IMG/VR virus record: IMGVR_UViG_3300044568_000638
Coordinates: 1 to 62,808 of that record
Source of the DNA: a virus
DNA length: 62,808 nt
Strand: one strand, 5' to 3'
Shown here: positions 1 to 62,808 of the stretch, in pieces
Position numbering within the stretch: position 1 is the first letter of the stretch
Layout of the letters: each line of letters starts with the position of its first letter
Position numbers and translations under genes: made by a program
Notes under the pieces: model-generated
Seen by the model: only the letters and a program-made list of their open reading frames with translations
Told to the model about the DNA's origin: nothing
The model's database searches: none

Positions 1-2498
1 CTACTGGAGTTGGCGCGACAGGTTCTCAAGGTGCTACGGGTATTCAAGGATCAACAGGCATTCAAGGTTCTACAGGCATTGGCTCAACTGGAATACAAGG
101 AGCAACAGGACTTACAGGATCTGTTGGATCACAAGGAAGTACTGGTTCTACAGGCATTGGCTCAACTGGAATACAAGGAGCAACAGGACTTACAGGATCT
201 GTTGGATCACAAGGAAGTACTGGTTCTACAGGCATTGGCTCAACTGGAGCAACAGGCGCAACTGGAGCTGGTTTAACTGGAGCTACGGGATTAACTGGAG
301 CTACTGGATCACCCGGCCCAGCGTCAACAATTGGAGCAACAGGTTCAACTGGAATTCAAGGTTTGACTGGTGCTACTGGATCAGGAGCAACAGGAGCTAC
401 TGGGGCCACAGGACTTGGATATGATGGTGTAACTTCAAATACATTTGCTGTTCCGGCATTAAATGTAACAATTGTATTAACAACAAATAAACAAGGAGCT
501 TTTGTTACAGGATCTAGGGTAAGAGCAGTAAATACAATTTCAAATTATTTTGAAGGAACTGTTACAATTACTGGATCAACGTCTTTTTCTATACTAACTG
601 ATTCTTATGTTGGTTCTACACCAGCAACGTCTTGGACTATTTCTATTGCTGGATTAAAAGGAGCTACTGGTATTCAAGGTAGTACAGGAGCAACAGGTTC
701 AACTGGAATTCAAGGTTTGACTGGTGCTACTGGATCAGGAGCAACAGGAGCTACTGGTATTCAAGGTTTAACTGGTGCTACAGGGGTTGGATCTACTGGA
801 GCTACTGGCATTCAAGGTTTAACTGGAACTCAAGGAGCAACAGGCATTCAAGGTTCTACTGGAATAGGAAGTCAGTGGCTAACAAATGGAACTTCCGTAT
901 ATTATAGTGCAGGAAACATTGGAATTGGAACATCAACTCCATCACAAAAACTTACAGTTGAAGGAAATATAACAACTGGAGCAAGTGGAATCATTCAAGC
1001 TGGAGGAGGATTAGTTTCATTAAGTGGAATTACAGCATATAACAACATTGTAACCTCTGGATCAATTGGTGCAACTGGAGCAATTACAGCAGGAGGTGGA
1101 ATTGCAGCAAGTGGCCCAATTACATCAGGAAATGATATATCTGGAATAAACATTGGAGCTTCTGGTTTTATTACAGCAGGAGGATACATTTCAGCAGTTG
1201 GTAATATAACTACATCAGGAGGTGCAATTGTAGCAAGTGGCCCAATTACATCAGGAAATAATATATCTGGAATAAACATTGGAGCTTCTGGTTTTATTTC
1301 AGCAGGAACTTATTTTAATTCTGTTTCTGATTCATCGTTTAATAGCGTTTTTGTTGGCAAGGGTGGTGGGAATATTTCTTCAAACACAGTACTTGGAAAT
1401 TCTTCGCTATCAACAAACACAACAGGTTTTCAAAATACAGCTATTGGATATGCAACAAATTTTGCAAATACAACTGGAACAAGTAATACAGCAATTGGTT
1501 ATGGATCAATGAATTCCAATACTACTGGATCAAGTAATGTTGCCATTGGAACTGGTACATTGCTTTTGAACCAAACGGGTGGATCAAATACAGCTATTGG
1601 AAGAGAATCACTATTAAACAATACAGTTGGCTCCAATAGTGCGCTTGGAGACCTTACTCTAAGACAAAATACAACAGGAGAAAGAAATTGTGCATTTGGC
1701 GCACAAGCGTTGTATAATAACACAACTGGACAAAAGAATATTGGGATTGGTGTTTCTTCCGGAAGACAAAATACAACAGGAAGTTCTAATGTTTATATTG
1801 GCGATTTTTCTGGATATTATAATCAAACAACATCAAATAACACATCAGTAGGGGATTCAGCACTTAACTCAAATACAACTGGATCAAATAATACTGCAAT
1901 TGGATATAGGGCTGCTTTTACAACTTCAAATGGGTCAAATAATACTTATGTTGGTTCTAATTCAGAAGCAAGTGCAAGTAACCAAGTACAACTTGGAGAT
2001 ACATCAACAACTGTATATGTAACAGGAACCGTTCAAACCCGTTCAGATATTCAAGACAAAACAGATATTAGAGACACGGAACTCGGACTTGATTTTATTA
2101 ACAAAATTCGTCCAGTTGATTATAAGTGGGATTATCGTGAGGATTATAAATCAGAACAACCAGACAGAAATAATTTTGAAACACAGGAATTATTTGATGA
2201 TGCAATTAAAAAATACATTGAAGACAATAAACTTTCAAACATCAAAAAAGATGGATCAAAGAAAAGGACTAGATACCATCATGGTGTAATTGCTCAAGAA
2301 GTTCAGCAAGTAATTCAAGAAACTGGAATTGATTTTGGTGGCTTCCAAGATCATTCAATAAAAGGATGGGAAACAATAATGTCTATTGGTTACGAAGAAT
2401 TCATTGCTCCAATGATTAAAGCTATTCAAGAATTGTCTGATAAAAACAAAAACCTAGAGTCTAAAATAGCTGCAATTGAATCAAACTTAAATCAGTAA
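1..2498 (+). CDS. Collagen-like/YadA-head tail fibre with C-terminal S74 chaperone (3' part; start lies across the window join)
   Basis: The frame is open from base 3 to the TAA ending at 2498 and has no start at its left end. Across the near-identical window ends it joins in frame to the ORF starting at 62311, giving a protein of about 943 residues. Order of parts: collagen-like GATG/GSTG triplets (to about base 415), a small beta domain, more collagen triplets, repeated 'ASGxITSG' stretches, then 14-residue 'NTTGSSNTAIG' repeats like the YadA head. The last 150 residues, from SDIQDKTD, match the Peptidase_S74 intramolecular chaperone ([28 protein letters not shown]), which trimerises fibres and then cleaves itself off before the Ser-Asp. 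It is probably a receptor-binding fibre. A TTG at 363 is internal and not the real start. Confidence 0.85.
72..248 (+). repeat. 78-bp tandem repeat in collagen-like region
   Basis: Bases 72-149 are repeated exactly at 150-227, and 21 bases of a third copy follow at 228-248. The unit encodes 26 residues (GxT/GxQ collagen triplets) and keeps frame. The right end of the window holds the same unit (from about 62716), cut by the end. A repeat of this kind can change copy number and also makes assembly ambiguous here. Confidence 0.9.
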
Positions 2499-2505
2499 AT
2501 TAATT

Positions 2506-3138
2506 ATGTCTTGCCGATCAAATAACTCCTGTTCCGACACTCCATATCCACAAGCATCGAACGAAAGCGTTCCATCCCTAATAGAAAATCTAGTAACAGC
2601 ATTATATGGGAAAATAAGAAAAACAGTAATGCACGGGCGAGTTGTATGGAATATACCATGCGATCCAGCTAATTCATCGGAAGTTAAAAACTTCCCAAGA
2701 TACCAAGGTGAAGGATTGTTGTGTTATATTTTGCGTGTTTTTAATAATGCTCAAGATACATTTAGCACTTTTGAAAGATGGAAATATACTGGTAATGGAG
2801 TTAAAACAATATTTGAAATTACTGGAGCATCAAACCCAAACAATAACGCTTATTTAGTATATATTGATGGAGTTGTTCAAGATTCAGATGGATACCAAAT
2901 TCAAATATCATCTCCTTCTCTTATTTCATTTGACCAAGCAATTCCAAATGCAAGTGTATTAAATATTATTCAACTTTCATATTCAACTGCTGGAACATGG
3001 TATACTGGAAACGGATCTCCTGAAGGAACGATAGCTGCTCCGATTGGAAGTATTTATTCAAATACACTTGGTGGTTCAAATCAAACTTTTTGGGTAAAAG
3101 AAAGTGGATCTGGAAGTCTTGGATGGATAGCAAAATAA
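2506..3138 (+). CDS. Tail fibre/adaptor protein
   Basis: 210 residues, starting 7 bases after the upstream fibre's stop. The N-terminus (MSCRSN) resembles that of the fibre at 62311 (MSCNY), which suggests a shared anchor. The middle holds a beta domain with 'YLVYIDGVVQDSDGYQI', as in phage tail proteins that carry ligand-binding beta sandwiches. The last 45 residues (SPEGTIAAPIGSIYS...WVKESGSGSLGWIAK) match a small C-terminal domain common at the ends of phage fibres and appendages. It lies between two S74 fibres, so it is probably part of the same adhesion apparatus. Exact position in the virion is unknown. Confidence 0.6.
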   Translation: MSCRSNNSCSDTPYPQASNESVPSLIENLVTALYGKIRKTVMHGRVVWNIPCDPANSSEVKNFPRYQGEGLLCYILRVFNNAQDTFSTFERWKYTGNGVKTIFEITGASNPNNNAYLVYIDGVVQDSDGYQIQISSPSLISFDQAIPNASVLNIIQLSYSTAGTWYTGNGSPEGTIAAPIGSIYSNTLGGSNQTFWVKESGSGSLGWIAK

Positions 3139-3156
3139 CAAAACTTAATATTAAAT

Positions 3157-5028
3157 ATGTCATTAACAAAAGTAACACCAAATCTTATTCTTGGACTTGC
3201 TGCATCGGCAACAACAGACACAACAAATGCGTCAAATATTACAACAGGTACATTGCCTAACGCAAGAACTACGGCAACAAGCACAAATTCAGCAAATGCA
3301 ATTATCGCAAGAGATATTTCTGGTGATTTTAAAGCATCATCAATAAATCTAATTCCAATTTCTAGGGGAGGAAATAGCATTCTTACAAATACAGCAGTTG
3401 GATTATCTTCTTTAGCAACAAATATAACTGGTTCAGACAATGTTTCTGTTGGAGTTCAATCATTGTATTTAAACACAATTGGATCAACAAATATATCTGT
3501 TGGAAATGTTTCTTTATCTAAAAATACATCTGGAGGACAAAATGTAAGCATTGGACAGGGATCAATGTTTGCAAATACGCAAGGTTCTGCAAATGTTTCT
3601 GTTGGACTTGAAGCACTAAGCAATAACACAACAGGAAATCAAAATGTTGCTGTTGGTGCTCAAGCATTAGATAAAAATACAACAGCTTCACTTAATACTG
3701 CAATTGGAACACAAGCATTATATTCAACAACAATTGGGTCTAATAATGTTGGCATTGGTCGTACTTCAATGTATTCAAATACAACAGGAAATCAAAATGT
3801 TGCTGTTGGAAATAATTCACTTATTACAGGTGTAGCTTGCAATCAAAATGTATCTATTGGATATAATTCATTAGCTGGTTTACAAAGCGGTTTTGGTAAT
3901 ACTGCTGTTGGTTTTGAAGCAATGGGAAATGCTACAACTGCACAATTAAATATTGGAATTGGCACTCAATGCTTGGGTAATTCTTCTTCAACTGGAAACA
4001 CTATTATTGGTAATTTTTCAGCAAATGGTGCAACTACTGCTGCAAACAATGTTTCAGTTGGGTCAAATTCAAGTAAATTACTTTCAACAGGAAGTGAAAA
4101 TGTTTCGGTTGGTGTAGAAGCAATGTATGGCAACACAACAGGAGGTCGAAATGTTGCTATTGGAGCCATTGCTTTGAATAAAAATACAGCTTCAGCTAAT
4201 ACTGCAATTGGATATAGTTCTTCATACAACAATATAACAGGAACAAATAACGTATCTGTTGGATTTAGTTCGCTTAATTCTAATATAACGGAATCTGGAA
4301 ATACATCAATTGGAAATTATTCGTTGAATATATTTAATTCTGGCGAAAATAATACTGCAATTGGATATCTGGCTGGTAGTCTTTTGTATAATGCAACAAA
4401 TACAACGTGTTTAGGATATAATGCACAAGCAACCGCAAGCAACCAAGTAAGAATTGGAGACTCTAATGTAACAGCAGTTGTTTCTCAAGTCGGATCTTGG
4501 TCTGATGCAAGAGATAAATCTGATGTTAGAGATACAATTCTTGGCCTTGATTTCATTAAAAAAGTTAAACCAGTAGACTACAAGTGGGATTATAGAGAAG
4601 ATTATAGATCTGAATTTCCAGAAATTGAATTTCCAATTCAACCTTCAGAACCATCAAAAATTGGTGATTCAGATGAAGATGTCATTAAATATAACGAAGA
4701 ATATTCAAAATATCTTAAAGATTTAGAATTATATGTTTTAGAAAAACAAGAATACGATAAAAAATCAAATGAATGGAATGAATCTGTAAAATTAAAAAAC
4801 ATCGTCAAGGATGGAAGTAAAAAAAGAAACAGATACCATCATGGAGTTCTTGCTCAACAAATCCAAGAAATTATTCAAGAAACTGGAGTTGATTTTGGTG
4901 GATTTCAAGATCATTCAATGAAAGGATGGGAAGATTCAATGAGTATTGGGTATATTGAATTCATTGCTCCAATGATTAAAGCCATTCAAGAACTATCAGA
5001 AAAGATTGAAAAACTTGAAGAAAAATAA
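3157..5028 (+). CDS. YadA-head-like tail fibre with C-terminal S74 chaperone
   Basis: 623 residues. The N-terminus (MSLTKVTPNLILGLA) is short and differs from the collagen fibres. Residues 80-430 are about 24 repeats of the 'NTTGSQNVAVGxxAL' type, the trimeric beta-roll seen in YadA heads. From about residue 447 (SDARDKSDVRD) an S74 intramolecular chaperone follows, with the same RYHHGVLAQQIQ and [16 protein letters not shown] blocks as the fibre ending at 2498, but with an extra charged insert of about 45 residues. It should assemble as a trimer and release its chaperone by autocleavage at Ser-Asp. Having two fibres with related chaperones suggests two receptor-binding proteins. Confidence 0.85.
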   Translation: MSLTKVTPNLILGLAASATTDTTNASNITTGTLPNARTTATSTNSANAIIARDISGDFKASSINLIPISRGGNSILTNTAVGLSSLATNITGSDNVSVGVQSLYLNTIGSTNISVGNVSLSKNTSGGQNVSIGQGSMFANTQGSANVSVGLEALSNNTTGNQNVAVGAQALDKNTTASLNTAIGTQALYSTTIGSNNVGIGRTSMYSNTTGNQNVAVGNNSLITGVACNQNVSIGYNSLAGLQSGFGNTAVGFEAMGNATTAQLNIGIGTQCLGNSSSTGNTIIGNFSANGATTAANNVSVGSNSSKLLSTGSENVSVGVEAMYGNTTGGRNVAIGAIALNKNTASANTAIGYSSSYNNITGTNNVSVGFSSLNSNITESGNTSIGNYSLNIFNSGENNTAIGYLAGSLLYNATNTTCLGYNAQATASNQVRIGDSNVTAVVSQVGSWSDARDKSDVRDTILGLDFIKKVKPVDYKWDYREDYRSEFPEIEFPIQPSEPSKIGDSDEDVIKYNEEYSKYLKDLELYVLEKQEYDKKSNEWNESVKLKNIVKDGSKKRNRYHHGVLAQQIQEIIQETGVDFGGFQDHSMKGWEDSMSIGYIEFIAPMIKAIQELSEKIEKLEEK

Positions 5029-5029
5029 T

Positions 5030-5434
5030 ATGCCATACACTAAAGAAAAAGCTAAGATGCCAGAAGGGTTTCACGACCTTGGAGAAGAACTTAAATCCAT
5101 TTCTATTTCAATGGGGGATGATGAAGGAAATGATGAATCCCCTAGCATTCATTACCCATCGTTGTATTTTGAGAATGCTGAAGCATTGAGCAAACTTCCA
5201 AAAGAAGGAACTGCTACCATTTATTTTAAAAAAGCAATGGAAAAAAAAGAAACAGTGATGCGTGATGGAAAAGAAACAAAACGGCATTGCGTTGAGCTTT
5301 GTATTTGTGGAATTAAACCCAAAGGCGCAAGCAAAATGGAATCCACAGCAGAAAAAGAAGATCCAGAAGATGCTATTGAAATGGGACTAGCTGAAGCTGG
5401 CGAATCCGAATCCGAAGAATACGAGAAAGACTAA
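5030..5434 (+). CDS. Acidic conserved phage protein
   Basis: 134 residues from ATG 5030, which directly follows the fibre stop; a longer in-frame start upstream would overlap that gene. It is acidic, with a block 'LSKLPKEGTATIYFKK' and a charged C-terminus. Proteins with this block sit beside tail-tube genes in other phages, but their function is not known. The C-terminal part contains DAIEMGLAEAG, which resembles the C-terminal tag of the scaffold (DAIDLGLDEAG); this could be chance in an acidic tail. Confidence 0.6.
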   Translation: MPYTKEKAKMPEGFHDLGEELKSISISMGDDEGNDESPSIHYPSLYFENAEALSKLPKEGTATIYFKKAMEKKETVMRDGKETKRHCVELCICGIKPKGASKMESTAEKEDPEDAIEMGLAEAGESESEEYEKD

Positions 5435-5436
5435 TT

Positions 5437-5766
5437 ATGGCCGATAAAACTATGCCTCCTACAGAAGCACCAACACCAACCACAGACGCTATTCCGGGGG
5501 AAATGGCAGCACCAATGCAAGAAATAGCTCCACAAGGAGGTCAAGTTATGGTTGAAATGCCATCTGATGCTTTTGATGCTATTTACGCACTTGTAACGCA
5601 ACTTGCTAGTGGTCTTGAATCACTCAAAGCTGATGTTAATGCACAGAAAGGTGCAGGAGGCCAAGAAATGGCTCCAGAAGCTTTAGAAGCTTCAATGTTA
5701 CCAGAAAGTTCAGGAACTGACGAAGAGTTTCTGAAATCTATTGCAGAACAAGGTTCAGTGCGATAG
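5437..5766 (+). CDS. Pro/Ala-rich hypothetical protein
   Basis: 109 residues, 2 bases after the previous gene and 9 before the next. The first 40 residues are low-complexity (Pro, Thr, Ala, Met). The centre (FDAIYALVTQLASGLESLKADV) can form an amphipathic helix and the end is acidic. I do not recognise a family. The position suggests a small virion or assembly protein of the tail module. Confidence 0.55.
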   Translation: MADKTMPPTEAPTPTTDAIPGEMAAPMQEIAPQGGQVMVEMPSDAFDAIYALVTQLASGLESLKADVNAQKGAGGQEMAPEALEASMLPESSGTDEEFLKSIAEQGSVR

Positions 5767-5775
5767 TATCGCGCC

Positions 5776-8700
5776 ATGTTTGTATCCGAAATCTTCGATG
5801 AGTGCGCTGAAATTCTAGGAACTACCGATGTAACAAAGGTATTTCGGAAAATCACGCAAGCTGTTCAGACCCTTATGGAATCTGGACATTGGACTCACAC
5901 AACTGCTGAAGTTGATGTTTGCACTGGTTGGGATAAATGCACAATTACTTTACCTAGAGGAATTGATGTTCCTCTTGCTGTAAATATTGATGGATCACCA
6001 ACGTATTTCAGGAATCGTTTGTTCCAATACCATGTAAACAAAGGAGGGATGTATAATCCTGTATCTTGGGCATGGGATGATCGAGGATATGTTTCAACAA
6101 TAATGGATATTATTCGTCCATCTCAACTTATTGCAGTTGCAGAAAGTAACAATGATGTTGGAAAAATGATTCGTGTATTGGGAACGGATCAAAACAACAG
6201 GGATTTACGTTCTCAATTGCAAAATGGAACTGGCGTTGATGGGTTGTTAATACCAATACATTCTCAACAAGATTTTGCTACTGGAACAATAATTCCAGAT
6301 GATTCTCAAATCAGAACACGGGATGTATCAATTACTCCAATTACAAATTTTACAACAACAGCACCGCATGGATTATCATCTGGTCAAGAAATGGATGCTA
6401 GGCTCATTTCTGGCACTATTCCAGTCCCTCTTAATAATGGACAAACTTACTACATTGGAGTAATTGACGCATATACCGTTCAATTGTTTAGTGATTCACT
6501 TAATGCACAAGCATTGCAATATCCAATCGCATTGCAATCAATTCAAAATTTTGGCTCAATGCAGCTGGAAGATAAACGAACATCACAAGTTGAAACATCT
6601 TTAAAATTTGTTCCTCCATCTCCAATATTTTCAATTGATTCTCCAAATGAGATTGTGTTTCCAGTTCAGTCTCTTCCCGCTCCATTAGAAGCGCAAAAAA
6701 CATACTTTGCTCAACCGATTGATGCAGATCACATCCAGATTTTTCCATCTTTAGTTGATGCTACAAATAACACAAATCCAGTTTATCTGACTGGATCAAC
6801 AAGTGCTATTAGCGTTGATATTCGCAAGCCAATCATCCCAGAAACAAAACTTGTCTTTTCTGTCAAACATTATTTTAATGATGGCGACCAAGTTCAAGCA
6901 ACTACCAATGGAGGTTCTTTGCCTCAACCATTGCTTGTAAATCAAAACTATTTTGTAAATATCATTGATGATTTCTCAGTATCATTGCATTTAAATAGGA
7001 CAGATGCAATAAACTCTGATAATACAAACTTTATTAATCCAGTTCAAATAACAACATCTGGAAGTGGAATATTTTCTATTGTTAAATTAATTGCAGCAAC
7101 AGCAACAACTGGAACTCAATCACAAATAACAGCACCTACACTGTCCATTGGAACTCCATCGGGCGTTAATGCTTTATTTACTCCAGTTGTTGTTGGATCA
7201 GTTGTTGGTGTCAATGTAACTAATGCTGGAACAAATTATACAACAACACCAATAGTTACATTTGATCCGCCTCCGCAGCCTCCAGTTGGAAGTGGAAGTT
7301 TAATAGAAATAAAAACAGCTCAAGGATACGCTACTAGAAACTCAATAAATAACACAATTACAGGAATTGTTATTACTGATCCGGGAATGGGATATTCTTC
7401 AGCTCCCAATGTTTTTATTGCACCCCCAACAACAGCTCCATCTATTGCAATAAAAACACTTACAGCAAATCAAACTTTAGCTACTTGCATAACAACAAGT
7501 GCTCATGTATTTGAAACTGGAAACACCGTTGAAATTTCTGGAGCAACCCCACCAATTTATAATGGTTCTTTTTCTATAACAAAGACTGGATCTACATCAT
7601 TTACATATGCGTTGCCTTTATCCCTTGGTTCACCACTTCCAATAACAAACATCAAAAGTGGAACTATTACTGTTTCATCAATGACGCAAAATGAAGGAAG
7701 TCCAAATCAATATAGAGTAACAGTAAATGCAACCGCTCACGGATTTAACGTAGGAGATTATGTTTACATAAAAGGTGCTACTTCTAGCAATGGATTTACC
7801 ATTGATGGACGAGTTCAAATAATTTCAAGTGGATTTTCAGCAAATGTATTTAGGTATATTCCATCTACTTTAGATGATTATGGAACAATCACTGGAACAA
7901 TTAGAACATGGAAACCATTTGACCAAATAACTAATACAGAAACATCAAATACACTAGCAACAGCAGCGTGTGTAAATCATGGATTTAATATCAATCAAAG
8001 CGTATATGTTGATGGAGCTACAATACCGGGATTAAATGGACAAGTTAATGTTGAAGAGGTTGTGCCTAATGTTTCATTTAAATATCAAGTTGCTCCAGAT
8101 ATAGATTCTTATGTTGGAACTATTGCAACAGTATTTGGATCTCCAGCAACAGGAACCAATCTGCTTGCAAAAATACCAGCAAGCAGTGCTGCAACGGCAA
8201 CTTGCTCAATACAAACATCTTTTGTTTCTTATTACACACAATCAAATGGAGGTTCTGGTTATGTTGATGAACCAATCATTGAAATCAAACCTTTAATTGG
8301 TGGAACTGGGGCAACGGCAAGAGCAACAATTTCTGGAGGACAAGTTACTAAACTAACTCCAATAACTTCTGGATCAGGGTATTTAAATGGAGCAATAGTT
8401 ACAATAACTCCATCAACAAATGTTTTTGTAAACTTTTCATCAACTGGATCATTGCCAAACCCTCTTTTGTCTGGAACTGCTTATAGGGCTGAAACTCCAT
8501 TAAACCAAGGAACTGGAACATTTACTGTTAGAAATAGTGACTTCAGTGAGGTAAACATTACTTCCACTGGAAACGGAACTTTATATGTAGTTCTTTCTAG
8601 GACATTTAGTGTTGCATTTACAAATAACTGGCTTGGTGATTTTAAAAGCTTTTCAAATAGTCAACAGATTTATTTTGGAACAGATTATTTCCTTCCAATA

Positions 8701-9792
8701 ACAACGCCGTCTATTGACAACGGAATAACTCCTTTTTATTTAAAATTTATATCAAATACTGTAGCAGAAATATATGAAAATATTGGATTAACTACATTAA
8801 TTCAAATTACAGCATTTGGGACTGGTCAGACTTATTATGCACTTAGAACGCAAGTAACACCATCAGTTGAAACAAATTTAATTAAACCAACAAATTTATC
8901 ATTTTTTTCAGAAAATCAAGTTGTTCAATTTAGTTCTTCAAGCACATTGCCATCACCACTTTCTGTTTTAACTGATTACACAATAAAAATAATTGGAAAT
9001 GCAGTTGCGGTTTATTATAACTCAATAAGAGTAATATTGCTTGATTCTGGAATTGGTCAATTAAGTTTGAACGTAATTAGAAATGTAAATGTTCAAAAAT
9101 CAAATAGCATTATTGCAAATTCATCTCTTTATGAAACAGGAGCGCAAGTTGTTGTTAGACCAAAAGAAAATGATGTATTGCCAGTTGGATTAGATGAAAA
9201 TTCCGCTTATTATGTTCGTAGATTAAATAATGATTCCTTTGAACTTTATGATTCTATTGTAAATGCACAAGGAGATACAACGACTGGAATAAAAGAATTT
9301 GAAACATCTGGCAAATATGTTAATTCAACATTTTTTGTTGATGCAATATCTGATCCAATGTTTGTTAAAACGATTTCTCATATTGAAAAACCATTAACAG
9401 ATGGCTATGTTAGTTTGTATGCTTGGGATTATTTTAGGGAAACAAACATGACTCTTATTGGACAATACCATCCAACCGAGGTAAATCCTAAATATAGAAG
9501 GGTTCGTATTGGTAAAAAATGTGCATGGGCTAGGATTCTTTACAAAGTAACACCTCCAAAAGTTTCATCAATTTATGATTTCATCCCACTTGAGCAAGAA
9601 CGCGCAATTATTGCGGCAGTTCATGCTGTCGATTTGGAAGACAAAGATTTTGCAGATCAAGCTGTTCGTTACTGGGGAATTGCTTATCAATATCTTAGAA
9701 ACCAACAAGAATCCATTGATGGTCACGCAATGACTCCACCACAAATAAATAATATAACTTATGGTGATGGAACTGATTATGTAATGTGGTAA
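5776..9792 (+). CDS. Giant tail-tubular-A-like protein with inserted beta modules
   Basis: 1338 residues. The first 190 residues (helical, ending near 'QLIAVAESNNDVGKMIRVLG') and the last 120 ('HIEKPLTDGYVSLYAWD...EQERAIIAAVHAVDLEDKDFADQAVRYW') look like the two halves of a gp11-type tail adaptor, normally about 200 residues in all. Between them lie about 1000 residues of beta repeats. One repeated pattern of roughly 40 residues reads 'LP.PL....YYV..ID..sv.Ly.s..dA' (for example at bases 6415-6510, 6670-6760, 6915-7010 and 9175-9270). It probably forms the upper tail tube or gatekeeper, with a decorated surface. The next gene is tail-tubular-B-like, as expected for this pair. The role of the repeats is inferred. 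Confidence 0.6.
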   Translation: MFVSEIFDECAEILGTTDVTKVFRKITQAVQTLMESGHWTHTTAEVDVCTGWDKCTITLPRGIDVPLAVNIDGSPTYFRNRLFQYHVNKGGMYNPVSWAWDDRGYVSTIMDIIRPSQLIAVAESNNDVGKMIRVLGTDQNNRDLRSQLQNGTGVDGLLIPIHSQQDFATGTIIPDDSQIRTRDVSITPITNFTTTAPHGLSSGQEMDARLISGTIPVPLNNGQTYYIGVIDAYTVQLFSDSLNAQALQYPIALQSIQNFGSMQLEDKRTSQVETSLKFVPPSPIFSIDSPNEIVFPVQSLPAPLEAQKTYFAQPIDADHIQIFPSLVDATNNTNPVYLTGSTSAISVDIRKPIIPETKLVFSVKHYFNDGDQVQATTNGGSLPQPLLVNQNYFVNIIDDFSVSLHLNRTDAINSDNTNFINPVQITTSGSGIFSIVKLIAATATTGTQSQITAPTLSIGTPSGVNALFTPVVVGSVVGVNVTNAGTNYTTTPIVTFDPPPQPPVGSGSLIEIKTAQGYATRNSINNTITGIVITDPGMGYSSAPNVFIAPPTTAPSIAIKTLTANQTLATCITTSAHVFETGNTVEISGATPPIYNGSFSITKTGSTSFTYALPLSLGSPLPITNIKSGTITVSSMTQNEGSPNQYRVTVNATAHGFNVGDYVYIKGATSSNGFTIDGRVQIISSGFSANVFRYIPSTLDDYGTITGTIRTWKPFDQITNTETSNTLATAACVNHGFNINQSVYVDGATIPGLNGQVNVEEVVPNVSFKYQVAPDIDSYVGTIATVFGSPATGTNLLAKIPASSAATATCSIQTSFVSYYTQSNGGSGYVDEPIIEIKPLIGGTGATARATISGGQVTKLTPITSGSGYLNGAIVTITPSTNVFVNFSSTGSLPNPLLSGTAYRAETPLNQGTGTFTVRNSDFSEVNITSTGNGTLYVVLSRTFSVAFTNNWLGDFKSFSNSQQIYFGTDYFLPITTPSIDNGITPFYLKFISNTVAEIYENIGLTTLIQITAFGTGQTYYALRTQVTPSVETNLIKPTNLSFFSENQVVQFSSSSTLPSPLSVLTDYTIKIIGNAVAVYYNSIRVILLDSGIGQLSLNVIRNVNVQKSNSIIANSSLYETGAQVVVRPKENDVLPVGLDENSAYYVRRLNNDSFELYDSIVNAQGDTTTGIKEFETSGKYVNSTFFVDAISDPMFVKTISHIEKPLTDGYVSLYAWDYFRETNMTLIGQYHPTEVNPKYRRVRIGKKCAWARILYKVTPPKVSSIYDFIPLEQERAIIAAVHAVDLEDKDFADQAVRYWGIAYQYLRNQQESIDGHAMTPPQINNITYGDGTDYVMW

Positions 9793-9793
9793 C

Positions 9794-11899
9794 ATGAAAT
9801 CAGCACAAATCACATCAGGAAGACAAGAAAAAACTTCCGCTGGATGGTTGCGTGGAGTTAATTCTATGCGAAATCCTTGGGCGTTACCTAATGACCAAGT
9901 AAAATGGGCTGTTAATGCTCAGTTCCGAGGTGGTGTTGTCCAGACTAGGCCGGGTCAAAAAATGAAGCTATCTCTTCCAGCCGGGAATTTTCAAGGCGGA
10001 ATTCTTTTTCTTTCAAATAAGCAATATAAAGCAGCAGACGGAACTAATCCACCACAGATTTTTGACGTTAATGGCGAAGGCGTTGAAGAAATAGAAATTC
10101 CATACATGGTATTTGCTGTAAATGGTAAAGTCTATTGGAGTCCATTTCCACTTGTTCAACCTAAATCATGGGTTCCATACCAACTTTCAGGAGTTTCTAT
10201 TGATCCAAACGTAAAACAATGTGTTTTTACATTAGCAACAAAATCTGCTAATATTTCTACTGGTGGTGATGTTTCAATTACTCCATCTCATCGTGTTTTA
10301 TTTATTCAGGATGGTATTTCTGCTCCTGTTTACTGGGATGGAAGTAACACAACGGGAGTTCAATCGTCATCAATTCCAACTGGAACATGGATGGCGTATT
10401 CTGGAAATAGGTTGTGGGTTGCAAGTGGAAATATTGTTTTAGCATCTGATCTTGGTGATCCTACATCATGGCAAGAACGCATAACTGGAACCGGCAGAGG
10501 TGACTTTTCTTTTACTCGTCCTGTAACAGCATTAGCTGATTATATTGGGCAAAACAACGACCAGAAACTTTATGTATTTACGGATCGTTCAACATATGCT
10601 CTATCAAGTGGGATTTTAGATAGAACGCAATGGGCAACTACTGCAAACTTTCAAACTATATTATTTCCAAATGTAGGTTGCATAGCTGGAAAATCTATTA
10701 CTTTTCAAGCTGGTCAGATGTGGTGGTTTTCACAAGGAGGGCTTGTTTCTGCTGACGTTGCTGGTAACGCTTATTTGTCATCTCAAGTTCTTTACAAGGA
10801 CGTTGAAATGGTTAGAGCAAAAGCATACATGGCTGGAGATCAAACTGGCATTTGTGCTACATCTTTTGAAAACTACTTGTTATATAGCATTCCATACCTT
10901 GAACCTATAAATTCAGCTACAATGGTAATGGATTGGGCGGCAGCTTCGGAAATTAATCAACAACGAACTCCAGCGTGGTGTGGATTATGGACAGGAACAA
11001 GACCTATTGAATGGACTACAGGAATAGTTGGAGGACAATCTAGATGTTTTCATTTTAGTGTTGATTATTCTGCAACTGGAGACGGATCTTACATTTCACT
11101 TTGGGAATCATTCATGTCAAATCGAGTTGATTCATATTTGAGCATTAATGCAGATGGTACAACAACTGATCTATTCAATCGAATTTACGGACAAGTTGAG
11201 ACTGCGCTTTTGGGTGATGGCATGGATTACAAACAGTTTGTGTATGCTGAACTTGAATGCTGTGAGATCGGTGGCACAGTTGACGTTAAAACGTCTTACA
11301 GGGGTTCTAAAGGAAAATACCAATCAATACTAAATACTAGAGTTCTTGCCGTAACTGAAAATTACCAATGGGAAAACACACCAGTTGCTCCAGAAGTTGA
11401 AAATTTAGGGTTTCTTAACACGCAATATCGTCGATTAATTACTGAATCAACAACGCGAAATGCGGATTCATTAACGTGCGAATCTAAACTTACAACAGAC
11501 ATTGACAAAGCATTTTCTATACTTATTGAATGGTGTGGAGAGTTTGGACTAGAAACAATCCGTATGTTTCAAGACCCGTGGAGTGAAAGGTCAACTGGAG
11601 TTCCACAAACAGATGAGGAATTATCTTGTGTTGTTGCTCAAGATGGAACAGCATTGTTAGTTGATTTATTTCAAAGCCCATATGAAACACAGGACACAAA
11701 AATACAAGCTTGGAATGCAAAAGTTTATCAAAGTGTATCATTGCTATGCAATCAACCTTTGATTTCAGTTACAGCAACTGCATCCGCTTCATTTTTATCA
11801 AATATTTCCTTTGTTCATGCTGAAGAACAAGCAACAATACTAGCTGAACAAGCTGCTCGTTCAGCAGCACAACAATACATTTTGCAAAACCCTTGTTGA
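9794..11899 (+). CDS. Tail tubular protein B-like / tail hub protein
   Basis: 701 residues, ATG 1 base after the upstream stop (TAAC ATG). The N-terminus ('GWLRGVNSMRNPWALPNDQVKWAVNAQFRGGVVQTRPG') is typical of large podovirus tail proteins that begin with a 'G.N....P..L..ge...a.N....g' block. The middle looks like a beta-propeller (repeated 'VLFIQDG.S.PVYWDGS', 'WMAYSGNRLWVASGNIVLASD'). The C-terminus is helical and Ala/Gln-rich. It is probably the nozzle or hub that closes the tail below the tail-tubular-A-like gene product. Assignment rests on layout and composition. Confidence 0.6.
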   Translation: MKSAQITSGRQEKTSAGWLRGVNSMRNPWALPNDQVKWAVNAQFRGGVVQTRPGQKMKLSLPAGNFQGGILFLSNKQYKAADGTNPPQIFDVNGEGVEEIEIPYMVFAVNGKVYWSPFPLVQPKSWVPYQLSGVSIDPNVKQCVFTLATKSANISTGGDVSITPSHRVLFIQDGISAPVYWDGSNTTGVQSSSIPTGTWMAYSGNRLWVASGNIVLASDLGDPTSWQERITGTGRGDFSFTRPVTALADYIGQNNDQKLYVFTDRSTYALSSGILDRTQWATTANFQTILFPNVGCIAGKSITFQAGQMWWFSQGGLVSADVAGNAYLSSQVLYKDVEMVRAKAYMAGDQTGICATSFENYLLYSIPYLEPINSATMVMDWAAASEINQQRTPAWCGLWTGTRPIEWTTGIVGGQSRCFHFSVDYSATGDGSYISLWESFMSNRVDSYLSINADGTTTDLFNRIYGQVETALLGDGMDYKQFVYAELECCEIGGTVDVKTSYRGSKGKYQSILNTRVLAVTENYQWENTPVAPEVENLGFLNTQYRRLITESTTRNADSLTCESKLTTDIDKAFSILIEWCGEFGLETIRMFQDPWSERSTGVPQTDEELSCVVAQDGTALLVDLFQSPYETQDTKIQAWNAKVYQSVSLLCNQPLISVTATASASFLSNISFVHAEEQATILAEQAARSAAQQYILQNPC

Positions 11900-11900
11900 T

Positions 11901-12236
11901 ATGCCAAGTATTATTGACGCTTCATTAAAGATAACAGAATTCCCAAATAGATTTGTATCTCCATTTAAGGATGATCCAATAATTCCACTTTATTCATCAG
12001 TACCAATAAAAAACAACATAAAAGGATGTGTTCCATGTGTTGTGTGTGGTAATTTTTATGAAAGAAACAAAATAATACAGCAAGAAGCGGATAGGTTTAA
12101 AGATTATCTACCATATGAAAGTGAAATAACTGTAGGTATTTCTCAAACTGTATTGCCGCCGCCACCGCCACCGCCACCGCCACCACCACCGCCACCGCCT
12201 GCTGATTTGTATGTATTGTTTGTTAATTGGGAGTAA
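11901..12236 (+). CDS. Small protein with CxxC and a polyproline run
   Basis: 111 residues, 1 base after the upstream stop. It has a 'CVPCVVC' cysteine cluster near residue 48 and ends with 14 consecutive prolines followed by a short hydrophobic tail (ADLYVLFVNWE). The prolines are encoded by a CCG/CCA microsatellite at about 12157-12200 that could vary by slippage. The family is unknown; the place among tail genes suggests a virion part. Confidence 0.5.
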   Translation: MPSIIDASLKITEFPNRFVSPFKDDPIIPLYSSVPIKNNIKGCVPCVVCGNFYERNKIIQQEADRFKDYLPYESEITVGISQTVLPPPPPPPPPPPPPPPADLYVLFVNWE

Positions 12237-12238
12237 TT

Positions 12239-13519
12239 ATGATTTTAAATAGCTCATTAAAAGAACAAATACACAATATTTTTATTTCCAAAAAAGACAC
12301 TGGAATAAATAGTGTTTATATTGGTTACAAATATGTAAATGGTGTTAAAACAAATGAAATAGGTCTTGTTTTTGGTGTAAATAAAAAGATTTTAGAATCA
12401 GATTTACCAAAAGATTATATACTTCCAAAGCAAATTAATTTAAATGGGAATAATGTAAAAACAGATGTGGTTGTAACTCCTGAAGTTAAATTAATGTCAT
12501 GTTATCCATCAGGTGATCCAAATATAACAAGACTTTTATCCGTTCCAGAAGCACCAACTCCATTAAAAGGAGGAATGCTGATAAGGCAATTTCCTACAGG
12601 GTGGGTGCGTGACCCTATTAATCCTAACGCATATAGTTTTAATGTTGGAACACTAGGTTTTTTTGCAAAAGATAACATAGATGGAAGAGTTGTTGGTGTT
12701 ACAAATAGACACGTTGCTGTTTATAATGGTGAAATTGCAGGAGAAGCGGATCTTAATCAGCAATTAAATAACCCAGATAATACTGGTGAAAAAATAACAT
12801 GGATTGTTGATAGTCAAAAATATCTTCCAAGCGCATCAATTTCTGCTGGAGTTTCGTTTAATACTATTGCATTTGAGGGGATTAAAAGATATACTCCTTT
12901 TTATTATAGTCAACCAAATTATACTGATTCAGCTTTAATTATTCCAAAACTAGGATACGTTGATAATAATTCATATCAAGTATGGCAACCTATAGATCAA
13001 CCAACTTACCCAACATCATTGCCGTTTGCAACAACAGAAGAATTAGATGGAATTCTTATTTCAAATCCTAAAGTATATTGTACTGGAGTTACAAGTGGGC
13101 CTATTGGATGGGGAACTGGTAATTGTAGTATAAATATACTTGGAATTGGTTATAGCACTGTTATATCTTTAAATGGTAAAAACACAACTTGGTCAGATCA
13201 AATAACTATGCAAACACCATTAGGAATTACTCCACTGGCTTCTGGTGATTCTGGATCTTGCGTTATGGCTGATATTGGTGGTGTTAAAAAAATAATTGGA
13301 TTATTCTTTGCTGGAAATAATGATTTTGCTGTATTTAATAGAATTGACAAAGTTGCGAATGAGATGAACATATCTGCGTTTACAACACCAATAGATACAT
13401 CAATACCATCATTAAAGCTTTATTCAGCTTCATTGTCTGAATATGGAAATTCTAAAACAATTTCTGTAAATGGAAAAACATATTATCAATCTGGATTAAC
13501 AAAAAATATTTATACATAA
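12239..13519 (+). CDS. Trypsin-like serine protease in the tail cluster
   Basis: 426 residues; ATG 12239 lies 2 bases after the upstream stop. The sequence shows a chymotrypsin-fold triad in the right order: His158 in 'VGVTNRHVA', Asp230 in 'NYTDSALII' and Ser338 in 'LASGDSGSCVM'. The GDSGS block is the standard nucleophile motif. About 100 residues precede the catalytic domain and about 75 follow it, and there is no signal peptide. Chymotrypsin-like proteases are rare in phage tail operons. It may process virion proteins during assembly or act on the host surface; the sequence does not decide this. Head-maturation proteases of phages are usually of other folds. Confidence 0.65.
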   Translation: MILNSSLKEQIHNIFISKKDTGINSVYIGYKYVNGVKTNEIGLVFGVNKKILESDLPKDYILPKQINLNGNNVKTDVVVTPEVKLMSCYPSGDPNITRLLSVPEAPTPLKGGMLIRQFPTGWVRDPINPNAYSFNVGTLGFFAKDNIDGRVVGVTNRHVAVYNGEIAGEADLNQQLNNPDNTGEKITWIVDSQKYLPSASISAGVSFNTIAFEGIKRYTPFYYSQPNYTDSALIIPKLGYVDNNSYQVWQPIDQPTYPTSLPFATTEELDGILISNPKVYCTGVTSGPIGWGTGNCSINILGIGYSTVISLNGKNTTWSDQITMQTPLGITPLASGDSGSCVMADIGGVKKIIGLFFAGNNDFAVFNRIDKVANEMNISAFTTPIDTSIPSLKLYSASLSEYGNSKTISVNGKTYYQSGLTKNIYT

Positions 13520-13524
13520 AATAT

Positions 13525-13911
13525 ATGAAACCCAAAATAGATTATAAACTTGTCCGCGCTGGAACAAACGAATTCTTAGAATTAGTTGATTTTGCCGAGG
13601 AATTTGAACATTCAATTATAGAACATCCAAATGTTAATGTATATGCTCATTATTCTAATGGAAAACTATTTGGATACTCTGACCATGTGTATCTTCCAAC
13701 GGTTTATCCAGCCTTTCACCCAAAACACACACGTCCACAAGATGTTATTCAAGTAATGAGTGACTGGAGATCACATACGCAACTTTCTGGATCTCCCGGA
13801 TATATCGGGGTTCCATTAATTAATGATCGTCCTAGCTTTACTAATGATGTTATGTTAAAATTAGGTTTGACTAAAATGGATAGAGAAGTTTACTCTATGA
13901 CTAATTTTTAA
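13525..13911 (+). CDS. Conserved phage protein, possibly GNAT-like internal protein
   Basis: 128 residues. The pattern 'FEHSIIEHPNVNVYAHYSNGKLFGYSDHVYLPTVYPAFHPKHTRPQDV' is familiar from tail-adjacent genes of podoviruses, in the place where T7-like phages encode a small internal protein. A GNAT-like fold is possible, but no acetyl-CoA motif is clear. It begins the run of internal-protein genes downstream. Confidence 0.5.
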   Translation: MKPKIDYKLVRAGTNEFLELVDFAEEFEHSIIEHPNVNVYAHYSNGKLFGYSDHVYLPTVYPAFHPKHTRPQDVIQVMSDWRSHTQLSGSPGYIGVPLINDRPSFTNDVMLKLGLTKMDREVYSMTNF

Positions 13912-13913
13912 TT

Positions 13914-14855
13914 ATGGGTGGAGCAAAAACAGTCAACGCAAGCAGCTACATTAGCAAACCTGATTCGTCTAGGGACATAGCTATTCTTATGGCTATGCAG
14001 CAAGCCCAGATGGGGCAGCAAGCACAACAAGCTGCATTGATGAAAGCTGCGTCTGAGATGCCTCCACAGCAACAGACTTATGATCCAATGCAAGAGTCTA
14101 AGCGTCTTGCAGAGATTGGGATGGGTAATATCCAAAGAGCAAGAGAGCTTGAAAAACAAACATCTCCAGCTGCCGCTGCAATGCGTCAAGCTCAAGCTAA
14201 AGAACTAGCTACATTAACTTCTCCAGAAGGAACTAATCAATACATTAATGAATGGGCTAAACGCCAAGGACTTATTCAAGGCTTTGAAACTGGTTTACAA
14301 GATTCAAGTATTGGAAGATCTGCAACATATGATTCCGCATTAAAAGCAAGGCAAAACTACGAACAACAAAATCTAGCATTGCAACAACAGTTGTTGCAGC
14401 AAATGCAAGCCCCAGTTGGTGGAATTGATCCAACATCATCTATTGCTGCCCAAGAATCCGTTAAAGGTCAAAACTTGCAATCAATGCAAAATTGGCAAAA
14501 TGCAATGTATGGTAATGTTGGTGGATACAATCAATCTGTAGCTGACCAAATGGCGCAAATTGGAACTGCCTTCCAAAATACACAGCAGACAGCAGGGCAA
14601 AATCAGCAAAATTATCAAAATGCAATGATGCAAAATCAAGCTCAAAACTATGCAGCCAAGAATGCAATGAATTCAGCATATTTACAAGCTGCTGGAAGTG
14701 TTGCTCAAGGAGCAATTAGTGGGGCTGCTGGAGCTTATGGTGGAGCTGGAACTGGAGGATTTGGATCACAATCAGAAATGTTAAAACATACTGCACCCGG
14801 AACAACTGGGTCATATAATGCTGGAATGGGATGGGTTCCCCGTGCTGCTGTATAA
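13914..14855 (+). CDS. Gln/Ala-rich internal virion (ejection-type) protein, paralog 1
   Basis: 313 residues, starting 2 bases after the upstream stop. N-terminus MGGAKTVNASS belongs to a set of MGG-starting virion proteins in this genome. The body is helical and rich in Gln, Ala and Met; the C-terminus has a glycine-rich membrane-like stretch (AAGSVAQGAISGAAGAYGGAG). It shares 'IGRSATYDSA' and 'GIDPTSSIAAQESVKGQNLQSMQ' with the next gene, so the two come from a tandem duplication. The composition and place after the tail-tube genes fit podovirus DNA-ejection proteins. Confidence 0.6.
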   Translation: MGGAKTVNASSYISKPDSSRDIAILMAMQQAQMGQQAQQAALMKAASEMPPQQQTYDPMQESKRLAEIGMGNIQRARELEKQTSPAAAAMRQAQAKELATLTSPEGTNQYINEWAKRQGLIQGFETGLQDSSIGRSATYDSALKARQNYEQQNLALQQQLLQQMQAPVGGIDPTSSIAAQESVKGQNLQSMQNWQNAMYGNVGGYNQSVADQMAQIGTAFQNTQQTAGQNQQNYQNAMMQNQAQNYAAKNAMNSAYLQAAGSVAQGAISGAAGAYGGAGTGGFGSQSEMLKHTAPGTTGSYNAGMGWVPRAAV

Positions 14856-14858
14856 TTT

Positions 14859-15626
14859 ATGAAACGACCAGATCCAACATTTAGTTTACAAGGATGGTTG
14901 AATCAATCAAAAGCTCAAATGGGAGCTTTACAGAACCAAGCTAATTCGCTTCGCGCTTTTTCATCACAGGCTCCAGCAATGCAGTCTTTTGATGCCGCTA
15001 AAACGTCTCAACAGGCATCTGAGTTTGGAATGGATAACATCCAAACCTCTAAAGAATTTGAACGCTTACTTAATCCAGAAACTGCTAAAATGCGTCAAGG
15101 ATTGGGAGATCGTGTCGCTGAAGCTACTAATCTTGATGCTACAAAAAAGTGGATGGATCAATGGGCGATTAAAAGTGGACTAGGAAGTGATAGCCTTATT
15201 GGACGTTCCGCTATTTACGATCAAGCGACACAGGAAGGAAGACAAGCTAAATTACAGAACTTGCAAATCCAACAAGGGTATTTGTCACAAACTCCATCTC
15301 CTATTGGTGGACTTGATCCAGCATCTATTATTGCAGCAGAACAAGCCGCGAAAGCTCAGAATCTGCAATCAATGCAACAATATCAAGGAAACGTGATGCA
15401 GGGATCACAACAATTAAATCAATCGACAACAGATTGGATTAATAGTAACCTTGGTCAGTTGCAGAAAATAAATCAAGTTGATCAGCAGAATCAATCTAAT
15501 TACGAGCAAGCAATGTTGAAGCAAGCGCAACAAATGGCAGCAAGTGAGAATGCCTCCAAAGGAGCTATGATAACAACTGGAGGAGCTGTTGCTGGAGCAG
15601 CTATTGGTGCGGCAATTATTATATAA
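14859..15626 (+). CDS. Gln/Ala-rich internal virion protein, paralog 2
   Basis: 255 residues. It aligns with the preceding gene over the centre (GMDNIQTSKEFE; IGRSAIYDQA; GLDPASIIAAEQAAKAQNLQSMQ) but has lost the MGG N-terminus and starts MKRPDPTFSLQGW. The last 20 residues are hydrophobic and glycine-rich (GGAVAGAAIGAAIII), a plausible membrane-insertion helix. It is probably an ejection or internal core protein that works with its paralog. Confidence 0.6.
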   Translation: MKRPDPTFSLQGWLNQSKAQMGALQNQANSLRAFSSQAPAMQSFDAAKTSQQASEFGMDNIQTSKEFERLLNPETAKMRQGLGDRVAEATNLDATKKWMDQWAIKSGLGSDSLIGRSAIYDQATQEGRQAKLQNLQIQQGYLSQTPSPIGGLDPASIIAAEQAAKAQNLQSMQQYQGNVMQGSQQLNQSTTDWINSNLGQLQKINQVDQQNQSNYEQAMLKQAQQMAASENASKGAMITTGGAVAGAAIGAAIII

Positions 15627-16463
15627 ATGGAACAACTAATAAATAAAACAATAAATAAAATAACAGAATGGAATAAAAGATGGCCTAGAGCAGTAGTTTT
15701 GTGGAGTGGAGGAAAAGACTCCACGGCATTGCTTCATCTTATTAAATTTAAAGCGGGAATTGATCTTCCAGTCATTCAATATCGTGAACCAAAAATGCGA
15801 GAACGATATGCGTATTCTGACAAGCTAATAAAAGATTGGAAGTTGGAAGTGTACGATTATCCACCGAATAGGGTTTCAATTGCTGACGGCCCAGACGTTG
15901 AAACTGGAGAGTTGCGTTTTGACTTTATAAAATATTACCAATGGGGAAAACAATCTGCCGTTTGCCTTTCTCTAGGAACAGAGCGTCCAAAGGATGGAGA
16001 AGATTATTTGTGTGGGCTTACAGACCTATTGCAACGTCCTACAGGAACTTTTAATTGGCCTTGGGGGGCAGTATATATCGGGACAAAATATTCAGATACA
16101 GATTTAATTAAAGGCCATGTACCACTTGCTGTTGATATTCGATATGCTGACGATTCGCCAATGTCGCTTTATCCGCTCCGAGATTGGACTGATAAAGACA
16201 TTTTTCAATATTTGGAAGAAGAAGGAGTAAAACCTGATCCAACACGATACATCAAAAGCTGGGATACTTGGGGAAACAACAAAGACAAATCGCTTAATGC
16301 TGACTTTTATCCAGTTTGCTTTAATTGCATTAACAGACATGAAGGAAAATACGTTGATTGTCCTAAGTTGAATGCTAAAATATCAAACATTTCTCACCTT
16401 GCTCCATACGAGGATTTGGTAAACGAAGACTTAGGTTTTCGTCCTGTTACATGGAACAAGTAG
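15627..16463 (+). CDS. PAPS-reductase-like PP-loop ATPase/sulfotransferase-family enzyme
   Basis: 278 residues, ATG directly after the upstream stop. The PP-loop 'LWSGGKDSTALLHL' (residues 25-38) binds ATP or an adenylylated substrate and defines the PAPS reductase/ATP sulfurylase superfamily. Later blocks include 'PLRDWTDKDIFQYLEEEGVKPDP' and a cysteine pair 'PVCFNCINRH', typical of phage and DndC-like members. In bacteria such enzymes serve in sulfate reduction, DNA phosphorothioation or RNA thiolation; no other phosphorothioation gene is seen here. It overlaps the YkgJ-type gene, which suggests a joint role. Its place inside the virion-gene block is unexpected. Confidence 0.75.
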   Translation: MEQLINKTINKITEWNKRWPRAVVLWSGGKDSTALLHLIKFKAGIDLPVIQYREPKMRERYAYSDKLIKDWKLEVYDYPPNRVSIADGPDVETGELRFDFIKYYQWGKQSAVCLSLGTERPKDGEDYLCGLTDLLQRPTGTFNWPWGAVYIGTKYSDTDLIKGHVPLAVDIRYADDSPMSLYPLRDWTDKDIFQYLEEEGVKPDPTRYIKSWDTWGNNKDKSLNADFYPVCFNCINRHEGKYVDCPKLNAKISNISHLAPYEDLVNEDLGFRPVTWNK

Positions 16464-16738
16464 AATTTGACTGTAAGTCATGTGGTGCTTGCTGTGCATT
16501 TAAATGGTCATGGCCTGTTTTTAAGAGAGATAGATCAGATGCAATAAATATTCCAAATGAAATGGTAAGAACTGACTATCCATTAATGGAAACATATAAT
16601 AATAGATGCATTGCGTTAGATGGAAAAGTTGGTGAATCTGTGTGTTGCAAGATATACAATGATAGGCCAAATTCTTGCCGTAAATTTGAACCCGGCAGTG
16701 ATCTTTGCAAAGAAGCAAGAAAAAAACTTTTGACTTAG
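16451..16738 (+). CDS. YkgJ-type cysteine cluster protein
   Basis: 95 residues, overlapping the PAPS-reductase-like gene by 13 bases. The start 'FDCKSCGACCAF' and later 'CCKIYNDRPNSCRKFEPGSDLCKEA' give the CxxCxxCC...C...RPxxCRxFxxG pattern of the YkgJ family, thought to bind zinc or an iron-sulfur cluster. Its function is unproven in any organism. The overlap suggests translational coupling and a redox or metal role with the upstream enzyme. Confidence 0.75.
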   Translation: MEQVEFDCKSCGACCAFKWSWPVFKRDRSDAINIPNEMVRTDYPLMETYNNRCIALDGKVGESVCCKIYNDRPNSCRKFEPGSDLCKEARKKLLT

Positions 16739-16820
16739 TTTTAAACAACCATTACACATTGAATTTAAACATCAAATCCCGTGATTTCACAAAATAAACA
16801 AACACTAAAAGGAAAATAAT

Positions 16821-17285
16821 ATGGGAGGCAAGAAAAGCGCACCAAAACCAGAACCTAAACCAAAAATTGATCCAATGATGGTTTATTTGCAACAACAACA
16901 AGTTCAGCAAGCACAGCAAGCCGCTGCTTCTGCTGAAGCTCAACAAAAAGCGTTGATGCAATCGCAAATTCAAGCTGGAGCGCAAGCTGAACTAACTGGC
17001 GAGCAAGCTGCAAAACAAGGATTGGCAACCGCTGAATCAATGCAGTCCATTCGTGACGCAAACGCACTTCAGTCCGCTCAAACGGCTGCATCTACATCAG
17101 GACAACAAGTGACAGGTGGTGGATTTGACGTTAATGCTGCACGTCAGCAGGCTTTAACTAATCTTGGAGCTGGAACATCAATGATTCCACAAACTCCAGC
17201 AAACATTGGTGCAATGGGACAACCCAAAGCAGCTAATATGTTCTCGCTTCCTCAATCATCCGATCTAAAGTTCGGTGGATCTTAA
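16821..17285 (+). CDS. Gln/Ala-rich MGG virion protein
   Basis: 154 residues. It starts MGGKKSAPKPEPKP and then runs into Gln/Ala-rich helices (QQQQVQQAQQAAASAEAQQKAL). An AAAAGGAAAATAAT leader gives one of the clearer Shine-Dalgarno sites in this genome. The 82-base gap before it (16739-16820) is AT-rich and may hold a promoter, but I see no good -35/-10 pair. It is probably an internal or ejection protein. Confidence 0.55.
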   Translation: MGGKKSAPKPEPKPKIDPMMVYLQQQQVQQAQQAAASAEAQQKALMQSQIQAGAQAELTGEQAAKQGLATAESMQSIRDANALQSAQTAASTSGQQVTGGGFDVNAARQQALTNLGAGTSMIPQTPANIGAMGQPKAANMFSLPQSSDLKFGGS

Positions 17286-17288
17286 AAT

Positions 17289-19217
17289 ATGGCTATCAGC
17301 TATTCTTCCGAGGGTTATAAGGTAACTCCTCAATTCGCCAATCTTGGCGCATTGCAGGGATTGCAGCCACTAGACGTAACACGGAAGGCTACCTTTGAGC
17401 CTCGTCCACTTGCTCCAATTGAGGTTTATTCATCCCGTCCAGAGCTTGTGGCACAAGGACTAGCTCAAGGCATTCAGTCTGCTGTTAGTGGCGTTACTGA
17501 AGGAATTAAAGCACATTACTCAGAGAAGAGAGAACTGGCTAAGGAAGAAAGGAAATTCCAACAGCAAATTGAGCTTGAAAAAGCAAAACAATCAACTGAA
17601 AATCTTTCTTTCATAAATCAAGAAAGAGTTAAATTAGCAGCAACAAAAGGACTTGAAGCTGATTATAAAGAACAAGATGCTGCTCTTGTTGAAGCTGGAA
17701 GAAGAGTTATGGGCGTTGTTCCTAGTGGCTATAAACAAAAGGAAACTAAAAAAACAAATGAATCTTTTAAACCAGAGCCATTAGATACAGGTAAATCCTT
17801 GTCAAAACAAGGAGCGAGCGTTGATGCTCAAGGCAGAATTATAACAAACGCTACTCCACTTCCGGGCGAAGTAATTTCAACAGCAGAACAACCACTTCAG
17901 GGATTTGCATATCAACGTGAAATGCAAGAAAAAGAACAACAAGAAAACAAAACTCCAACGGAAACTTATGTAGGTGTTGATGATTCTACTATAGCTAAAG
18001 ATAAAGAATTTTTAGACAACTTACAATTAGAAGAAACAAAAGTTACATTTGCACCTCAAGCTCCAGTTGCGCCCCCTGTTGTAATTCAACCAGCGCAACC
18101 CGCTGGACAACCAACTCAAGAATTAACAGGTATTCAGCCAGTTACACCACAAGGTGGAGTTGTTCCTGCTCCAGTTGAATTTAATAGACCAGAACAACCA
18201 AAAGATCCCAAATTACCTCGTGATCTCAGGTCATATGTTTATATGCCAGATGAGTCAAGTAATGCTTATCAATCGGCGGCTGAACTTACTACTCCATATA
18301 GAAAAGTTTCTGTAGAGCAAAATCCAAGAACAAAAGAATATTTCTTAAAACAAGAAGATACTTCGGCAGATGTGCTAAAGATGCAAAGTGAAGCGCAAGC
18401 AATTGGTATAAGTGCAGAAGAGTTGGTGCTTAAAAAGCATCAGAGAGACTTAGCCAATCAAGATCAAGCAAATAAAACATTAGAAGCTAATCGGAAGATT
18501 GTAAAAGAAGATAAATCATATCGTGACTCGTTAAAGGATAGCATAAATAAGCAAGCAAATAAAATAGATTTGATCGAAGATGCAATAACTAGAATTCAAT
18601 CAAACCCTGATCTTGTTGGTATTTATAGTCAATATCTTAGAGGAAAAGAGCCTATTGGTGGATTTAATTATCAAAACATTGCTGCAATTGCAAAAGGTGC
18701 TGGGTATTCTGGCCCAATGGAAAAAATCCAAAAAATTGTAGACATTGAACAAGCTCTTAAATCAATTGAAGCTAATCTTGGTTGGGAAGAGTTTGCAAAA
18801 ATGAAACAATTGTCTCCAACTGGAACAGCTGGAGTTGGTGGTCTGACTGAAGGAGAAAGGCAATCTCTAGAAAGAATTCCCGGATCATTAGACATTACAA
18901 ATTCTTCTGAAAAACTTCTTGGAACTCTTTATAATCTTAGAAATGGATCTATAAAGACTATCACTAACGCTTCAAATGAAGTTGAGTCTGCTGATAAAAC
19001 ATTTAAACGACCAATTTACAATTCACTTAGGATGAATCCAAATGATGAATCTAGGATTAAAATTTTAAGTGATGGACTTGGAAAAGCAACTGAAGAGCAA
19101 AAAACAAACGAAAATTATTTAAATGCTATTGAAGAATTAAAAAATCTTATTAGAAAAAGAGATAGAATTAAAGAGTTTAATGCTGAATTAGGTCAAACTT
19201 TTAGAAATATTAAATGA
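17289..19217 (+). CDS. Large coiled-coil internal virion protein
   Basis: 642 residues. A charged helical segment rich in Glu/Lys/Gln (residues 75-120) is followed by a Pro/Gln-rich linker (260-310) and a long helical C-terminal half. No catalytic motif is seen. It lies between the MGG Gln-rich protein and a 1016-residue membrane-active-looking protein, the usual order for podovirus internal core proteins. Its stop overlaps the next start by 4 bases. Confidence 0.5.
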   Translation: MAISYSSEGYKVTPQFANLGALQGLQPLDVTRKATFEPRPLAPIEVYSSRPELVAQGLAQGIQSAVSGVTEGIKAHYSEKRELAKEERKFQQQIELEKAKQSTENLSFINQERVKLAATKGLEADYKEQDAALVEAGRRVMGVVPSGYKQKETKKTNESFKPEPLDTGKSLSKQGASVDAQGRIITNATPLPGEVISTAEQPLQGFAYQREMQEKEQQENKTPTETYVGVDDSTIAKDKEFLDNLQLEETKVTFAPQAPVAPPVVIQPAQPAGQPTQELTGIQPVTPQGGVVPAPVEFNRPEQPKDPKLPRDLRSYVYMPDESSNAYQSAAELTTPYRKVSVEQNPRTKEYFLKQEDTSADVLKMQSEAQAIGISAEELVLKKHQRDLANQDQANKTLEANRKIVKEDKSYRDSLKDSINKQANKIDLIEDAITRIQSNPDLVGIYSQYLRGKEPIGGFNYQNIAAIAKGAGYSGPMEKIQKIVDIEQALKSIEANLGWEEFAKMKQLSPTGTAGVGGLTEGERQSLERIPGSLDITNSSEKLLGTLYNLRNGSIKTITNASNEVESADKTFKRPIYNSLRMNPNDESRIKILSDGLGKATEEQKTNENYLNAIEELKNLIRKRDRIKEFNAELGQTFRNIK

Positions 19218-22200
19218 CACTTGAAGAACAGATCCAGTCTGAAATAGAAAACGAAAAAAAGTTATCAGCAAAGGATTCTTCAGAAAAACCTGTTGAAGAA
19301 AAGCCTCCTCTTGCTGATGTAACAGCTCCACAACCCGTGTCTGGAATGACTCAAGTTAAATCAAAGCCACTTGAATACATGGAGCCAGCTACTGAATTGC
19401 TAGGAATGACTGGTGCTGTTACTCGTGGACTTACCGTTCCAGCAGTACAAGCTGCCGCTGGTGGAGTTTTGGGATCTATTGCTGGCCCTCCCGGCATTGC
19501 CGCTGGAGCTGCTGCTGGCCCTATTGTTTTTGGTCTTGGCGATCTAGCTATTGAGGGAGTCAATTCTTATTTTGGAACTGATTTTGGAACTTCTCGTGGA
19601 GCAATAACGCATCTTTTAGATAAACTTGGAACTCCAAAACCTGATACTGCTGCTGAGAGGGTTACTGAGGCAGTAACTGAAGGTTTAGCAAGTGGAGGTG
19701 GATCTGCTCTTGCATTTAAAAAAGGTGGAGAAATTGCAAAAGCTGGAAGTAAACTTCAAAAAGTATCTGAGTTTATGGGTCAGAAACCTTTAGAACAAGC
19801 TGTAATTGGCGGGTTAGCTGGAGGAGCATCATCTGGCGCACAGGAGGCTGGAGCTGGCCCTGTTGGATCTGCTTTGGCTGGTTTAGCTGCTGCTGGAGCT
19901 GTCCCTGCATTGAAGTATGGAACTAAAGCTGGAATGAGAACATTTTTTCCAACTAAACAGCAATTAGAGCAAGAAGCAATGCAGTCCGCACAGGGAGTTT
20001 ATCAAACACTTCTTCCAGATGAAAAATCAAGACAAGAAGCAATTTCATCATTAAAAAGAGCAGGAGAAGTAGCTGATAAAGATATTAAATTGATGACTGG
20101 TGAAATAACTGGTCAAACTGGATTATTAGCATTGCAACAAGCATTGGAAAAATCATCTATTGAAGTTGCCAATCGTAAAGTTGAAAACATTAGAGGTATT
20201 AGCACTAAGGTTAGCGAGGGTCTTGAGACTACTGGAGTAAAACCAGAAGAAGCTGAAATGTTTTTTAAGTCTAAATTAGATGAACTTGAAAATGTAGCAA
20301 ATCAGTCTTCAGATGCATTAACTTTATCTGGAGACATTGAGAGTCAGGCGATGATCAATGAATCTAAGCAAATTTTGGCAGAGCAAAAGAAACTAGCTGA
20401 AACTGGAGTTTTAACAGCAGAAGAGGCATATAAAAACGCTGAAAATAAACTTAATAATAGAATTGAAACATACAAGCTAAGTGCTGGTGCAGAAGCAAAA
20501 GATCCAGCAAGTAAAATTGCATCAAATGTTATTGAAAAACAAAATGAAGCTGGAGGCATATATGCTACTCAATTATATTCTAAAATAGGAAAAGTAGATC
20601 CATTTGAACAGCCAAATACCAAAAAAGCAATTGATAATTTAATAGCAAAAACTCCAGAAGGAGAAAACGGAACAAAAGATATTCCTAAAATAATTAAAGA
20701 CATATATGCTAATATTTCAGATCAAGATGGAAATTTAAAATTAAAGGAATTATGGGAGCCTGTTGATTGGAGACAAAAGTTAAATGATGAAATTAATAAA
20801 GCAATAAGAACTGGAAATAAAAAAGAATCAAAAAAACTTATTGAAATTAAAAAATCAATTGATGCTGACTTAGCACTTCTTGAAGAAGTTTATCCTCAAA
20901 TCAAGGAAGCAAATAAGTTTTATTCAGAATATTCTGATATTTTTAATACTGGAGCATCTGAAGAGGCATTTAAAGAAGGCGTAAGCGCAACAAAGGTATT
21001 AAAAGAATACATCCCAGCAAGTGCAGAATTAGCAACAGAAGATGATTTGTTAAGATTACGAAAAGCAATCGAGGGACATCCAAAGGTTCCAACGTCACCA
21101 GAATTAGTTAAAGAGGGATTCAGTGCTGTTGACGATTGGGTTTATAGTCAAGCATTTAATTCTATTAATAAAGGAAATCCATCTAGTTCATTAAAAACAT
21201 GGGTTAGTAAAAACGGTTCAAGAATATTTAAAGCATTTGAAGGAAGTAAATCAAATGTAAAACAAGGAATAAATGATCTTATTTCAGAATTTGAAGGACT
21301 TGAGCAAGCTAAAAAAACAGCAGAAGAAAGTCTTGAACTATCAAAAATTAAAAGAATTGAACAAGGAGAGAGTGCTGAATTGGTTAATAAGCAAAATATA
21401 GAAGCGGCTAAATTGCTTAAATCTCAAATGGAAAAAACAGCACAAAAAATCTTAACCGATTTTCAGGAACAAAATATCCCATCAAGAAATCCAGCTAATC
21501 AGTTTATTGGAGGAAATGCTGAAGATATATTTGGAAAAATCTTTGCATCAAATACATCAAGAGCAGATATGGCAAAAGTCATTGAAGCTGCATCAAAAGA
21601 TCCAACAGGAAAAGCATTAGAAGGATTAAAGAACGCTGCAAGAAAAAACTTAAAGAGTAGTGTTGACCTTCCTGCAGAACCTACTGTAAAAGCTGGAATG
21701 ACTGATGCAGTGCGGTTCAATGATGAATTAAAAGTAAGCCTTGGTAAATCAACTGAATTACTTAAGCCGGGTTCTCCTAAGAGGGATGTACTTGAGATGT
21801 TGTTTGGAAAAGATTCTAGGGAACTAAACTCACTTGATAAAACAAGAGAATTCCTTAATATGATGTCACAAAAAACAGATTTTTCTGCATCAGATGTTGC
21901 AAAGTATAAAGATATAGCTCAAAACAGCAATATTAATGATCTTTTGTCTCTTGGTGCTATTGCATTTGGAAATGTTAAAGGCTTTGTTGCTTGGAAGAGC
22001 CTTGACTTGATTAGGAAGTTCCAAAAAAGCACAAGGAAAGATGTCAGTGAAATCTTTAAAGATATTCTAGTAAAGGCTCAATTTGATCCAGAAACAGCAA
22101 TAATATTGTCTCAGCCAATTACTCCAGAAAACTTTAAACTAACTCAACGCTTGCTAAGGAACTTTGGAATTCAAGCGGAAGCTACTGACTTTGGTATTGA

Positions 22201-22264
22201 AGAGCCTACAGAAGAGGGTCAAGAAACAACACAAAACAAAAGCGGAGAATTTCCAAAACTATAA
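19214..22264 (+). CDS. Very large internal virion protein with glycine-rich hydrophobic segments
   Basis: 1016 residues. After a charged N-terminus there are several Gly/Ala hydrophobic stretches (residues 70-110, 195-235) that could insert into or cross a membrane, then about 700 residues of Lys/Glu-rich helices. The size and make-up fit a last ejection protein (compare gp16 of T7), which enters the host first and helps DNA cross the envelope. There is no lytic transglycosylase Glu motif that I can recognise. The family is unassigned. Confidence 0.5.
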   Translation: MTLEEQIQSEIENEKKLSAKDSSEKPVEEKPPLADVTAPQPVSGMTQVKSKPLEYMEPATELLGMTGAVTRGLTVPAVQAAAGGVLGSIAGPPGIAAGAAAGPIVFGLGDLAIEGVNSYFGTDFGTSRGAITHLLDKLGTPKPDTAAERVTEAVTEGLASGGGSALAFKKGGEIAKAGSKLQKVSEFMGQKPLEQAVIGGLAGGASSGAQEAGAGPVGSALAGLAAAGAVPALKYGTKAGMRTFFPTKQQLEQEAMQSAQGVYQTLLPDEKSRQEAISSLKRAGEVADKDIKLMTGEITGQTGLLALQQALEKSSIEVANRKVENIRGISTKVSEGLETTGVKPEEAEMFFKSKLDELENVANQSSDALTLSGDIESQAMINESKQILAEQKKLAETGVLTAEEAYKNAENKLNNRIETYKLSAGAEAKDPASKIASNVIEKQNEAGGIYATQLYSKIGKVDPFEQPNTKKAIDNLIAKTPEGENGTKDIPKIIKDIYANISDQDGNLKLKELWEPVDWRQKLNDEINKAIRTGNKKESKKLIEIKKSIDADLALLEEVYPQIKEANKFYSEYSDIFNTGASEEAFKEGVSATKVLKEYIPASAELATEDDLLRLRKAIEGHPKVPTSPELVKEGFSAVDDWVYSQAFNSINKGNPSSSLKTWVSKNGSRIFKAFEGSKSNVKQGINDLISEFEGLEQAKKTAEESLELSKIKRIEQGESAELVNKQNIEAAKLLKSQMEKTAQKILTDFQEQNIPSRNPANQFIGGNAEDIFGKIFASNTSRADMAKVIEAASKDPTGKALEGLKNAARKNLKSSVDLPAEPTVKAGMTDAVRFNDELKVSLGKSTELLKPGSPKRDVLEMLFGKDSRELNSLDKTREFLNMMSQKTDFSASDVAKYKDIAQNSNINDLLSLGAIAFGNVKGFVAWKSLDLIRKFQKSTRKDVSEIFKDILVKAQFDPETAIILSQPITPENFKLTQRLLRNFGIQAEATDFGIEEPTEEGQETTQNKSGEFPKL

Positions 22265-22265
22265 T

Positions 22266-22412
22266 ATGCCACTAAGAAAATGCGCCTCCCAAAATTGCTT
22301 TGACAGGAATGTTTCAGCAGAAGTAAAGTCAGGTAAACCTGTAAAACAAGCGGTTGCGATTGCATATAGCGTCCAACGCGAAGCTAAAGCAAAATCTAAA
22401 AAGAAAAAATAA
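22266..22412 (+). CDS. Small basic phage protein (DUF6496-like)
   Basis: 48 residues, ATG 2 bases after the upstream stop. The core 'AEVKSGKPVKQAVAIAYSVQREAKAKSKKKK' matches small, lysine-tailed phage proteins with the pattern 'G.P.KQAVAIALS', often noted as DUF6496. Function is unknown; the basic tail could bind nucleic acid. Confidence 0.6.
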   Translation: MPLRKCASQNCFDRNVSAEVKSGKPVKQAVAIAYSVQREAKAKSKKKK

Positions 22413-22504
22413 TGAGCCTTGGTGATTGGAGTATTTTGATAATGGCAATTTCTTCATTTATTGGTGGAGGAATTTGTATTGGTGTTGCCCATTGGTGGGA
22501 GTAA
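22412..22504 (+). CDS. 30-residue single-span membrane peptide
   Basis: The ATG overlaps the previous stop (TAATG). The product, 30 residues, is nearly all membrane span (residues 7-27: hydrophobic and Gly-rich, ending HWWE). The coupled start and place in an operon support it. Function is unknown; a holin-like or small regulatory peptide is possible. Confidence 0.45.
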   Translation: MSLGDWSILIMAISSFIGGGICIGVAHWWE

Positions 22505-22508
22505 AGGT

Positions 22509-23165
22509 ATGATTACATTAAAGTCTGTTGATCCAGTATCCATGCGGTATGTGACTACTGGAGACTGGGAATGGTTGCCTAATGGAGAGTTGAAATGTTC
22601 TGTAGCAGAGTATGGCAATGAAGATGGCGAGTTTCTAGTTAGTCTTCATAAAATGGTAGAGGGTTGGTTATGCCGTAAAGATGGAATCCGCGAGGATGAG
22701 GTATCTGCGTTTGACATTTCAAATCCAGAGGCTCCACATCACAAACAGAACCAAACTGCCACAGAGGTAGAGAAGATCGTCTGTGAGGCAATGTCGATTG
22801 ATTGGGAGGCACACAAAGATTGGGTTCAACGTGCAAGTGACGAGGTAGAAGAAAAATCATTTCATGAAGTTCCATCAATGCTTATCAATGGGCCTAGATT
22901 CTGGGCTGAGTTGCATTTGCTAGGGATTCGACACAGGACAGGCAAAAACATGACAGGATGGCTTAACGATTGGCGTGATTCTATTCCATTTAATGGATGC
23001 CCATGCAAAGAACATCTTGATAATTGGTTTTCAGAAAATCCACCTGATTGGAATCGTTTTTTTGAATGGGGAATTGATTTGCACAACGCCGTAAACTTGC
23101 GTATTGGGAAGCCAACAATGGATATTGAGAATGCAAAAGAATTGTGGACTCAAAAACATTTTTAA
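22509..23165 (+). CDS. ERV/ALR-like sulfhydryl oxidase domain protein
   Basis: 218 residues from ATG 22509; an earlier in-frame start would overlap the small membrane ORF. The C-terminal 70 residues show the Evr1/Alr layout: 'FNGCPCKEHLDNWFSENPP', then 'FFEWGIDLHNAVNLRIGKPTM', where the HNxVNxxxGKP block binds FAD in this family. The usual CxxC is here a CxC (Cys-Pro-Cys), which is odd and may alter activity. The N-terminal 130 residues are not recognised. The likely role is disulfide formation or FAD-linked redox. Confidence 0.55.
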   Translation: MITLKSVDPVSMRYVTTGDWEWLPNGELKCSVAEYGNEDGEFLVSLHKMVEGWLCRKDGIREDEVSAFDISNPEAPHHKQNQTATEVEKIVCEAMSIDWEAHKDWVQRASDEVEEKSFHEVPSMLINGPRFWAELHLLGIRHRTGKNMTGWLNDWRDSIPFNGCPCKEHLDNWFSENPPDWNRFFEWGIDLHNAVNLRIGKPTMDIENAKELWTQKHF

Positions 23166-23225
23166 AAAGTTGTTGCAAGTTTTAAAATAACTTGTATATT
23201 TCAATTAGTTTCTTCACCGAACTAT

Positions 23226-23258
23226 AGCCTGTGTTAGCGCACAGGCTTTTTCGTTTTT
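23226..23258 (+). terminator. Rho-independent terminator
   Basis: An 8-bp perfect stem AGCCTGTG/CACAGGCT with a 6-base loop is followed by TTTTCGTTTTT. It ends the plus-strand tail/internal-protein operon after the ERV/ALR-like gene. It sits inside a larger inverted repeat (TTCACCGAAC at 23213, GTTCGGTGAA at 23273). Confidence 0.85.
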
Positions 23259-23347
23259 AGGTTCGGTGTAAAGTTCGGTGAAAAACATTTTGCATTTTTG
23301 AACTAAACGTATAAATTCACGGCATCGTTAATAACGATAATAAATAT

Positions 23348-23584
23348 ATGAATACTTTACAGATTAAACCTAAAAGAACATCAAGTAAAAGGAGCCTTTA
23401 CTCTGCTGGAAGTTTAACAACTTCTGGAACAATAGATGAAAAGGACATTTGGTTAATTAACTTAGCAGCGCAATTTGATCGTGCTTGCGATTACTTCTGG
23501 ACAAAAACTCCAGAAAGACGAAAAGTGCAAGCCGAATTTAAAAAGAATTGTAGTTATATTAATAATAGATATGCGAGTAAATAA
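23348..23584 (+). CDS. Small hypothetical protein
   Basis: 78 residues, basic N-terminus (MNTLQIKPKRTSSKRS) and a helical C-terminus with 'DYFWTKTPERRKVQAEFKKNC'. It is the first gene after the terminator at 23226, with an AATAAATAT leader lacking a Shine-Dalgarno site. No family recognised. Confidence 0.55.
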   Translation: MNTLQIKPKRTSSKRSLYSAGSLTTSGTIDEKDIWLINLAAQFDRACDYFWTKTPERRKVQAEFKKNCSYINNRYASK

Positions 23585-23807
23585 CCATCCAGCATTTCCA
23601 GTCACGGCATACCCCGGCGACCAAAATAGTCCCAAGGTGCGTCCTAACTCTGGTATGGGAATGCGTGATTGGTTTGCAGGACGAGCATTGGAAGGCATCC
23701 TATCCAATCCAGAAGAGCTAGCAATGGAAGCCCCACCAGAGAGTATTGCTCGTATTGCATATAAATTTGCAGACGCAATGCTAGAAGAAAGAGAACCCCA
23801 CACATGA
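23571..23807 (+). CDS. Conserved small phage protein (GMxxRDWFAGxAL family)
   Basis: 78 residues from ATG 23571, overlapping the previous gene by 14 bases. The block 'GMGMRDWFAGRALEGILSN' with 'ARIAYKFADAMLEER' occurs in many phage small proteins, usually in early or replication regions. Function is unknown. A longer in-frame start lies upstream but would run deep into the neighbour. Confidence 0.65.
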   Translation: MRVNNHPAFPVTAYPGDQNSPKVRPNSGMGMRDWFAGRALEGILSNPEELAMEAPPESIARIAYKFADAMLEEREPHT

Positions 23808-23947
23808 AAAGCCAAACATCAGCCAGCTTGAAATTTGGATCTCCAATGATCGTTTCAAGTGCAGTAACAAAACCACAAAAAACAAACATCCGTGTGTCTA
23901 TGCCTAAAGCAAAGGCAAAGATGCCAAAACTACCAAAAAAGAAATAA
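23804..23947 (+). CDS. Small lysine-rich protein
   Basis: 47 residues, starting with an ATGA overlap on the previous stop. The C-terminus is strongly basic (KAKAKMPKLPKKK). It may bind nucleic acid. No family recognised. Confidence 0.5.
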   Translation: MKSQTSASLKFGSPMIVSSAVTKPQKTNIRVSMPKAKAKMPKLPKKK

Positions 23948-23949
23948 AT

Positions 23950-24186
23950 ATGAGCGAAGAAAACGAACTTGTCGGATTCGGTGAAGATCAACAAAAAGCA
24001 ATCGAACACGCAATAAAAGGAATTGACATTGACGCAATCAGCAAAGATGAAGTCTTTCTTGATTTCATTGGGAGATTGAAACGCTTTAACTTTGAATGCT
24101 CCGTTGCATTGCATCTCCTAGAAAAGAAGACGCTTGCTGACATGGCTGAAAAAGCTAAAGAAGTCGAAGTTGAAAGCAAAGAATAA
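23950..24186 (+). CDS. Small acidic helical protein
   Basis: 78 residues, ATG 2 bases after the previous stop with an AAATAAAT leader. It is acidic and predicted helical, ending in a charged 'EKAKEVEVESKE' tail. No family recognised. Confidence 0.55.
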   Translation: MSEENELVGFGEDQQKAIEHAIKGIDIDAISKDEVFLDFIGRLKRFNFECSVALHLLEKKTLADMAEKAKEVEVESKE

Positions 24187-24189
24187 TTT

Positions 24190-24435
24190 ATGAGCATCAT
24201 CAGTGACCATGCACATGATTCCCATGATATGGGAGGAAGCTGCAAGTCTTGTGGAACTGATTGGATTGACCACATGGGTGTTCAATCCACTTGCTCTCGT
24301 CTACAGCAAGCCAGTGAGCTACTTCTAATGGCTCTTAGCTATATTAAGCAACCAGAGTATTCAAGAGATCTTGGCGAACAAGAAATGTATTTTGACTTCC
24401 GAAAAGCAGTAGAAAAGTTTTATGGAAAACATTAA
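24190..24435 (+). CDS. Small protein with a CxxC site
   Basis: 81 residues. 'GGSCKSCGTDWIDH' plus a later Cys and several His could bind a metal ion. The C-terminal half is helical. It overlaps the next small ORF by 14 bases. No family recognised. Confidence 0.55.
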   Translation: MSIISDHAHDSHDMGGSCKSCGTDWIDHMGVQSTCSRLQQASELLLMALSYIKQPEYSRDLGEQEMYFDFRKAVEKFYGKH

Positions 24436-24580
24436 GAAGTCTGAATGGTCTGGACAGGCTGGCAAAGGTGACGAAGAACGTCCTGTTGACCGCAAAAAGT
24501 ATCGCGCTAACTTTGACGAGATCGACTGGTCAGCGCATAAGAAAGCGTCTTCAAAACTTCACCCCGATAAGCGAACCTGA
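24422..24580 (+). CDS. Small charged protein at the convergent junction
   Basis: 52 residues, starting inside the end of the previous gene. It is hydrophilic and ends 'IDWSAHKKASSKLHPDKRT'. It is the last plus-strand gene before the minus-strand block. No family recognised. Confidence 0.45.
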   Translation: MENIKKSEWSGQAGKGDEERPVDRKKYRANFDEIDWSAHKKASSKLHPDKRT

Positions 24581-24592
24581 ATGGACAGGTGA

Positions 24593-24612
24593 CTCCTGTG
24601 GACGCGCAGGAG
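24593..24612. terminator. Hairpin in the convergent junction
   Basis: An 8-bp stem CTCCTGTG/CGCAGGAG (one G-U pair) with a 4-base loop lies between the converging gene sets. On the plus strand a T5 run follows 9 bases later, so it is a weak or imperfect terminator. Confidence 0.4.
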
Positions 24613-24624
24613 AAGGGTGTCTTT

Positions 24625-24999
24625 TTAATCTATCGGCTTGTCGCTGATTTCGATTTCCGTATGTTCTTCCGTTTTGGTTTTAATTTTGACTTGCTTGAAC
24701 TGGACTTCGATGTCTTCGGGCGAGTCGTCTTTGATGAGTTTAGAGTAACGTAATTGGTCAATAATTGGTTTACAACCTCCTGCGTAGTTGTCGCAGTCGA
24801 GGGGTCTTGTACTATATCTCGTAATGCGGACGTAAGTGCGATTGCTGACCTTTTCTTTTCTTTTAGGTAGTGCGACCAGTGCTTGTTGAGCAGGATGTTT
24901 AGGGATGGGGTTAGATACCCGTGTAGGTGTAAAGTAATAGTGTCCATCTTGTGATCGTGTGTAACCTTTCTCTTTTAGTTGATCTTCAGTCCAGTTCAT
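24625..24999 (-). CDS. rusA: RusA-family Holliday junction resolvase
   Basis: 124 residues. The block 'RPLDCDNYAGGCKPIIDQLRYSKLIKDDSPEDIEVQFKQVK' carries the RusA signature: Asp-x-Asp-Asn, a Lys before a Pro, and a later 'DD' that hold the catalytic metals. RusA dimers cut Holliday junctions and would resolve recombination intermediates made with the ERF protein in this same block before packaging. ATG 24999 overlaps the upstream stop. It is the last gene of the leftward early operon. Confidence 0.8.
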   Translation of the reverse strand: MNWTEDQLKEKGYTRSQDGHYYFTPTRVSNPIPKHPAQQALVALPKRKEKVSNRTYVRITRYSTRPLDCDNYAGGCKPIIDQLRYSKLIKDDSPEDIEVQFKQVKIKTKTEEHTEIEISDKPID

Positions 25000-25253
25000 T
25001 TATTCAATTCGTCAATTATTTCGTTTAGTTTATTTATAAAAGGATCTACCAAGTGAGGCTTCCCTTGTTCAATCAGGATATCAACGAAATTCCTTGGATA
25101 ATTAGATAGAACCTCTTGTCGTTCTGGATCTGGTATTGTTTCATTTTCTATTAATGCTTCATCCAGTTCGTGACACAATGCACCAACCGTAGCGCAACAC
25201 GCCGCTGCGTATGTGATCATTGCCTGTTCAAAGTCCATTCCTTCACTTATCAT
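24996..25253 (-). CDS. Small hypothetical protein
   Basis: 85 residues, acidic and helical, with a hydrophobic Ala/Cys stretch near residues 12-26. It overlaps the RusA start by 4 bases. The family is not recognised. A second ATG, 15 bases in, follows a GAAGGA and could be the true start. Confidence 0.5.
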   Translation of the reverse strand: MISEGMDFEQAMITYAAACCATVGALCHELDEALIENETIPDPERQEVLSNYPRNFVDILIEQGKPHLVDPFINKLNEIIDELNK

Positions 25254-25337
25254 AATATTGTCTGCGTTTTTTTGGATGCGGCAGCCCCCATTTACCCCTG
25301 CTGATCGGGAGTTCCCAACCTTAGCGAGGAAAGTTAC

Positions 25338-25541
25338 TTAAAATGGGGCTTTTTCTTCTTTTGGTAGTTTTTCTTTGAAGGAATGCGACCTGTATGTAAT
25401 TCCTTTTGATTCTTTAATCCATGTATTCATGTAATACTCTTTCCCGTCAATGTTTACTGATCCTGTTTCATCGGGATGAGTTTCTTTTTCTTTTTTGTTA
25501 TTTGGGAATGAAGCTCCGCGATTAGTGTTGTCGTATGCCAT
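25338..25541 (-). CDS. Conserved small phage protein (NxKExxTHPDxTG family)
   Basis: 67 residues from ATG 25541, which follows the upstream stop. The pattern 'SFPNNKKEKETHPDETGSVNIDGKEYYMNTWIKE' matches a widespread small phage protein found near replication genes, with an OB-like beta content. Function is unknown. Confidence 0.65.
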   Translation of the reverse strand: MAYDNTNRGASFPNNKKEKETHPDETGSVNIDGKEYYMNTWIKESKGITYRSHSFKEKLPKEEKAPF

Positions 25542-25543
25542 AT

Positions 25544-25738
25544 TTATTCTTTTGTTTTTGGTGGGTTTAGTTTCTGCCATACTTCCGCTCCTTGTTCGGT
25601 TTGGACTAGGCAGGTTTGTTTGTTGTTTTTTCGAGCATCTTCCAATACAACATCCATCATCTGTTTTTCTTTAGGAAGATGATATGTGTTTGTAAGCTGC
25701 ACAAATCCATGTTCTTTAGCGTATTCTTTAGTTGTCAT
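25544..25738 (-). CDS. Small hypothetical protein
   Basis: 64 residues, basic and hydrophilic. It overlaps the next upstream gene by 11 bases, in line with the packing of this operon. No family recognised. Confidence 0.5.
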   Translation of the reverse strand: MTTKEYAKEHGFVQLTNTYHLPKEKQMMDVVLEDARKNNKQTCLVQTEQGAEVWQKLNPPKTKE

Positions 25739-25919
25739 TGTCTTGATTTTTAATTATGTCATTTATTACTTGTGAGTGTAAGGGGCAATCGCCGTTGTAG
25801 ACATGGATTCCTTCAACTCCTTGGTATCCACGTCCGTGATGGTTATCCATTATTGGGCAAGTGCAACCAAGTTCAATGGCTTCCTTTGACCCCGGATTTG
25901 GTTTGTTATTCGGTTTCAT
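25728..25919 (-). CDS. Conserved small Cys/His phage protein
   Basis: 63 residues from ATG 25919 (another ATG 9 bases earlier is possible). 'NPGSKEAIELGCTCPIMDNHHGRGYQG...YNGDCPLH' is the pattern of a common small phage protein with CxC, His pairs and a final DCPLH, perhaps metal-binding. Function is unknown. Confidence 0.65.
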   Translation of the reverse strand: MKPNNKPNPGSKEAIELGCTCPIMDNHHGRGYQGVEGIHVYNGDCPLHSQVINDIIKNQDNDN

Positions 25920-26115
25920 CAAATGCATAATCCATAGCGATTCGCTTCCATTGTTCTACCTCTGCAACCAAAGCGTCAATTCGGTCTAAAGCCTCGTCAC
26001 GTTGCGCTGTAACTTCGCAAAGACGTTGATCGAGTTCATCAATCAAGTCGCTGTCTTCTTTCATGTATTCGCGCATTGCACAAATTAGAACTTCCTTGTC
26101 TTCTTTATTAGTCAT
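25906..26115 (-). CDS. Small coiled-coil protein
   Basis: 69 residues; residues 15-60 form a heptad-like helix (LIDELDQRLCEVTAQRDEALDRIDALVAEVEQW). The leader is AATAAATAAATAT with no Shine-Dalgarno site. No family recognised. Confidence 0.55.
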   Translation of the reverse strand: MTNKEDKEVLICAMREYMKEDSDLIDELDQRLCEVTAQRDEALDRIDALVAEVEQWKRIAMDYAFDETE

Positions 26116-26126
26116 ATATTTATTTA

Positions 26127-26342
26127 TTAAAGTTTACCGAAATGTTGCCCGATTAAAAATGCGTAATCTTGTGGGCATAGTTCAATCTCGTCATTAGTTT
26201 GAATGAAATCCCAAATGCGATCAGCACGATCTCCAGCGGGTAAATCTTGTTGAATTCGGTCTTGTGCGTCTGCTCCATCTTGGAAGTCTGAAGGGTATTC
26301 AGCCATCCACTTTTGTGCGATTTGTGTTAATTCAAGTGTCAT
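26127..26342 (-). CDS. Small acidic hypothetical protein
   Basis: 71 residues, acidic, Asp/Gln-rich, with no recognised domain. The leader is AATAAATAAATAT, nearly the same as that of the neighbouring gene. Confidence 0.5.
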   Translation of the reverse strand: MTLELTQIAQKWMAEYPSDFQDGADAQDRIQQDLPAGDRADRIWDFIQTNDEIELCPQDYAFLIGQHFGKL

Positions 26343-26401
26343 ATATTTATTTATTGGTTGCTCGGCATTGCGCCTTGCTTGGTGTTAAATCTAGGTGGTT
26401 T

Positions 26402-26587
26402 TCAAAACGGGTCAATACTATTTTCTAAATATTTTTCATTGTCGCTAAAATAAATTCCGTAGATTTCTATTGCTTTTTTATATTTTTCTTCAGCGTCCGC
26501 AAACCTAGATTTGGTGCGGCTCCTCCATATAGCTGTTGCTGTATCGAGTAGAATGCAGCATTGGTCGAATGCGTTATCAGTGTTCAT
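26402..26587 (-). CDS. Small hypothetical protein coupled to the helicase gene
   Basis: 61 residues from ATG 26587, which lies 11 bases inside the helicase gene's end. It is helical, with Trp/Arg in 'ATAIWRSRTKSRFADAEEKYKKAIEIYG'. No family recognised. Confidence 0.5.
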   Translation of the reverse strand: MNTDNAFDQCCILLDTATAIWRSRTKSRFADAEEKYKKAIEIYGIYFSDNEKYLENSIDPF

Positions 26588-27869
26588 CAATTTGTTCAAA
26601 TCTGGAGATTGCGCCTAACATTTTTACTGGAACAAACACGTCCCTCTGTCCTCTTCTATTCTTATCGAATCTGATTCTGCTTGTCTCAATCTTCGCTGGA
26701 GCTTTGCGGAAATCCGTAACTTTCTTCTTGTCGTCTGGGTGAAGTATTATCAATAGGAAATCAGTATTCATGCCGATTGCACGGGACTCGCGCACTACGA
26801 AATCATCGTTGAGTTGTGATGCCGTAAGAACAACTGAATTGGTTTTTAATGCTGTCAGCTTTAGTCTGCGTGATAGCTCCGATACTGCCTGTTCTCTGTT
26901 ATCGGCCTTAGGCATCTCCACGATTTGAAGATAGTCTACAACGATAACATCAGCTTTACCAAGTGATGCGAGTCTTTGAGCCTCGGCAATGATCTCGCCA
27001 ACATCTGAAAGGTCATCTCGGAGCGTCAAATTCATTTTCATCAACTGCTCGATTGCGGAACTGATCTCTTTTGCATTCGCTACGTTGCGCCAGTCATTCA
27101 CCACATTAGCCTCACGCATTGGAATAATCTGCTTTCCGATTAGATTGCTAGCCATGCGTTGCAGGATGGCTTTAGAGGGCATTTCCAGCGAAAAGATGGC
27201 AACGTGCTTTCCCTGCATCAAAGCAGTCAACGCAGCTTGGTAAAGAAGGATTGACTTTCCTCCAGATGTTGCCGCACCAACAACCATCATCTCACCTCGT
27301 TGCATTCCGCCTCCAAGCAGTTTGTCGATTTTCGGTATTCCCAACGGAAACTTTTCGATTGGCTTCTTGTCATCGAGATCATCGAGGAAATCCATTAGAT
27401 GAGCTTTCACGTCTTTCGCTTGTGTCGCTTGTGGGATAGCATTGGCGATTGATTCAGCTATGCTGGACAAGTCAGCTCGCATTCCGATTATGTCTGCTTC
27501 GTTCTCCTCCCAGAGTCCGATAGCATCCCGATAACTTTTAGCTATGAGTAATTGCTGGCGATAATCCTCGGCAGTCTCAACACACATTGAACCAGCAGAC
27601 ATGAAGATGGTTTTAAGATCATCCATGACTCCTTCTTTGCCACCAGCGGCATTGAGTTTTCCGGTAGTTTCGAGGTCACTGATGGCCCCTAGTGCGTTAG
27701 TGCTGCCTGTTCTTTGATAGACTCTCTCAAGAGCCTTGAATATCAATTTGTGTTGCTCAAATGCAAATAGATCAGCAGACCATGAAAGGTGAGGTAGAAC
27801 GTCTGGATCAAGTGCGATTAACGATAGTGCCGCCTTTTCTGCCGTGATTGCGATAGGTAGGTTTTTCAT
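26577..27869 (-). CDS. dnaB-like: Replicative DnaB-type helicase
   Basis: 430 residues. The N-terminal domain (1-120) matches DnaB_N (EKAALSLIALDPDVLPHL). The RecA-type core has Walker A 'GAATSGGKS' (198-205) and Walker B 'VIVVDYLQI' (308-315), followed by 'ELSRRLKLTALKTNSVVLTASQLN' and an arginine-rich C-terminus. It would unwind the fork as a hexamer, presumably loaded by the initiator encoded two genes upstream. There is no primase domain, so host primase is probably used. The length is near that of bacterial DnaB. The ATG overlaps the previous stop (ATGA). Confidence 0.9.
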   Translation of the reverse strand: MKNLPIAITAEKAALSLIALDPDVLPHLSWSADLFAFEQHKLIFKALERVYQRTGSTNALGAISDLETTGKLNAAGGKEGVMDDLKTIFMSAGSMCVETAEDYRQQLLIAKSYRDAIGLWEENEADIIGMRADLSSIAESIANAIPQATQAKDVKAHLMDFLDDLDDKKPIEKFPLGIPKIDKLLGGGMQRGEMMVVGAATSGGKSILLYQAALTALMQGKHVAIFSLEMPSKAILQRMASNLIGKQIIPMREANVVNDWRNVANAKEISSAIEQLMKMNLTLRDDLSDVGEIIAEAQRLASLGKADVIVVDYLQIVEMPKADNREQAVSELSRRLKLTALKTNSVVLTASQLNDDFVVRESRAIGMNTDFLLIILHPDDKKKVTDFRKAPAKIETSRIRFDKNRRGQRDVFVPVKMLGAISRFEQIDEH

Positions 27870-28117
27870 TTAATCAAGAAAGCTGGAGTGTTTTCCCCGA
27901 CATATGCGCCTTGAACATTAAACTCAAAATACTCTTCAGCTTCCTCGCTTGTCATATCTTTCATTAAGATTTCTATGCACTTCTTTCTATCGTATACTGC
28001 AAATGCAGTTGTGAATTGATGAGCTACACCAATGAAGGCTGATTCAAATCCATCTGCCAAGATGATTGGTTCATCTTCTCCAACTAATTCAGTTATTTTT
28101 TTATTTATGTTTTTCAT
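27866..28117 (-). CDS. Small hypothetical protein between initiator and helicase
   Basis: 83 residues from ATG 28117, placed between the initiator and helicase genes where some phages encode a helicase loader. It is acidic with mixed secondary structure ('LADGFESAFIGVAHQFTTAFAVYDRKKCIEIL'). No loader motif (AAA+) is seen. The coupling by ATGA to the helicase suggests a linked role. Confidence 0.5.
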   Translation of the reverse strand: MKNINKKITELVGEDEPIILADGFESAFIGVAHQFTTAFAVYDRKKCIEILMKDMTSEEAEEYFEFNVQGAYVGENTPAFLIK

Positions 28118-28119
28118 AT

Positions 28120-28833
28120 TTAACAAGCTCGTTGTGGATACTCATCCTGTTGGTTTGATTGATTTGCAACCCAGCTAGCCTTAAAGCCCTGCCATCCACG
28201 GGAGACGCATTCTGTCAAAGCATCCTCCAATGTCCAGCCTGAAATCTTCACTTCTCTCTCAATGGCATCTAATGCTGTTTGGGTCAATGGTGCTTTCTTT
28301 GCTTTTCTTAGTTTTAGAAAATCATTCCAGACTTGATCTGGAACCTCGAAAGGCTGGATTACGCTTTCAGATTTCTTTTCTATCTTATCAATCTTCTCTT
28401 CTCTTATCTTATCTTCTCTATCGGTTAGCGTTGGGCTGCCCATGGGTTCGCTATGGGTTTCGATTGGGTTAGCCATGGGTAACCCATGGGTTACGGATGG
28501 GTTAGCTTTAGGTTTCCTTCCACCTTTCTTCCCATTCTCCCAATTGGCTATCAATGAAGAGTTATACTCATCCCATTGGTGAATCTCTACATTACCACCA
28601 TCTCGCCGTATAAAACCAGCGGCAATAAATGCCGACTCAAGTTTTTCAGCGTCTCCAGCATACCTACACAATGCTTTTAAGCCAGCAGGAGGAAGATTTG
28701 TGAACACGCTTGTCTTCCTGTTTTGGCAATGCCCCCATATCCTAATTAGATATAGAGGCGCAGATTCATCGTTCAAAAGATCCACTAGCATCCTTGTCTT
28801 CCAATGGTCAGGAAAGTCTGGTGATATAATCAT
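28120..28833 (-). CDS. Replication initiator (O-like) with internal iterons
   Basis: 237 residues. Residues 1-95 look like the winged-helix DNA-binding part of phage replisome organisers ('MLVDLLNDESAPLYLIRIWGHCQ', 'KALCRYAGDAEKLESAFIAAGFI'). A linker (about 97-155) is followed by a C-terminal helicase-binding-like domain ending 'GWQGFKASWVANQSNQ', a common ending for such proteins. The linker DNA holds about nine 11-bp repeats, so the initiator probably binds within its own gene, as lambda O does. It sits two genes upstream of the helicase. A protein of this kind loads DnaB at the origin. Confidence 0.7.
   Translation of the reverse strand: MIISPDFPDHWKTRMLVDLLNDESAPLYLIRIWGHCQNRKTSVFTNLPPAGLKALCRYAGDAEKLESAFIAAGFIRRDGGNVEIHQWDEYNSSLIANWENGKKGGRKPKANPSVTHGLPMANPIETHSEPMGSPTLTDREDKIREEKIDKIEKKSESVIQPFEVPDQVWNDFLKLRKAKKAPLTQTALDAIEREVKISGWTLEDALTECVSRGWQGFKASWVANQSNQQDEYPQRAC
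28419..28517. repeat. Iteron array, candidate replication origin
   Basis: Nine contiguous 11-bp units with consensus CATGGGTTAGC lie inside the initiator gene (units start at 28419, 28430, 28441, 28452, 28463, 28474, 28485, 28496 and 28507). GGG recurs exactly every 11 bases from 28433 to 28499. The period is not a multiple of 3, so it does not come from repeated amino acids, and it puts every unit on the same face of the helix. A 17-bp inverted repeat (CCATGGGT-A-ACCCATGG) spans 28473-28489. An AT-rich pyrimidine run (28370-28420) adjoins and could be the unwinding element. Confidence 0.8.
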
Positions 28834-28837
28834 ATTA

Positions 28838-29173
28838 TTAAATGTCTGCTATGCTTCCACGGGTGTTGAATATCCCATTCAAGTCTGGATCTTGTTCCAT
28901 GATCAACCTTGCGTAACAAGCCCTAAAATCATTTGACAACTTGTATTCCTCGACTGAATCCACGGACATATAGTAGTTCCACCTCAGAACCTCGTAAAGC
29001 ATAGCAATTCCTAGCTTGGCATCATTGCGCTTGCGATTGAATTGCCTAGCCAATGCCACTAGGTTCTCGTAAACTTGTGGATTGCTTGAATGAAACCTTA
29101 TGAACCTTGCAGGGATTGAATTGTCAATCTCGACAACGATTGGGTCTAGGTTTAGTTGTAATTGGTCGCTCAT
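28838..29173 (-). CDS. Conserved phage protein of the replication block
   Basis: 111 residues. 'FHSSNPQVYENLVALARQFNRKRNDAKLGIAMLYEVLRWNYYMSV....YKLSNDFRACYARLIMEQDPDL' is a well-known pattern in phage genomes, usually beside replication genes. It may bind DNA through its helices, but no function is established. Confidence 0.65.
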   Translation of the reverse strand: MSDQLQLNLDPIVVEIDNSIPARFIRFHSSNPQVYENLVALARQFNRKRNDAKLGIAMLYEVLRWNYYMSVDSVEEYKLSNDFRACYARLIMEQDPDLNGIFNTRGSIADI

Positions 29174-29508
29174 TCTACTCCTTTCAAGCGATACTTGATG
29201 CGATCCATTGAATATCCAAAGGACAGCAATGCAACAACAATGTCATCAATACTTACTTCTGGGAACTCTGGAGCTTGGACATACTTATACAACCCATCCC
29301 ATCCTGTATTACAATCTTTAGTTGAGAAGAAATCCCACCAGACAATCCGTGCCGCAACGCAACGAACTTTGTAATCTGGAACTAATTCAATCTCATCAAT
29401 CCAAGTCCTTTGCGACTTTGACTTTAGATATTCAGTATCTATAAACTTGTGCCTATAGCGTTTATCTTCATCCTCTTCAATCTCTTCAATTTCAATTATA
29501 GTTTCCAT
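29170..29508 (-). CDS. Acidic hypothetical protein
   Basis: 112 residues from ATG 29508, which follows an AATAAAT leader. The N-terminus is very acidic, the C-terminus has 'VSIDDIVVALLSFGYSMDRIKYRL'. It overlaps the next gene by 4 bases. No family recognised. Confidence 0.5.
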   Translation of the reverse strand: METIIEIEEIEEDEDKRYRHKFIDTEYLKSKSQRTWIDEIELVPDYKVRCVAARIVWWDFFSTKDCNTGWDGLYKYVQAPEFPEVSIDDIVVALLSFGYSMDRIKYRLKGVE

Positions 29509-29513
29509 ATTAT

Positions 29514-29741
29514 TTATATATTCCTGCATTCCTTTATCATTTTGTTAATAGCTTCTCTTATGTGAGGCCATTCTATTGGATCAATTTGAATCTTACCTAC
29601 ATTATCATCATTGCACTGCGATACTTCAACGAACTCACCACCAGCTTCATCAGCGATTTGAACCTCAGTTACACCATCAGAAAATATTGGCTCATTTTCT
29701 GGCATCACGGCTATTTTCAATGTTCTTGTTTCGTAATTCAT
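29514..29741 (-). CDS. Small hypothetical protein
   Basis: 75 residues. It reads as a beta-rich small domain ('KIAVMPENEPIFSDGVTEVQIADEAGGEFVEV') with a helical end. It overlaps the nuclease gene's stop by 4 bases. No family recognised. Confidence 0.5.
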   Translation of the reverse strand: MNYETRTLKIAVMPENEPIFSDGVTEVQIADEAGGEFVEVSQCNDDNVGKIQIDPIEWPHIREAINKMIKECRNI

Positions 29742-30757
29742 TTGATTTTCTTTTCTTTCTTAGGTTTATCTTCTACCATCCGAATAATGTCTTTGGATCG
29801 ATATGTCTCAAAGTCAAACGGGATACCTTTCTTTTCCGTAAACTCTCTCAAGTCGTTAGCTTTAATCTTTCCGCCGAACAAGTCGATTATCTCAAACTTG
29901 CTCAACGTCTCGGTAGCTGAATAAAGAGCTTCTGCTCCACAATACTCGATCCCCTTGGAGTTTTGTAACTTGTATCCCACAACTGGCTCTTCGTTAGTCA
30001 ATCTTTCGCGTATCAAATCCTTTGCCCAATCCACTAACTCATTAAATATATTTGCCTTTTTCACAAACACGCTTATGCGTTCTGGATCTGCCGCCAAATA
30101 CTCCTTTAATTGCGCTACGTTGGCCTTTATATCGCTGTCCACTACAACCAATGTATCGTTGACAGCTGTTGCAATTCCATTGCACGTTGAATAATTTGAA
30201 CACCATTTACAATACTCGCATGGCGTTGGCTTTTTGTCTGGATCATTAGCCTTGGCTAGAATCTCCTCTACGCCAGACTTGGCTTCCTCGTAGTTGAAGG
30301 AATGCTTAACGATTCGTTGCTGGTCGCAGAATATCAGATAGCACGTCCATTCATCACAGAACTCTCTCGCCATGTTGCCATAGGCGTATGCCATCATCTG
30401 ATTTTCGTAATCCCTGACTTGACCTGACTTCAGGTCGCAGGAAATGCACAATGATGGAATGCGACAATCTTCCGTTCCGATATGCTCAATTCCAGCAGTC
30501 TTTACCTTGAGCTTTGACTCGTCAGAAATGATCTCCTTGTCTCCAGCTATTGCTTGGACTTGATTAATAGCCCAAATGACAGCTTTCTTGTCGTCATCCG
30601 TATCCAGCAATTCAATCTTGCTTGAATCTCCAGCAAGAGCGAAGCGGAATGCCTCATCCATTTTGGTTCCCCTAGCTGCCGCTGGGGATGACTCCCCAGA
30701 AGCAGATTCGTAACAGGCACATTGCGCTAACTTAGGTAGTGAGGAATGGCGGATCAT
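29738..30757 (-). CDS. PD-(D/E)XK nuclease (Cas4/RecB-like) with cysteine cluster
   Basis: 339 residues, starting by ATGA overlap with the ERF gene; an upstream start would run through that gene. Motifs include 'SLPKLAQCACYES' and 'RGTKMDEAFRFAL' near the N-terminus, 'SLCISCDLKSGQVRDYENQMMAYAYG' (D...K with Q of motif III) and four cysteines in 'CEYCKWCSNYSTC', which match Cas4/RecB-type exonucleases with an iron-sulfur site. With the ERF protein it makes a plausible recombination pair: exonuclease plus annealing protein. Confidence 0.8.
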   Translation of the reverse strand: MIRHSSLPKLAQCACYESASGESSPAAARGTKMDEAFRFALAGDSSKIELLDTDDDKKAVIWAINQVQAIAGDKEIISDESKLKVKTAGIEHIGTEDCRIPSLCISCDLKSGQVRDYENQMMAYAYGNMAREFCDEWTCYLIFCDQQRIVKHSFNYEEAKSGVEEILAKANDPDKKPTPCEYCKWCSNYSTCNGIATAVNDTLVVVDSDIKANVAQLKEYLAADPERISVFVKKANIFNELVDWAKDLIRERLTNEEPVVGYKLQNSKGIEYCGAEALYSATETLSKFEIIDLFGGKIKANDLREFTEKKGIPFDFETYRSKDIIRMVEDKPKKEKKIK

Positions 30758-31416
30758 AGTGTTGTCAATACCGCTTGCACGAATGCGGATGCGCCACCTT
30801 TGGAAAGAATCCTTGAGCGATATGGGCCTTCTTTTAACTCGCGCCATGTTTGGCCTTCTTCCAATGCGCCCTTCTTGATTAACCACAATGTAGCTTCCTT
30901 GTCTATTTCCTTGATGGTAGCTTCGACCTCAGAATACCAATTATCTCCCCAAGGAGCATCTGGCATATCATCCATGTTGGCAGGAACGATTGGTTCCTTC
31001 TTTATGACTTTTGCTACAGGTTTACTAACTTGTGCAACGCTTGGGCGTGATGCCGCATTGCCATCGTCGTCCTCTGGAGCGATACCACAGGCCGCCATGA
31101 GCGAGTACCGCCTTGCATAGGTCAATGCTGACCCATAGCCTTGTGCGTCTTGCTTGGTAGCAGGAACGTGTAGTTTACCAGCAGAGAGTGATTCGCCACT
31201 CTCATGCAGGAAAAGGGTTTCCACGCAAACTCCCGACTCGCTGTCATGTGTTTGTTGGATTAATGCTATTCCGTTATCATTAAGACCTGTGATAACCGAT
31301 TCGACGCAAGCAGACAAATCTGCGTATCGCGAACGGAAGTGAGGGTTTGTGGACGTTTTCAATGCTGGCCCGAATGCCTTCTGAGCCTTTACTAGTGCTG
31401 ATGCTATGTTTTTCAT
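30754..31416 (-). CDS. erf: ERF-family single-strand annealing protein
   Basis: 220 residues. 'MKNIASALVKAQKAFGPALKTSTNPHFRSRYADLSACVESVITGLNDNGIALIQ' and 'KQDAQGYGSALTYARRYSLMAACGIAPEDDDGN' are signature ERF-superfamily blocks. ERF proteins anneal homologous single strands and promote circularisation and concatemer formation, acting here with the adjacent nuclease. The C-terminal 60 residues are more variable. The leader is again AATAAATAAATAC. Confidence 0.9.
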   Translation of the reverse strand: MKNIASALVKAQKAFGPALKTSTNPHFRSRYADLSACVESVITGLNDNGIALIQQTHDSESGVCVETLFLHESGESLSAGKLHVPATKQDAQGYGSALTYARRYSLMAACGIAPEDDDGNAASRPSVAQVSKPVAKVIKKEPIVPANMDDMPDAPWGDNWYSEVEATIKEIDKEATLWLIKKGALEEGQTWRELKEGPYRSRILSKGGASAFVQAVLTTL

Positions 31417-31428
31417 GTATGTATTTAT

Positions 31429-31629
31429 TTATTGGTTGTTGTTGTCGTCTCCCAAGATTGTATACTTGGGAAGGTTGTTGATGGTATCTTGCATTTTTTC
31501 CGATTCAAGTTTTTTTTTCATGTAATAATACTCGAACTGATCAAGCATATTTTGCTGGCCTAGCTTGTAGCAAGCCCACATGGAAGCCATGGTGATTATT
31601 GTGAGTGATATTGCGAATGTAAGTGTCAT
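31429..31629 (-). CDS. Small N-terminally anchored membrane protein
   Basis: 66 residues from ATG 31629, chosen because it is preceded by AAAGGATAAC and follows the upstream stop. A single hydrophobic span (residues 3-22) is followed by a hydrophilic, Lys-rich helix. No family recognised; small membrane proteins of this kind can be inhibitors or lysis controls. Confidence 0.55.
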   Translation of the reverse strand: MTLTFAISLTIITMASMWACYKLGQQNMLDQFEYYYMKKKLESEKMQDTINNLPKYTILGDDNNNQ

Positions 31630-31630
31630 G

Positions 31631-31732
31631 TTATCCTTTGATGTTCCAGACAAAAAGACCTAGGGCCAATACTGGAATGATGATTTCACCGACCTTGAAG
31701 GCGACGATTGCAAAGCAGATTATTGTTTCCAT
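31631..31732 (-). CDS. 33-residue membrane peptide
   Basis: METIICFAIVAFKVGEIIIP is the first 20 residues; the whole is hydrophobic, ending WNIKG. The ATG follows the previous stop directly (TAAATG) and the stop is one base before the next ATG. The tight spacing supports it. Function unknown. Confidence 0.5.
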   Translation of the reverse strand: METIICFAIVAFKVGEIIIPVLALGLFVWNIKG

Positions 31733-32134
31733 TTAATCTACTTTCACAAGTCGCGCTAAGGTATCGAGGAATGCACAGAATGCCTCGTCAAAATCAAGCC
31801 ATCCCGAATTGTGTTTATTATGTTCGACATAATATCGAATCCTGCCTTGGTTCAGATCAGACGACACGCGAAATTGGTTTCCATGTCCCGTGTAAAGTTC
31901 AATGCGGCTTGCGGATGATGATCTCGAGCAAATGTCGCTCAGTTTCTCTTTTCGCACACTATATCCGCTTGCTGATTTTAGAGGTAAATCCTTCAGTTCT
32001 TCATAAACGTCAATGAAGGGTTTCATTGCAGTTTCCTCAGCTTCCCTTGTTGCCGCTTCCTCTGCTCTTTTAGCGTTTTCCTTTGCTGTTTCCAAATCCT
32101 GCCTTGCCTTGATTATATCTTTTATATTGCTCAT
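31733..32134 (-). CDS. Hypothetical protein with charged N-terminal coiled coil
   Basis: 133 residues. Residues 1-45 form a charged Ala/Glu/Lys helix; residues 55-133 look alpha/beta ('IELYTGHGNQFRVSSDLNQGRIRYYVEHNKHNSGWLDFDEA'). The leader is AAATAAATAAAT. No family recognised. Confidence 0.55.
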   Translation of the reverse strand: MSNIKDIIKARQDLETAKENAKRAEEAATREAEETAMKPFIDVYEELKDLPLKSASGYSVRKEKLSDICSRSSSASRIELYTGHGNQFRVSSDLNQGRIRYYVEHNKHNSGWLDFDEAFCAFLDTLARLVKVD

Positions 32135-32154
32135 ATTTATTTATTTCGTGTTTA

Positions 32155-32382
32155 TTACATTACGATCAGATGATCCTTTGCCCATTCTTTGCTGATACCT
32201 AGTTTATTGATGATTTTTTTCTTGATTGATTCTTTCATATCTTGCTTGCGACAATATTCTGCCACTCCTGTTTGATATCCTTCGTTATATTCTGTCCTGT
32301 CTTGACTGGATTCAAATTGGTTATTGTCTACGCCGGATTCAATTCCGGCATCAAATCCCGCCTTGTATGCTTTAGTTTTCAT
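32155..32382 (-). CDS. Small hypothetical protein
   Basis: 75 residues. It has 'AYKAGFDAGIESGVDNNQFESSQDRTEYNEGYQTGVAEY', with repeated Gly-x3-Gly-like helix spacing, and a basic helical end. The stop/start overlap (TAATG) ties it to the gene upstream. No family recognised. Confidence 0.5.
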   Translation of the reverse strand: MKTKAYKAGFDAGIESGVDNNQFESSQDRTEYNEGYQTGVAEYCRKQDMKESIKKKIINKLGISKEWAKDHLIVM

Positions 32383-32633
32383 TATTTATATTCTTCGAGT
32401 AGTTGATCATCTGTTTTTTCTGTTCTGATGAATGTCTGAGAATAGGTTACCTTCTGATTGGTAAATTTATTAAATCCATCGTTATAGTCATATGTTACAG
32501 CATCATCAATGTCTTCAGATGCGAGGTTTTCAAAGTCTCCTCCCCATAGCAATCCATCTAAAATAATGGCAGGAAGTTTTTCTTCGCTCGCAGTTAAAAT
32601 ATTATGTTCGATGACTAGTTTTCTTGTTTTCAT
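32382..32633 (-). CDS. Small hypothetical protein
   Basis: 83 residues from ATG 32633; a longer frame extends upstream into another gene. Acidic, with aromatic clusters ('AIILDGLLWGGDFENLASEDIDDAVTYDYND'). No family recognised. Confidence 0.5.
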   Translation of the reverse strand: MKTRKLVIEHNILTASEEKLPAIILDGLLWGGDFENLASEDIDDAVTYDYNDGFNKFTNQKVTYSQTFIRTEKTDDQLLEEYK

Positions 32634-32640
32634 AGTGTGT

Positions 32641-32781
32641 TTATTTTTTAATTGAGTCGAGGATGGTTTGCATTTCTTTGTCCAGATGATCAGCGACAAT
32701 CTCACCATAATTGCTTCGGATCATGTTAATTGCTTGCGATAGTAAGTTTGCTAATTCTAAAACTGCATTTTCTTTGCTCAT
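32641..32781 (-). CDS. 46-residue acidic helical protein
   Basis: It starts MSKENAVLELANLLSQ and ends DSIKK; predicted to be almost all helix. It lies neatly between its neighbours (7 bases after one stop, 15 before the next gene's end) and has an AAAATAAATATG leader identical to that of the gene at 33129. Function unknown. Confidence 0.5.
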   Translation of the reverse strand: MSKENAVLELANLLSQAINMIRSNYGEIVADHLDKEMQTILDSIKK

Positions 32782-32796
32782 ATTTATTTTCTATTT

Positions 32797-33129
32797 TTAT
32801 TTGTTTAGTTGGAATATATTGCACTCTGTCATTTCATTGATTCGAGAATCTGGGCTGTCTGCCTCTTCAGTTCCGCATACTGGGCAAGTTGTGCGGTCTG
32901 CTTTGGAGTGTATATATCGCTCCTTGCACTCGCAGTCCCAATGGGTATCAAGTGTTTTTACTGATTTCGCGGCATAAGATTTCATATTGGATATCAAATC
33001 GTTTGGCAAATCGGATGAGTTAAGTAGAATTCTAAATTGATCGACGGCATAAGCCAATCTATCATCCCCGATTTGTTCGGCGAAATCAGTAAGAGCCATG
33101 ATGTAGTCGTTAATTGTTTTAGTTTTCAT
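32797..33129 (-). CDS. Hypothetical protein with C-terminal zinc ribbon
   Basis: 110 residues. The first 65 are helical; the C-terminal part has 'CECKERYIHSKADRTTCPVCGTEE', a CxC...CxxC zinc-ribbon-like site. Same leader sequence as the gene at 32781. No family recognised. Confidence 0.55.
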   Translation of the reverse strand: MKTKTINDYIMALTDFAEQIGDDRLAYAVDQFRILLNSSDLPNDLISNMKSYAAKSVKTLDTHWDCECKERYIHSKADRTTCPVCGTEEADSPDSRINEMTECNIFQLNK

Positions 33130-33131
33130 AT

Positions 33132-33335
33132 TTATTTTCTATTTTTATTTGCCTTGCTGTAGTTTCGCATTATGTCTATCAATGCTTCGGTGATTATCTG
33201 TTTACTTTGTTCCATTTCCATGTCTGCAATGCCTTGAGCATCACTTGTGTCCAACCCTTCGCTTTCGAGTTGCTGAACCCTTGCAAGCCAATCTGAATGC
33301 CTTGGGCTATCTTGGTGTGATGGGGGTAATTTCAT
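33132..33335 (-). CDS. Small hypothetical protein
   Basis: 67 residues from ATG 33335. This start overlaps the upstream stop (ATGA) and follows GGAGGGG, a strong Shine-Dalgarno-like site lying inside the previous gene. It is helical and charged (SDWLARVQQLESEGLDTSDAQGIADMEMEQ). No family recognised. Confidence 0.5.
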   Translation of the reverse strand: MKLPPSHQDSPRHSDWLARVQQLESEGLDTSDAQGIADMEMEQSKQIITEALIDIMRNYSKANKNRK

Positions 33336-33655
33336 GCTTTCCCCTCCGCCTTGGCAATTGCTCGCCTTGCCGATTGCATAACTTGGCACTTCGGGTTTCG
33401 TAGCATATCCTCTGTAACCATTAATGCTTTTAATGCGTCCAGCAAATCGGGAGCGGAAGCGATTAAATGAGCATTGGCAATACCTTCCTTTATGTGTGGA
33501 GCGAACGTTTGAACATTGGCAAGGGTTAAAGCCCCTTGTGGATGGATTAGGCTTTCCCTTGATCCGTCTACTATCTTGATAGTTGTAAAGCTTGAATCAT
33601 TCATATCCTCGTCAATTTGAACGATCCATGGTGCTTTGGTGTGGTTTGCTTTCAT
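33332..33655 (-). CDS. Conserved phage protein (HTxxPW...ANAxLIAxAPDLLxAL family)
   Basis: 107 residues. 'NHTKAPWIVQ' at the start and 'IANAHLIASAPDLLDALKALM...ARRAIAKAEG' at the end match a very widespread phage early protein of unknown function. The stop overlaps the next start by 4 bases. Confidence 0.75.
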   Translation of the reverse strand: MKANHTKAPWIVQIDEDMNDSSFTTIKIVDGSRESLIHPQGALTLANVQTFAPHIKEGIANAHLIASAPDLLDALKALMVTEDMLRNPKCQVMQSARRAIAKAEGKA

Positions 33656-33762
33656 AGTCCGTTTCTTTCGATGTATTGAGCCAATGCGCTAAAAAGCGAT
33701 AGCATGGAAATGGTGAAAATGAGGGTAATTAGTGGGGCTGAGAGTTGATCTAGTGTTTTCAT
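33652..33762 (-). CDS. 36-residue membrane peptide
   Basis: It begins MKTLDQLSAPLITLIFTISM and has one hydrophobic span ending LFSALAQYIERNGL. The stop overlaps the next ATG (CTATGA). Function unknown. Confidence 0.5.
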   Translation of the reverse strand: MKTLDQLSAPLITLIFTISMLSLFSALAQYIERNGL

Positions 33763-33765
33763 GTT

Positions 33766-34440
33766 TTATTGATTGGAGATTGCATTTGCCTTTGCTTTGC
33801 TTGCGCCGTGTGGCAGAAAGCCAATGATCACGGAGCGATTGACCCTTGAACAGAGTTGGCAATTAGCACAGGTGATGTCCTCCCTTTGCTGGGCTGGGCA
33901 CACAACCCCCTTTCTTCCCGCTGGGGTATAAAACGTATTTGCTGTGCCATGTGGCACAATGGAAACGACAGGCCCGATATTTAAATCGGAAAGCTTATCG
34001 GCATGGGCTAGGCTATTCCCGCTTAGATTAATGGTGAAACCTCCCTTGTTTGCATCTCGCACAGCTTCGCGATTGTTTTCATTTTCCTCACACGGCTTAT
34101 GCGTATAAGTAAAACCACGCCTTCCCTTGTTCGCTTCCACAAGGGTTTTTAATGCGCTTGCGTCAATATGGTCACCTAGTCCCGCTAAGTCGCCCGCTTG
34201 GTTATGTCGCCAGACTTGGCCGCGAGGAAAGCCTTTGATCTGTTTTGCCAAGATTTGGAGCGTATCACCTCGGAGTTTTGCCGTGACTTTCTTCCAATGC
34301 ATTGCAAGTGGGCCGCCCTTAGCATAGCATCCCCCCGCCTTTAATGGGCAAGCATCTGGACACGTTTCCTGTGATGATGTCGTTACAGGTATGGGGCCTG
34401 TTTTTACGTTGCCCGATATTTTCGATAAGTGGATGTTCAT
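33766..34440 (-). CDS. Cysteine-rich conserved phage protein
   Basis: 224 residues from ATG 34440; a longer frame would overlap the upstream gene. Two cysteine groups, 'CPDACPLKAGGCYA' and 'CPAQQREDITCANCQLCS', suggest zinc or iron-sulfur binding. 'LSKISGNVKTGPIPVTTSS' and 'GQVWRHNQAGDLAG' are shared with phage proteins of unknown function (DUF7227-like). It shares the CPxxCxxxxGGCYA look with mycobacteriophage gp88-like proteins, but the link is weak. Confidence 0.6.
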   Translation of the reverse strand: MNIHLSKISGNVKTGPIPVTTSSQETCPDACPLKAGGCYAKGGPLAMHWKKVTAKLRGDTLQILAKQIKGFPRGQVWRHNQAGDLAGLGDHIDASALKTLVEANKGRRGFTYTHKPCEENENNREAVRDANKGGFTINLSGNSLAHADKLSDLNIGPVVSIVPHGTANTFYTPAGRKGVVCPAQQREDITCANCQLCSRVNRSVIIGFLPHGASKAKANAISNQ

Positions 34441-34450
34441 TTTTTGAATT

Positions 34451-34762
34451 CTATTGATTGACAGATGGGCATGATTGCGAAGATGGGAAGGATTGGAGTT
34501 GTCTGCCGATTGTTTTTGCGTTGCTGTTTGCATCGGAAAGGGTCATTTTCTCCTTAAAATAAAAACCTTTGCAAAATGCCGTTATTGCCAAGTCTAATTC
34601 TCTCGCTGTCACGTGGCAATGTGTCATGACGTGAGACCCATCGAGCATGACAGAATAGCCACGACCATTGCCATGACATTGGCTGGAAAGCTGAAAGCGA
34701 ACGCCTGTCACGTTGTAAATGTATTCCATGCGTCCGATGAGTTCGTTTTTTGTGATTTTCAT
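34451..34762 (-). CDS. Hypothetical protein
   Basis: 103 residues. The N-terminal 75 look like a compact alpha/beta domain ('MEYIYNVTGVRFQLSSQCHGNGRGYSVML'); the tail is Ser/Gln-rich. No family recognised. Confidence 0.5.
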   Translation of the reverse strand: MKITKNELIGRMEYIYNVTGVRFQLSSQCHGNGRGYSVMLDGSHVMTHCHVTARELDLAITAFCKGFYFKEKMTLSDANSNAKTIGRQLQSFPSSQSCPSVNQ

Positions 34763-34786
34763 AATGTATTTATTTTTTTGTTTTTA

Positions 34787-35005
34787 TTAATAGTTTGAGA
34801 TTAATTGCATGAATCGCTCGCGTGTTTTCGCTGGTGTACCCTGTGGATGCGCTACCCACAAAGACCGCCCTGTGGATTTCACAAAGCGGGAGGGTTTACC
34901 TCCCCCACATTTTACCCATTGCCCACATTGCAGTTTGATTTGACCCGATAGGATTGCGGACTGGATTGAATGATTCCACAGATCGAGAGTAGGAAGGTAT
35001 TTCAT
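34787..35005 (-). CDS. Small conserved phage protein
   Basis: 72 residues, basic. 'IQSAILSGQIKLQCGQWVKCGGGKPSRFVKS.GRSLWVAHPQG...RERFMQLI' resembles a small protein found in other phage early regions. Function unknown. Confidence 0.55.
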   Translation of the reverse strand: MKYLPTLDLWNHSIQSAILSGQIKLQCGQWVKCGGGKPSRFVKSTGRSLWVAHPQGTPAKTRERFMQLISNY

Positions 35006-35029
35006 AAGATGTATTTTTTTGATTTGGTT

Positions 35030-35245
35030 TTATTCTTCAATGGATGATTCAACGCATTCGTCACAATAGCCGCCCTCATTCAAGACGCGAACAGGATATT
35101 TAGTGCGGCATTCTGTGCATTTGATTTCAAAGCCACTAATGCGCTCGTCTGCACACATTGAAGCAATACCGATAGGAAGCAAACCGCCATCCACAGACAG
35201 AAAACGTTCGCCAGTTGTTTTATTTATGAGTGATTTGATTTTCAT
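35030..35245 (-). CDS. Small zinc-ribbon protein, first gene of the leftward operon
   Basis: 71 residues. 'IKCTECRTKYPVRVLNEGGYCDECV' is a CxxC...CxxC zinc ribbon. It is the first gene to be transcribed leftward from the divergent control region at 35246-35741, where early regulators often sit. Function unknown. Confidence 0.6.
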   Translation of the reverse strand: MKIKSLINKTTGERFLSVDGGLLPIGIASMCADERISGFEIKCTECRTKYPVRVLNEGGYCDECVESSIEE

Positions 35246-35352
35246 TGATGATTTGTTTTGACGAGAGAGTGATTTCGCTCATCTGGTAAAACAATACCAC
35301 GCCAACGCTCATCACCAAGATATTTTTTCAATTATTTTTACGCTCGCACAAG

Positions 35353-35413
35353 CGCATAAACACAAGCGCAAACGATACAGGCGACAGCAGAGCCGCATAA
35401 ACACAAGCGCAAA
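35353..35413. repeat. 20-bp direct repeat pair
   Basis: The 20-base sequence CGCATAAACACAAGCGCAAA occurs exactly at 35353-35372 and 35394-35413, 41 bases apart (about four helical turns). It may be a regulator or early-promoter site. Confidence 0.75.
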
Positions 35414-35520
35414 TATTTTTCACGCATTAAAAAATAAAAAAGAAAAAGATTGACACCCGCAAACCCGCACCAATGCTCGATCTGCTGACTACAAGTGATT
35501 TCAATTTATTGAAAGAGCGC

Positions 35521-35536
35521 ATCAATATTGATCAAT
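35521..35536. promoter_or_regulatory. Overlapping palindromes, candidate operator
   Basis: ATCAATATTGAT (35521-35532) and ATTGATCAAT (35527-35536) are two perfect palindromes that overlap. They lie between the two divergent gene sets and look like a regulator site. Confidence 0.4.
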
Positions 35537-35741
35537 TTACACCATCGAATGAAAAAACGTTTTGACGCAAGATGAAATCCAATGACGATTGGATGAAATC
35601 GGAATTAATACATATGAGAGAGAAAAGCGACGAACAAGCGAGAAGGACGAGAGAGAATCCAGCGAAGAGAGACGCAACACACGTTCATTGCGTAGCTAAT
35701 TTTAACCACCCGTTTTTTTTAGTGTCAAGATGTTTCGCACC

Positions 35742-36272
35742 ATGAGTGATGAGATAACAAAGAACAAGGGAGGAAGACCCTCGACATACAGCCACGAACT
35801 GGTCACAGATTTCTGCAAATTACTTGCAATAGGCAACACGTTACGCTCGTTATGCGCCACGGATAGATTCCCGACAGCCACGACCATTTACGATTGGCTG
35901 GAGAAATTCCCAGAGTTTGCTGAACAATACGCTCGCGCACGGAGCCAACAAGCCGACCATTACGCCGAGATGATAATAGATGAGGCATTCGGAGCGAGTG
36001 ACGCAAGTATCGGCAGATTGCGAATGGATGCGCTGAAGTGGGCCGCAAGCAAGATTGCTCCGAAGAAATACGGCGACAAGATCGAGGTTGAATCGAACCA
36101 ATCGAACAACATCAAGCTTTCGTTCACGATCCCACACAGAGACGCACCGATTGACATTTTAGAGCTGGAATCCCCCGATAGTGTGGCAATACAGGACAGG
36201 GCAGGGTTACAGGCAAATAATGCCGATGCAGATATTGCCGATATTCAAGTAAACGACCAAGATAGATACTAG
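35742..36272 (+). CDS. terS: Terminase small subunit (Sf6-type)
   Basis: 176 residues from ATG 35742 (MSDEITKNKGGRPSTYS). 'ITKNKGGRPSTYSHELVTDFCKLLAIGNTLRSLCATDRFPTATTIYDWLEKFPEFAEQYARAR' is the helix-turn-helix of Sf6-type small terminases, followed by 'RLRMDALKWAASKIAPKKYGDKIEVE'. This subunit recognises the pac site, often inside its own gene, and starts headful packaging, which agrees with a circularly permuted genome. It is the first late gene after the control region. Confidence 0.75.
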   Translation: MSDEITKNKGGRPSTYSHELVTDFCKLLAIGNTLRSLCATDRFPTATTIYDWLEKFPEFAEQYARARSQQADHYAEMIIDEAFGASDASIGRLRMDALKWAASKIAPKKYGDKIEVESNQSNNIKLSFTIPHRDAPIDILELESPDSVAIQDRAGLQANNADADIADIQVNDQDRY

Positions 36273-36325
36273 GCATATAATGCCGCCCGCAGTTAAACCG
36301 CAGAAAATACGCATATAAATAAACT

Positions 36326-37441
36326 ATGAGATTCCACATTCTAGGATTACCGCACACTGTAACAAGTAAAGATTTTAACGCCTGTGCCTACACTGCAAAG
36401 GTTTTAAAATTCGGAAAGATGATGACAAGCCGAGGACACGAAGTCATCCACTATGGGCATGAAGATTCCGACCTCCAATGCACAGAGCACGTTAGCGTTT
36501 TAACAAACGATGACTTCTCTAAAAGCTACGGCTCGCACGATTGGCGCAAGACATTCTTTAAATTTGATATCGGCGATCACGCATATCAGACGTTTTACGC
36601 AAACGCCATTCGTGAAGTAGGAAGACGCAAACAGAAAAACGATTTCATCCTGCCATTTTGGGGAAGCGGAGTACGCCCGATCTGTGATGCTCATCAAGAT
36701 TTGATTTGCGTGGAACCCGGGATTGGATACGCAGGAGGACACTGGGCGCGATGGAAGGTGTGGGAAAGCTACGCCATTTATCACGCATATTGCGGGATGC
36801 AAGCTGTCGGAAATTGCCAGCAGGATAACTATAGCGTGGTGATCCCAAACTATTTCGATCCCGCTGATTTCACCTTCCAATCCGAAAAGGAAAACTATTT
36901 CCTCTATCTGGGCAGGGTTTACAGCGGGAAAGGCGTTGACATTGCAATCCAAGCCACGGAACGAGCGGGAGTGAAGCTAGTGATTGCAGGACAGAAGGAA
37001 GAAGGCTACAAGCTACCGCCCCACGTTGAATATGTAGGATACGCCGACACGGAAACCCGCAGAAAGCTAATGGCAAACGCCAAAGCATCTTTCCTGCCCT
37101 CGCAATATGTGGAGCCGTTCGGTGGTGTGCAGATTGAAAATTTGCTTTCAGGAACTCCGACAATCACGACAGACTGGGGGAGCTTCGCAGAAAACAACCT
37201 CCACGGCATTACAGGCTACCGATGCCGAACGATGGGAGACTTCGTTGATGCAATCCACGCTGTCGACCGCATACGCCCCGAGAATTGCCAAGCTTTCGGA
37301 TTGAATTTTACGCTCGAACGTGTCGCGCCGATGTACGAGAAATATTTCTCCGATGTTCTGGACGTTTACAACGGGGCAGGATGGTATGCAGACGGAAATG
37401 GCATTGACGCAATGACACGTTACTTCCCAGCGATTGACTAG
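36326..37441 (+). CDS. GT4-family glycosyltransferase
   Basis: 371 residues. The C-terminal Rossmann half has 'YFLYLGRVYSGKGVDIAIQATERAGVKLVIAG' and the acceptor/donor block 'VEPFGGVQIENLLSGTPTITTDWG', the E-x7-E type motif of GT4 enzymes that use nucleotide sugars. Together with two glycosyltransferases near the scaffold, it suggests sugar transfer to a virion protein, DNA or the host surface. The substrate is unknown. Most of the N-terminal half is acceptor-binding and not recognised. Confidence 0.85.
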   Translation: MRFHILGLPHTVTSKDFNACAYTAKVLKFGKMMTSRGHEVIHYGHEDSDLQCTEHVSVLTNDDFSKSYGSHDWRKTFFKFDIGDHAYQTFYANAIREVGRRKQKNDFILPFWGSGVRPICDAHQDLICVEPGIGYAGGHWARWKVWESYAIYHAYCGMQAVGNCQQDNYSVVIPNYFDPADFTFQSEKENYFLYLGRVYSGKGVDIAIQATERAGVKLVIAGQKEEGYKLPPHVEYVGYADTETRRKLMANAKASFLPSQYVEPFGGVQIENLLSGTPTITTDWGSFAENNLHGITGYRCRTMGDFVDAIHAVDRIRPENCQAFGLNFTLERVAPMYEKYFSDVLDVYNGAGWYADGNGIDAMTRYFPAID

Positions 37442-37464
37442 CCTGCACGACATAAACCCTCACA

Positions 37465-37899
37465 ATGAGCCACCAAGACGACACAAGCCGAGACGAATCA
37501 CAAGACAGCTTCTCAAATATCACCGACCTAGAAGAATCGGCATTCTATGAAAGCGGATTGACGGCACATGGATGCATGGACAAGTTGGACGCATACGCCA
37601 TGGAAAGCATCAAACGCTATGGCCGCATTTTATTCAAGGCCGCATACCATGATGCAACCGCATTCAAAGCATACAAAGATTATACTGGATTGATGCTGGA
37701 ATCAGAGAGGCTAAAAAAGGAACTGGCAGAGATAAAGGAACGATGCGAAAAGCTAGAGAAGGCTATGAAATACTCCCCAGCTGGTGAATCTTTGTTGTCT
37801 AAGTTTATTCAAGCCACGCAAGACATCCACGAAGCGAGAGAAGAAATCAGACTACTAAAAGCAATCATGGACATGATGAAAGATAATGCTAATGAGTGA
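37465..37899 (+). CDS. Coiled-coil hypothetical protein
   Basis: 144 residues. Residues 70-140 form a strong coiled coil (ESERLKKELAEIKERCEKLEKAM, QDIHEAREEIRLLKAIMDMM). The N-terminus is acidic. It overlaps the methyltransferase-like gene by 8 bases. No family recognised. Confidence 0.55.
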   Translation: MSHQDDTSRDESQDSFSNITDLEESAFYESGLTAHGCMDKLDAYAMESIKRYGRILFKAAYHDATAFKAYKDYTGLMLESERLKKELAEIKERCEKLEKAMKYSPAGESLLSKFIQATQDIHEAREEIRLLKAIMDMMKDNANE

Positions 37900-38446
37900 T
37901 TACACATTTGAAAGTAAATATTGGGGTGATTGCTGTAACACGTTCGATGAAGATCAGAAGCATTACATTTATGCGCGATTCATGGGATTGGACAGGGTAG
38001 GCTATTCATTTGACGTTCATGGACGATCCATTGTGGACATAGGAGGAGGCCCAACGTCCATGCTATTAAAGACAAAAAACCTAGGGAAGGCACTTGTAGT
38101 TGACCCATTGTTTTACCCAGCGTGGACGTATGCAAGGTATGATGCAAAGGGAATCAACTATTCGGTGATAAGGGGTGAAGATTTGACCCGTGATGGATTT
38201 GATGAATGCTGGATTTATAATTGCTTACAGCATACGGATGACCCTGCAAAGATTATTGCCAATGGATTGAGAGCCGCAAGGACGTTGAGAATCTTTGAAT
38301 GGGTAGACATTCCAGCACATGAAGGACACCCCCAAGAGATCACCAAAAAACTTCTTGACGATGCAATAGGGAATGAAGGAAAGTTAATTCACCTATCCGA
38401 GGCAGGATGTTTTGGGTTGGCATATTTCAATACATACACACAATGA
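37892..38446 (+). CDS. SAM-dependent methyltransferase-like protein
   Basis: 184 residues from ATG 37892. 'RSIVDIGGGPTSMLLKTKNLGKALVVDPL' is a class I methyltransferase motif I with a following acidic residue; 'YNCLQHTDDPAKIIANGLRAARTLRIFEWVD' fits motif IV and beyond. The target is unknown; it may work with the glycosyltransferases on glycans or act on a small molecule. The stop overlaps the MazG start (ATGA). Confidence 0.6.
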   Translation: MSDYTFESKYWGDCCNTFDEDQKHYIYARFMGLDRVGYSFDVHGRSIVDIGGGPTSMLLKTKNLGKALVVDPLFYPAWTYARYDAKGINYSVIRGEDLTRDGFDECWIYNCLQHTDDPAKIIANGLRAARTLRIFEWVDIPAHEGHPQEITKKLLDDAIGNEGKLIHLSEAGCFGLAYFNTYTQ

Positions 38447-38904
38447 GCAATACACCATATGAACAATTTGTTCAATCCATCGTTAAATCGGGACATGATA
38501 TCCTAGTTCAATTAACACCATTACAAGCCTCCATGATGCACATGGCAGTTGGCATTAGTGGAGAAGCTGGGGAGTTACTGGATGCGATTAAAAAGCATTC
38601 AATCTATCAGAAGCCGTTGGATTTCGATAACGTGAAAGAGGAAGCGGGAGATATTTTGTTTTATTTGACTGGGTTGTTGAATGACGTAGGAATTACGTTA
38701 AACGAGTGCATCGAGGCTAATCGGGAGAAGTTAAGTAAACGCTATCCAAACAAGTGCTATAGTAATGCGGCGGCGATTGCACGGGCTGATAAGCTGGATG
38801 TGATTGAGGAGCCAGTTTTTTTGAAAGATGATGATGATTTGGAAAATGTGAAAATTGAGAGGGTTTGTGGGATTGACGAGCCAGAGTGTGAGTCATGCCA
38901 ATAG
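38443..38904 (+). CDS. mazG-like: MazG-like nucleotide pyrophosphohydrolase
   Basis: 153 residues from ATG 38443. 'MMHMAVGISGEAGELLDAIKKHSIYQKPLDFDNVKEEAGDILFYLTGLLNDVGITLNECIEANREKLSKRYP' is the all-alpha NTP pyrophosphohydrolase pattern (E..GEL, EE.GDilfyl, N..Kl..RyP). It may clear unusual dNTPs or ppGpp-like alarmones. The C-terminal 45 residues are acidic with three Cys. Confidence 0.8.
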   Translation: MSNTPYEQFVQSIVKSGHDILVQLTPLQASMMHMAVGISGEAGELLDAIKKHSIYQKPLDFDNVKEEAGDILFYLTGLLNDVGITLNECIEANREKLSKRYPNKCYSNAAAIARADKLDVIEEPVFLKDDDDLENVKIERVCGIDEPECESCQ

Positions 38905-38911
38905 ATTAAAT

Positions 38912-38989
38912 ATGGGATATAATATCGCATATATCGTATTAATCGCTCTTATACTATATATTGTATATGATTTGTGGATGTGGGATTGA
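38912..38989 (+). CDS. 25-residue membrane peptide
   Basis: The peptide is almost all one hydrophobic helix ending YDLWMWD, starting 7 bases after the MazG stop and ending 3 bases before the next ATG. Its leader is TTAAAT. Function unknown. Confidence 0.4.
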   Translation: MGYNIAYIVLIALILYIVYDLWMWD

Positions 38990-38992
38990 GGT

Positions 38993-39244
38993 ATGAAAAA
39001 GGAAGACTTGTGGAATCAATATGCGAAAAAGAATCCTAGCTTTAATGGCAATGGAAATGTTACGTTGTCAGCTAGAGGATTGAGGAAGATGTTTGACCAG
39101 ACGTGGAAGATTGCATTTGAGTCTGGATTCAACCAAGAGTTTGAAGATGACGAAGAGGATCACGATTACCCACAAGAGATAAAAGGGAACCCATGCGCGG
39201 AGAACATTTTCAAAACAATTTTCGGAGGCTTCGGAGGCCGATGA
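38993..39244 (+). CDS. Small acidic hypothetical protein
   Basis: 83 residues; acidic middle (EFEDDEEDHDYP) and a C-terminus 'NIFKTIFGGFGGR' close to a short pattern ('FKxIFGG') in other phages. No family recognised. The stop overlaps the next ATG. Confidence 0.5.
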   Translation: MKKEDLWNQYAKKNPSFNGNGNVTLSARGLRKMFDQTWKIAFESGFNQEFEDDEEDHDYPQEIKGNPCAENIFKTIFGGFGGR

Positions 39245-39408
39245 ATACACTGGAACATTACATAGAGTATAAGCGACTTAACCCAGTTAAGGTGATGAAC
39301 GCTTTGCAGAACAACGGGATTATTTCGGACGAGTGTATCTTTCCTGATGATGTGAGAGATTCGGGGCAAGCTGTTTACTGGTTGGAGGATCATTTATTCG
39401 ACATATGA
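39241..39408 (+). CDS. Small hypothetical protein
   Basis: 55 residues from ATG 39241, which overlaps the previous stop (ATGA). It ends 'GQAVYWLEDHLFDI' and overlaps the deaminase gene start by 4 bases. No family recognised. Confidence 0.5.
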   Translation: MNTLEHYIEYKRLNPVKVMNALQNNGIISDECIFPDDVRDSGQAVYWLEDHLFDI

Positions 39409-39794
39409 ACTGGGATGAATATGCAATGAGCATTGCGGAGGTTAGCGCGAAAAAAAGCAAAGACCCGTGGAGGCAAGTTGGTGCGGCCTTGTTAAGGCAT
39501 GACAATAGTATTGCTGCGTGTGGGTTTAATGGATTCCCTGCTCATATGGAGGAAAAATGGGAAAATCGCGCCACGAGACGGAAATATGTTGTCCATGCGG
39601 AGCAAAACGCGCTTCGGTATGTAAAACCTCTAGAATGCCGTTTAATCGCAACTACAACGCTTCCCTGCAACGATTGTTTGAAAGTGATTTCGAGTTATGG
39701 GATCGGGAGAGTATTGTATAACGATACTTATCCGACAGATGAATCTACATTGGAATTGGCGGAGGAATTTGGAATTGAATTAGTAAAGCTATGA
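39405..39794 (+). CDS. Deoxycytidylate deaminase (dCMP/CMP deaminase family)
   Basis: 129 residues. The zinc site is complete: 'HAEQNAL' (64-70, HAE) and 'PCNDCLK' (87-93, PCxxC). The N-terminus 'NWDEYAMSIAEVSAKKSKDPWRQVGAALL' is typical of phage dCMP deaminases, which make dUMP for dTTP supply. No thymidylate synthase was seen, so host enzymes would complete the path. It lies in a nucleotide module with MazG. Confidence 0.9.
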   Translation: MNWDEYAMSIAEVSAKKSKDPWRQVGAALLRHDNSIAACGFNGFPAHMEEKWENRATRRKYVVHAEQNALRYVKPLECRLIATTTLPCNDCLKVISSYGIGRVLYNDTYPTDESTLELAEEFGIELVKL

Positions 39795-40078
39795 GTCCTA
39801 CTGAAGTTTATGATTTGCGGAATACTATTGTGGGTTGGGAGAACAAATGGAGGTGCGCGATTGAAATGGCAGCGAGAGCAGAGCTAGAACGTGATGATGC
39901 ACTAGAGGATGCAAAAAAGTATCACATTAAAATGGTAGAATTAATAAATGAACGTAATGATGCACAGGAAGACGCAAAGCTGCTAGCTGAACGACTTACA
40001 GCATTGGAACTGCAATCAACAGCAGAATTAGCTAGGTTAGAAAAAGAATTGGCAAATATGACGGAACTAATTAGATAA
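39791..40078 (+). CDS. Coiled-coil hypothetical protein
   Basis: 95 residues, 4-base overlap with the deaminase. Almost all helix with heptads (AELERDDALEDAKKYHIKMVELINERND...). Similar small coiled-coil proteins occur upstream of terminases. Function unknown. Confidence 0.55.
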   Translation: MSPTEVYDLRNTIVGWENKWRCAIEMAARAELERDDALEDAKKYHIKMVELINERNDAQEDAKLLAERLTALELQSTAELARLEKELANMTELIR

Positions 40079-40091
40079 AATCAAAAATTAC

Positions 40092-40349
40092 ATGAAAGCA
40101 ACAATTGAATATCAACTACCCGAAGAAGAACACGACATGAAATATGCGTTGGCAGGGGTTGACGCATTGCTAGTGTTGGATGACATTAGCAACGAGATAA
40201 GGAGTTATTTAAAGTATGGAACTGGCGAATTACGACAGTTTGTAACAGAAGAAGGGAAGGAATGCCCTGCTTGTAGTGAGACTCTTGAAATGGTTACGGT
40301 TTGGATTTGGGAGAGACGCAGAGAAAGGAATCTTCCTGACTTAATTTGA
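40092..40349 (+). CDS. Small conserved hypothetical protein
   Basis: 85 residues. It contains 'EHDMKYALAGVDALLVLDDISNEIRSYLKYG', a pattern seen in other phages just upstream of the terminase, and a CxxC (CPACSE). The stop overlaps the TTG start of the large terminase. Function unknown. Confidence 0.6.
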   Translation: MKATIEYQLPEEEHDMKYALAGVDALLVLDDISNEIRSYLKYGTGELRQFVTEEGKECPACSETLEMVTVWIWERRRERNLPDLI

Positions 40350-42226
40350 AAGAAGATAACGTCCAAGTTTTACGCGCATTAAAACGTGCGGAGCATATTC
40401 GTTCTATTGTCGATAGTAATGCCGATGAGAATATGGGCATTACGCTTGCGGCGAAGTATATCTTAGAGACAATGAGTCATGCGACTGGCAAGAAGTTTAT
40501 GATTGACTTGCCATTTGCAAAAAGGGTTGTGTTAGAGTTTGTTCAGCACTTGTTGGATCACAACCACTTTGAGGCAGCGGCAACTATCTTGTGGGGTCAG
40601 AATGTTTATGATTGGAAGCCTCAATCGAGTAAAGACACATGGAGGTGCTTGTTCGATTATGATAAGGTATTGATTCAAGGTGCTGGCGCGATGGGAAAGA
40701 CGTTTGGGGCTGCTGCGTGGTTTCTGTTGGATTGGATGCGAGATCCGCACTATACTTGCATTAAGGTAGTGTCATTGACTGCGGAACACGCTCAACGCAA
40801 CGTGTTTGCAGCTATTAAGAAGTTCTATACAACTGCATTGGTCAAGCCAGAATTTGAAGGCGCAGAGACTTTAGTGAAGTCAATTCAAGCCAATAACGAC
40901 AGTAAGAATGGCATTCATCTGGTTGCTGTACCTAAAGGTGATAGTGGAACTGGAACGCTCCGGGGGTTTCACCCAAGTCCACGATCCGGCAAACCTCACC
41001 CAATCTGGGGTAAGATGTCGAGGACTCATGTTGTGCTGGACGAAGCTGAAGAAGTTCCTGCTGGAGTTTGGGAAGGTTTGCAGAATATTTTGTCTGCTGC
41101 CGATACGGAGGGCGCAAAAGGACGCATTAAAATTTTTGGCGCGAGTAACCCGAAAGATAGAACAAGCGAGTTTGGCAAGAGATGCGAACCAGACCGTGGG
41201 TGGGGAAGTGTTGATTGCGAAGATGACTTTGAATGGGAAAGTAGAGATGGATGGCACGTTTTGAGGTTAGATGCTGCACGATGCGAGAACGTCATTGAAA
41301 GAAAAATTGTATTCGCTGGGTTACAAACAAACGAAGGTTATACAGCATACGAGGCAAAGGGACGCACTGCGGAATATTTTACAATGGCTAGAGGTTGGTT
41401 CCCACAGGAAGGTATTTCTATGGCAATCATTACCCCTAGCATGGTAGATAACGCAATGGGTAACGTGCGGTTTATTGGGCCTGTAGTGCCGTTAGCAGCT
41501 TTCGATTTGGCGTTGGAGGGCAACGATCAAGTTGTCTGTTCTTTTGGAAGATTTGGGCTTTCTGATGGATGGACACCGATGAGCGGACAATTTATTGAGT
41601 TCAAGACTGCTAGAACAGTATTGCAAATGGATTCTCAGATTACGTTTCCGAAAGCGGCCACGTTAGAACAGACGTATAACATAATTAAGTTTTGCAAGAA
41701 CATGAAGATTGCACCGAATTGGTTGTGCGTTGATCGAACTGGTAATGGCGCAGGAATCCATGATTCGTTGAAGACTTTGTTTGGAAGTGAAGTTATGGGA
41801 GTGAATTACTCATGGGCTGCAACGGAGACACACATTCTTGGTGACGACTCGCAGAAAGCCAGTGAGCTTTACAATGGGGTTGTCACCGAGCTTCTTTTTG
41901 GAGTGGCAAAGTATTTGGAGTTTGAGTATCTAAAAATATCACCGGGATTCCGAAACGATGCCTTGGTTCGTCAAGCTACTGGAAGACGCTATATGCAAAA
42001 GGGTAAAGGCATGGTTCGTGTGGAAAGTAAAAAAGATTATGTTAAGCGCACTAGGCAAAATTCTCCAGATGCCTTGGATTCGTTGTCATTGCTAGTATTT
42101 TTGATGCGGCAGCGTGGTGGAGCTATCGCAACTATGATTGATGATAAGAAAAAATTGCCAATGTTAATGGATCGCGGAATGAAAAGTATTGTCGATAATA
42201 TTGAATATATTGACTTTTCTGAGTGA
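40346..42226 (+). CDS. terL: Terminase large subunit
   Basis: 626 residues with a TTG start at 40346 that overlaps the previous stop (TTGA); no better ATG lies nearby and the next Met is residue 30. The ATPase has Walker A 'GAGAMGKT' (112-119) and Walker B 'HVVLDEAEE' (228-236). The RNase H-like nuclease has 'FDLALEGND' and 'WLCVDRTGNGAGIHDSL' and ends with 'RTRQNSPDALDSLSLLVF'. It pumps DNA into the head and cuts it. Length is ordinary. TerS is far upstream (35742), with nucleotide and glycosylation genes in between. Confidence 0.92.
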   Translation: MKEDNVQVLRALKRAEHIRSIVDSNADENMGITLAAKYILETMSHATGKKFMIDLPFAKRVVLEFVQHLLDHNHFEAAATILWGQNVYDWKPQSSKDTWRCLFDYDKVLIQGAGAMGKTFGAAAWFLLDWMRDPHYTCIKVVSLTAEHAQRNVFAAIKKFYTTALVKPEFEGAETLVKSIQANNDSKNGIHLVAVPKGDSGTGTLRGFHPSPRSGKPHPIWGKMSRTHVVLDEAEEVPAGVWEGLQNILSAADTEGAKGRIKIFGASNPKDRTSEFGKRCEPDRGWGSVDCEDDFEWESRDGWHVLRLDAARCENVIERKIVFAGLQTNEGYTAYEAKGRTAEYFTMARGWFPQEGISMAIITPSMVDNAMGNVRFIGPVVPLAAFDLALEGNDQVVCSFGRFGLSDGWTPMSGQFIEFKTARTVLQMDSQITFPKAATLEQTYNIIKFCKNMKIAPNWLCVDRTGNGAGIHDSLKTLFGSEVMGVNYSWAATETHILGDDSQKASELYNGVVTELLFGVAKYLEFEYLKISPGFRNDALVRQATGRRYMQKGKGMVRVESKKDYVKRTRQNSPDALDSLSLLVFLMRQRGGAIATMIDDKKKLPMLMDRGMKSIVDNIEYIDFSE

Positions 42227-42253
42227 TTTTTGCATAAAAATTGCAAAAAACGC

Positions 42254-42282
42254 TTGCAAACCTTAACATTTTAACATATTAG
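42254..42282 (+). promoter_or_regulatory. Candidate sigma70 promoter before the portal module
   Basis: TTGCAA and TATTAG are separated by exactly 17 bases and lie in the 66-base gap before the gene at 42293. The hexamers are near consensus but untested. Confidence 0.4.
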
Positions 42283-42292
42283 AATCGAACTC

Positions 42293-42874
42293 ATGGCAAA
42301 GGTTATTATTGGAATGATACCGCCCGGCGGTTGGCACTACTTTGATTCAGACGCAAAGTTGACAGCACATTCGTATGAAGGACTTCTTAAAGTTGTTGAA
42401 GACTATCGCGCAGAGAATCATTTACCTATTGGTGACGTTGAAGGTGACGTTAATAGCTACATTTGTTCTAACTGGCCTAATTTTTGTCATGGGGTTGATA
42501 TGGTTGTGGTAACAAGTGTTCATCCTGAGTCTGCACAGCAATCGTTACTAAACGACATTACAATTTGGGCAAGGAACCTCCTTAATTCAAAAACTACAAA
42601 CAATCTAGTTTCTAATGAACTTGCAGAGGAACGAGCAAAAATCTGCAAAGGTTGTCAACACAATAAAAACTGGCGCGGTGGATGTTCGTCTTGCATTGCG
42701 GCAGCAGATAGAATCAGTGCAAGCGTTCGCAATGGTAGAGACACACAATCGTCAACTAAATTAGGTGGATGTAACATCATGCGACATGATAACCGTAGCG
42801 CAATTTTCTTTGACAAGAATAAACTTTCACAAGCAACCTCCACTCCAGATAATTGCTGGATGAATATAAAATAA
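42293..42874 (+). CDS. Cysteine-rich protein upstream of the portal
   Basis: 193 residues. The C-terminal half has 'ERAKICKGCQHNKNWRGGCSSCIAAADRIS' and further Cys in 'GGCNIMRHDN' and 'DNCW', a likely zinc site. The N-terminus has a beta-alpha start ('IIGMIPPGGWHYFDSD'). Genes with this pattern lie before the portal in other phages; their role is not known. It could help head assembly. Confidence 0.55.
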   Translation: MAKVIIGMIPPGGWHYFDSDAKLTAHSYEGLLKVVEDYRAENHLPIGDVEGDVNSYICSNWPNFCHGVDMVVVTSVHPESAQQSLLNDITIWARNLLNSKTTNNLVSNELAEERAKICKGCQHNKNWRGGCSSCIAAADRISASVRNGRDTQSSTKLGGCNIMRHDNRSAIFFDKNKLSQATSTPDNCWMNIK

Positions 42875-42877
42875 ATT

Positions 42878-45289
42878 ATGGCAGACGTTCTTAAACCGCT
42901 TCCCGCATTCGTTACTGATAGTTATGCGAATAAATCTCCAAGGATTACTAACTCACACGACAAGCCTCGCATTCTTGATCTTGATGTTATTGATCCTACT
43001 GCTGGCAATAATTCCGATACTGTTAATAAAGATACTCTTCAAGTTAAACGCACGTTCAAGGATGCCGCTCAAGCGTACTCTGCATATCGCAGGCTTAAAC
43101 AGCAGAATATCGAGAGGAACAAAAAAAACCAACTCATTCAGAAAAAATTAAACAATGAGCCTCCATATAGTGCTAAAAAACTGGAAAGCATGGGTCAAAA
43201 TTGGCGGTCTAATCGCCCTACTGGTTTTCTTTCCACGATGGTTAGCCGAATTCAACCTCCTTTTAGGCAAGTCATCGAACAGGCTGCAAGTCTCACTTTC
43301 TCAAAATATCCAGTAGAAGGAGTAGACGCTGAAAATAAAACTGAAGTATTCCGTGAGGAGATTACTAAGACGATTCGTGGATGGTCTGGACATGATGATT
43401 TGTTGTCGCAAATTGTACATGAGAACACTACTTTTGGCTTTTGTGGCGTTTGTTGGGATGATCTTCGTGATTGGAAACCAGAATTTCTAAGGCAAGATTA
43501 CACGTTTTTTTCTATTGAGACTCCACAGGAGGTTGAAGGAACTCCAATCTGGGCAAGAAAACGTAGATATCAAATTGCCGAATTGCTTCCTATTTTGGAA
43601 GATCCAATTATGTCTGCAATGGCTGGTTGGCATATTAAGAATCTAGTTAAGTCGATTAATAATGCTACTCCTGCTGGCAGAACTCTTGATTCTGATGATG
43701 ATGCTCGCCGTTATGAAGACTGGATTCGCGAAGGGAGTTATGGAGCAAGCTACGAGAATGACGCTAAGTATGTTGAGCTAGGTGAGTTGCTTATTCGTGA
43801 GCCACATGGAAAGATTAGCCGATTCGTGTTTGACGATAAGAGCGGTGACGAGATTTGTACGCAGATTGATCGCTACAATAAGATGAGCGAATGCTTGTCG
43901 TTGTTTGCTATTGAAATTGGCAATGGCAACCTAATGGGTAGCCGTGGTGCTGGACGCGATCTCTACAATACGCATATCGCTGTTGATAAAGCTCGTAACC
44001 TTGTTGTTGATAACGTATATCTCAAGGGAATGCTGTTGCTCAAGAAGGGGCCAAATGCTAAAGCTGGTGCAGCTCCGCTAACTGTTCATCACCCTATCTG
44101 CTATATTGCGGAAGGATATGAAGTTATTCCACAAAGTCTTCCTGCTGACGTTGATGATTTCTTGCGGTTAGATCAGTTCATTAGTGGACTGGCTGAAATC
44201 CAAGTTGGGACGTTTTTGCCCGGTCAAGCTATCGGGGAGAAGCAAGGTCGCGCAACTGCATCTGAAGTTAATCGTGTTGCAGCTATCGAGAATCAACTTC
44301 GCGAAGGGATCTTGATGCGCTGGACAAAACAATACTCTAAGTGCGTTGAACGTATGCAACGTGGTATCTGCCATCCAGAACACGTTAAGTCTGCCGCTGA
44401 ACTAAAGACACGTCTTGATATTGCACGTCAAATGGTTCCTAACGCAGTCTGGGCTAGGCGCGAAGTTGTCGATGCTTTTGATCGTTCCGTTATGGATCTT
44501 CCATCATTCCTAGTTCCTTTTGAAATTCCAGAACATCTCGATGAGGAGGCAATCAACTGCTGCCTTAACATGATGGAACGCAATCTTCCTCCAAGTGATA
44601 TCCTCCTCATGGCGTATAGCCCTGCCGAAGAACTACTCCCTGATACTCAAGCGCAGGACAACGCCATGTTGGATATGATGGTGCAACGCTACACTGGTAA
44701 TCCTAATGTAAACCAAGACGAGTTGTTAAAACTCGATTGGTCGCGGAAGTTGGGTGAGAGCATTGCAAGTCAAGTTATCTTGCCAAAAGATCAAGTTGAG
44801 ACGCTGGCTATTGAGGCTACACGTCAACAATTGGTTGAATTGCAATCCATCATTGCTGGGCAAGAAATTCCTGTTTCACCACGGGATAACGATATTGTTC
44901 ACTTGGATGTCATGTCTCAAAAGCTAATGCCATTGATTGAGCAAGCTCCTGCTGGCGCATTGCCACCTGAGATGGTTCAGCCATTCATGCAAGCATTGCG
45001 TCACTTTATGATGCACGTTCAACAAGCTAAGGCTAAGGGAACGGATGTTGCTAAATACGAGCAATCGGCTAAACAAGCGTTTGCACATCTTACTGCTGGA
45101 CACAACACTCCTCCACCTCCAGAACTACAACCAGCGGCAGCAATGCCATCTCAGCGTGGTGGTGGCGGAGGAAGACAAGCCGCAGCGCAATCCAGAAATG
45201 TTGCTGAAATGACAGAGGCATCATCACCAACCCAAATGGGAGCGATTAACGAGATTGCTAACCCACCTAAACCACCAACAGCAGCGTAA
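42878..45289 (+). CDS. Portal protein
   Basis: 803 residues, directly after the Cys-rich gene and downstream of terL. It is long for a portal but has podovirus features: an N-terminal clip region and a helical core ending 'GRATASEVNRVAAIENQLREGILMRWTKQY', the ATxxEV/REG pattern found in T7-type head-tail connectors. A Gln/Ala-rich C-terminus follows (LQPAAAMPSQ). As a dodecamer it would form the DNA entry channel and dock TerL. No protease or MuF fusion was seen. Confidence 0.75.
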   Translation: MADVLKPLPAFVTDSYANKSPRITNSHDKPRILDLDVIDPTAGNNSDTVNKDTLQVKRTFKDAAQAYSAYRRLKQQNIERNKKNQLIQKKLNNEPPYSAKKLESMGQNWRSNRPTGFLSTMVSRIQPPFRQVIEQAASLTFSKYPVEGVDAENKTEVFREEITKTIRGWSGHDDLLSQIVHENTTFGFCGVCWDDLRDWKPEFLRQDYTFFSIETPQEVEGTPIWARKRRYQIAELLPILEDPIMSAMAGWHIKNLVKSINNATPAGRTLDSDDDARRYEDWIREGSYGASYENDAKYVELGELLIREPHGKISRFVFDDKSGDEICTQIDRYNKMSECLSLFAIEIGNGNLMGSRGAGRDLYNTHIAVDKARNLVVDNVYLKGMLLLKKGPNAKAGAAPLTVHHPICYIAEGYEVIPQSLPADVDDFLRLDQFISGLAEIQVGTFLPGQAIGEKQGRATASEVNRVAAIENQLREGILMRWTKQYSKCVERMQRGICHPEHVKSAAELKTRLDIARQMVPNAVWARREVVDAFDRSVMDLPSFLVPFEIPEHLDEEAINCCLNMMERNLPPSDILLMAYSPAEELLPDTQAQDNAMLDMMVQRYTGNPNVNQDELLKLDWSRKLGESIASQVILPKDQVETLAIEATRQQLVELQSIIAGQEIPVSPRDNDIVHLDVMSQKLMPLIEQAPAGALPPEMVQPFMQALRHFMMHVQQAKAKGTDVAKYEQSAKQAFAHLTAGHNTPPPPELQPAAAMPSQRGGGGGRQAAAQSRNVAEMTEASSPTQMGAINEIANPPKPPTAA

Positions 45290-45290
45290 T

Positions 45291-46250
45291 ATGGGTGGAG
45301 CTAACACAGTAAAAGGAAATTGGGTAACAGAAAAGAAAACGCCACAAGCGTTGGGTGATGATAATCTTGCTAAAAATCCAGAATTAGCTAGACCATATAT
45401 TGATTTGACAATGTTTGGGAGAGGGAAACAAAATGTTTCTTTAAGTGAGATGATTGCTCCATATTATGGTGGAGAAGAGACATTGAAATCTGAGATTGAA
45501 AAAGCAAAAGCGTCTTCTTTAGAAGACAAGACAAATGTTTTTAATTCTCCTGCTATTTCACATAATTTAGGCATGAAGATGGATTATGATAAAATTGGAG
45601 AAAAAATTCCAGTTTCTTCAGGCGATTATAACTCATCATATAGCCGAACAAATAAAGATATTAAAATTACAGATCCATATAAGTCTGCATCCTCAATCAG
45701 GGAAATTCTTAATTTAGAAAAATCATCCAACCCACAAGATGTAAGAAATTTTAGTAAATTTTTGCAAAAAAACAATTACACAAAACAAGAGTTAGAAAAA
45801 TCAATTGAAAATCCTATAAGTGATTTCATTGGAGTCCTTGAACATGAAGTTGGACATCATTCAGCTAAAGGAAAAGATATAGAAGAAAGTTTATTTGGAG
45901 CAACGCACATGGATAAACCCGTTGAGTTGGCAAATCAATTGGGACGAATTCAAAGAGAAGCGTTTTATTTATATGGAAAGCGGTTTACTCCAGAAACACT
46001 CACTGATTTTATGGAGCAACAAAAAGTTGTTCCAGATAATGAAAGATTTCAAAACTTTTCTCCAGATACAAGACGTGGATTAAGGAAGATCTTAGATTTA
46101 CATACATCACCATCTGATTCTGATTATAGAGATTATCAGTATGTGAAAAAAGTGATTCCAGAATTTGTAAAAACTAAAACTAAACCAATGTCTTCATACG
46201 ATGCAATAAATGCAGGATTAGAAGAAAGCATTAAACCTACATCTGCGTAA
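45291..46250 (+). CDS. MGG-tagged zincin-like metallopeptidase
   Basis: 319 residues from ATG 45291, 1 base after the portal stop. The helix 'DFIGVLEHEVGHHSAKGKD' has an HExxH zinc motif at residues 185-189, with acidic residues in 'PVELANQLGRIQREAFYLYG' that could be the third ligand. The first residues MGGANTVKG and the last block 'PMSSYDAINAGLEE' are shared with the next two genes. It is next to the portal, so it is probably packaged in or on the head, and may be ejected or process proteins. Activity is not certain. Confidence 0.55.
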   Translation: MGGANTVKGNWVTEKKTPQALGDDNLAKNPELARPYIDLTMFGRGKQNVSLSEMIAPYYGGEETLKSEIEKAKASSLEDKTNVFNSPAISHNLGMKMDYDKIGEKIPVSSGDYNSSYSRTNKDIKITDPYKSASSIREILNLEKSSNPQDVRNFSKFLQKNNYTKQELEKSIENPISDFIGVLEHEVGHHSAKGKDIEESLFGATHMDKPVELANQLGRIQREAFYLYGKRFTPETLTDFMEQQKVVPDNERFQNFSPDTRRGLRKILDLHTSPSDSDYRDYQYVKKVIPEFVKTKTKPMSSYDAINAGLEESIKPTSA

Positions 46251-46251
46251 T

Positions 46252-46815
46252 ATGGGAGGATCTAACACAGGAGTAAAAGCAAGTTATGTTCCAGAAGGAC
46301 AAAGCTCTGGATATAATAATGATTTTTATGACTGGTCAAAGAACATGGGTAAATATGAAAAGCAAAATAACCCATTAAAACCAAGTGCTTTTGTTTACGA
46401 AGAATCAAAAGCCCCACAAGTTACTGCAACAAGCCCAGTAGATAGAGCTTCGGTTTATTCAAAACCAGTTCAAGTTGACAGAGCAAGAGTTGTTCAAAAA
46501 GGATTTAATCCAGAAGAAGCGCAATACGATTACTTGACTGCTGAGAAAGCTGGAATTAAACCTAATGATTACAACAAGCATATGGGATCAGTTGCTCCAG
46601 TAACTGAAGAACTTTTCAATAAATATAAAGAATATGGACTGCCTGAAGGAGAGGCATACGTTATCCTTAAAGGAGCAAACCATCCAACACATAATTACAC
46701 GGTTAAAGCAGAAAATGAACGTGGATTTGAAATCAAGAAATTCGGAGACAGATATTTCTCTGTACCTAAACAAAAACCAACGTCATCATATGACGTAATC
46801 AACACAGAACTATAA
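46252..46815 (+). CDS. MGG-tagged head-associated protein
   Basis: 187 residues, 1 base after the previous stop. It starts MGGSNTGVK and ends 'PTSSYDVINTEL', a decayed form of the tag 'SSYDAINAGL'. The middle is hydrophilic with no recognised domain. Same gene block as the zincin, so it may share its packaging route. Confidence 0.5.
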   Translation: MGGSNTGVKASYVPEGQSSGYNNDFYDWSKNMGKYEKQNNPLKPSAFVYEESKAPQVTATSPVDRASVYSKPVQVDRARVVQKGFNPEEAQYDYLTAEKAGIKPNDYNKHMGSVAPVTEELFNKYKEYGLPEGEAYVILKGANHPTHNYTVKAENERGFEIKKFGDRYFSVPKQKPTSSYDVINTEL

Positions 46816-46819
46816 TACT

Positions 46820-47086
46820 ATGGGCGGACTAAACACAACACAAGGCGGAACTAACCAAGCAAAACGAGACAGACTAGAGTTTGAAAAAAACTTTAAAGGA
46901 AATCCTCCTCCAATGTCAGAAGAGGAATTGGCAACCTATGCTCGTTTTGATGCTCAATCTGATGGAGCTAATTCTTATAAAAGATCAGCGTCTGTAATTG
47001 ACCCTGCATCTGTGATTAAGAAAAATCAAGAATTGCTTAAAAAACCAATGTCTTCTTACGAAGCTATTGACGTTGGTCTAAAATAA
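46820..47086 (+). CDS. MGG-tagged small head-associated protein
   Basis: 88 residues. It starts MGGLNTTQGG and ends 'PMSSYEAIDVGLK'. It is little more than the two terminal tags joined by a charged linker, which makes it useful for defining them. Third copy in tandem after the portal. Confidence 0.55.
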   Translation: MGGLNTTQGGTNQAKRDRLEFEKNFKGNPPPMSEEELATYARFDAQSDGANSYKRSASVIDPASVIKKNQELLKKPMSSYEAIDVGLK

Positions 47087-47113
47087 GGAAACAATAAATA
47101 AATAAATAATATT

Positions 47114-47353
47114 ATGAAATGGACTAGCGCAGACAGCGTTGTTTTACGGGAATATTTAATCAAATCTAGCAATAAATTAATAGAGTATTACCGTTCACGC
47201 ATTCCATTGTGTGACGGGAAGACTATTGAGGAAGTTGCTCTTCAAGCCAAGTTCAAAGAAGGCTTTGAATTCGCTATTCGCGAACTGCGAGACTTGTCTT
47301 CTATGGACGAAGAAAACCAAGACGCATCAGTAGGAAATTTCACATCAATGTAA
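47114..47353 (+). CDS. Small hypothetical protein
   Basis: 79 residues after an AATAAATAAATAAT leader. Mixed helix with 'VVLREYLIKSSNKLIEYYRSRIP' and an acidic end. No family recognised. Confidence 0.5.
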   Translation: MKWTSADSVVLREYLIKSSNKLIEYYRSRIPLCDGKTIEEVALQAKFKEGFEFAIRELRDLSSMDEENQDASVGNFTSM

Positions 47354-47359
47354 AAATAA

Positions 47360-47515
47360 ATGAGAACAAAACAACAAGGTCTATACGCAAATCTTAACGC
47401 TAAACGCGAAAGAATCGCTGCTGGCAGCAAGGAAAAAATGAGGAAGGTTGGATCTAAAGGCGCACCAACTGCTAAAGCATTTAAAGAATCAGCAAAAACA
47501 GCAAAGAAAAAATAA
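47360..47515 (+). CDS. 51-residue basic protein
   Basis: Lys/Ala-rich (ends KTAKKK). The stop overlaps the next ATG (TAATG). Predicted helix, possibly nucleic-acid binding. No family recognised. Confidence 0.5.
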   Translation: MRTKQQGLYANLNAKRERIAAGSKEKMRKVGSKGAPTAKAFKESAKTAKKK

Positions 47516-47757
47516 TGGAAAAAAGATTTGCTAAAGTAGTAAAAAATCCAGAAACAGGAAGGACTAAGACTGTCAAGTTTGGTCAGGCTGGAAAGGCTAA
47601 AGATGGAGGGGATCGAATTCGCCCCGGCACAGCTAAAGGAGACGCTTACTGCGCTCGTTCAGCTGGAATTAAAGGCGACTGGAAATCAGATCCCAATAGT
47701 CCAAATAATTTAAGTCGCAGAAAATGGAAGTGCATAGGCAGAAAATCAGCAAAGTAA
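47515..47757 (+). CDS. Small basic conserved phage protein
   Basis: 80 residues. 'RPGTAKGDAYCARSAGIKGDWKSDPNSPNNLSRRKWKCIGRKS' matches a small protein often found with phage head genes (GxAYCxRSxxI.GDW.sDPNSPNnlSRrkWkC, DUF6321-like). Function unknown. The cysteines could bind metal. Confidence 0.7.
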   Translation: MEKRFAKVVKNPETGRTKTVKFGQAGKAKDGGDRIRPGTAKGDAYCARSAGIKGDWKSDPNSPNNLSRRKWKCIGRKSAK

Positions 47758-47804
47758 TTTTACCGAATAGTAAAAATACATAATCCCAATAAAAATATAA
47801 AAAT

Positions 47805-49073
47805 ATGACAGACACAGATGACAACGTAGTAGAACCAGACGTAACAGGCTTTGGTAATCCTAGCCTCAACTCAGATCCAATAGATGAAGATACATCCTCA
47901 CAAATTGATTCACTCCTTGATGAAGCTATCGGAGAAACTACTGAAACGATTCAACCTCAAGTGGAGGAATCCGCACAGGAACCAGATGGCATTCTGGACG
48001 AGCCTGTCGCTCCAACACCTGTTGAGCAAACAAGTGTCGCAGAAACTGCAACACCCACCCCAGTTGTTCAAGAACCTAAAGTTGAAATCGACCCCGAAAT
48101 CGCCGCTATCGAGCAGCCTCGTAATCTTTCGGAAAAAAATCAAAGTAACTGGCGAAAACTTCAAGAAACCGCATCAACATACAAACAGCAAGCCGCTGAA
48201 GCCGAAATTCTGCGTCAACGTCTCGCTGAAGCCGAAGGTAATCGTGCTGAAACCCCGAAAGACTACGACGAACTCAAAAAGTTCCGTGCGATCTTCGATA
48301 TCAAAAATGACCCAGAGTTCAAAAGCAAATACGTTGAGCCGATCCAAAACGCCAAAGAAAGCGTCTACAACATCCTCCGCAAGCATGGCGCGGGTGACGA
48401 AGTAATCAAGTCAATTGAGGCTGCTGGAGGCCCAACAAGGGTTGCTGATGATTTCTGGAGGCAAGATGCTTTTTCAAAGCTCCCACTAACGGATTCCGAA
48501 CGTCTCAAGCGTGGTCTTGTTGACGTATCTGACCTACAAGAAAAACAAGAAGCTGAAATTGCTAATGCTGCTGAACACGCTGAAGAAATTCTTGTTCAAC
48601 GTGAAACTGTAAATAAAGAATGGTATGATAATACAGTTAAAGACATTGACAATACCATTGACGAAATCACTAAAGAATTGCCGTGGGCTAGATATGCTGA
48701 ACCAGCACCTAATGCAACTCCAGAGCAACTTATTCAGATTCAGAAACACAATGAGACAGTTTCTGGTCTTGCACAGAAGTTTGAGTCAGCACTATGGCCT
48801 ACAACAGCTCAAGAACGAGCAAATGTAGCCGCATCTGCTGTGTTTTCCCATGTGCTAACAGAGCAACTTCGCACTGAACAAGCTCAGAAAAGCGCATTGA
48901 TGCAACAGATTAGTCAATTGACTAATGAAAACAATAAACTAAAGGGATCATCCAAGATTCCAAAGCCATCAATTAATACTCCAGCAAGTAACAAGCCAAG
49001 TTCTATGCACGACCGCATTAAAATGAATGCTTCTGATGCAATTGACCTCGGTTTGGATGAAGCTGGATCTTAA
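47805..49073 (+). CDS. Scaffold protein
   Basis: 422 residues, acidic and mainly helical, lying between the portal group and the major capsid gene as scaffolds do. An N-terminal Pro/Thr/Glu-rich linker is followed by coiled-coil helices (EAEILRQRLAEAEGNRAE...). It ends 'MHDRIKMNASDAIDLGLDEAGS'. That C-terminal part, where scaffolds bind capsid, resembles the C-terminal tag of the MGG proteins (SSYDAINAGL). Assigned by place, composition and lack of any enzyme motif. Confidence 0.65.
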   Translation: MTDTDDNVVEPDVTGFGNPSLNSDPIDEDTSSQIDSLLDEAIGETTETIQPQVEESAQEPDGILDEPVAPTPVEQTSVAETATPTPVVQEPKVEIDPEIAAIEQPRNLSEKNQSNWRKLQETASTYKQQAAEAEILRQRLAEAEGNRAETPKDYDELKKFRAIFDIKNDPEFKSKYVEPIQNAKESVYNILRKHGAGDEVIKSIEAAGGPTRVADDFWRQDAFSKLPLTDSERLKRGLVDVSDLQEKQEAEIANAAEHAEEILVQRETVNKEWYDNTVKDIDNTIDEITKELPWARYAEPAPNATPEQLIQIQKHNETVSGLAQKFESALWPTTAQERANVAASAVFSHVLTEQLRTEQAQKSALMQQISQLTNENNKLKGSSKIPKPSINTPASNKPSSMHDRIKMNASDAIDLGLDEAGS

Positions 49074-49116
49074 AAGTTACTAACTTATACACAAAACTTG
49101 TTATAAATAGCTATAT

Positions 49117-49305
49117 ATGTTTATAACAGATGATGAGATTGCTGCAATTAAATCATTGAATTGCGAAGATCCGTTTTTATTAAAAAAATCACCATCTGAA
49201 TTCGTTGAGATGTTAATGATTAATAAAGATAAAAGCATCAAAGTATATAACTCAATTAAATCAATACCCAAAAGAGATTTTTCTCATTTTGATAATAAAG
49301 AATAA
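49117..49305 (+). CDS. Small hypothetical protein
   Basis: 62 residues between the scaffold and the glycosyltransferase. Acidic N-terminus, basic middle, 'SPSEFVEMLMINKDKSIKVYNSIKSIPKR'. No family recognised. Confidence 0.45.
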   Translation: MFITDDEIAAIKSLNCEDPFLLKKSPSEFVEMLMINKDKSIKVYNSIKSIPKRDFSHFDNKE

Positions 49306-49317
49306 TAAAAATTAAAT

Positions 49318-50394
49318 ATGACACCTAAAGTATCGCCAGATGAGCGAATCACGATGAACGCATTGGAATCTGCTGACCCGTTTGCAAGACCCGGACAGGT
49401 AATTCCACCTGTAAATCAGAATCGAGTTGCTAAAAAGCCGGGGCGTAAGCCGAAAGTTGAGGAAAAAGTCAAATCTGAGGCAAAAACTCAAAAAGTTGAG
49501 GAAAATGTCAAGATTGAAGAGGAAAAAACTCTTGAAAACATTGAAATTCCAGTTTTGACGGAAAAAAGCATACATATTTCCGACAAAACACCTGAAATTC
49601 CCATTGTAGAGGAAGTTCAAGCACAAGAACTAAACAATACATTGCCATATGAGCAACCTATAGTAGAGTCACGCTCAAGTGATGGGCTTCCATCGTATCG
49701 TTGCGAGTTTGCAGGACGTGACATCTTTGTTGGCTTTCCATGTCATAAAACAACTAACCCTGTAACGGCATTCACGATGATTGCAATGGCACTTGACTTC
49801 GGACGCGACAAGATTCGCTTCGATATGTCAATTGGTAACGCAATGATTTACCATTCTCGGAACATACTTGTGAAAAAGTTCCTAGAAACGGACGCAAAGT
49901 GGTTGTTTATGATGGATGATGACATCATTCCTTCAATTGGTCGTCCAGCATGGATGCGTTCAACTGTTCATGCAGCTCGTAATCTTCCAGATTTGCCCCT
50001 ACAACGCCATATCCTTCACAGATTGATAGGTAGCGGCAAAACACTTGTTGGAGGGGCTTATTTTGGCCGTCAGGAAGGTACGCCAATAATGTGTTCGGAT
50101 CGTTCCCTTGATTCTAAAGCTCGCGCCTATACTGATGTGATTGCCCCAGTTGATTGGATTGCTACAGGGTGTCTATTGATCCACAGAAAGGTATTCAATG
50201 ACATTAAAGAAAAATTCCCTGAATTATCGCCGCAGAATCCGAATGCTCCTGATGCGGCATTCGATTACTTCCATCCTATTAATTCTCAAACAGGACAAGA
50301 TGTTTCGTTCTGCAAGAGAGCAAAGCAAGCTGGACACCAACCCCACATTGACCTCGGAACACCAGTTTTCCATATCGGATACAAAAGCTATTAA
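49318..50394 (+). CDS. GT-A-type glycosyltransferase with scaffold-like N-terminal extension
   Basis: 358 residues. From about residue 130 it has a GT-A fold: 'FVGFPCHKTTNPVTAFTMIAMALDFG', a DxD-like 'FMMDDDIIPSIGRPAW' and 'PVDWIATGCLLIHRKVF', as in phage glycosyltransferases with UDP-sugar sites. The first 130 residues are a charged linker, beginning 'SPDERITMNALESADPF', which resembles the scaffold end 'HDRIKMNASDAIDLGL'. That could bring the enzyme to the forming capsid. It overlaps nothing and is followed at once by a second transferase. Confidence 0.7.
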   Translation: MTPKVSPDERITMNALESADPFARPGQVIPPVNQNRVAKKPGRKPKVEEKVKSEAKTQKVEENVKIEEEKTLENIEIPVLTEKSIHISDKTPEIPIVEEVQAQELNNTLPYEQPIVESRSSDGLPSYRCEFAGRDIFVGFPCHKTTNPVTAFTMIAMALDFGRDKIRFDMSIGNAMIYHSRNILVKKFLETDAKWLFMMDDDIIPSIGRPAWMRSTVHAARNLPDLPLQRHILHRLIGSGKTLVGGAYFGRQEGTPIMCSDRSLDSKARAYTDVIAPVDWIATGCLLIHRKVFNDIKEKFPELSPQNPNAPDAAFDYFHPINSQTGQDVSFCKRAKQAGHQPHIDLGTPVFHIGYKSY

Positions 50395-50970
50395 ATGAAA
50401 CACAAGATTTACTCTTATTACGAAAGCATTCAGACGTTGCCTCAAGCAGAGCAATTCGCTTGTGCTAATTGGTGGAAGACATCGTGGGAAAAAAATGGAT
50501 GGGATTGCGTGATGCTAAACAAGTCCCACGTTGGAGCATCCAATCTCCACACAAAACTCGTTTCAAAGCTAGGGAAAGTTCTCCATATACTTCCTGACAA
50601 CTTGCGAGGTTATTATCCACAGCTAGTCGCTCGTTATCTTCGCTGGTGCGGTCTTCACGCCGCTGGTGGTGGGTGGATGTCTGATTACGATGTCGTTAAT
50701 CTTGGATTTACTCCATCTGACGCTATTCCTTATCAAGGTGAGTTAAACATGATAACTGATCGTCCGTGCTATCTCTTTTATGCAAGTCAAGAAAATTGTG
50801 CAGCGGCTATTCACAAGTTTATCTCGGAAGAATTCATCCTTGATGGATTGTTGAAAAAAGAGTCCGATATTCTCAACATAAAAGATAGACTATCTGCTAT
50901 CAGTGATAAAGTTCGTCACATTGATAAAAGTGACATTCCTAAGTCAGAAGTGATGGCATCTTTGATGTAA
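50395..50970 (+). CDS. GT32-like glycosyltransferase
   Basis: 191 residues, ATG right after the previous stop. 'QLVARYLRWCGLHAAGGGWMSDYDVVNLGF' holds the DxD site and Gly-Gly turn of GT32 (mannosyltransferase OCH1-like) proteins. It is short for a full enzyme but has the core. It is probably coupled with the GT-A enzyme for adding sugars in turn. Substrate unknown. Confidence 0.65.
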   Translation: MKHKIYSYYESIQTLPQAEQFACANWWKTSWEKNGWDCVMLNKSHVGASNLHTKLVSKLGKVLHILPDNLRGYYPQLVARYLRWCGLHAAGGGWMSDYDVVNLGFTPSDAIPYQGELNMITDRPCYLFYASQENCAAAIHKFISEEFILDGLLKKESDILNIKDRLSAISDKVRHIDKSDIPKSEVMASLM

Positions 50971-50989
50971 GTTATACAATGCTTACTTG

Positions 50990-51384
50990 GTGGTGAGTTC
51001 GGTGCATAGCAGATCCCACATAATGGGATACTGCTAAAAATACACGATGCTTTCTCGTATGGAGCCGTTCGTATGCTTTTATGAATCACTCGGCCAGAGG
51101 TCGTCCTTTGCCTAGCCTTACTTTAGTTTACACCTTTCGGTGAGAGCCAGTTTGATTCGCAGACCTCTTCCTTTCGGAAGAAGCTATTAAGTTGGTAGTC
51201 TGTTACCCCTCCCAACGCCTCTCCTTCACACGGGAGTCCTTTTCAGGTTTGTTCCGCAGTCATGGGATAGAACCATGCCGTGCTACGCTCATCTTATTTT
51301 AGGGCTACTTTTGGGAACTGCCGTGAAGCTTCATACAAAAGGAAAAACCCGCCTTGATATTCACAGTATCGAGACGGGTTATTT
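50990..51384. ncRNA. Candidate structured RNA upstream of the capsid gene
   Basis: About 390 bases with no gene but many hairpins: TAGCAG-ATCCCA/TGGGAT-CTGCTA at 51007-51036 (12 bp, one bulge), CACC/GGTG at 51131-51142, CTTCC/GGAAG at 51167-51180 enclosed by CAGAC/GTCTG (51160-51164 with 51198-51202), CATGG/CCATG at 51261-51277 and a 13-bp hairpin at 51346-51380. GTTGG (51191-51195) with CCAAC (51212-51216) would make a pseudoknot. Two hairpin loops read GAAA on the minus strand, while the neighbouring genes and the end hairpin fit the plus strand; strand is unsettled. No known RNA family was recognised. Confidence 0.45.
51346..51380. terminator. Terminator-like hairpin
   Basis: Stem AACCCG-c-CTTGATA with TATCGAG-a-CGGGTT and a 7-base loop. 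On the minus strand it is followed by TTTTTCCTTTT, a good terminator tail; on the plus strand by ATTTTG, a weak one. It closes the structured region. Confidence 0.6.
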
Positions 51385-51454
51385 TGCTGGAGAGTAAAAT
51401 TGTTTCGCCTGAATCCTGTGAAAATTCAAGTAAGATGTTAGAAATATTGCATTG

Positions 51455-51531
51455 TTTTTTTAACAGGTCAAATGTTTTTTTCATCGTGACACAATTATTT
51501 TTTCTATGTCATGGAATGTTTTTTGTTGACA
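51455..51531 (+). promoter_or_regulatory. Phased T-tracts and TTGACA ahead of the capsid gene
   Basis: T-runs of 6-7 start at 51455, 51475, 51498 and 51519, about 20-23 bases apart, which should bend the DNA. TTGACA follows at 51526. TGACA/TGTCA repeats flank one tract (51487-51491, 51507-51511). No good -10 was found at 17 bases, so the exact promoter is uncertain. Confidence 0.4.
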
Positions 51532-51588
51532 TATCCGTGAATATATCGCAGTTCTAAATTCACTTCGGCAGATAGGTTCCGTATACCT

Positions 51589-51834
51589 ATGACTCCGTGG
51601 AAGTCACAGAATCCACAAACAGGCCGTATTAACAAGCCCAACGTGCCGGGGCGAACAAACAAGAAAATTGTGCAAAATTGCAATGCGATTCCATGCACAC
51701 TTGAATGTCGCCCAATAGATCTTCTAAAGGGTCGGTTCAAGCAGAACAAACCTAAACAAACAAACAAAACAGAAAACAAATATTATGGCTCAAGAATGTA
51801 TCCCACTAGCGACAATTCAAAATTTCGCTTCTAA
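51589..51834 (+). CDS. Possible small leader protein overlapping the capsid gene
   Basis: 81 codons, basic, Asn/Lys/Pro-rich, overlapping the capsid gene by 50 bases in another frame. The first half has a plausible sense composition, but the last part is forced by capsid coding. It could be a leader peptide or chance. No family recognised. Confidence 0.25.
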   Translation: MTPWKSQNPQTGRINKPNVPGRTNKKIVQNCNAIPCTLECRPIDLLKGRFKQNKPKQTNKTENKYYGSRMYPTSDNSKFRF

Positions 51835-52984
51835 AGACGTAAATCGTATCATCGGTCAGATCGCTAAGGTCTTGGCTCGCAAATCCCCATACATCAACTC
51901 GATTGATGGTGGAACCCTTCCATCCGTTTCGGACGTTGTTCGTAGCGTGGTTGAGGAAATGGCAGTTCCTGCCGCAAGCCTCGCTGCTCCTACCTTCGTT
52001 AACGACACGGGTCTTTGTGGTGTCGGTGCAACCCCTGACGTTGTTGGCTCGACTGAGTATCAGTTTCAACTCCAGACCCTCCGTGGTGCTGGCCCTCGCG
52101 TTTGTGTAAAACAAGCTCGCACCGCCTTTAAGGGTTCCTACCTCCAAGCTCAAGTTTCTCTTGAGAAAACAATCCTTCAGATCATCAATGCTGACATCCG
52201 TTATCAATACTTGATTCAGTCTGGTATCAAATACGTTGTCAACAGCACATTCTCGTTTGGAAATAACCTCACGGGTGATATGCAGCAGATCAACACCCAG
52301 TTCGCCGCGCATCTCCCCGATGCACAGATGAACTTCAAAACCCTCTATCGTATTGGCACGTTCCTCCGCGAAGAGATGCTTGCAGAACCTTTCGCATCGA
52401 AAGATGGAGAGTTCTTCCAAGTTCTTGCTTCCGCTGATCAGATCGAAGCCTTCCGTAACGATGCAGACGTAAAAGAAGACTTGCTCTATCTTACCGCTGG
52501 ATCGTTCAAATTGGGTGATGAGTCCATTTCTGGCTATCAGTTTATGGGTTATCGTGGTTTTGCTTTCGGTATCGACCAACAGCCACTTCGCGCAAGCGGT
52601 TTCGACGGCAGCGGCAACCTCGTCCTCGTAAACCCAATCGTCAGCACCGCTGTTACGAATGGTTTTGCCCAACGCCGCAACCCAGCTTGGGTAGCTGCTG
52701 AGTATGAAGTCATGTTCGTTATCGGTGGTGAAGCATTCAAACGTCTTGTGCCTGAACAATACGTTGGCGAAGGAACCTTCCGTTTCGCTCCTCAACTCGC
52801 TATGGGTGAGCTGGAGTGGACGTATTTCCGGGACAACGATTGCAATCTTTATGGTGATTTCGGTCAGCATATTTATCAAATCCAACGCGCTATTCAGCCA
52901 ATCCGCCCACAGAACGTGTGCGCCATTGTCTACAAGCGTTGCCCATTTGATGGCAATCCCCTTCCTTGTTCAACTGAACTGTAA
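51785..52984 (+). CDS. Major capsid protein
   Basis: 399 residues after an A-rich leader. It is a soluble alpha/beta protein without enzyme motifs, lies after the scaffold and portal and before the head-fibre genes, and carries the strongest codon bias in the genome (C-ending codons such as TTC, AAC, CGC, CTC), as expected for the most abundant virion protein. 'AFKGSYLQAQVSLEKTILQIINADIRYQYLIQSGIKYVV' may be the spine helix of the HK97 fold. The family was not identified by sequence. Confidence 0.75.
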   Translation: MAQECIPLATIQNFASKDVNRIIGQIAKVLARKSPYINSIDGGTLPSVSDVVRSVVEEMAVPAASLAAPTFVNDTGLCGVGATPDVVGSTEYQFQLQTLRGAGPRVCVKQARTAFKGSYLQAQVSLEKTILQIINADIRYQYLIQSGIKYVVNSTFSFGNNLTGDMQQINTQFAAHLPDAQMNFKTLYRIGTFLREEMLAEPFASKDGEFFQVLASADQIEAFRNDADVKEDLLYLTAGSFKLGDESISGYQFMGYRGFAFGIDQQPLRASGFDGSGNLVLVNPIVSTAVTNGFAQRRNPAWVAAEYEVMFVIGGEAFKRLVPEQYVGEGTFRFAPQLAMGELEWTYFRDNDCNLYGDFGQHIYQIQRAIQPIRPQNVCAIVYKRCPFDGNPLPCSTEL

Positions 52985-53001
52985 TTAGGTAGGTTAATAT
53001 C

Positions 53002-53029
53002 GGTGCGGCTGGATAAAACTAGCCGCACC
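53002..53029 (+). terminator. Hairpin after the capsid gene
   Basis: A perfect 9-bp stem GGTGCGGCT/AGCCGCACC with a 10-base loop, 17 bases after the capsid stop. The tail (TAATTAGCTTATTT) is only partly T-rich, so it may attenuate rather than stop transcription, or protect the capsid mRNA. Confidence 0.6.
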
Positions 53030-53056
53030 TAATTAGCTTATTTAATTAAAAAAAAT

Positions 53057-53320
53057 ATGGAAAATGTACCTTCAATCCTTGACACCGCAAAATTCCGTCA
53101 TTTAGTTCTTGATGGGGTTTCTAATATCGCTAACTCTATTCAAGGATTTCAAATCCCAGAATATGACGAACTCGCATTGACTTACTATGGTTCGACGAAC
53201 AATATCGCAACTGTAGCTTACAGTAAAGCATCTGTTGTTGTTGCAACATTGACATTGACATATTCCGTGCAGCCTCCTACTGTAAATGACGCAAATTTAG
53301 TAATGGTTAGCATAGCATAA
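53057..53320 (+). CDS. Small virion-like protein
   Basis: 87 residues after the capsid terminator hairpin. It has 'YDELALTYYGSTNNIATVAYSKASVVVATLTLTYS', beta-rich; such small genes after the capsid are often decoration or fibre-anchor proteins. Function unknown. Confidence 0.55.
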   Translation: MENVPSILDTAKFRHLVLDGVSNIANSIQGFQIPEYDELALTYYGSTNNIATVAYSKASVVVATLTLTYSVQPPTVNDANLVMVSIA

Positions 53321-53321
53321 T

Positions 53322-53495
53322 ATGGCAGTTAGATTCAATCCATTTACTGGCAAGCTAGATTTTAGTCCAAGTGCCTCGCTCACAATCAGCGAAGATGGCA
53401 CATTGCCAAATGGAAATGAAGTTGCCCAAATACAAAGCGGAGAACTTATGAATGTAGCTGAAATTGATGCTGGAGAATATAGTCCATCACCTTAA
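53322..53495 (+). CDS. 57-residue protein carrying the fibre anchor peptide
   Basis: It starts [19 protein letters not shown], nearly the same as the fibre at 55954 ([19 protein letters not shown]). The rest is acidic, ending 'GEYSPSP'. It is thus a stand-alone anchor peptide with a short tail: a plausible small head/tail decoration or a fibre cut short. The start overlaps the previous stop region (TAATATG). Confidence 0.6.
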   Translation: MAVRFNPFTGKLDFSPSASLTISEDGTLPNGNEVAQIQSGELMNVAEIDAGEYSPSP

Positions 53496-53558
53496 AACTT
53501 TCTGAATAACCAGAATAACCAAAAAAACAAAACAAAACAAAAAAAACAATAAAAAACT

Positions 53559-54197
53559 ATGGCAAATCCAATCCTTCGCATTAAACGTGGTTCATCGACA
53601 CCAGCAAGTCTGTCTTCTGGAGAGTTGGCAATGGATCTCACAAATCTCAGCCTTTTCGTTGGTAAAGCTGACGGAACCCCACTCGCTATTGGTGGTTCTG
53701 GCACGTTCGCTACCAAAGTATACGCTGATGCCGCTGTTTCCGCTGCAAACTCGACTCTTACTGCTGCTATCGCCGCAGAAGAAGCCGCTCGTATTGCCGC
53801 TGACGGCACATTGACATCGGCAGTTTCAGCAGAGGTTTCCCGGGCTACTGCCGCTGAAGGTGTTATCGCTTCCGACCTCGCTACTGAGACAAGCAACCGC
53901 ACCAGTGGTGATTCGACCCTCGACGGCAAAATCACAATTGAGAAAAACCGCATCGACGCAATCCTTTCTGCCGCAAGTGCAGATAGCGACACGTTTGCTG
54001 AAATCGTTTCCCTTATCAATAGCGTTGATACGGCTAACGACTCGGCTTTCGCTGGTTATGTTATCAGCAATGACGCTCGTGTTGCCGCAGCAGAGGCATC
54101 CATCTCCGAGGAGGTGAGTGCGCTTGCCGCAGCTGATTCGGCTCTCGACACTCGCGTAACTGCTCTCGAAACCACCATTGATGGTGGAACTTACTAG
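53559..54197 (+). CDS. Head-fibre-like coiled-coil protein
   Basis: 212 residues. The N-terminus 'ANPILRIKRGSSTPASLSSGELAMDLTNLSLFVGKADGTPLAIGG' is the small beta domain common at the start of phage fibres; the rest is a trimeric coiled coil (AIAAEEAARIAADGTLTSAVSAE...). It lies next to the capsid gene, so it is probably a capsid-bound fibre. Its leader of about 60 bases is nearly free of G and T. Codon bias is also strong. Confidence 0.65.
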   Translation: MANPILRIKRGSSTPASLSSGELAMDLTNLSLFVGKADGTPLAIGGSGTFATKVYADAAVSAANSTLTAAIAAEEAARIAADGTLTSAVSAEVSRATAAEGVIASDLATETSNRTSGDSTLDGKITIEKNRIDAILSAASADSDTFAEIVSLINSVDTANDSAFAGYVISNDARVAAAEASISEEVSALAAADSALDTRVTALETTIDGGTY

Positions 54198-54212
54198 TCC
54201 CTAAACTAAAGT

Positions 54213-54240
54213 CCTCTAGGGGGATCAAAACCCCTAGAGG
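54213..54240 (+). terminator. Hairpin after the head-fibre gene
   Basis: A perfect 10-bp stem CCTCTAGGGG/CCCCTAGAGG with an 8-base loop, 16 bases after the fibre stop. No T-tract follows, so it is more likely an mRNA-stability or processing hairpin than a terminator. Confidence 0.5.
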
Positions 54241-54255
54241 CATCCCCATTCTATA

Positions 54256-54846
54256 ATGGCTAACCCAATCATAGTCCCTAAAAAAAGCACAATTGCTGCA
54301 CGGGTTCCTGCAAACGCAGACCTTGCATCTGGCGAGATTTGCATAAATCACGCAGATAAAAAACTTTATGCCAAGCATCCATCGACGGGTGCAATCCAAG
54401 AAATTGGTGGTATGTCCGTGCATTCTCACGACGAAATTTATTCCCCTGATAGCAGTCAGGTTTTAGAACTGCAAAACAACGGAAACCTCACCATAACGGC
54501 AGGAGGTACTACAAAAACTTTCACGCTTCCTAGTTCATCTGGAACTATAGCAACATTGGGTGACATTACTGCAAGTGTTGCTGGAGTTACTTCACTTAAT
54601 ACAAGAACTGGTGCAGTTACAATCGACAAGACTGATGTTGGTCTTGGAAATGTGGATAACACCTCGGATGCTAATAAACCAATTTCAACTGCTACACAGA
54701 CTGCTTTAAACGGCAAGATTGGTAGCAACATAAGCGGAGCAACAGGAGCAACTGCCTTGACTAACATGATGCAAATCACATTAGCTGGGTACAACGCACT
54801 TGGTGTTAGCATTAATTCTAACACAGTTTACATAATTGTAGGATGA
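54256..54846 (+). CDS. Fibre protein with shared C-terminal domain
   Basis: 196 residues. The N-terminus (MANPIIVPKKSTIAARVPANADLASGEICINHADKKLYAKHP) is the same type of domain as in the previous gene. The C-terminal 33 residues (ATALTNMMQITLAGYN...NTVYIIVG) match the end of the collagen-like fibre at 55954. A 'SLNTRTGAVTIDKTDVGLGNVDNTSDANKPIS' block common in phage fibres lies between. It overlaps the next gene by 4 bases. Confidence 0.65.
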   Translation: MANPIIVPKKSTIAARVPANADLASGEICINHADKKLYAKHPSTGAIQEIGGMSVHSHDEIYSPDSSQVLELQNNGNLTITAGGTTKTFTLPSSSGTIATLGDITASVAGVTSLNTRTGAVTIDKTDVGLGNVDNTSDANKPISTATQTALNGKIGSNISGATGATALTNMMQITLAGYNALGVSINSNTVYIIVG

Positions 54847-55709
54847 TTTTAACTAATTCCAGTGCGGCAAATGTAGGCGCAAGCAATGTAACTGCAATTG
54901 CATCTGCAACGGCATCCTTCCGTCAACTCATGTGCTATTTAAGCACGACTATCTCCACCGCATTGACAGGCACAAGAGGGCTAATTAAAAACGGGGTTGG
55001 TCAATTAACTCTATCTGGAGTATGCAATTATACTGGGCCAACGCAAATTAACGCTGGAACGCTTGCCGTTACAGGCGCATCAACTCTCAACGGAGTTATT
55101 AGCGGAGCAGGAACATTAAGAAAAACTGGAACGGCAGTTTTAACAATAGGTGGGAATAATACTTACTCTGGAGGAACATCGTTTGTTTCATCTGGGTTAG
55201 CTGGATTGATAGAATACAGCTCAAATAATGCTTTTGGGACAGGACTCTTTACTCTCTCTAACGCCGCAGGACGAATTGATTCGGGGGGTAGTGTAACCCT
55301 ACCTAATGACTTTCAATTAAATACTGCACTTCAGATTCGCACTCTTGGAGGAAACACAATAACTTTTACTGGCAATATTGCAGGGACTGGAAATGTCAGT
55401 AAAACAGGAAATGGGACTATTGTCCTGTCGGGAACATTAACCTACACAGGGCAAACAATTATTACAACGGGCTTTTTGCGAGCGTTCAAAACAACTGGAG
55501 CATCAACCGCGACCGCAACATTTAACGCGACTGGCTCATTCATTACTGTTTCGTTCAATGTTTCACCTCCGTCTGGTGTTACAACATTTCGCTTCTTTCA
55601 AGGTTCAACATCAGGCACTTGGGGCGTAGGAACCCTTACAGGAGTTCCAGTTGGAACAACAGCAACCTATAATTCAACAAACTCAACCCTCTCTGTAACA
55701 GTCCCATGA
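54843..55709 (+). CDS. Beta-helix protein with autotransporter-type (PATR) repeats
   Basis: 288 residues. Repeats such as 'GVGQLTLSGVCNYTGPTQINAGTLAV', 'GTAVLTIGGNNTYSGGTSFVSSG' and 'GNGTIVLSGTLTYTGQTIITTGFLRAF' are passenger-associated transport repeats, known from bacterial autotransporters. No signal peptide or beta-barrel is present. In a phage it is probably a fibre or decoration with a beta-helix shaft. Confidence 0.65.
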   Translation: MILTNSSAANVGASNVTAIASATASFRQLMCYLSTTISTALTGTRGLIKNGVGQLTLSGVCNYTGPTQINAGTLAVTGASTLNGVISGAGTLRKTGTAVLTIGGNNTYSGGTSFVSSGLAGLIEYSSNNAFGTGLFTLSNAAGRIDSGGSVTLPNDFQLNTALQIRTLGGNTITFTGNIAGTGNVSKTGNGTIVLSGTLTYTGQTIITTGFLRAFKTTGASTATATFNATGSFITVSFNVSPPSGVTTFRFFQGSTSGTWGVGTLTGVPVGTTATYNSTNSTLSVTVP

Positions 55710-55921
55710 TAATTACTCCAAACGCAAATGGCTGGTCATACGACGATTCTGTAGGAAAATGGAAATTGGCATATGAAGAGAAAACCATTATGTTCTACCA
55801 ACAAACAGATGAATCCATTGCCACGCCACAAACATTATTTGTAGGGACTCACGAAGAATGCGAAGAGCAGATAGTGAAAGAGGGCTTATCTTGGCCTGTT
55901 GAGGTTGAGATAACCGCTTGA
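55706..55921 (+). CDS. Small hypothetical protein after fibre gene
   Basis: 71 residues, ATGA overlap with the beta-helix gene. Beta-rich, with 'VGTHEECEEQIVKEGLSWPVE'. It resembles small proteins (perhaps assembly helpers) that follow fibre genes in phages; compare the gene at 62031. Function unknown. Confidence 0.5.
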   Translation: MIITPNANGWSYDDSVGKWKLAYEEKTIMFYQQTDESIATPQTLFVGTHEECEEQIVKEGLSWPVEVEITA

Positions 55922-55946
55922 CAAAAACGCAATGCAACGATTAATA
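55918..55946 (+). promoter_or_regulatory. Candidate promoter before the collagen-like fibre gene
   Basis: TTGACA (55918-55923, overlapping the upstream stop) and TTAATA (55941-55946) are 17 bases apart, followed closely by the fibre ATG at 55954. The -10 is a weak match. Confidence 0.35.
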
Positions 55947-55953
55947 ATAAACT

Positions 55954-57528
<1,575 letters not shown>

Positions 57529-57533
57529 TTAAA

Positions 57534-57707
57534 ATGAACGATAACGCAACAAGTCACGGATTAATGGGTACTGTCATATCGACCACGGGATTTGTAATTT
57601 CAATGTTACCAGAAATAGAAGCGTCAATCAGAATGACGGGTGGGCTAATCAGCATTGTTGCTGGTATTTTGACTTGCATCTATATGGTAAAGCAAATTTT
57701 TAAATAA
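57534..57707 (+). CDS. Putative holin 1
   Basis: 57 residues with two hydrophobic spans (residues 11-27 and 36-52) joined by a short loop and ending in a positive tail (KQIFK). This is the outline of a small class II-type holin. It lies two genes upstream of the CHAP lysin. Confidence 0.55.
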   Translation: MNDNATSHGLMGTVISTTGFVISMLPEIEASIRMTGGLISIVAGILTCIYMVKQIFK

Positions 57708-57748
57708 AATCAAAAAAATCAAGAACTTCAAATAACACTTGACCTATT

Positions 57749-57943
57749 TTGAGAATTCTATTCACATTAATTGTATGCCTTGCATTAACAAGCTGCATAT
57801 CAATTCCCATTCCTCCAAGTGGAGATAAAATGGGTGACTATGGAAAAGTAGAAATTGGAATAAAAATTAGGTATATACCAAACGACCAACTCGATTGGTT
57901 TAATCCCATAATTCCGCAACCTAAACTATATAAAGACAAATGA
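57749..57943 (+). CDS. Small lipoprotein, possible outer-spanin-like protein
   Basis: 64 residues from a TTG start (57749). The signal 'MRILFTLIVCLALTSC' has a lipobox (LTSC) so the mature protein would be lipid-anchored at Cys16. It is Pro-rich after the Cys (SIPIPPSG). In a lysis cassette this fits an Rz1-like spanin, and implies a Gram-negative host, but no partner inner-membrane spanin was recognised. The stop overlaps the next ATG. Confidence 0.5.
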   Translation: MRILFTLIVCLALTSCISIPIPPSGDKMGDYGKVEIGIKIRYIPNDQLDWFNPIIPQPKLYKDK

Positions 57944-58116
57944 AAATCGTAGATTACATCTTGGCTCGTCTCTCAGAATCGTCAACCTATCGCGGTGCGA
58001 TTTTTCTTCTAGGTGGAATTGGTATTGCCGTTGCTCCTGAACAAGCCAATGCTATCGCGGCAGCATCTATGGCGGTTGTAGGAGCTATCAACGTATTCCG
58101 AAAACAAAAGAAATAA
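57940..58116 (+). CDS. Putative holin 2
   Basis: 58 residues, ATGA overlap with the lipoprotein. 'SSTYRGAIFLLGGIGIAVAPEQANAIAAAS MAVVGAINVF' has two hydrophobic spans separated by 'PEQANA', a common layout for small phage holins. The stop overlaps the lysin ATG (TAATG). Confidence 0.65.
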   Translation: MKIVDYILARLSESSTYRGAIFLLGGIGIAVAPEQANAIAAASMAVVGAINVFRKQKK

Positions 58117-58634
58117 TGCTTTACAAGCTAACCGTGATTGCATCCCGTGAAATTGGGGTACAAGAAACTGGTGGTAATAATTGTGGTAAACGCATTCGTG
58201 AATACCAGTCCGCAACTGAACTTACTCCAGCTGCATGGCCTTGGTGTGCAGCATTCGTTGATTGGTCTATTCGCGAATGGTTAAAAGACAAAGAAGTTGT
58301 TGATTGGCTAGGTTTAAAAAATAGCACTCCTGACAAATGGAGGCCAACAACAGCGTTAGCATATGGATTGACATCATGGGCAAAACAAAGGCCAAATACC
58401 ACTAAGGTTTACAATGAAAAAGACAGAGCAATCACTGGAGATATTGTTACCTTTGATTTTTCGCATACAGGAATTGTTTTGGAAGATTGTGGCGACCATA
58501 TTGTAACAATCGAAGGAAACACTAATGGCAGTGGAGGCAGAGACTCTGAAAGTGGTGATGGAGTCTGGAGAAAGATTCGTAAAAAATCACTTGTAAAAGA
58601 CATTATTCGCATACATCCATCGACAGCTAAATAA
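58116..58634 (+). CDS. CHAP-domain endolysin
   Basis: 172 residues. The catalytic Cys44 is in 'WPWCAAFVDWS', His117 in 'FDFSHTGIVLE' and a polar third residue in 'TIEGNTNGSGG'. This is the CHAP (cysteine/histidine amidohydrolase or peptidase) fold that cuts peptidoglycan. It has no signal peptide, so it needs a holin. It is preceded by holin candidates in an overlapping operon. Confidence 0.85.
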   Translation: MLYKLTVIASREIGVQETGGNNCGKRIREYQSATELTPAAWPWCAAFVDWSIREWLKDKEVVDWLGLKNSTPDKWRPTTALAYGLTSWAKQRPNTTKVYNEKDRAITGDIVTFDFSHTGIVLEDCGDHIVTIEGNTNGSGGRDSESGDGVWRKIRKKSLVKDIIRIHPSTAK

Positions 58635-58636
58635 AT

Positions 58637-59383
58637 ATGGCAAATATTACCCACAAGTGGAAAAAAGTCCTAGCAGTTTCGTGCAGTCATGCGAAATATT
58701 GTGACAAAGAATCATTAGATGCTGTTTTAAAATTTAAAAAAGACTTTAAACCACATACAACTATACATCTTGGTGATTTTGTTGATTTAACAAGTTTAAT
58801 GTCTGGAGCAAAAGGGTCAAGTGAAGCAGAACCACTCATTCCTGATATTGATACAGGATTAATGCACTTGAAAATTCTAGGAGCTAATGTTGTGTTGTGT
58901 GGCAATCACGAAGATCGAGCGTGGAGATTGCAATCAAGTAATAATGCTGTCGTAGCTCATGCCGCATATAAGATAGTTGAAGCTATTGAAGATTGTTGCA
59001 AGAAACTCCGCGCACCACTGTTTCCGTGGGATGGAGTATTCCAGATGTATAATCTCGCTGACATTGGATTCCAGCATGGTGTTCTTTATAACGAAATGGC
59101 TGCTAGAGACACCGCAGAGGCATTTTGCAATGGGACTAGGAGGAAGGTTGTGTTTGGGCATACCCATAAAGTTGCAATGCAGTCTGGGCGCAATCTTGTT
59201 GGAGGAACTGGGTACAATATTGGTTCTTTGACAAAAAGATCCTCGATGGAGTACGCTAAAACGCGCAGGGCTACCCTTGCTTGGACAAATGGATTTCTGT
59301 GGGGTGAGTATTGCGAGGAACTTAACCAATCTTCACTACATATTACATCACGGGAACAAGGGCAGATGTGGAGATTGCCATGA
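58637..59383 (+). CDS. Calcineurin-like metallophosphoesterase
   Basis: 248 residues, 2 bases after the lysin stop. Motifs: 'HLGDFVD' (46-50), 'LCGNHED' (89-93) and 'FGHTHK' (174-177), all of the metallophosphoesterase fold. The usual first motif DxH is here 'CSH' (16-18), so one metal-binding Asp is missing. It could cut nucleotides, 2',3'-phosphates or DNA ends. Phages often carry such genes of unclear role. The stop overlaps the next ATG. Confidence 0.75.
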   Translation: MANITHKWKKVLAVSCSHAKYCDKESLDAVLKFKKDFKPHTTIHLGDFVDLTSLMSGAKGSSEAEPLIPDIDTGLMHLKILGANVVLCGNHEDRAWRLQSSNNAVVAHAAYKIVEAIEDCCKKLRAPLFPWDGVFQMYNLADIGFQHGVLYNEMAARDTAEAFCNGTRRKVVFGHTHKVAMQSGRNLVGGTGYNIGSLTKRSSMEYAKTRRATLAWTNGFLWGEYCEELNQSSLHITSREQGQMWRLP

Positions 59384-59643
59384 CTCCAAACGATTTTCTT
59401 AAAATTCTACTTAACGCAAGCAAAAAATGCGCTGATCCAGCCCCAGATGGATGGTATTCTAGAGATCAATTAAGTAAAATATGGGGCGTTAAAAAAACAA
59501 TCTCTTGGCATAGGATTTCAAAAGGCATTGAGCTTGGTTTAATTGAAAAGAGAGTTTTTTATGTTGCAGATGTAAATGGTTCATTGATACCAATCCCTCA
59601 TTATTTTTTTAAAGATGAAAAAAAACCTAAGAGTAAGAATTAA
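59380..59643 (+). CDS. Small winged-helix-like protein
   Basis: 87 residues from ATG 59380 (ATGA overlap). 'GWYSRDQLSKIWGVKKTISWHRISKGIELGLIEKRVFYV' reads like a winged-helix DNA-binding domain (helix, recognition helix, wing). It could regulate late genes or bind DNA. It overlaps the next gene by 29 bases. Confidence 0.5.
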   Translation: MTPNDFLKILLNASKKCADPAPDGWYSRDQLSKIWGVKKTISWHRISKGIELGLIEKRVFYVADVNGSLIPIPHYFFKDEKKPKSKN

Positions 59644-59884
59644 CGGGCAAGTATGGACTATTAGTTATGGTATTCCGGGTAAAACCAATGGAATCATCGA
59701 TGACGGATGCTGCGATTACGAAAAACGTAAAATTACAATCAATCGAAAATCAGAAAGCTCTTTTCTTAATGTATTATCGCATGAAGTACTACACGCAAGG
59801 CTTCCAGACTTCAGTGAGGAAGCTATTGAAGAGATAGGCTCGTTAATTGACGATATTTACGTTAAAATGCAGCAAGTTTCTTGA
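59615..59884 (+). CDS. Small zincin-like protein (HExxH)
   Basis: 89 residues. 'SSFLNVLSHEVLHARLPDFSEEAIEEIGSLIDDIYVKM' has an HExxH motif (56-60) followed by an acidic residue where a third ligand would lie, as in SprT-like or ImmA-like minimal metalloproteases. 'YEKRKITINRKSES' is also typical of this class. The substrate is unknown. Confidence 0.65.
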   Translation: MKKNLRVRINGQVWTISYGIPGKTNGIIDDGCCDYEKRKITINRKSESSFLNVLSHEVLHARLPDFSEEAIEEIGSLIDDIYVKMQQVS

Positions 59885-59934
59885 AATAATTTGACAAAAA
59901 ATGATATTTTATATTACTTTATTAAAAATGCCTT

Positions 59935-62028
59935 ATGTCTCAATATAGCTGGATTCCAAACATTACAAATTGCGATTGTGATCAATTAAATTCTATGGAC
60001 TGCAATTGGCCTAATGTGGGATCTACTGGTGCTACAGGTGCTACGGGAATCGGTTCTAGTGGAGCAACTGGGCCACAAGGTTCTACTGGCATTGGTGTAC
60101 AAGGTGGAACTGGGGCAACGGGGGTGATGGGAGCAACAGGTATTGGATCGCAAGGATTGACGGGGGCTACTGGCGCAACTGGATCTGGAGCGACTGGAGC
60201 AAGTGGAGTCCAAGGTTTAACTGGAGTGCAAGGATCGACGGGATCTACAGGAATAGGATCTACTGGCGCAACTGGAACATCTCCAGTAATTACTCGACAA
60301 AGTTTTACATCTCATCCAATTCAAGTTGGAATCAGAACATTCAATTATGGTTCTGCTGATATTGGATGGACATTTGGCTCAAGGTTACGAGCAGTTGCAA
60401 ATTCAGCATATCCTTACGACTGGGTTGAAGGAACAGCAATAAATGTTGCTTCTAATTTTGTAACTATCAATGTCGATAAAACTCAAGGTTCTGGAACTTT
60501 TTCAGTTTGGGTTATTGGATTAGCTGGAGAGGGTGGGATTGGCGCAACTGGATCTACTGGTATCCAAGGAGCCACAGGAATCGTTGGAAACACTGGAGCC
60601 ACTGGATTGACTGGATCAACAGGTTTAACGGGGTCAACAGGTTCAACTGGTTTGACGGGAGATGTTGGTAGCACTGGGCTACAGGGCTTGCAGGGTATTC
60701 AAGGCATTCAGGGTATCCAAGGAGCCACAGGAATCGTTGGAAACACTGGAGCCAGCGGATCTACTGGCGCAACGGGTGAAGGGTCTACGGGAGCAACGGG
60801 TATTCAAGGCCCAGTAGGCCCAAGCGGAGGCCCAACAGGAGCAACTGGCCCAACAGGAGCAACAGGAGCAACTGGGCCACAAGGAGCAGGAGCAACGGGT
60901 GACACTGGAGCTACTGGAATTGATGGGGCAACTGGAATTCAAGGTTCTACTGGGCCACAAGGAGTACAGGGAATTCAAGGGATTCAAGGAGACATTGGAG
61001 CCACTGGCACTGGAGCAACAGGAGCTACTGGAATTGGTTTAACTGGAGCTACGGGATTAACTGGAGCTACTGGATCAGGAGGTGGAATAACACCGGGAGT
61101 TATTGATAATGCAGTTCTTCGCGCAGATGGAACTGCTGGAACATTGCTTCAGAACTCCGATATTTTAATTGATGACGCAACTACTTCAACGCAAAACAAT
61201 GTTGCAATTAGAGTTAATCATCAAGGACAAACAACTTCATCATTAGTTTTAACACCAACAGGATTTGGCGCATTTATTCTTGGGGGAAAACCAGATTCGA
61301 CAGCTTTTGGCGGAAATGCAAGAGGCAATTTCGCTTGCGATCTTCAAATTGCCAGAACAGCGGCAAATCAAGTCGCTGCAAGTGCTTATTCAGTTATTTC
61401 TGGAGGGCAAGGAAATAGATCGGCTGGAGGGGGTTGGACGGTTGTTTCTGGGGGTAATAATAATGAGATATCTGCAAGTTTTGCGGTTGTTTCTGGGGGA
61501 AAAGGAAATAGAGCAGATTCAACTTATTCCGCAATATCTGGAGGATTTGAAGCGAAAGTGGATAGATATGCAATGACCGCATTTGCAAGTGGACAATTTT
61601 CTGCCGTTGGCGACAATCAATTTGTAAGGTTTATTCTCCGTAATAAAACAACTAATAACACACCAACAGAACTTTTCTTGGATGGCACAGCAGCACTACA
61701 AAGGTTAACTATCCCTGCTGGCAAGATATTTTCATTTCAAATGATACTTGTTGGAATTAGGTCTGATGGTGGAGATCAAGTTGGAAATGGCTGGATAGCT
61801 GCTGCGGGTGCAAGCACGACTTATACTGGAGCAATTAAAAATGTTTCAGCAACAACAACTCTAATAACATCAGGGACTTCTTCTTATACAAGAGCAGATG
61901 GTGTCGGATGGGCGATATCAGCAGATGATACAAATGACTCTCTTAAAATTGAAGTTACAGGAAAAACTGGAGAAACATGGAGATGGATTGCTCTTGTTGA
62001 TGGAACTGAATTAGCTTACGGAACATAA
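59935..62028 (+). CDS. Collagen-like fibre with YadA-type C-terminal repeats
   Basis: 697 residues. A short Cys/Trp-rich N-terminus ([16 protein letters not shown]) is followed by collagen triplets split by a beta domain ('[49 protein letters not shown]') that resembles the one in the window-edge fibre ('[16 protein letters not shown]'). The C-terminal half has YadA-like repeats ('[28 protein letters not shown]') and a final beta domain. No S74 chaperone. A TTGACA (59891) lies in front of the gene. Confidence 0.8.
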
Positions 62029-62030
62029 TT

Positions 62031-62273
62031 ATGAAAACATTTGGCGTTATATTTCAAGATGAAACAAGAGATTTGATTTCCATCGTATTAGACGAAGAAG
62101 GCAATCCTCGCATTGGCACTCTTGCACCATATCCAAAACCTGATGATTGGGTTGATCCCGCTATTCTGCCACTGGTGAAAATTGAAAAACCAGAAGAAGG
62201 AGAATGGGAACCTGTGGTAGTTTGGTTTGATGATCGAGTTGAGCGTCAATGGCAACAAATAAATAACATTTGA
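62031..62273 (+). CDS. Small protein after fibre gene, possible assembly helper
   Basis: 80 residues. Acidic, with several Trp ('WEPVVVWFDDRVERQWQQINN'). Its position right after a fibre is like that of the gene at 55706, a common place for fibre chaperones. Function unknown. Confidence 0.5.
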   Translation: MKTFGVIFQDETRDLISIVLDEEGNPRIGTLAPYPKPDDWVDPAILPLVKIEKPEEGEWEPVVVWFDDRVERQWQQINNI

Positions 62274-62310
62274 CTTAATTAACAAAAAATGAGAAAAGGA
62301 ATAACTAGCT

Positions 62311-62808
62311 ATGTCTTGCAATTATCTATTTAACGATTACGGAAACTACAATTATTCATATGATAATAGCGGAATTAAATCTATAGGTGCAACTGGAGCA
62401 ACTGGGCCTATTGGTGCTACAGGTTTAGGGGTAAATGGAGCAACTGGAGAAATAGGAGCTACTGGGCCAAGTGGAGGGCCAACAGGTGCTACTGGAGTTT
62501 CTGGTGGTGTTGGATCAACTGGAGTCTCTGGTGGTGTTGGATCAACTGGAGCTACTGGAGTTGGCGCGACAGGTTCTCAAGGTGCTACTGGAGTCTCTGG
62601 TGGTGTTGGATCAACTGGAGCTACTGGAGTTGGTCTAACTGGAGCTACTGGAGTTGGCGCGACAGGTTCTAAAGGTGCTACGGGTATTCAAGGATCAACA
62701 GGCATTCAAGGTTCTACAGGCATTGGCTCAACTGGAATACAAGGAGCAACAGGACTTACAGGATCTGTTGGATCACAAGGAAGTACTGGTTCTACAGGCA
62801 TTGGCTCA
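62311..62808 (+). CDS. Collagen-like fibre, 5' part (joins the gene ending at 2498)
   Basis: The gene starts at ATG 62311 ([19 protein letters not shown]) and runs open off the right end through GATG collagen triplets. The last 164 bases match bases 1-164, and the two ends share frame, so this is the start of the fibre whose 3' end is at 2498. TTGACT lies at 62270 in front of it. Confidence 0.85.
62645..62808. repeat. Terminal redundancy with bases 1-164
   Basis: Bases 62645-62808 are the same as 1-164 except position 62671 (A) versus 27 (C). This is what is expected when a circular or circularly permuted genome is cut at an arbitrary point, with the caveat that the region is repetitive. Confidence 0.8.

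Follow-up and report, generated by a model that had tools for sequence, protein, structure and literature searches.

Organization of the initiator locus

The window, by which we mean the whole 62,808-nucleotide stretch analysed here, is an uncultured phage record from IMG/VR and contains a replication initiator gene of 237 codons on the minus strand (28833–28120). This gene lies between an Erf/exonuclease recombination block (30754–31416 and 29738–30886) on one side and the gene for a DnaB-like replicative helicase (26577–27869, minus strand) on the other, the latter identified by matches to Pfam DnaB_C (E 6e-32) and DnaB (E 4e-8) and to PHROG 19 (E 1.5e-59). Inspection of the P-type loader position downstream of the initiator revealed a small 86-aa ORF lacking a Pfam match (27866–28126, minus strand), followed by the helicase gene. 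The initiator matches two PHROGs, namely PHROG 678 (‘replication initiation O-like’, E 9e-22) over residues 109–231 in its C-terminal half and PHROG 9474 (‘replication initiation protein’, E 7e-12) in its N-terminal half; no match to the 237-residue protein was found among Pfam or NCBIfam models. Together with the helicase matches, these assignments agree with the original prediction of a replisome-organiser-type gene with a helicase gene downstream.

In the predicted structure, the N-terminal domain (residues 1–106; 28516–28833, minus strand) has the secondary-structure order H-H-H-H-E-E-H with pLDDT mostly above 90, and ends in the motif NG-x2-GGR(P). Its invariant residues were identified over 23 relatives. 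The domain is predicted to be a winged helix; no solved relative was found by sequence, and fold matches were weak and mixed (best E about 0.05). As none of the solved DNA-binding structures matched significantly, the term ‘winged helix’ rests on prediction. Residues about 108–155 form a linker of low confidence, which is presumably disordered. The linker is followed by a predicted four-helix C-terminal domain (about residues 160–232; 28138–28356, minus strand) of a kind common to O-like initiators with other N-terminal domains.

Elsewhere in the window, a glycosyltransferase gene (36326–37441; PHROG 3408, E 4e-191) adjoins the small terminase gene. Collagen-like repeat genes run off the contig at both ends (1–2498 and 62311–62808), and its opening 30 bases are found again at 62552. 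The likely reason is an assembly break within a single repetitive tail-fibre gene; the genome itself may be close to complete.

An 11-bp array inside the initiator gene

The DNA coding for the linker between the two domains contains a tandem array (28419–28517) that accommodates nine contiguous 11-mers, gapless and with the core AACCCA on the coding (minus) strand. Read on that strand from 28517 downward, units 1–5 are GGAAACCTAAA, GCTAACCCATC, CGTAACCCATG, GGTTACCCATG and GCTAACCCAAT, and units 6–9, down to 28419, are CGAAACCCATA, GCGAACCCATG, GGCAGCCCAAC and GCTAACCGATA. The originally predicted consensus, CATGGGTTAGC, is the opposite strand of these units. Direct reading confirmed GGG on that opposite strand at 28433, 28444, 28455, 28466, 28477, 28488 and 28499, exactly every 11 bases as claimed. 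The nine gapless units of the prediction were likewise recovered, with a gradation among them: the six central units (28441–28506) are the strongest and carry ACCC in register, and the three outer ones are degenerate, reading AACCT at 28507–28517, AGCCC at 28430–28440 and AACCG at 28419–28429. TRF detected the 11-bp period over 28439–28504 (6 copies, 69% matches).

Several analyses place the array above chance. Of all lag-11 stretches in the whole 62.8-kb window it ranks first, with 64% identity over 88 bp. At four places in the window, all at the array, three ACCC stand in 11-bp register; 100 dinucleotide-preserving shuffles gave no such case. We further permuted synonymous codons within the initiator gene, holding protein and codon usage fixed (n = 5000). 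The lag-11 identity of the gene, 0.667, was reached in 0/5000 permutations (mean 0.473), and a chain of six ACCC arose in 1/5000. The array is therefore above chance and constrained at the DNA level.

Within the array, a 17-bp inverted repeat (CCATGGGTAACCCATGG, 28473–28489) is present as predicted, perfect except for its centre base and surrounded by an 18-nt pair of 83% identity. This palindrome is absent from the non-coding arrays of relatives that we examined, and it is no general feature of such arrays. The predicted bordering pyrimidine run was also found; its complement on the minus strand, 28363–28422, is 82% purine and ties as the most purine-rich 60-mer of that strand. By calculated stability, a 50-bp segment at 28365 ranks in the lowest 1.6% of the region from 26 to 31.5 kb, making the tract a candidate DNA unwinding element; stretches calculated to be still less stable lie nearby at 28070–28080 and 29470–29495, and the sequence following the array is only 52–57% AT in some groups of relatives. 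GC skew was considered as an origin marker and discarded: its cumulative turns (about 25 kb and 31–35 kb) coincide with changes in transcription direction, and the array sits within a leftward-transcribed block. Because the turns follow transcription, the skew is uninformative on the origin.

Arrays in the coding DNA of relatives

Viral contigs were searched with the whole protein and then with an alignment of the N-terminal domain, yielding 28 and then 80 loci. In proteins about 50–60% identical to the window initiator in the N-terminal domain, AACCC-N6 units occur at the same place, directly after NG-x2-GGRPKK, and the 11-bp period is kept there in proteins only 40–60% identical. AACCGATA closes most of these arrays, and a GA-rich tract comes next. 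The spacing between successive AACC sites, taken over 59 distinct linkers, was 11 bp in 206 cases, 12 bp in 44 and 22 bp in 33. One subgroup breaks the strict 11-bp steps with distances of 11, 12 and 21 bp, which are near, not exactly, helical. In the synonymous-permutation test, most relatives resemble the window gene.

Exchange of domains among these proteins allowed the two halves of the initiator to be considered separately. When the window-type C-terminal domain is joined to a matching N-terminal domain, 8/9 distinct proteins have at least four sites in register and the ninth has three; when it is joined to other N-terminal domains, the array is found in 0/36 distinct proteins. The converse was also seen: where the N-terminal domain is of the window type and the C-terminal part differs, AACCC sites persist in the linker (L019, L023–L030). 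The presence of the array thus follows the N-terminal domain, not the C-terminal domain.

Arrays in the non-coding DNA of relatives

Phages whose initiator stops just before the array were first revealed by scanning for four AACCC in 11-bp register. Such relatives, here called NTD-only, were then collected with the short protein alone, blind to the array (L204, L438–L517). Their 70 distinct genes encode proteins of 117–124 aa that end just after NG-x2-GG(R/K)PK. In all 70, the AACC sites are non-coding and begin at the stop codon or no more than 34 bp from it, usually at 2–14 bp, and 68/70 have at least four AACC at exact 11-bp steps. The set contains 240 exact 11-bp steps from AACC to AACC, and the unit consensus is WAACCCAA followed by three free positions. 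Where it could be read, the next gene starts 124–207 bp downstream and is DnaB-helicase-like; Pfam DnaB was confirmed in 5/5 of the downstream genes tested.

A row of sites that persists where nothing is encoded is a DNA element. Taken with the failure of synonymous permutation to reproduce the lag-11 identity, this identifies the array as an element acting at the DNA level, and the claim that its period does not stem from repeated amino acids is upheld by both results (0/5000 permutations; non-coding arrays in 70 relatives). Moreover, the array and the N-terminal domain have remained together in relatives whose C-terminal domain is missing, which points to the N-terminal domain as the part that reads the array. 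Persistence of the 11-bp phasing in relatives that keep the protein had been set beforehand as the test on which the original prediction could fail. Chains of at least three AACC at 11 bp after the N-terminal domain were kept in 39/58 window-type coding relatives and in 66/68 NTD-only genes; many coding relatives outside the 39/58 have AACC sites at 11, 12, 21 or 22 bp. The prediction was not refuted by this test.

Comparison with known origins

The nearest precedent that we found is Lactococcus phage Tuc2009, which is closer to the window array than phage lambda. As in the window, the Tuc2009 rep gene (orf16) carries repeats after its N-terminal part, with CAACCA at nucleotides 342, 353, 364 and 375, exactly 11 bp apart, and then a purine-rich sequence beginning GGATAGGATAGGAGAGG; the gene is annotated ‘contains origin of replication’. 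PMC8965321 describes the Tuc2009 and TP901-1 replisome organisers as binding direct repeats in their own genes that serve as ori. The two arrays differ in their cores (CAACCA in Tuc2009, AACCCA in the window) and in the smaller number of Tuc2009 units in strict register, namely four. The N-terminal domains of the two initiators showed no detectable relation (hhalign probability 0.9%), in a comparison that used Tuc2009 as a single sequence and leaves room for a distant relation. In the TP901-1 rep gene (orf13), the repeats that we found have a different core and are 15 bp apart, not 11 bp as in the window. One turn per site had been regarded as unusual. This view is not sustained, because Tuc2009 has the same spacing with nearly the same core, as do many phage relatives.

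The description of the origin as ‘lambda-like’ holds for the layout and fails for the kinship of the DNA-binding domain and the type of iteron. In gene O of lambda and the Stx phages, as in the window, iterons lie between the DNA-binding and C-terminal parts and next to an A+T-rich tract; an easily melted tract adjoining the iterons is common to both, that of the window by calculated stability. The C-terminal domain of the window protein matches the C-terminal part of PHROG 678, and the N-terminal part of PHROG 678 matches lambda O. However, lambda O matches Pfam PF04492 (E 6e-36), whereas the window protein has no Pfam match, and profile comparison of its N-terminal domain with PF04492 (Phage_rep_O) gave a probability of 0.1%. 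The iterons of lambda are inverted repeats of 19 bp, to which O binds as a dimer (PMC5043065; PMC7466680). They are located at 39034–39118 and spaced 20–24 bp, about two turns apart, in contrast to the 11-bp direct repeats of the window. In addition, the P gene adjoins O in lambda, whereas a DnaB-like helicase gene lies downstream in the window.

In iteron plasmids, each unit spans about two helical turns and is situated outside the initiator gene, and the initiators belong to protein families other than that of the window. The iterons of P1, RK2, R6K and pSC101 are helix-phased direct initiator repeats beside an A+T-rich opening region (PMC5043065). The plan of an origin inside the initiator gene is thus already known from lambda and Tuc2009. 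In the literature searched, which does not extend to most subscription journals, we found no paper that treats the 11-bp AACC array as general or that describes its split, non-coding version; the AACC version is more widespread than that literature describes.

Two further phages drew attention during these comparisons. An O-like gene of Aggregatibacter phage S1249 (L114) carries a 21-bp repeat, GGTATGCCAGCAGATAGCACA, at about 2430–2520, with two turns per unit and between the N- and C-terminal parts; it is possibly the corresponding origin of that phage. ‘Limnohabitans phage DC33’ (L113) is filed under Inoviridae, yet its record is 39 kb long with an O-like initiator gene, and its taxonomy therefore looks wrong.

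Proposed mechanism and alternative explanations

Based on these findings, we propose that the array very probably consists of origin iterons within their own initiator gene, bound by the predicted winged-helix N-terminal domain and placed beside an easily melted tract. The position of the iterons near the helicase gene and their linkage to the N-terminal domain are direct observations, and from these we infer how the origin would work. One N-terminal domain would bind the AACCCA core of each unit. Because the cores are 11 bp apart, the bound copies would all stand on the same side of the helix, making up an unbroken row. This row would then strain the neighbouring purine-rich, low-stability tract (28363–28422), which may open in response. 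The phage DnaB-like helicase encoded downstream could be loaded at the opened tract, perhaps with help from the C-terminal domain in the version present in the window. The gene can host iterons without harm to the protein, since the stretch between the domains is presumably an unstructured linker.

The main alternative is that the array is an operator rather than an origin, bound by the initiator or another regulator that controls the initiator gene and the helicase gene downstream. Operators, too, can contain phased site arrays, and such arrays fit this role; in the NTD-only relatives, moreover, the array stands between the initiator and dnaB, where an operator could be expected. Against this, the array of the window and of the coding relatives lies inside the initiator gene, in the window 550 bp from the start of the helicase gene, and the comparable repeats of Tuc2009 fall in a region reported as ori. 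We consider an operator role in place of an origin unlikely, though the two roles are not mutually exclusive.

The remaining explanations are far less probable. Selection on the flexible linker could leave the DNA period as a by-product, and the linker does contain an 11-residue repeat, NPxxTHxxPMx, whose N, P and T residues raise the frequency of AACCC. Yet synonymous permutations do not reproduce the period, an 11-bp step shifts successive units into different reading frames, and the 70 relatives with a non-coding array refute a protein-level repeat as the main cause, so that we give this reading very little weight. An RNA element, with the repeats acting as mRNA hairpins or as the binding site of a translation regulator, would accord with the folding of the window array through its palindromes (z −1.7) and the strong folding of one relative (L065, z −4.7). 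But the other four of the six stretches folded, non-coding ones included, were not clearly stabler than shuffles (z −1.0 to +0.7), the non-coding unit consensus does not include the palindrome, and it is not evident what a period of exactly one turn would mean in RNA; this possibility is just as slight. Least probable of all is functionless tandem duplication by slippage. Although slippage can generate tandem arrays, and 22-bp and 33-bp similarities are present, the AACCCA core has been kept in the units while spacer positions diverged, and the period holds its position even where the N-terminal domains are only 40–60% identical, against a background of 0/1829 in somewhat selected control ORF segments. 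This pattern of conservation effectively refutes slippage.

Breadth of the pattern among tailed phages

Runs of at least three AACC at 11 bp also occur in initiators with other N-terminal domains, in 25/74 DUF1376-type and 33/67 DUF6291-type genes; these samples are the 80 top matches to alignments whose seeds were array-bearing members, and the fractions are not estimates for whole families. The label DUF6291 is based on one BFVD name among the fold matches and on reading of the sequence, not on a Pfam assignment. The same pattern was found in 0/1829 control ORF segments, a somewhat selected set from which ORFs with GGRP-like or NPxxT-like motifs had been excluded. Profile comparison matched the window-type N-terminal domain to DUF1376 over no more than 18 columns, around NG-x2-GGRP, and to DUF6291 over only 9 columns. 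Common descent of the three N-terminal domains is not claimed, as the likeness of their profiles extends little beyond the NG-x2-GGRP end.

With the origin reading of the window array in mind, we tentatively suggest, at somewhat less than even confidence, that a common and as yet unnamed type of tailed-phage origin may exist. It would have AACC-core iterons one turn apart and an initiator row on one face of the helix, and would be shared by window-type, DUF1376, DUF6291 and Tuc2009-like initiators, whose N-terminal domains are not detectably related. It would usually be hidden in linker-coding DNA, with one branch that has no C-terminal domain and a non-coding array. The AACC 11-bp signature could mark where replication probably starts in many uncultured phages. 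Iteron binding is suggested as the function of an N-terminal domain that Pfam does not contain and, by extension, of the DUF1376 and DUF6291 N-terminal domains. The relatives with a non-coding array separate the function of the DNA from that of the protein without experiment. They also offer a clean system for studying the helical phasing of initiator sites, because the spacing there can be changed while the protein is left untouched.

A scan of viral contigs with the four-AACCC pattern placed 60/120 matches in the linker of GGRP-type proteins, and several of the other matches were NTD-only phages. In bacterial-genome contigs, the same pattern matched mostly tandem repeats outside initiator-like genes, and the pattern alone is therefore not specific there. 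Two bacterial assemblies, JAUZOM01 and JAQTUE01 (contigs among L317–L391), have the pattern of four AACCC units on many of their contigs, away from initiator-like genes and in the manner of a dispersed repeat. Finally, AACCCCAARNN units at 11 bp lie outside any long ORF in two other phage contigs, L250 (3087–3168) and L246 (about 2053–2100); these arrays are possibly another origin of the same kind.

Follow-up and report, generated by a model that had tools for sequence, protein, structure and literature searches.

Portal-linked proteins of an uncultured phage lineage share a C-terminal peptide resembling the scaffold tail, a candidate capsid-entry tag

How the proteins that travel with the DNA enter the head is not known for many phages. 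In T4, the capsid-targeting peptide is N-terminal and is removed by the prohead protease. The T4 internal proteins are highly diverse and have this single conserved targeting sequence in common, which leads them into the scaffolding core (PMC3012670). The C-terminal ends of the P22 and herpesvirus scaffolds bind coat protein, and in herpesviruses the UL26.5 scaffold and the UL26 protease have the same coat-binding last 25 residues (PMC12005531). CpmB of SaPI1 and the scaffold of phage 80alpha have a common coat-binding C-terminal end, made of a short amphipathic helix and an RIIK hook (PMC5644958). Encapsulin cargo-loading peptides are short and usually C-terminal, and dock unrelated cargo inside an HK97-fold shell, with the cargo genes adjoining the shell gene (PMC7355545). 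Finally, polyvalent proteins contain zincin-like peptidase and kinase domains, show domain shuffling, and are predicted to be packaged and injected (PMC5512222).

Here we analysed a viral DNA stretch of 62,808 nucleotides (the window), in which three adjacent proteins encoded in an island between the portal and scaffold genes have common ends (Table 1). In agreement with the original prediction, these proteins, termed A, B, and S, start with MGGxNT (MGGANT, MGGSNT, and MGGLNT, respectively) and close with (M/T)SSY(D/E)(A/V)I(N/D)x(G/E)L, within the ends KPMSSYDAINAGLEESIKPTSA for A, KPTSSYDVINTEL for B, and KKPMSSYEAIDVGLK for S, and their middles are not shared. The best short matches among the three fell in the last 14–19 residues (50–71% identity) and in the first 15–30. 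Within the window, most third codon positions differ among the three tags, indicating that the likeness is held at the protein level and does not stem from recent DNA copying; with differences at most synonymous positions, a recent gene duplication or a DNA-level repeat can be discarded as the source of the tags. Protein S had been described as almost only the two tags, but its family has conserved inner motifs of its own, namely GMS repeats and PNxFGRD.

Table 1. Features of the window discussed in the text.
Feature	Position	Strand	Basis or remark
Acidic protein, 134 aa, EDAIEMGLAEAG near end	5030..5434	+	18 homologues aligned
MGG-headed post-tail-module protein without DAIxGL tail	13914..14855	+	
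MGG-headed post-tail-module protein with another shared C-terminal end, FSLPQSSDLKFGGS	16821..17285	+	
Portal protein, 803 aa	42878..45289	+	gene order terminase-portal-scaffold-capsid; kept in 70 IMG/VR loci
Island protein A, 319 aa, zincin-like metallopeptidase (predicted), MGG head and C-terminal tag	45291..46250	+	
Tag MSSYDAINAGL of protein A	46188..46220	+	C-terminal
Island protein B, 187 aa, MGG head and C-terminal tag	46252..46815	+	
Tag TSSYDVINTEL of protein B	46780..46812	+	C-terminal
Island protein S, 88 aa, MGG head and C-terminal tag	46820..47086	+	
Tag MSSYEAIDVGL of protein S	47048..47080	+	C-terminal
Conserved 79-aa gene, bounds tagged part of island	47114..47353	+	tagged-MGG counts on either side
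Scaffolding protein, 422 aa	47805..49073	+	gene order and composition; 22 homologues aligned
Scaffold tail MNASDAIDLGLDEAGS, resembled by island tags	49023..49070	+	
Major capsid protein, 399 aa, on which the tail is proposed to dock	51785..52984	+	low-confidence structure model

The scaffold closes with RIKMNASDAIDLGLDEAGS, keeping the DAI..GL part of the tags, and the acidic protein has DAIEMGL near its end, both as predicted, so that a DAI(D/E)xGL core is present in the two proteins. In the acidic protein, EDAIEMGLAEAG stops 10 residues short of the stop and the DAIEMGL core 14 short; with an acidic stretch coming after it, the motif does not qualify there as a strictly C-terminal tag, and it is missing from one of the 18 aligned homologues. 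The gene of this protein adjoins the head-closure gene. Pfam gave no match for it, and its sequence did not support a ChaB-like protein, a possibility that we dropped. Alignments of the zincins and of the scaffolds showed a common layout, a variable linker followed by an invariant end, and we did not find the RIIK hook in the aligned scaffold ends or island tags. As in SaPI1, proteins other than the scaffold carry what resembles the scaffold's C-terminal end (PMC5644958), the resemblance being drawn here from a matrix scan; unlike CpmB, the carriers are many, different, and phage-encoded, with folded middles and no RIIK, and we infer their binding to the capsid. The pairing of a scaffold and an enzyme with the same C-terminal end recalls herpesvirus UL26.5 and UL26, except that those genes overlap, whereas here a short motif is shared by separate genes.

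Across 25 related genomes and the window, a regular expression for the core, written after the tags had been seen, matched near the C-terminus of 21 of 22 scaffolds, 15 of 18 acidic proteins, 12 of 22 island MGG proteins, none of the 71 other MGG proteins, and one of the 1526 remaining proteins, which is an island protein starting with MGSS. Among non-redundant island MGG and MGSS proteins, the core was observed in 31/60, compared with 0.0175% of the shuffles when the last 30 residues were shuffled. When all proteins were scanned with a matrix made from the island tags alone, 21 scaffolds (21/22) and 16 acidic proteins scored above the best reversed protein. Together, the shuffles, the background count, and the matrix scan exclude a chance similarity of the C-terminal ends. 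Another candidate that scored in the matrix scan, SDYDV(V/L)NLGF in the gene at 50395–50970 and its relatives, was rejected because it lies about 86 residues from the end. A search for the C-terminal motif in other phages, as had been proposed, used a DNA pattern of the full tag over 2.9 million viral contigs and matched 31 stretches, 25 of which belong to this lineage, all of them ends of island proteins. Since related genomes carry the core, the tag is conserved past this genome, which excludes one of the outcomes that would have counted against it. The tail is limited to a single lineage and, within it, to three protein classes: scaffolds, acidic proteins, and proteins of the portal island.

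The HExxH motif announced for one of the three proteins is HEVGH, at residues 185–189 of protein A. H185, E186, H189, and E212 were invariant across nine protein A homologues, which therefore conserve the HExxH and downstream glutamate ligand pattern of zincin-like metallopeptidases (PMC5512222), and protein A is probably a peptidase. No Pfam match was obtained for it. Foldseek alone returned no match with a useful score for its structure model, and of the four chains with Z ≥ 2, three were zincins, including minigluzincins and IrrE, at a Z of only 2.0–2.5. Both ends of the model are disordered, with a low-confidence helix over residues 302–313, corresponding to the tag; in the nine zincins this tail is invariant and its flanks vary. 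Protein A was encoded in just 10 of the 86 islands, and we therefore rejected a maturation protease as the main reading of the zincin.

The tag is portable. It is carried by at least four unrelated middles, in nine tagged architectures (A, B, B-C, B-S, D, D-C, D-S, S, and S-D). As with the T4 targeting sequence, a short conserved peptide joins diverse proteins, but in this lineage it is found at the C-terminus and looks like the tail of the scaffold itself. Fused island proteins have a single copy of the tag, always at the very end, and in L089:8625 the module order has changed and the tail is still terminal. Protein S is the commonest tagged protein. The tag is not universal: the strict core is absent from half of the island MGG proteins, including stand-alone forms of B, C, D, and E, and one whole subclade of protein S has lost it. 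The content of the island varies between close relatives, which fits cargo better than a part of the assembly machinery.

Family libraries gave nearly no matches for the island proteins and none for the portal protein, and the capsid protein, portal, zincin, protein B, and domain C had no relative in 50,697 phage records. A Kinase-PolyVal domain (1e-8) in one untagged island protein (L030:2004-2987) brings in a domain class typical of polyvalent proteins, domain E is also found in structural proteins and DNA transfer proteins from other phages, and a domain of L074:4067 recurs in a crAss-like structural protein. These direct ties to delivered proteins belong to untagged members (E and the kinase) or to the tag-like L074:4067. 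The island thus shares zincin-like peptidase and kinase domains and domain shuffling with polyvalent proteins. Several island proteins also join two modules (B-C, D-C, and D-S), which may or may not correspond to the two or more disparate domains of a polyvalent chain; polyvalent chains differ in holding 2 to 15 domains, compared with one or two small modules plus a common end tag here. Capsid entry, the best-supported reading, gains support from the island domains that are linked to injected or virion proteins.

Neither the capsid nor the scaffold profiles matched any PDB sequence, and no relative of the presumed capsid protein turned up when bacterial and archaeal genomes were searched with it for a host. 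In the low-confidence model of this protein (pTM 0.56), the 46 best re-aligned PDB entries were phage head entries, with Z up to 7.5 (that is, <8) and most alignments spanning about residues 105–390, suggesting an HK97 fold. As in encapsulins, a short terminal peptide is found on unrelated cargo candidates, and the gene of a shell protein with a modelled HK97 fold is near, about 5 kb downstream; the differences are that this is a viral head, with terminase, portal, scaffold, and tail genes and DNA, and that the peptide resembles the scaffold tail and has another sequence.

We consider it somewhat more probable than the alternatives combined that the tag is a mimic of the scaffold tail that loads exchangeable cargo into the procapsid, and this is our best reading. 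The predicted C-terminal capsid-entry tag is thereby upheld in part: the peptide is shared with the scaffold, conserved, portable, terminal, and restricted to one lineage, but neither the MGG head as a part of it nor its universality stood. The portal-scaffold stretch would be an exchangeable cargo island, in which unrelated middles end in a short, putatively helix-forming peptide, S-S-Y-D-A-I-x-x-G-L, copying the phage's own scaffold tail. By analogy with other phages, this tail would bind the inner side of the capsid protein shell while the procapsid is being assembled, and cargo with the same tail would dock on the same sites and become enclosed. When the scaffold leaves, the cargo may stay with the DNA and be ejected with it, and the zincin and the other domains would then act inside the host. 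Slightly short of an even chance, in our estimation, is the broader proposal of an open cargo-loading system, in which a domain placed in the portal-scaffold island between the MGG head and a copy of the scaffold's presumed coat-binding tail would be packed in the head and ejected; the phage could then exchange anti-host or entry functions and leave its structural genes unchanged. The candidate entry signal spans about 10 residues, is recognisable in the sequence itself, and suggests where docking probably occurs, namely at the site that the scaffold uses. Its confirmation would allow the injected proteins of this widespread uncultured lineage to be listed from sequence alone, suggest a search rule for other phages (proteins ending like the scaffold), and provide a small, transferable tag with which proteins could be loaded into phage-derived particles.

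The tail may instead bind the portal or a portal-scaffold nucleation complex and not the shell, so that the small proteins gather at the portal vertex and aid portal assembly or DNA ejection, and the shell itself would not be loaded. Tagged genes sit directly behind the portal and never past the 79-aa gene (37 MGG proteins were tagged before it and 0/13 after it), and several copies of the C-terminal hook of the P22 scaffold are found on the portal surface (PMC12005531). However, gene order explains this proximity equally well, and scaffold C-terminal ends bind coat protein in P22, 80alpha, and herpesvirus, which makes this possibility unlikely, even if it is the strongest competitor. Marginally less likely is that the tagged proteins act as auxiliary or rival scaffolds in the manner of CpmB and are not cargo; they would take coat sites to adjust shell size or timing and would exit together with the scaffold. 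The one clear precedent for a copied scaffold C-terminal end is such a size-redirecting protein (PMC5644958), and the predominance of S among tagged proteins would suit this role, but the varied middles, including a probable peptidase, and the changing island content suit cargo better.

Recombination in the island is frequent, as seen from fused proteins, inner MGG remnants, and domain swaps, and some members have lost the tail at no evident cost, as would be expected if the common ends merely reflected descent by module shuffling within one gene family, with no present function. We regard this as improbable, since the tail is invariant in the nine zincins amid varying flanks, is kept with changed codons, remains terminal after module reordering (L089:8625), and also occurs in the scaffold, a protein from outside this family. 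Least probable of all is that the tail is recognised by a protease, a chaperone, or a degradation factor common to scaffold, acidic, and island proteins, for instance for removing the scaffold before packaging: three protein classes do carry the tail, in one of them not quite terminally, but a general signal should also mark other phage proteins (background 1/1526), and the proteins that have it are the scaffold, the product of a gene next to the head-closure gene, and those of the portal-linked island.

Finally, the original prediction had taken the MGG head as part of the same shared tag. The 71 MGG proteins outside the island belong mostly to a post-tail module and none has a DAIxGL tail, so we rejected this reading. 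Because the head is found on this second module and also on untagged island proteins, it is a separate feature from the tail.

In this single virus record of 62,808 bases, the genes from 40,346 onwards are ordered as large terminase, a 193-aa gene, portal, three proteins with an MGG start (A, a zincin; B; and the small S), three small genes, scaffold, a few more genes and the capsid protein. We refer to the genes between portal and scaffold as the island; gene counts are approximate, as gene calling relied on a simple longest-ORF rule. A comparison with 50,697 records of cultured phages gave no relative of the portal, capsid, zincin or B protein. The large terminase was assigned by a match to phrog_2 (E 1.6e-10), and the portal, scaffold and capsid protein, which matched no known family, are named from gene order. 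The name of the capsid protein is supported by a low-confidence structure model (pTM 0.56), whose 46 best re-aligned PDB entries were phage head entries (cyanophages, P22, T4, T7, phi29 and others; Z up to 7.5).

Window features other than the terminase-to-capsid gene order
Position	Strand	Feature	Reading
363-2498		Repeat-rich protein with collagen-like GATG repeats; end similar by eye to the 3157-5028 protein	Probable tail spike
3157-5028		Repeat-rich protein; Peptidase_S74 chaperone domain	Probable tail spike
5030-5434		Acidic protein	
12227-13519		430-aa protein of the tail module, with GDSGSC	Chymotrypsin-type serine protease-like by eye
13914		MGG protein of the post-tail module	
16821-17285		MGG protein of the post-tail module, FxLPxxxxLxFGG end	
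47360-47512		51-aa gene, island, downstream of the tagged genes; sole portal-to-scaffold piece with a DNA-level match to cultured phages (marine podophages, 70-80% identity)	
51806-52885	minus	359-aa open frame antisense to most of the capsid gene	Probable codon-use by-product

The terminal peptides that the original prediction had read as a possible capsid-entry tag were all found in place. The tail core occurs in five window proteins (the three MGG island proteins and, as DAI(D/E)xGL, the scaffold and the acidic protein), with no other convincing occurrence in the window. Apart from their ends the three MGG proteins have little in common, and their tags are written in different codons (TCT TCA TAC GAT GCA ATA; TCA TCA TAT GAC GTA ATC; TCT TCT TAC GAA GCT ATT); therefore, what is kept is the protein sequence.

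Searching IMG/VR with the capsid and portal proteins gave 80 and 70 loci, respectively, and an MGG or MGSS protein came first in 56 of 86 portal-scaffold islands. Across 25 whole or near-whole genomes of relatives plus the window, the core lay near the C-terminus of 21 of 22 scaffolds, 15 of 18 acidic proteins and 12 of 22 island MGG proteins, as compared with 0 of 71 other MGG proteins and 1 of 1526 remaining proteins, the single carrier being an island protein with an MGSS start. The regular expression for the core was written after the fact, a choice on which a matrix scan and two pattern scans depend only in part. A position matrix derived from island tags alone scored 21 scaffold tails and 16 acidic-protein motifs higher than any reversed protein (best 12.0), and nearly all other matches above that value were internal. 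The DNA pattern for SSY(D/E/N/K)AI(D/E/N/K)xG(L/F), run over 2.9 million viral contigs, returned 31 stretches, six of them unrelated and 25 from the window lineage; in the latter the tag sits on an island MGG protein, 0 to 9 residues from its C-terminus. All 53 stretches returned by the scaffold-tail pattern were in sequences with a homologue of the window scaffold. Thus, the tag is conserved far outside the window genome, in related genomes.

The MGG head, which had been proposed as part of the same tag, is a separate feature, since the 71 MGG proteins outside the island lack the DAIxGL tail. In the fetched genomes MGG starts occur in the island and in a module downstream of the tail genes (several per relative), and otherwise in scattered ORFs. 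Judging from position and composition, this second module is probably an ejection module. One family of MGG proteins outside the island has a common FxLPxxxxLxFGG C-end, found on two or three MGG-headed post-tail proteins per genome (relatives include L155, L165 and L215), which could be another docking tag.

Most of a non-redundant set of 60 island proteins are built from modules A, B, C, D, E and S, and a dozen have none of these. Tagged architectures were A, B, B-C, B-S, D, D-C, D-S, S and S-D, plus two unassigned, each with one strict tag at or near the end. In fused proteins a second MGG is still visible at the inner junction and the inner tag is absent; even L089:8625, with S and D in reversed order, carries a single tag at or near its end. 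Versions without the tag exist for B, C, D, S and E, and one subclade has lost the strict core from S. Tagged proteins were confined to the stretch from the portal to a conserved 79-aa gene, with 37 upstream of this gene and none among 13 MGG proteins downstream (Fisher P 4e-4, a guide only, as the counts come from related loci). An alignment of nine zincins shows KPxSSYDAIxxGL unchanged save at its x positions, and adjoining residues on both sides vary. The scaffold has the same design, a variable linker followed by a nearly invariant R(I/L)(K/R)M...DAI(D/E)xG(L/I)(D/E)EA. The tail of acidic-protein homologues is variable except near DAI(D/E)xGL, a motif that one of them has lost.

Protein A has an invariant HEVGH and downstream E212 in the nine zincins, matching the ligand pattern known from zincin-like peptidases (PMC5512222). 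The protein A model comprises a folded core, disordered ends and a helix spanning the tag; the only PDB chains with Z of 2 or more were jannalysin (4jix), selecase (4qhg), IrrE and one unrelated, at just 2.0-2.5. Among untagged members, the MGSS protein L030:2004-2987 matched Kinase-PolyVal (E 1e-8), and domain E, always untagged in the set, matched DNA transfer proteins of Aeromonas phage 4_4512 and Escherichia phage Bas106 and structural proteins of SPN1S-like phages (E 1e-4 to 7e-3). L074:4067, with a tag-like end (SADDEIEMELRKSE), has a domain matching a crAss-like phage structural protein (E 9e-4). In Acinetobacter phage Acibel007, domain D matched a small protein encoded between the endolysin and terminase genes (E 6e-10); in a Pseudomonas phage it matched the end of a 685-aa protein. 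Therefore, the island contains domains tied to ejected or virion proteins; untagged or tag-like members have direct ties, strictly tagged members indirect ones. An insert of 210 aa without the tag, present in two islands (L092:3437 and L100:13149), is GIY-YIG endonuclease-like by eye and hence perhaps mobile.

At the level of sequence, then, scaffold and island proteins have in common a tail that is conserved and portable. In P22 and herpesvirus the C-end of the scaffold binds coat protein (PMC12005531), as it does in 80alpha. There, SaPI1 CpmB binds likewise through matching last 16 residues, and its C-terminal domain can substitute almost fully for that of the 80alpha scaffold (PMC5644958). 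T4 internal proteins are highly diverse, with the targeting sequence as their sole common part (PMC3012670). The proposed island system would combine the two: in the simplest reading, cargo bearing a copy of the scaffold tail would dock at the coat sites used by the scaffold, be enclosed in the shell and exit with the DNA, steps that we infer from these precedents. This coat site may also serve the acidic protein. Alternatively, the binding partner of the tag could be the portal or a handling factor. All tests comprise sequence and two structure models, one of low confidence. The conserved feature is best interpreted as a cargo-loading tag at the C-terminus, mimicking the tail of the scaffold. 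Of the capsid-entry proposal, a real, conserved, scaffold-like tag stands (core counts, matrix and patterns); the strict core is missing from half of the island MGG proteins and is thus not required for island membership. Each element of the system has precedent, and the combination, a modular phage island with proteins ending like its own scaffold, was not found in the literature searched, which fell short of a full review.

One related contig of 71,431 bases (G017, loci L203-L206) carries two terminase-portal-scaffold sets from two subclades, either because the assembly is chimeric or because the module is truly double.
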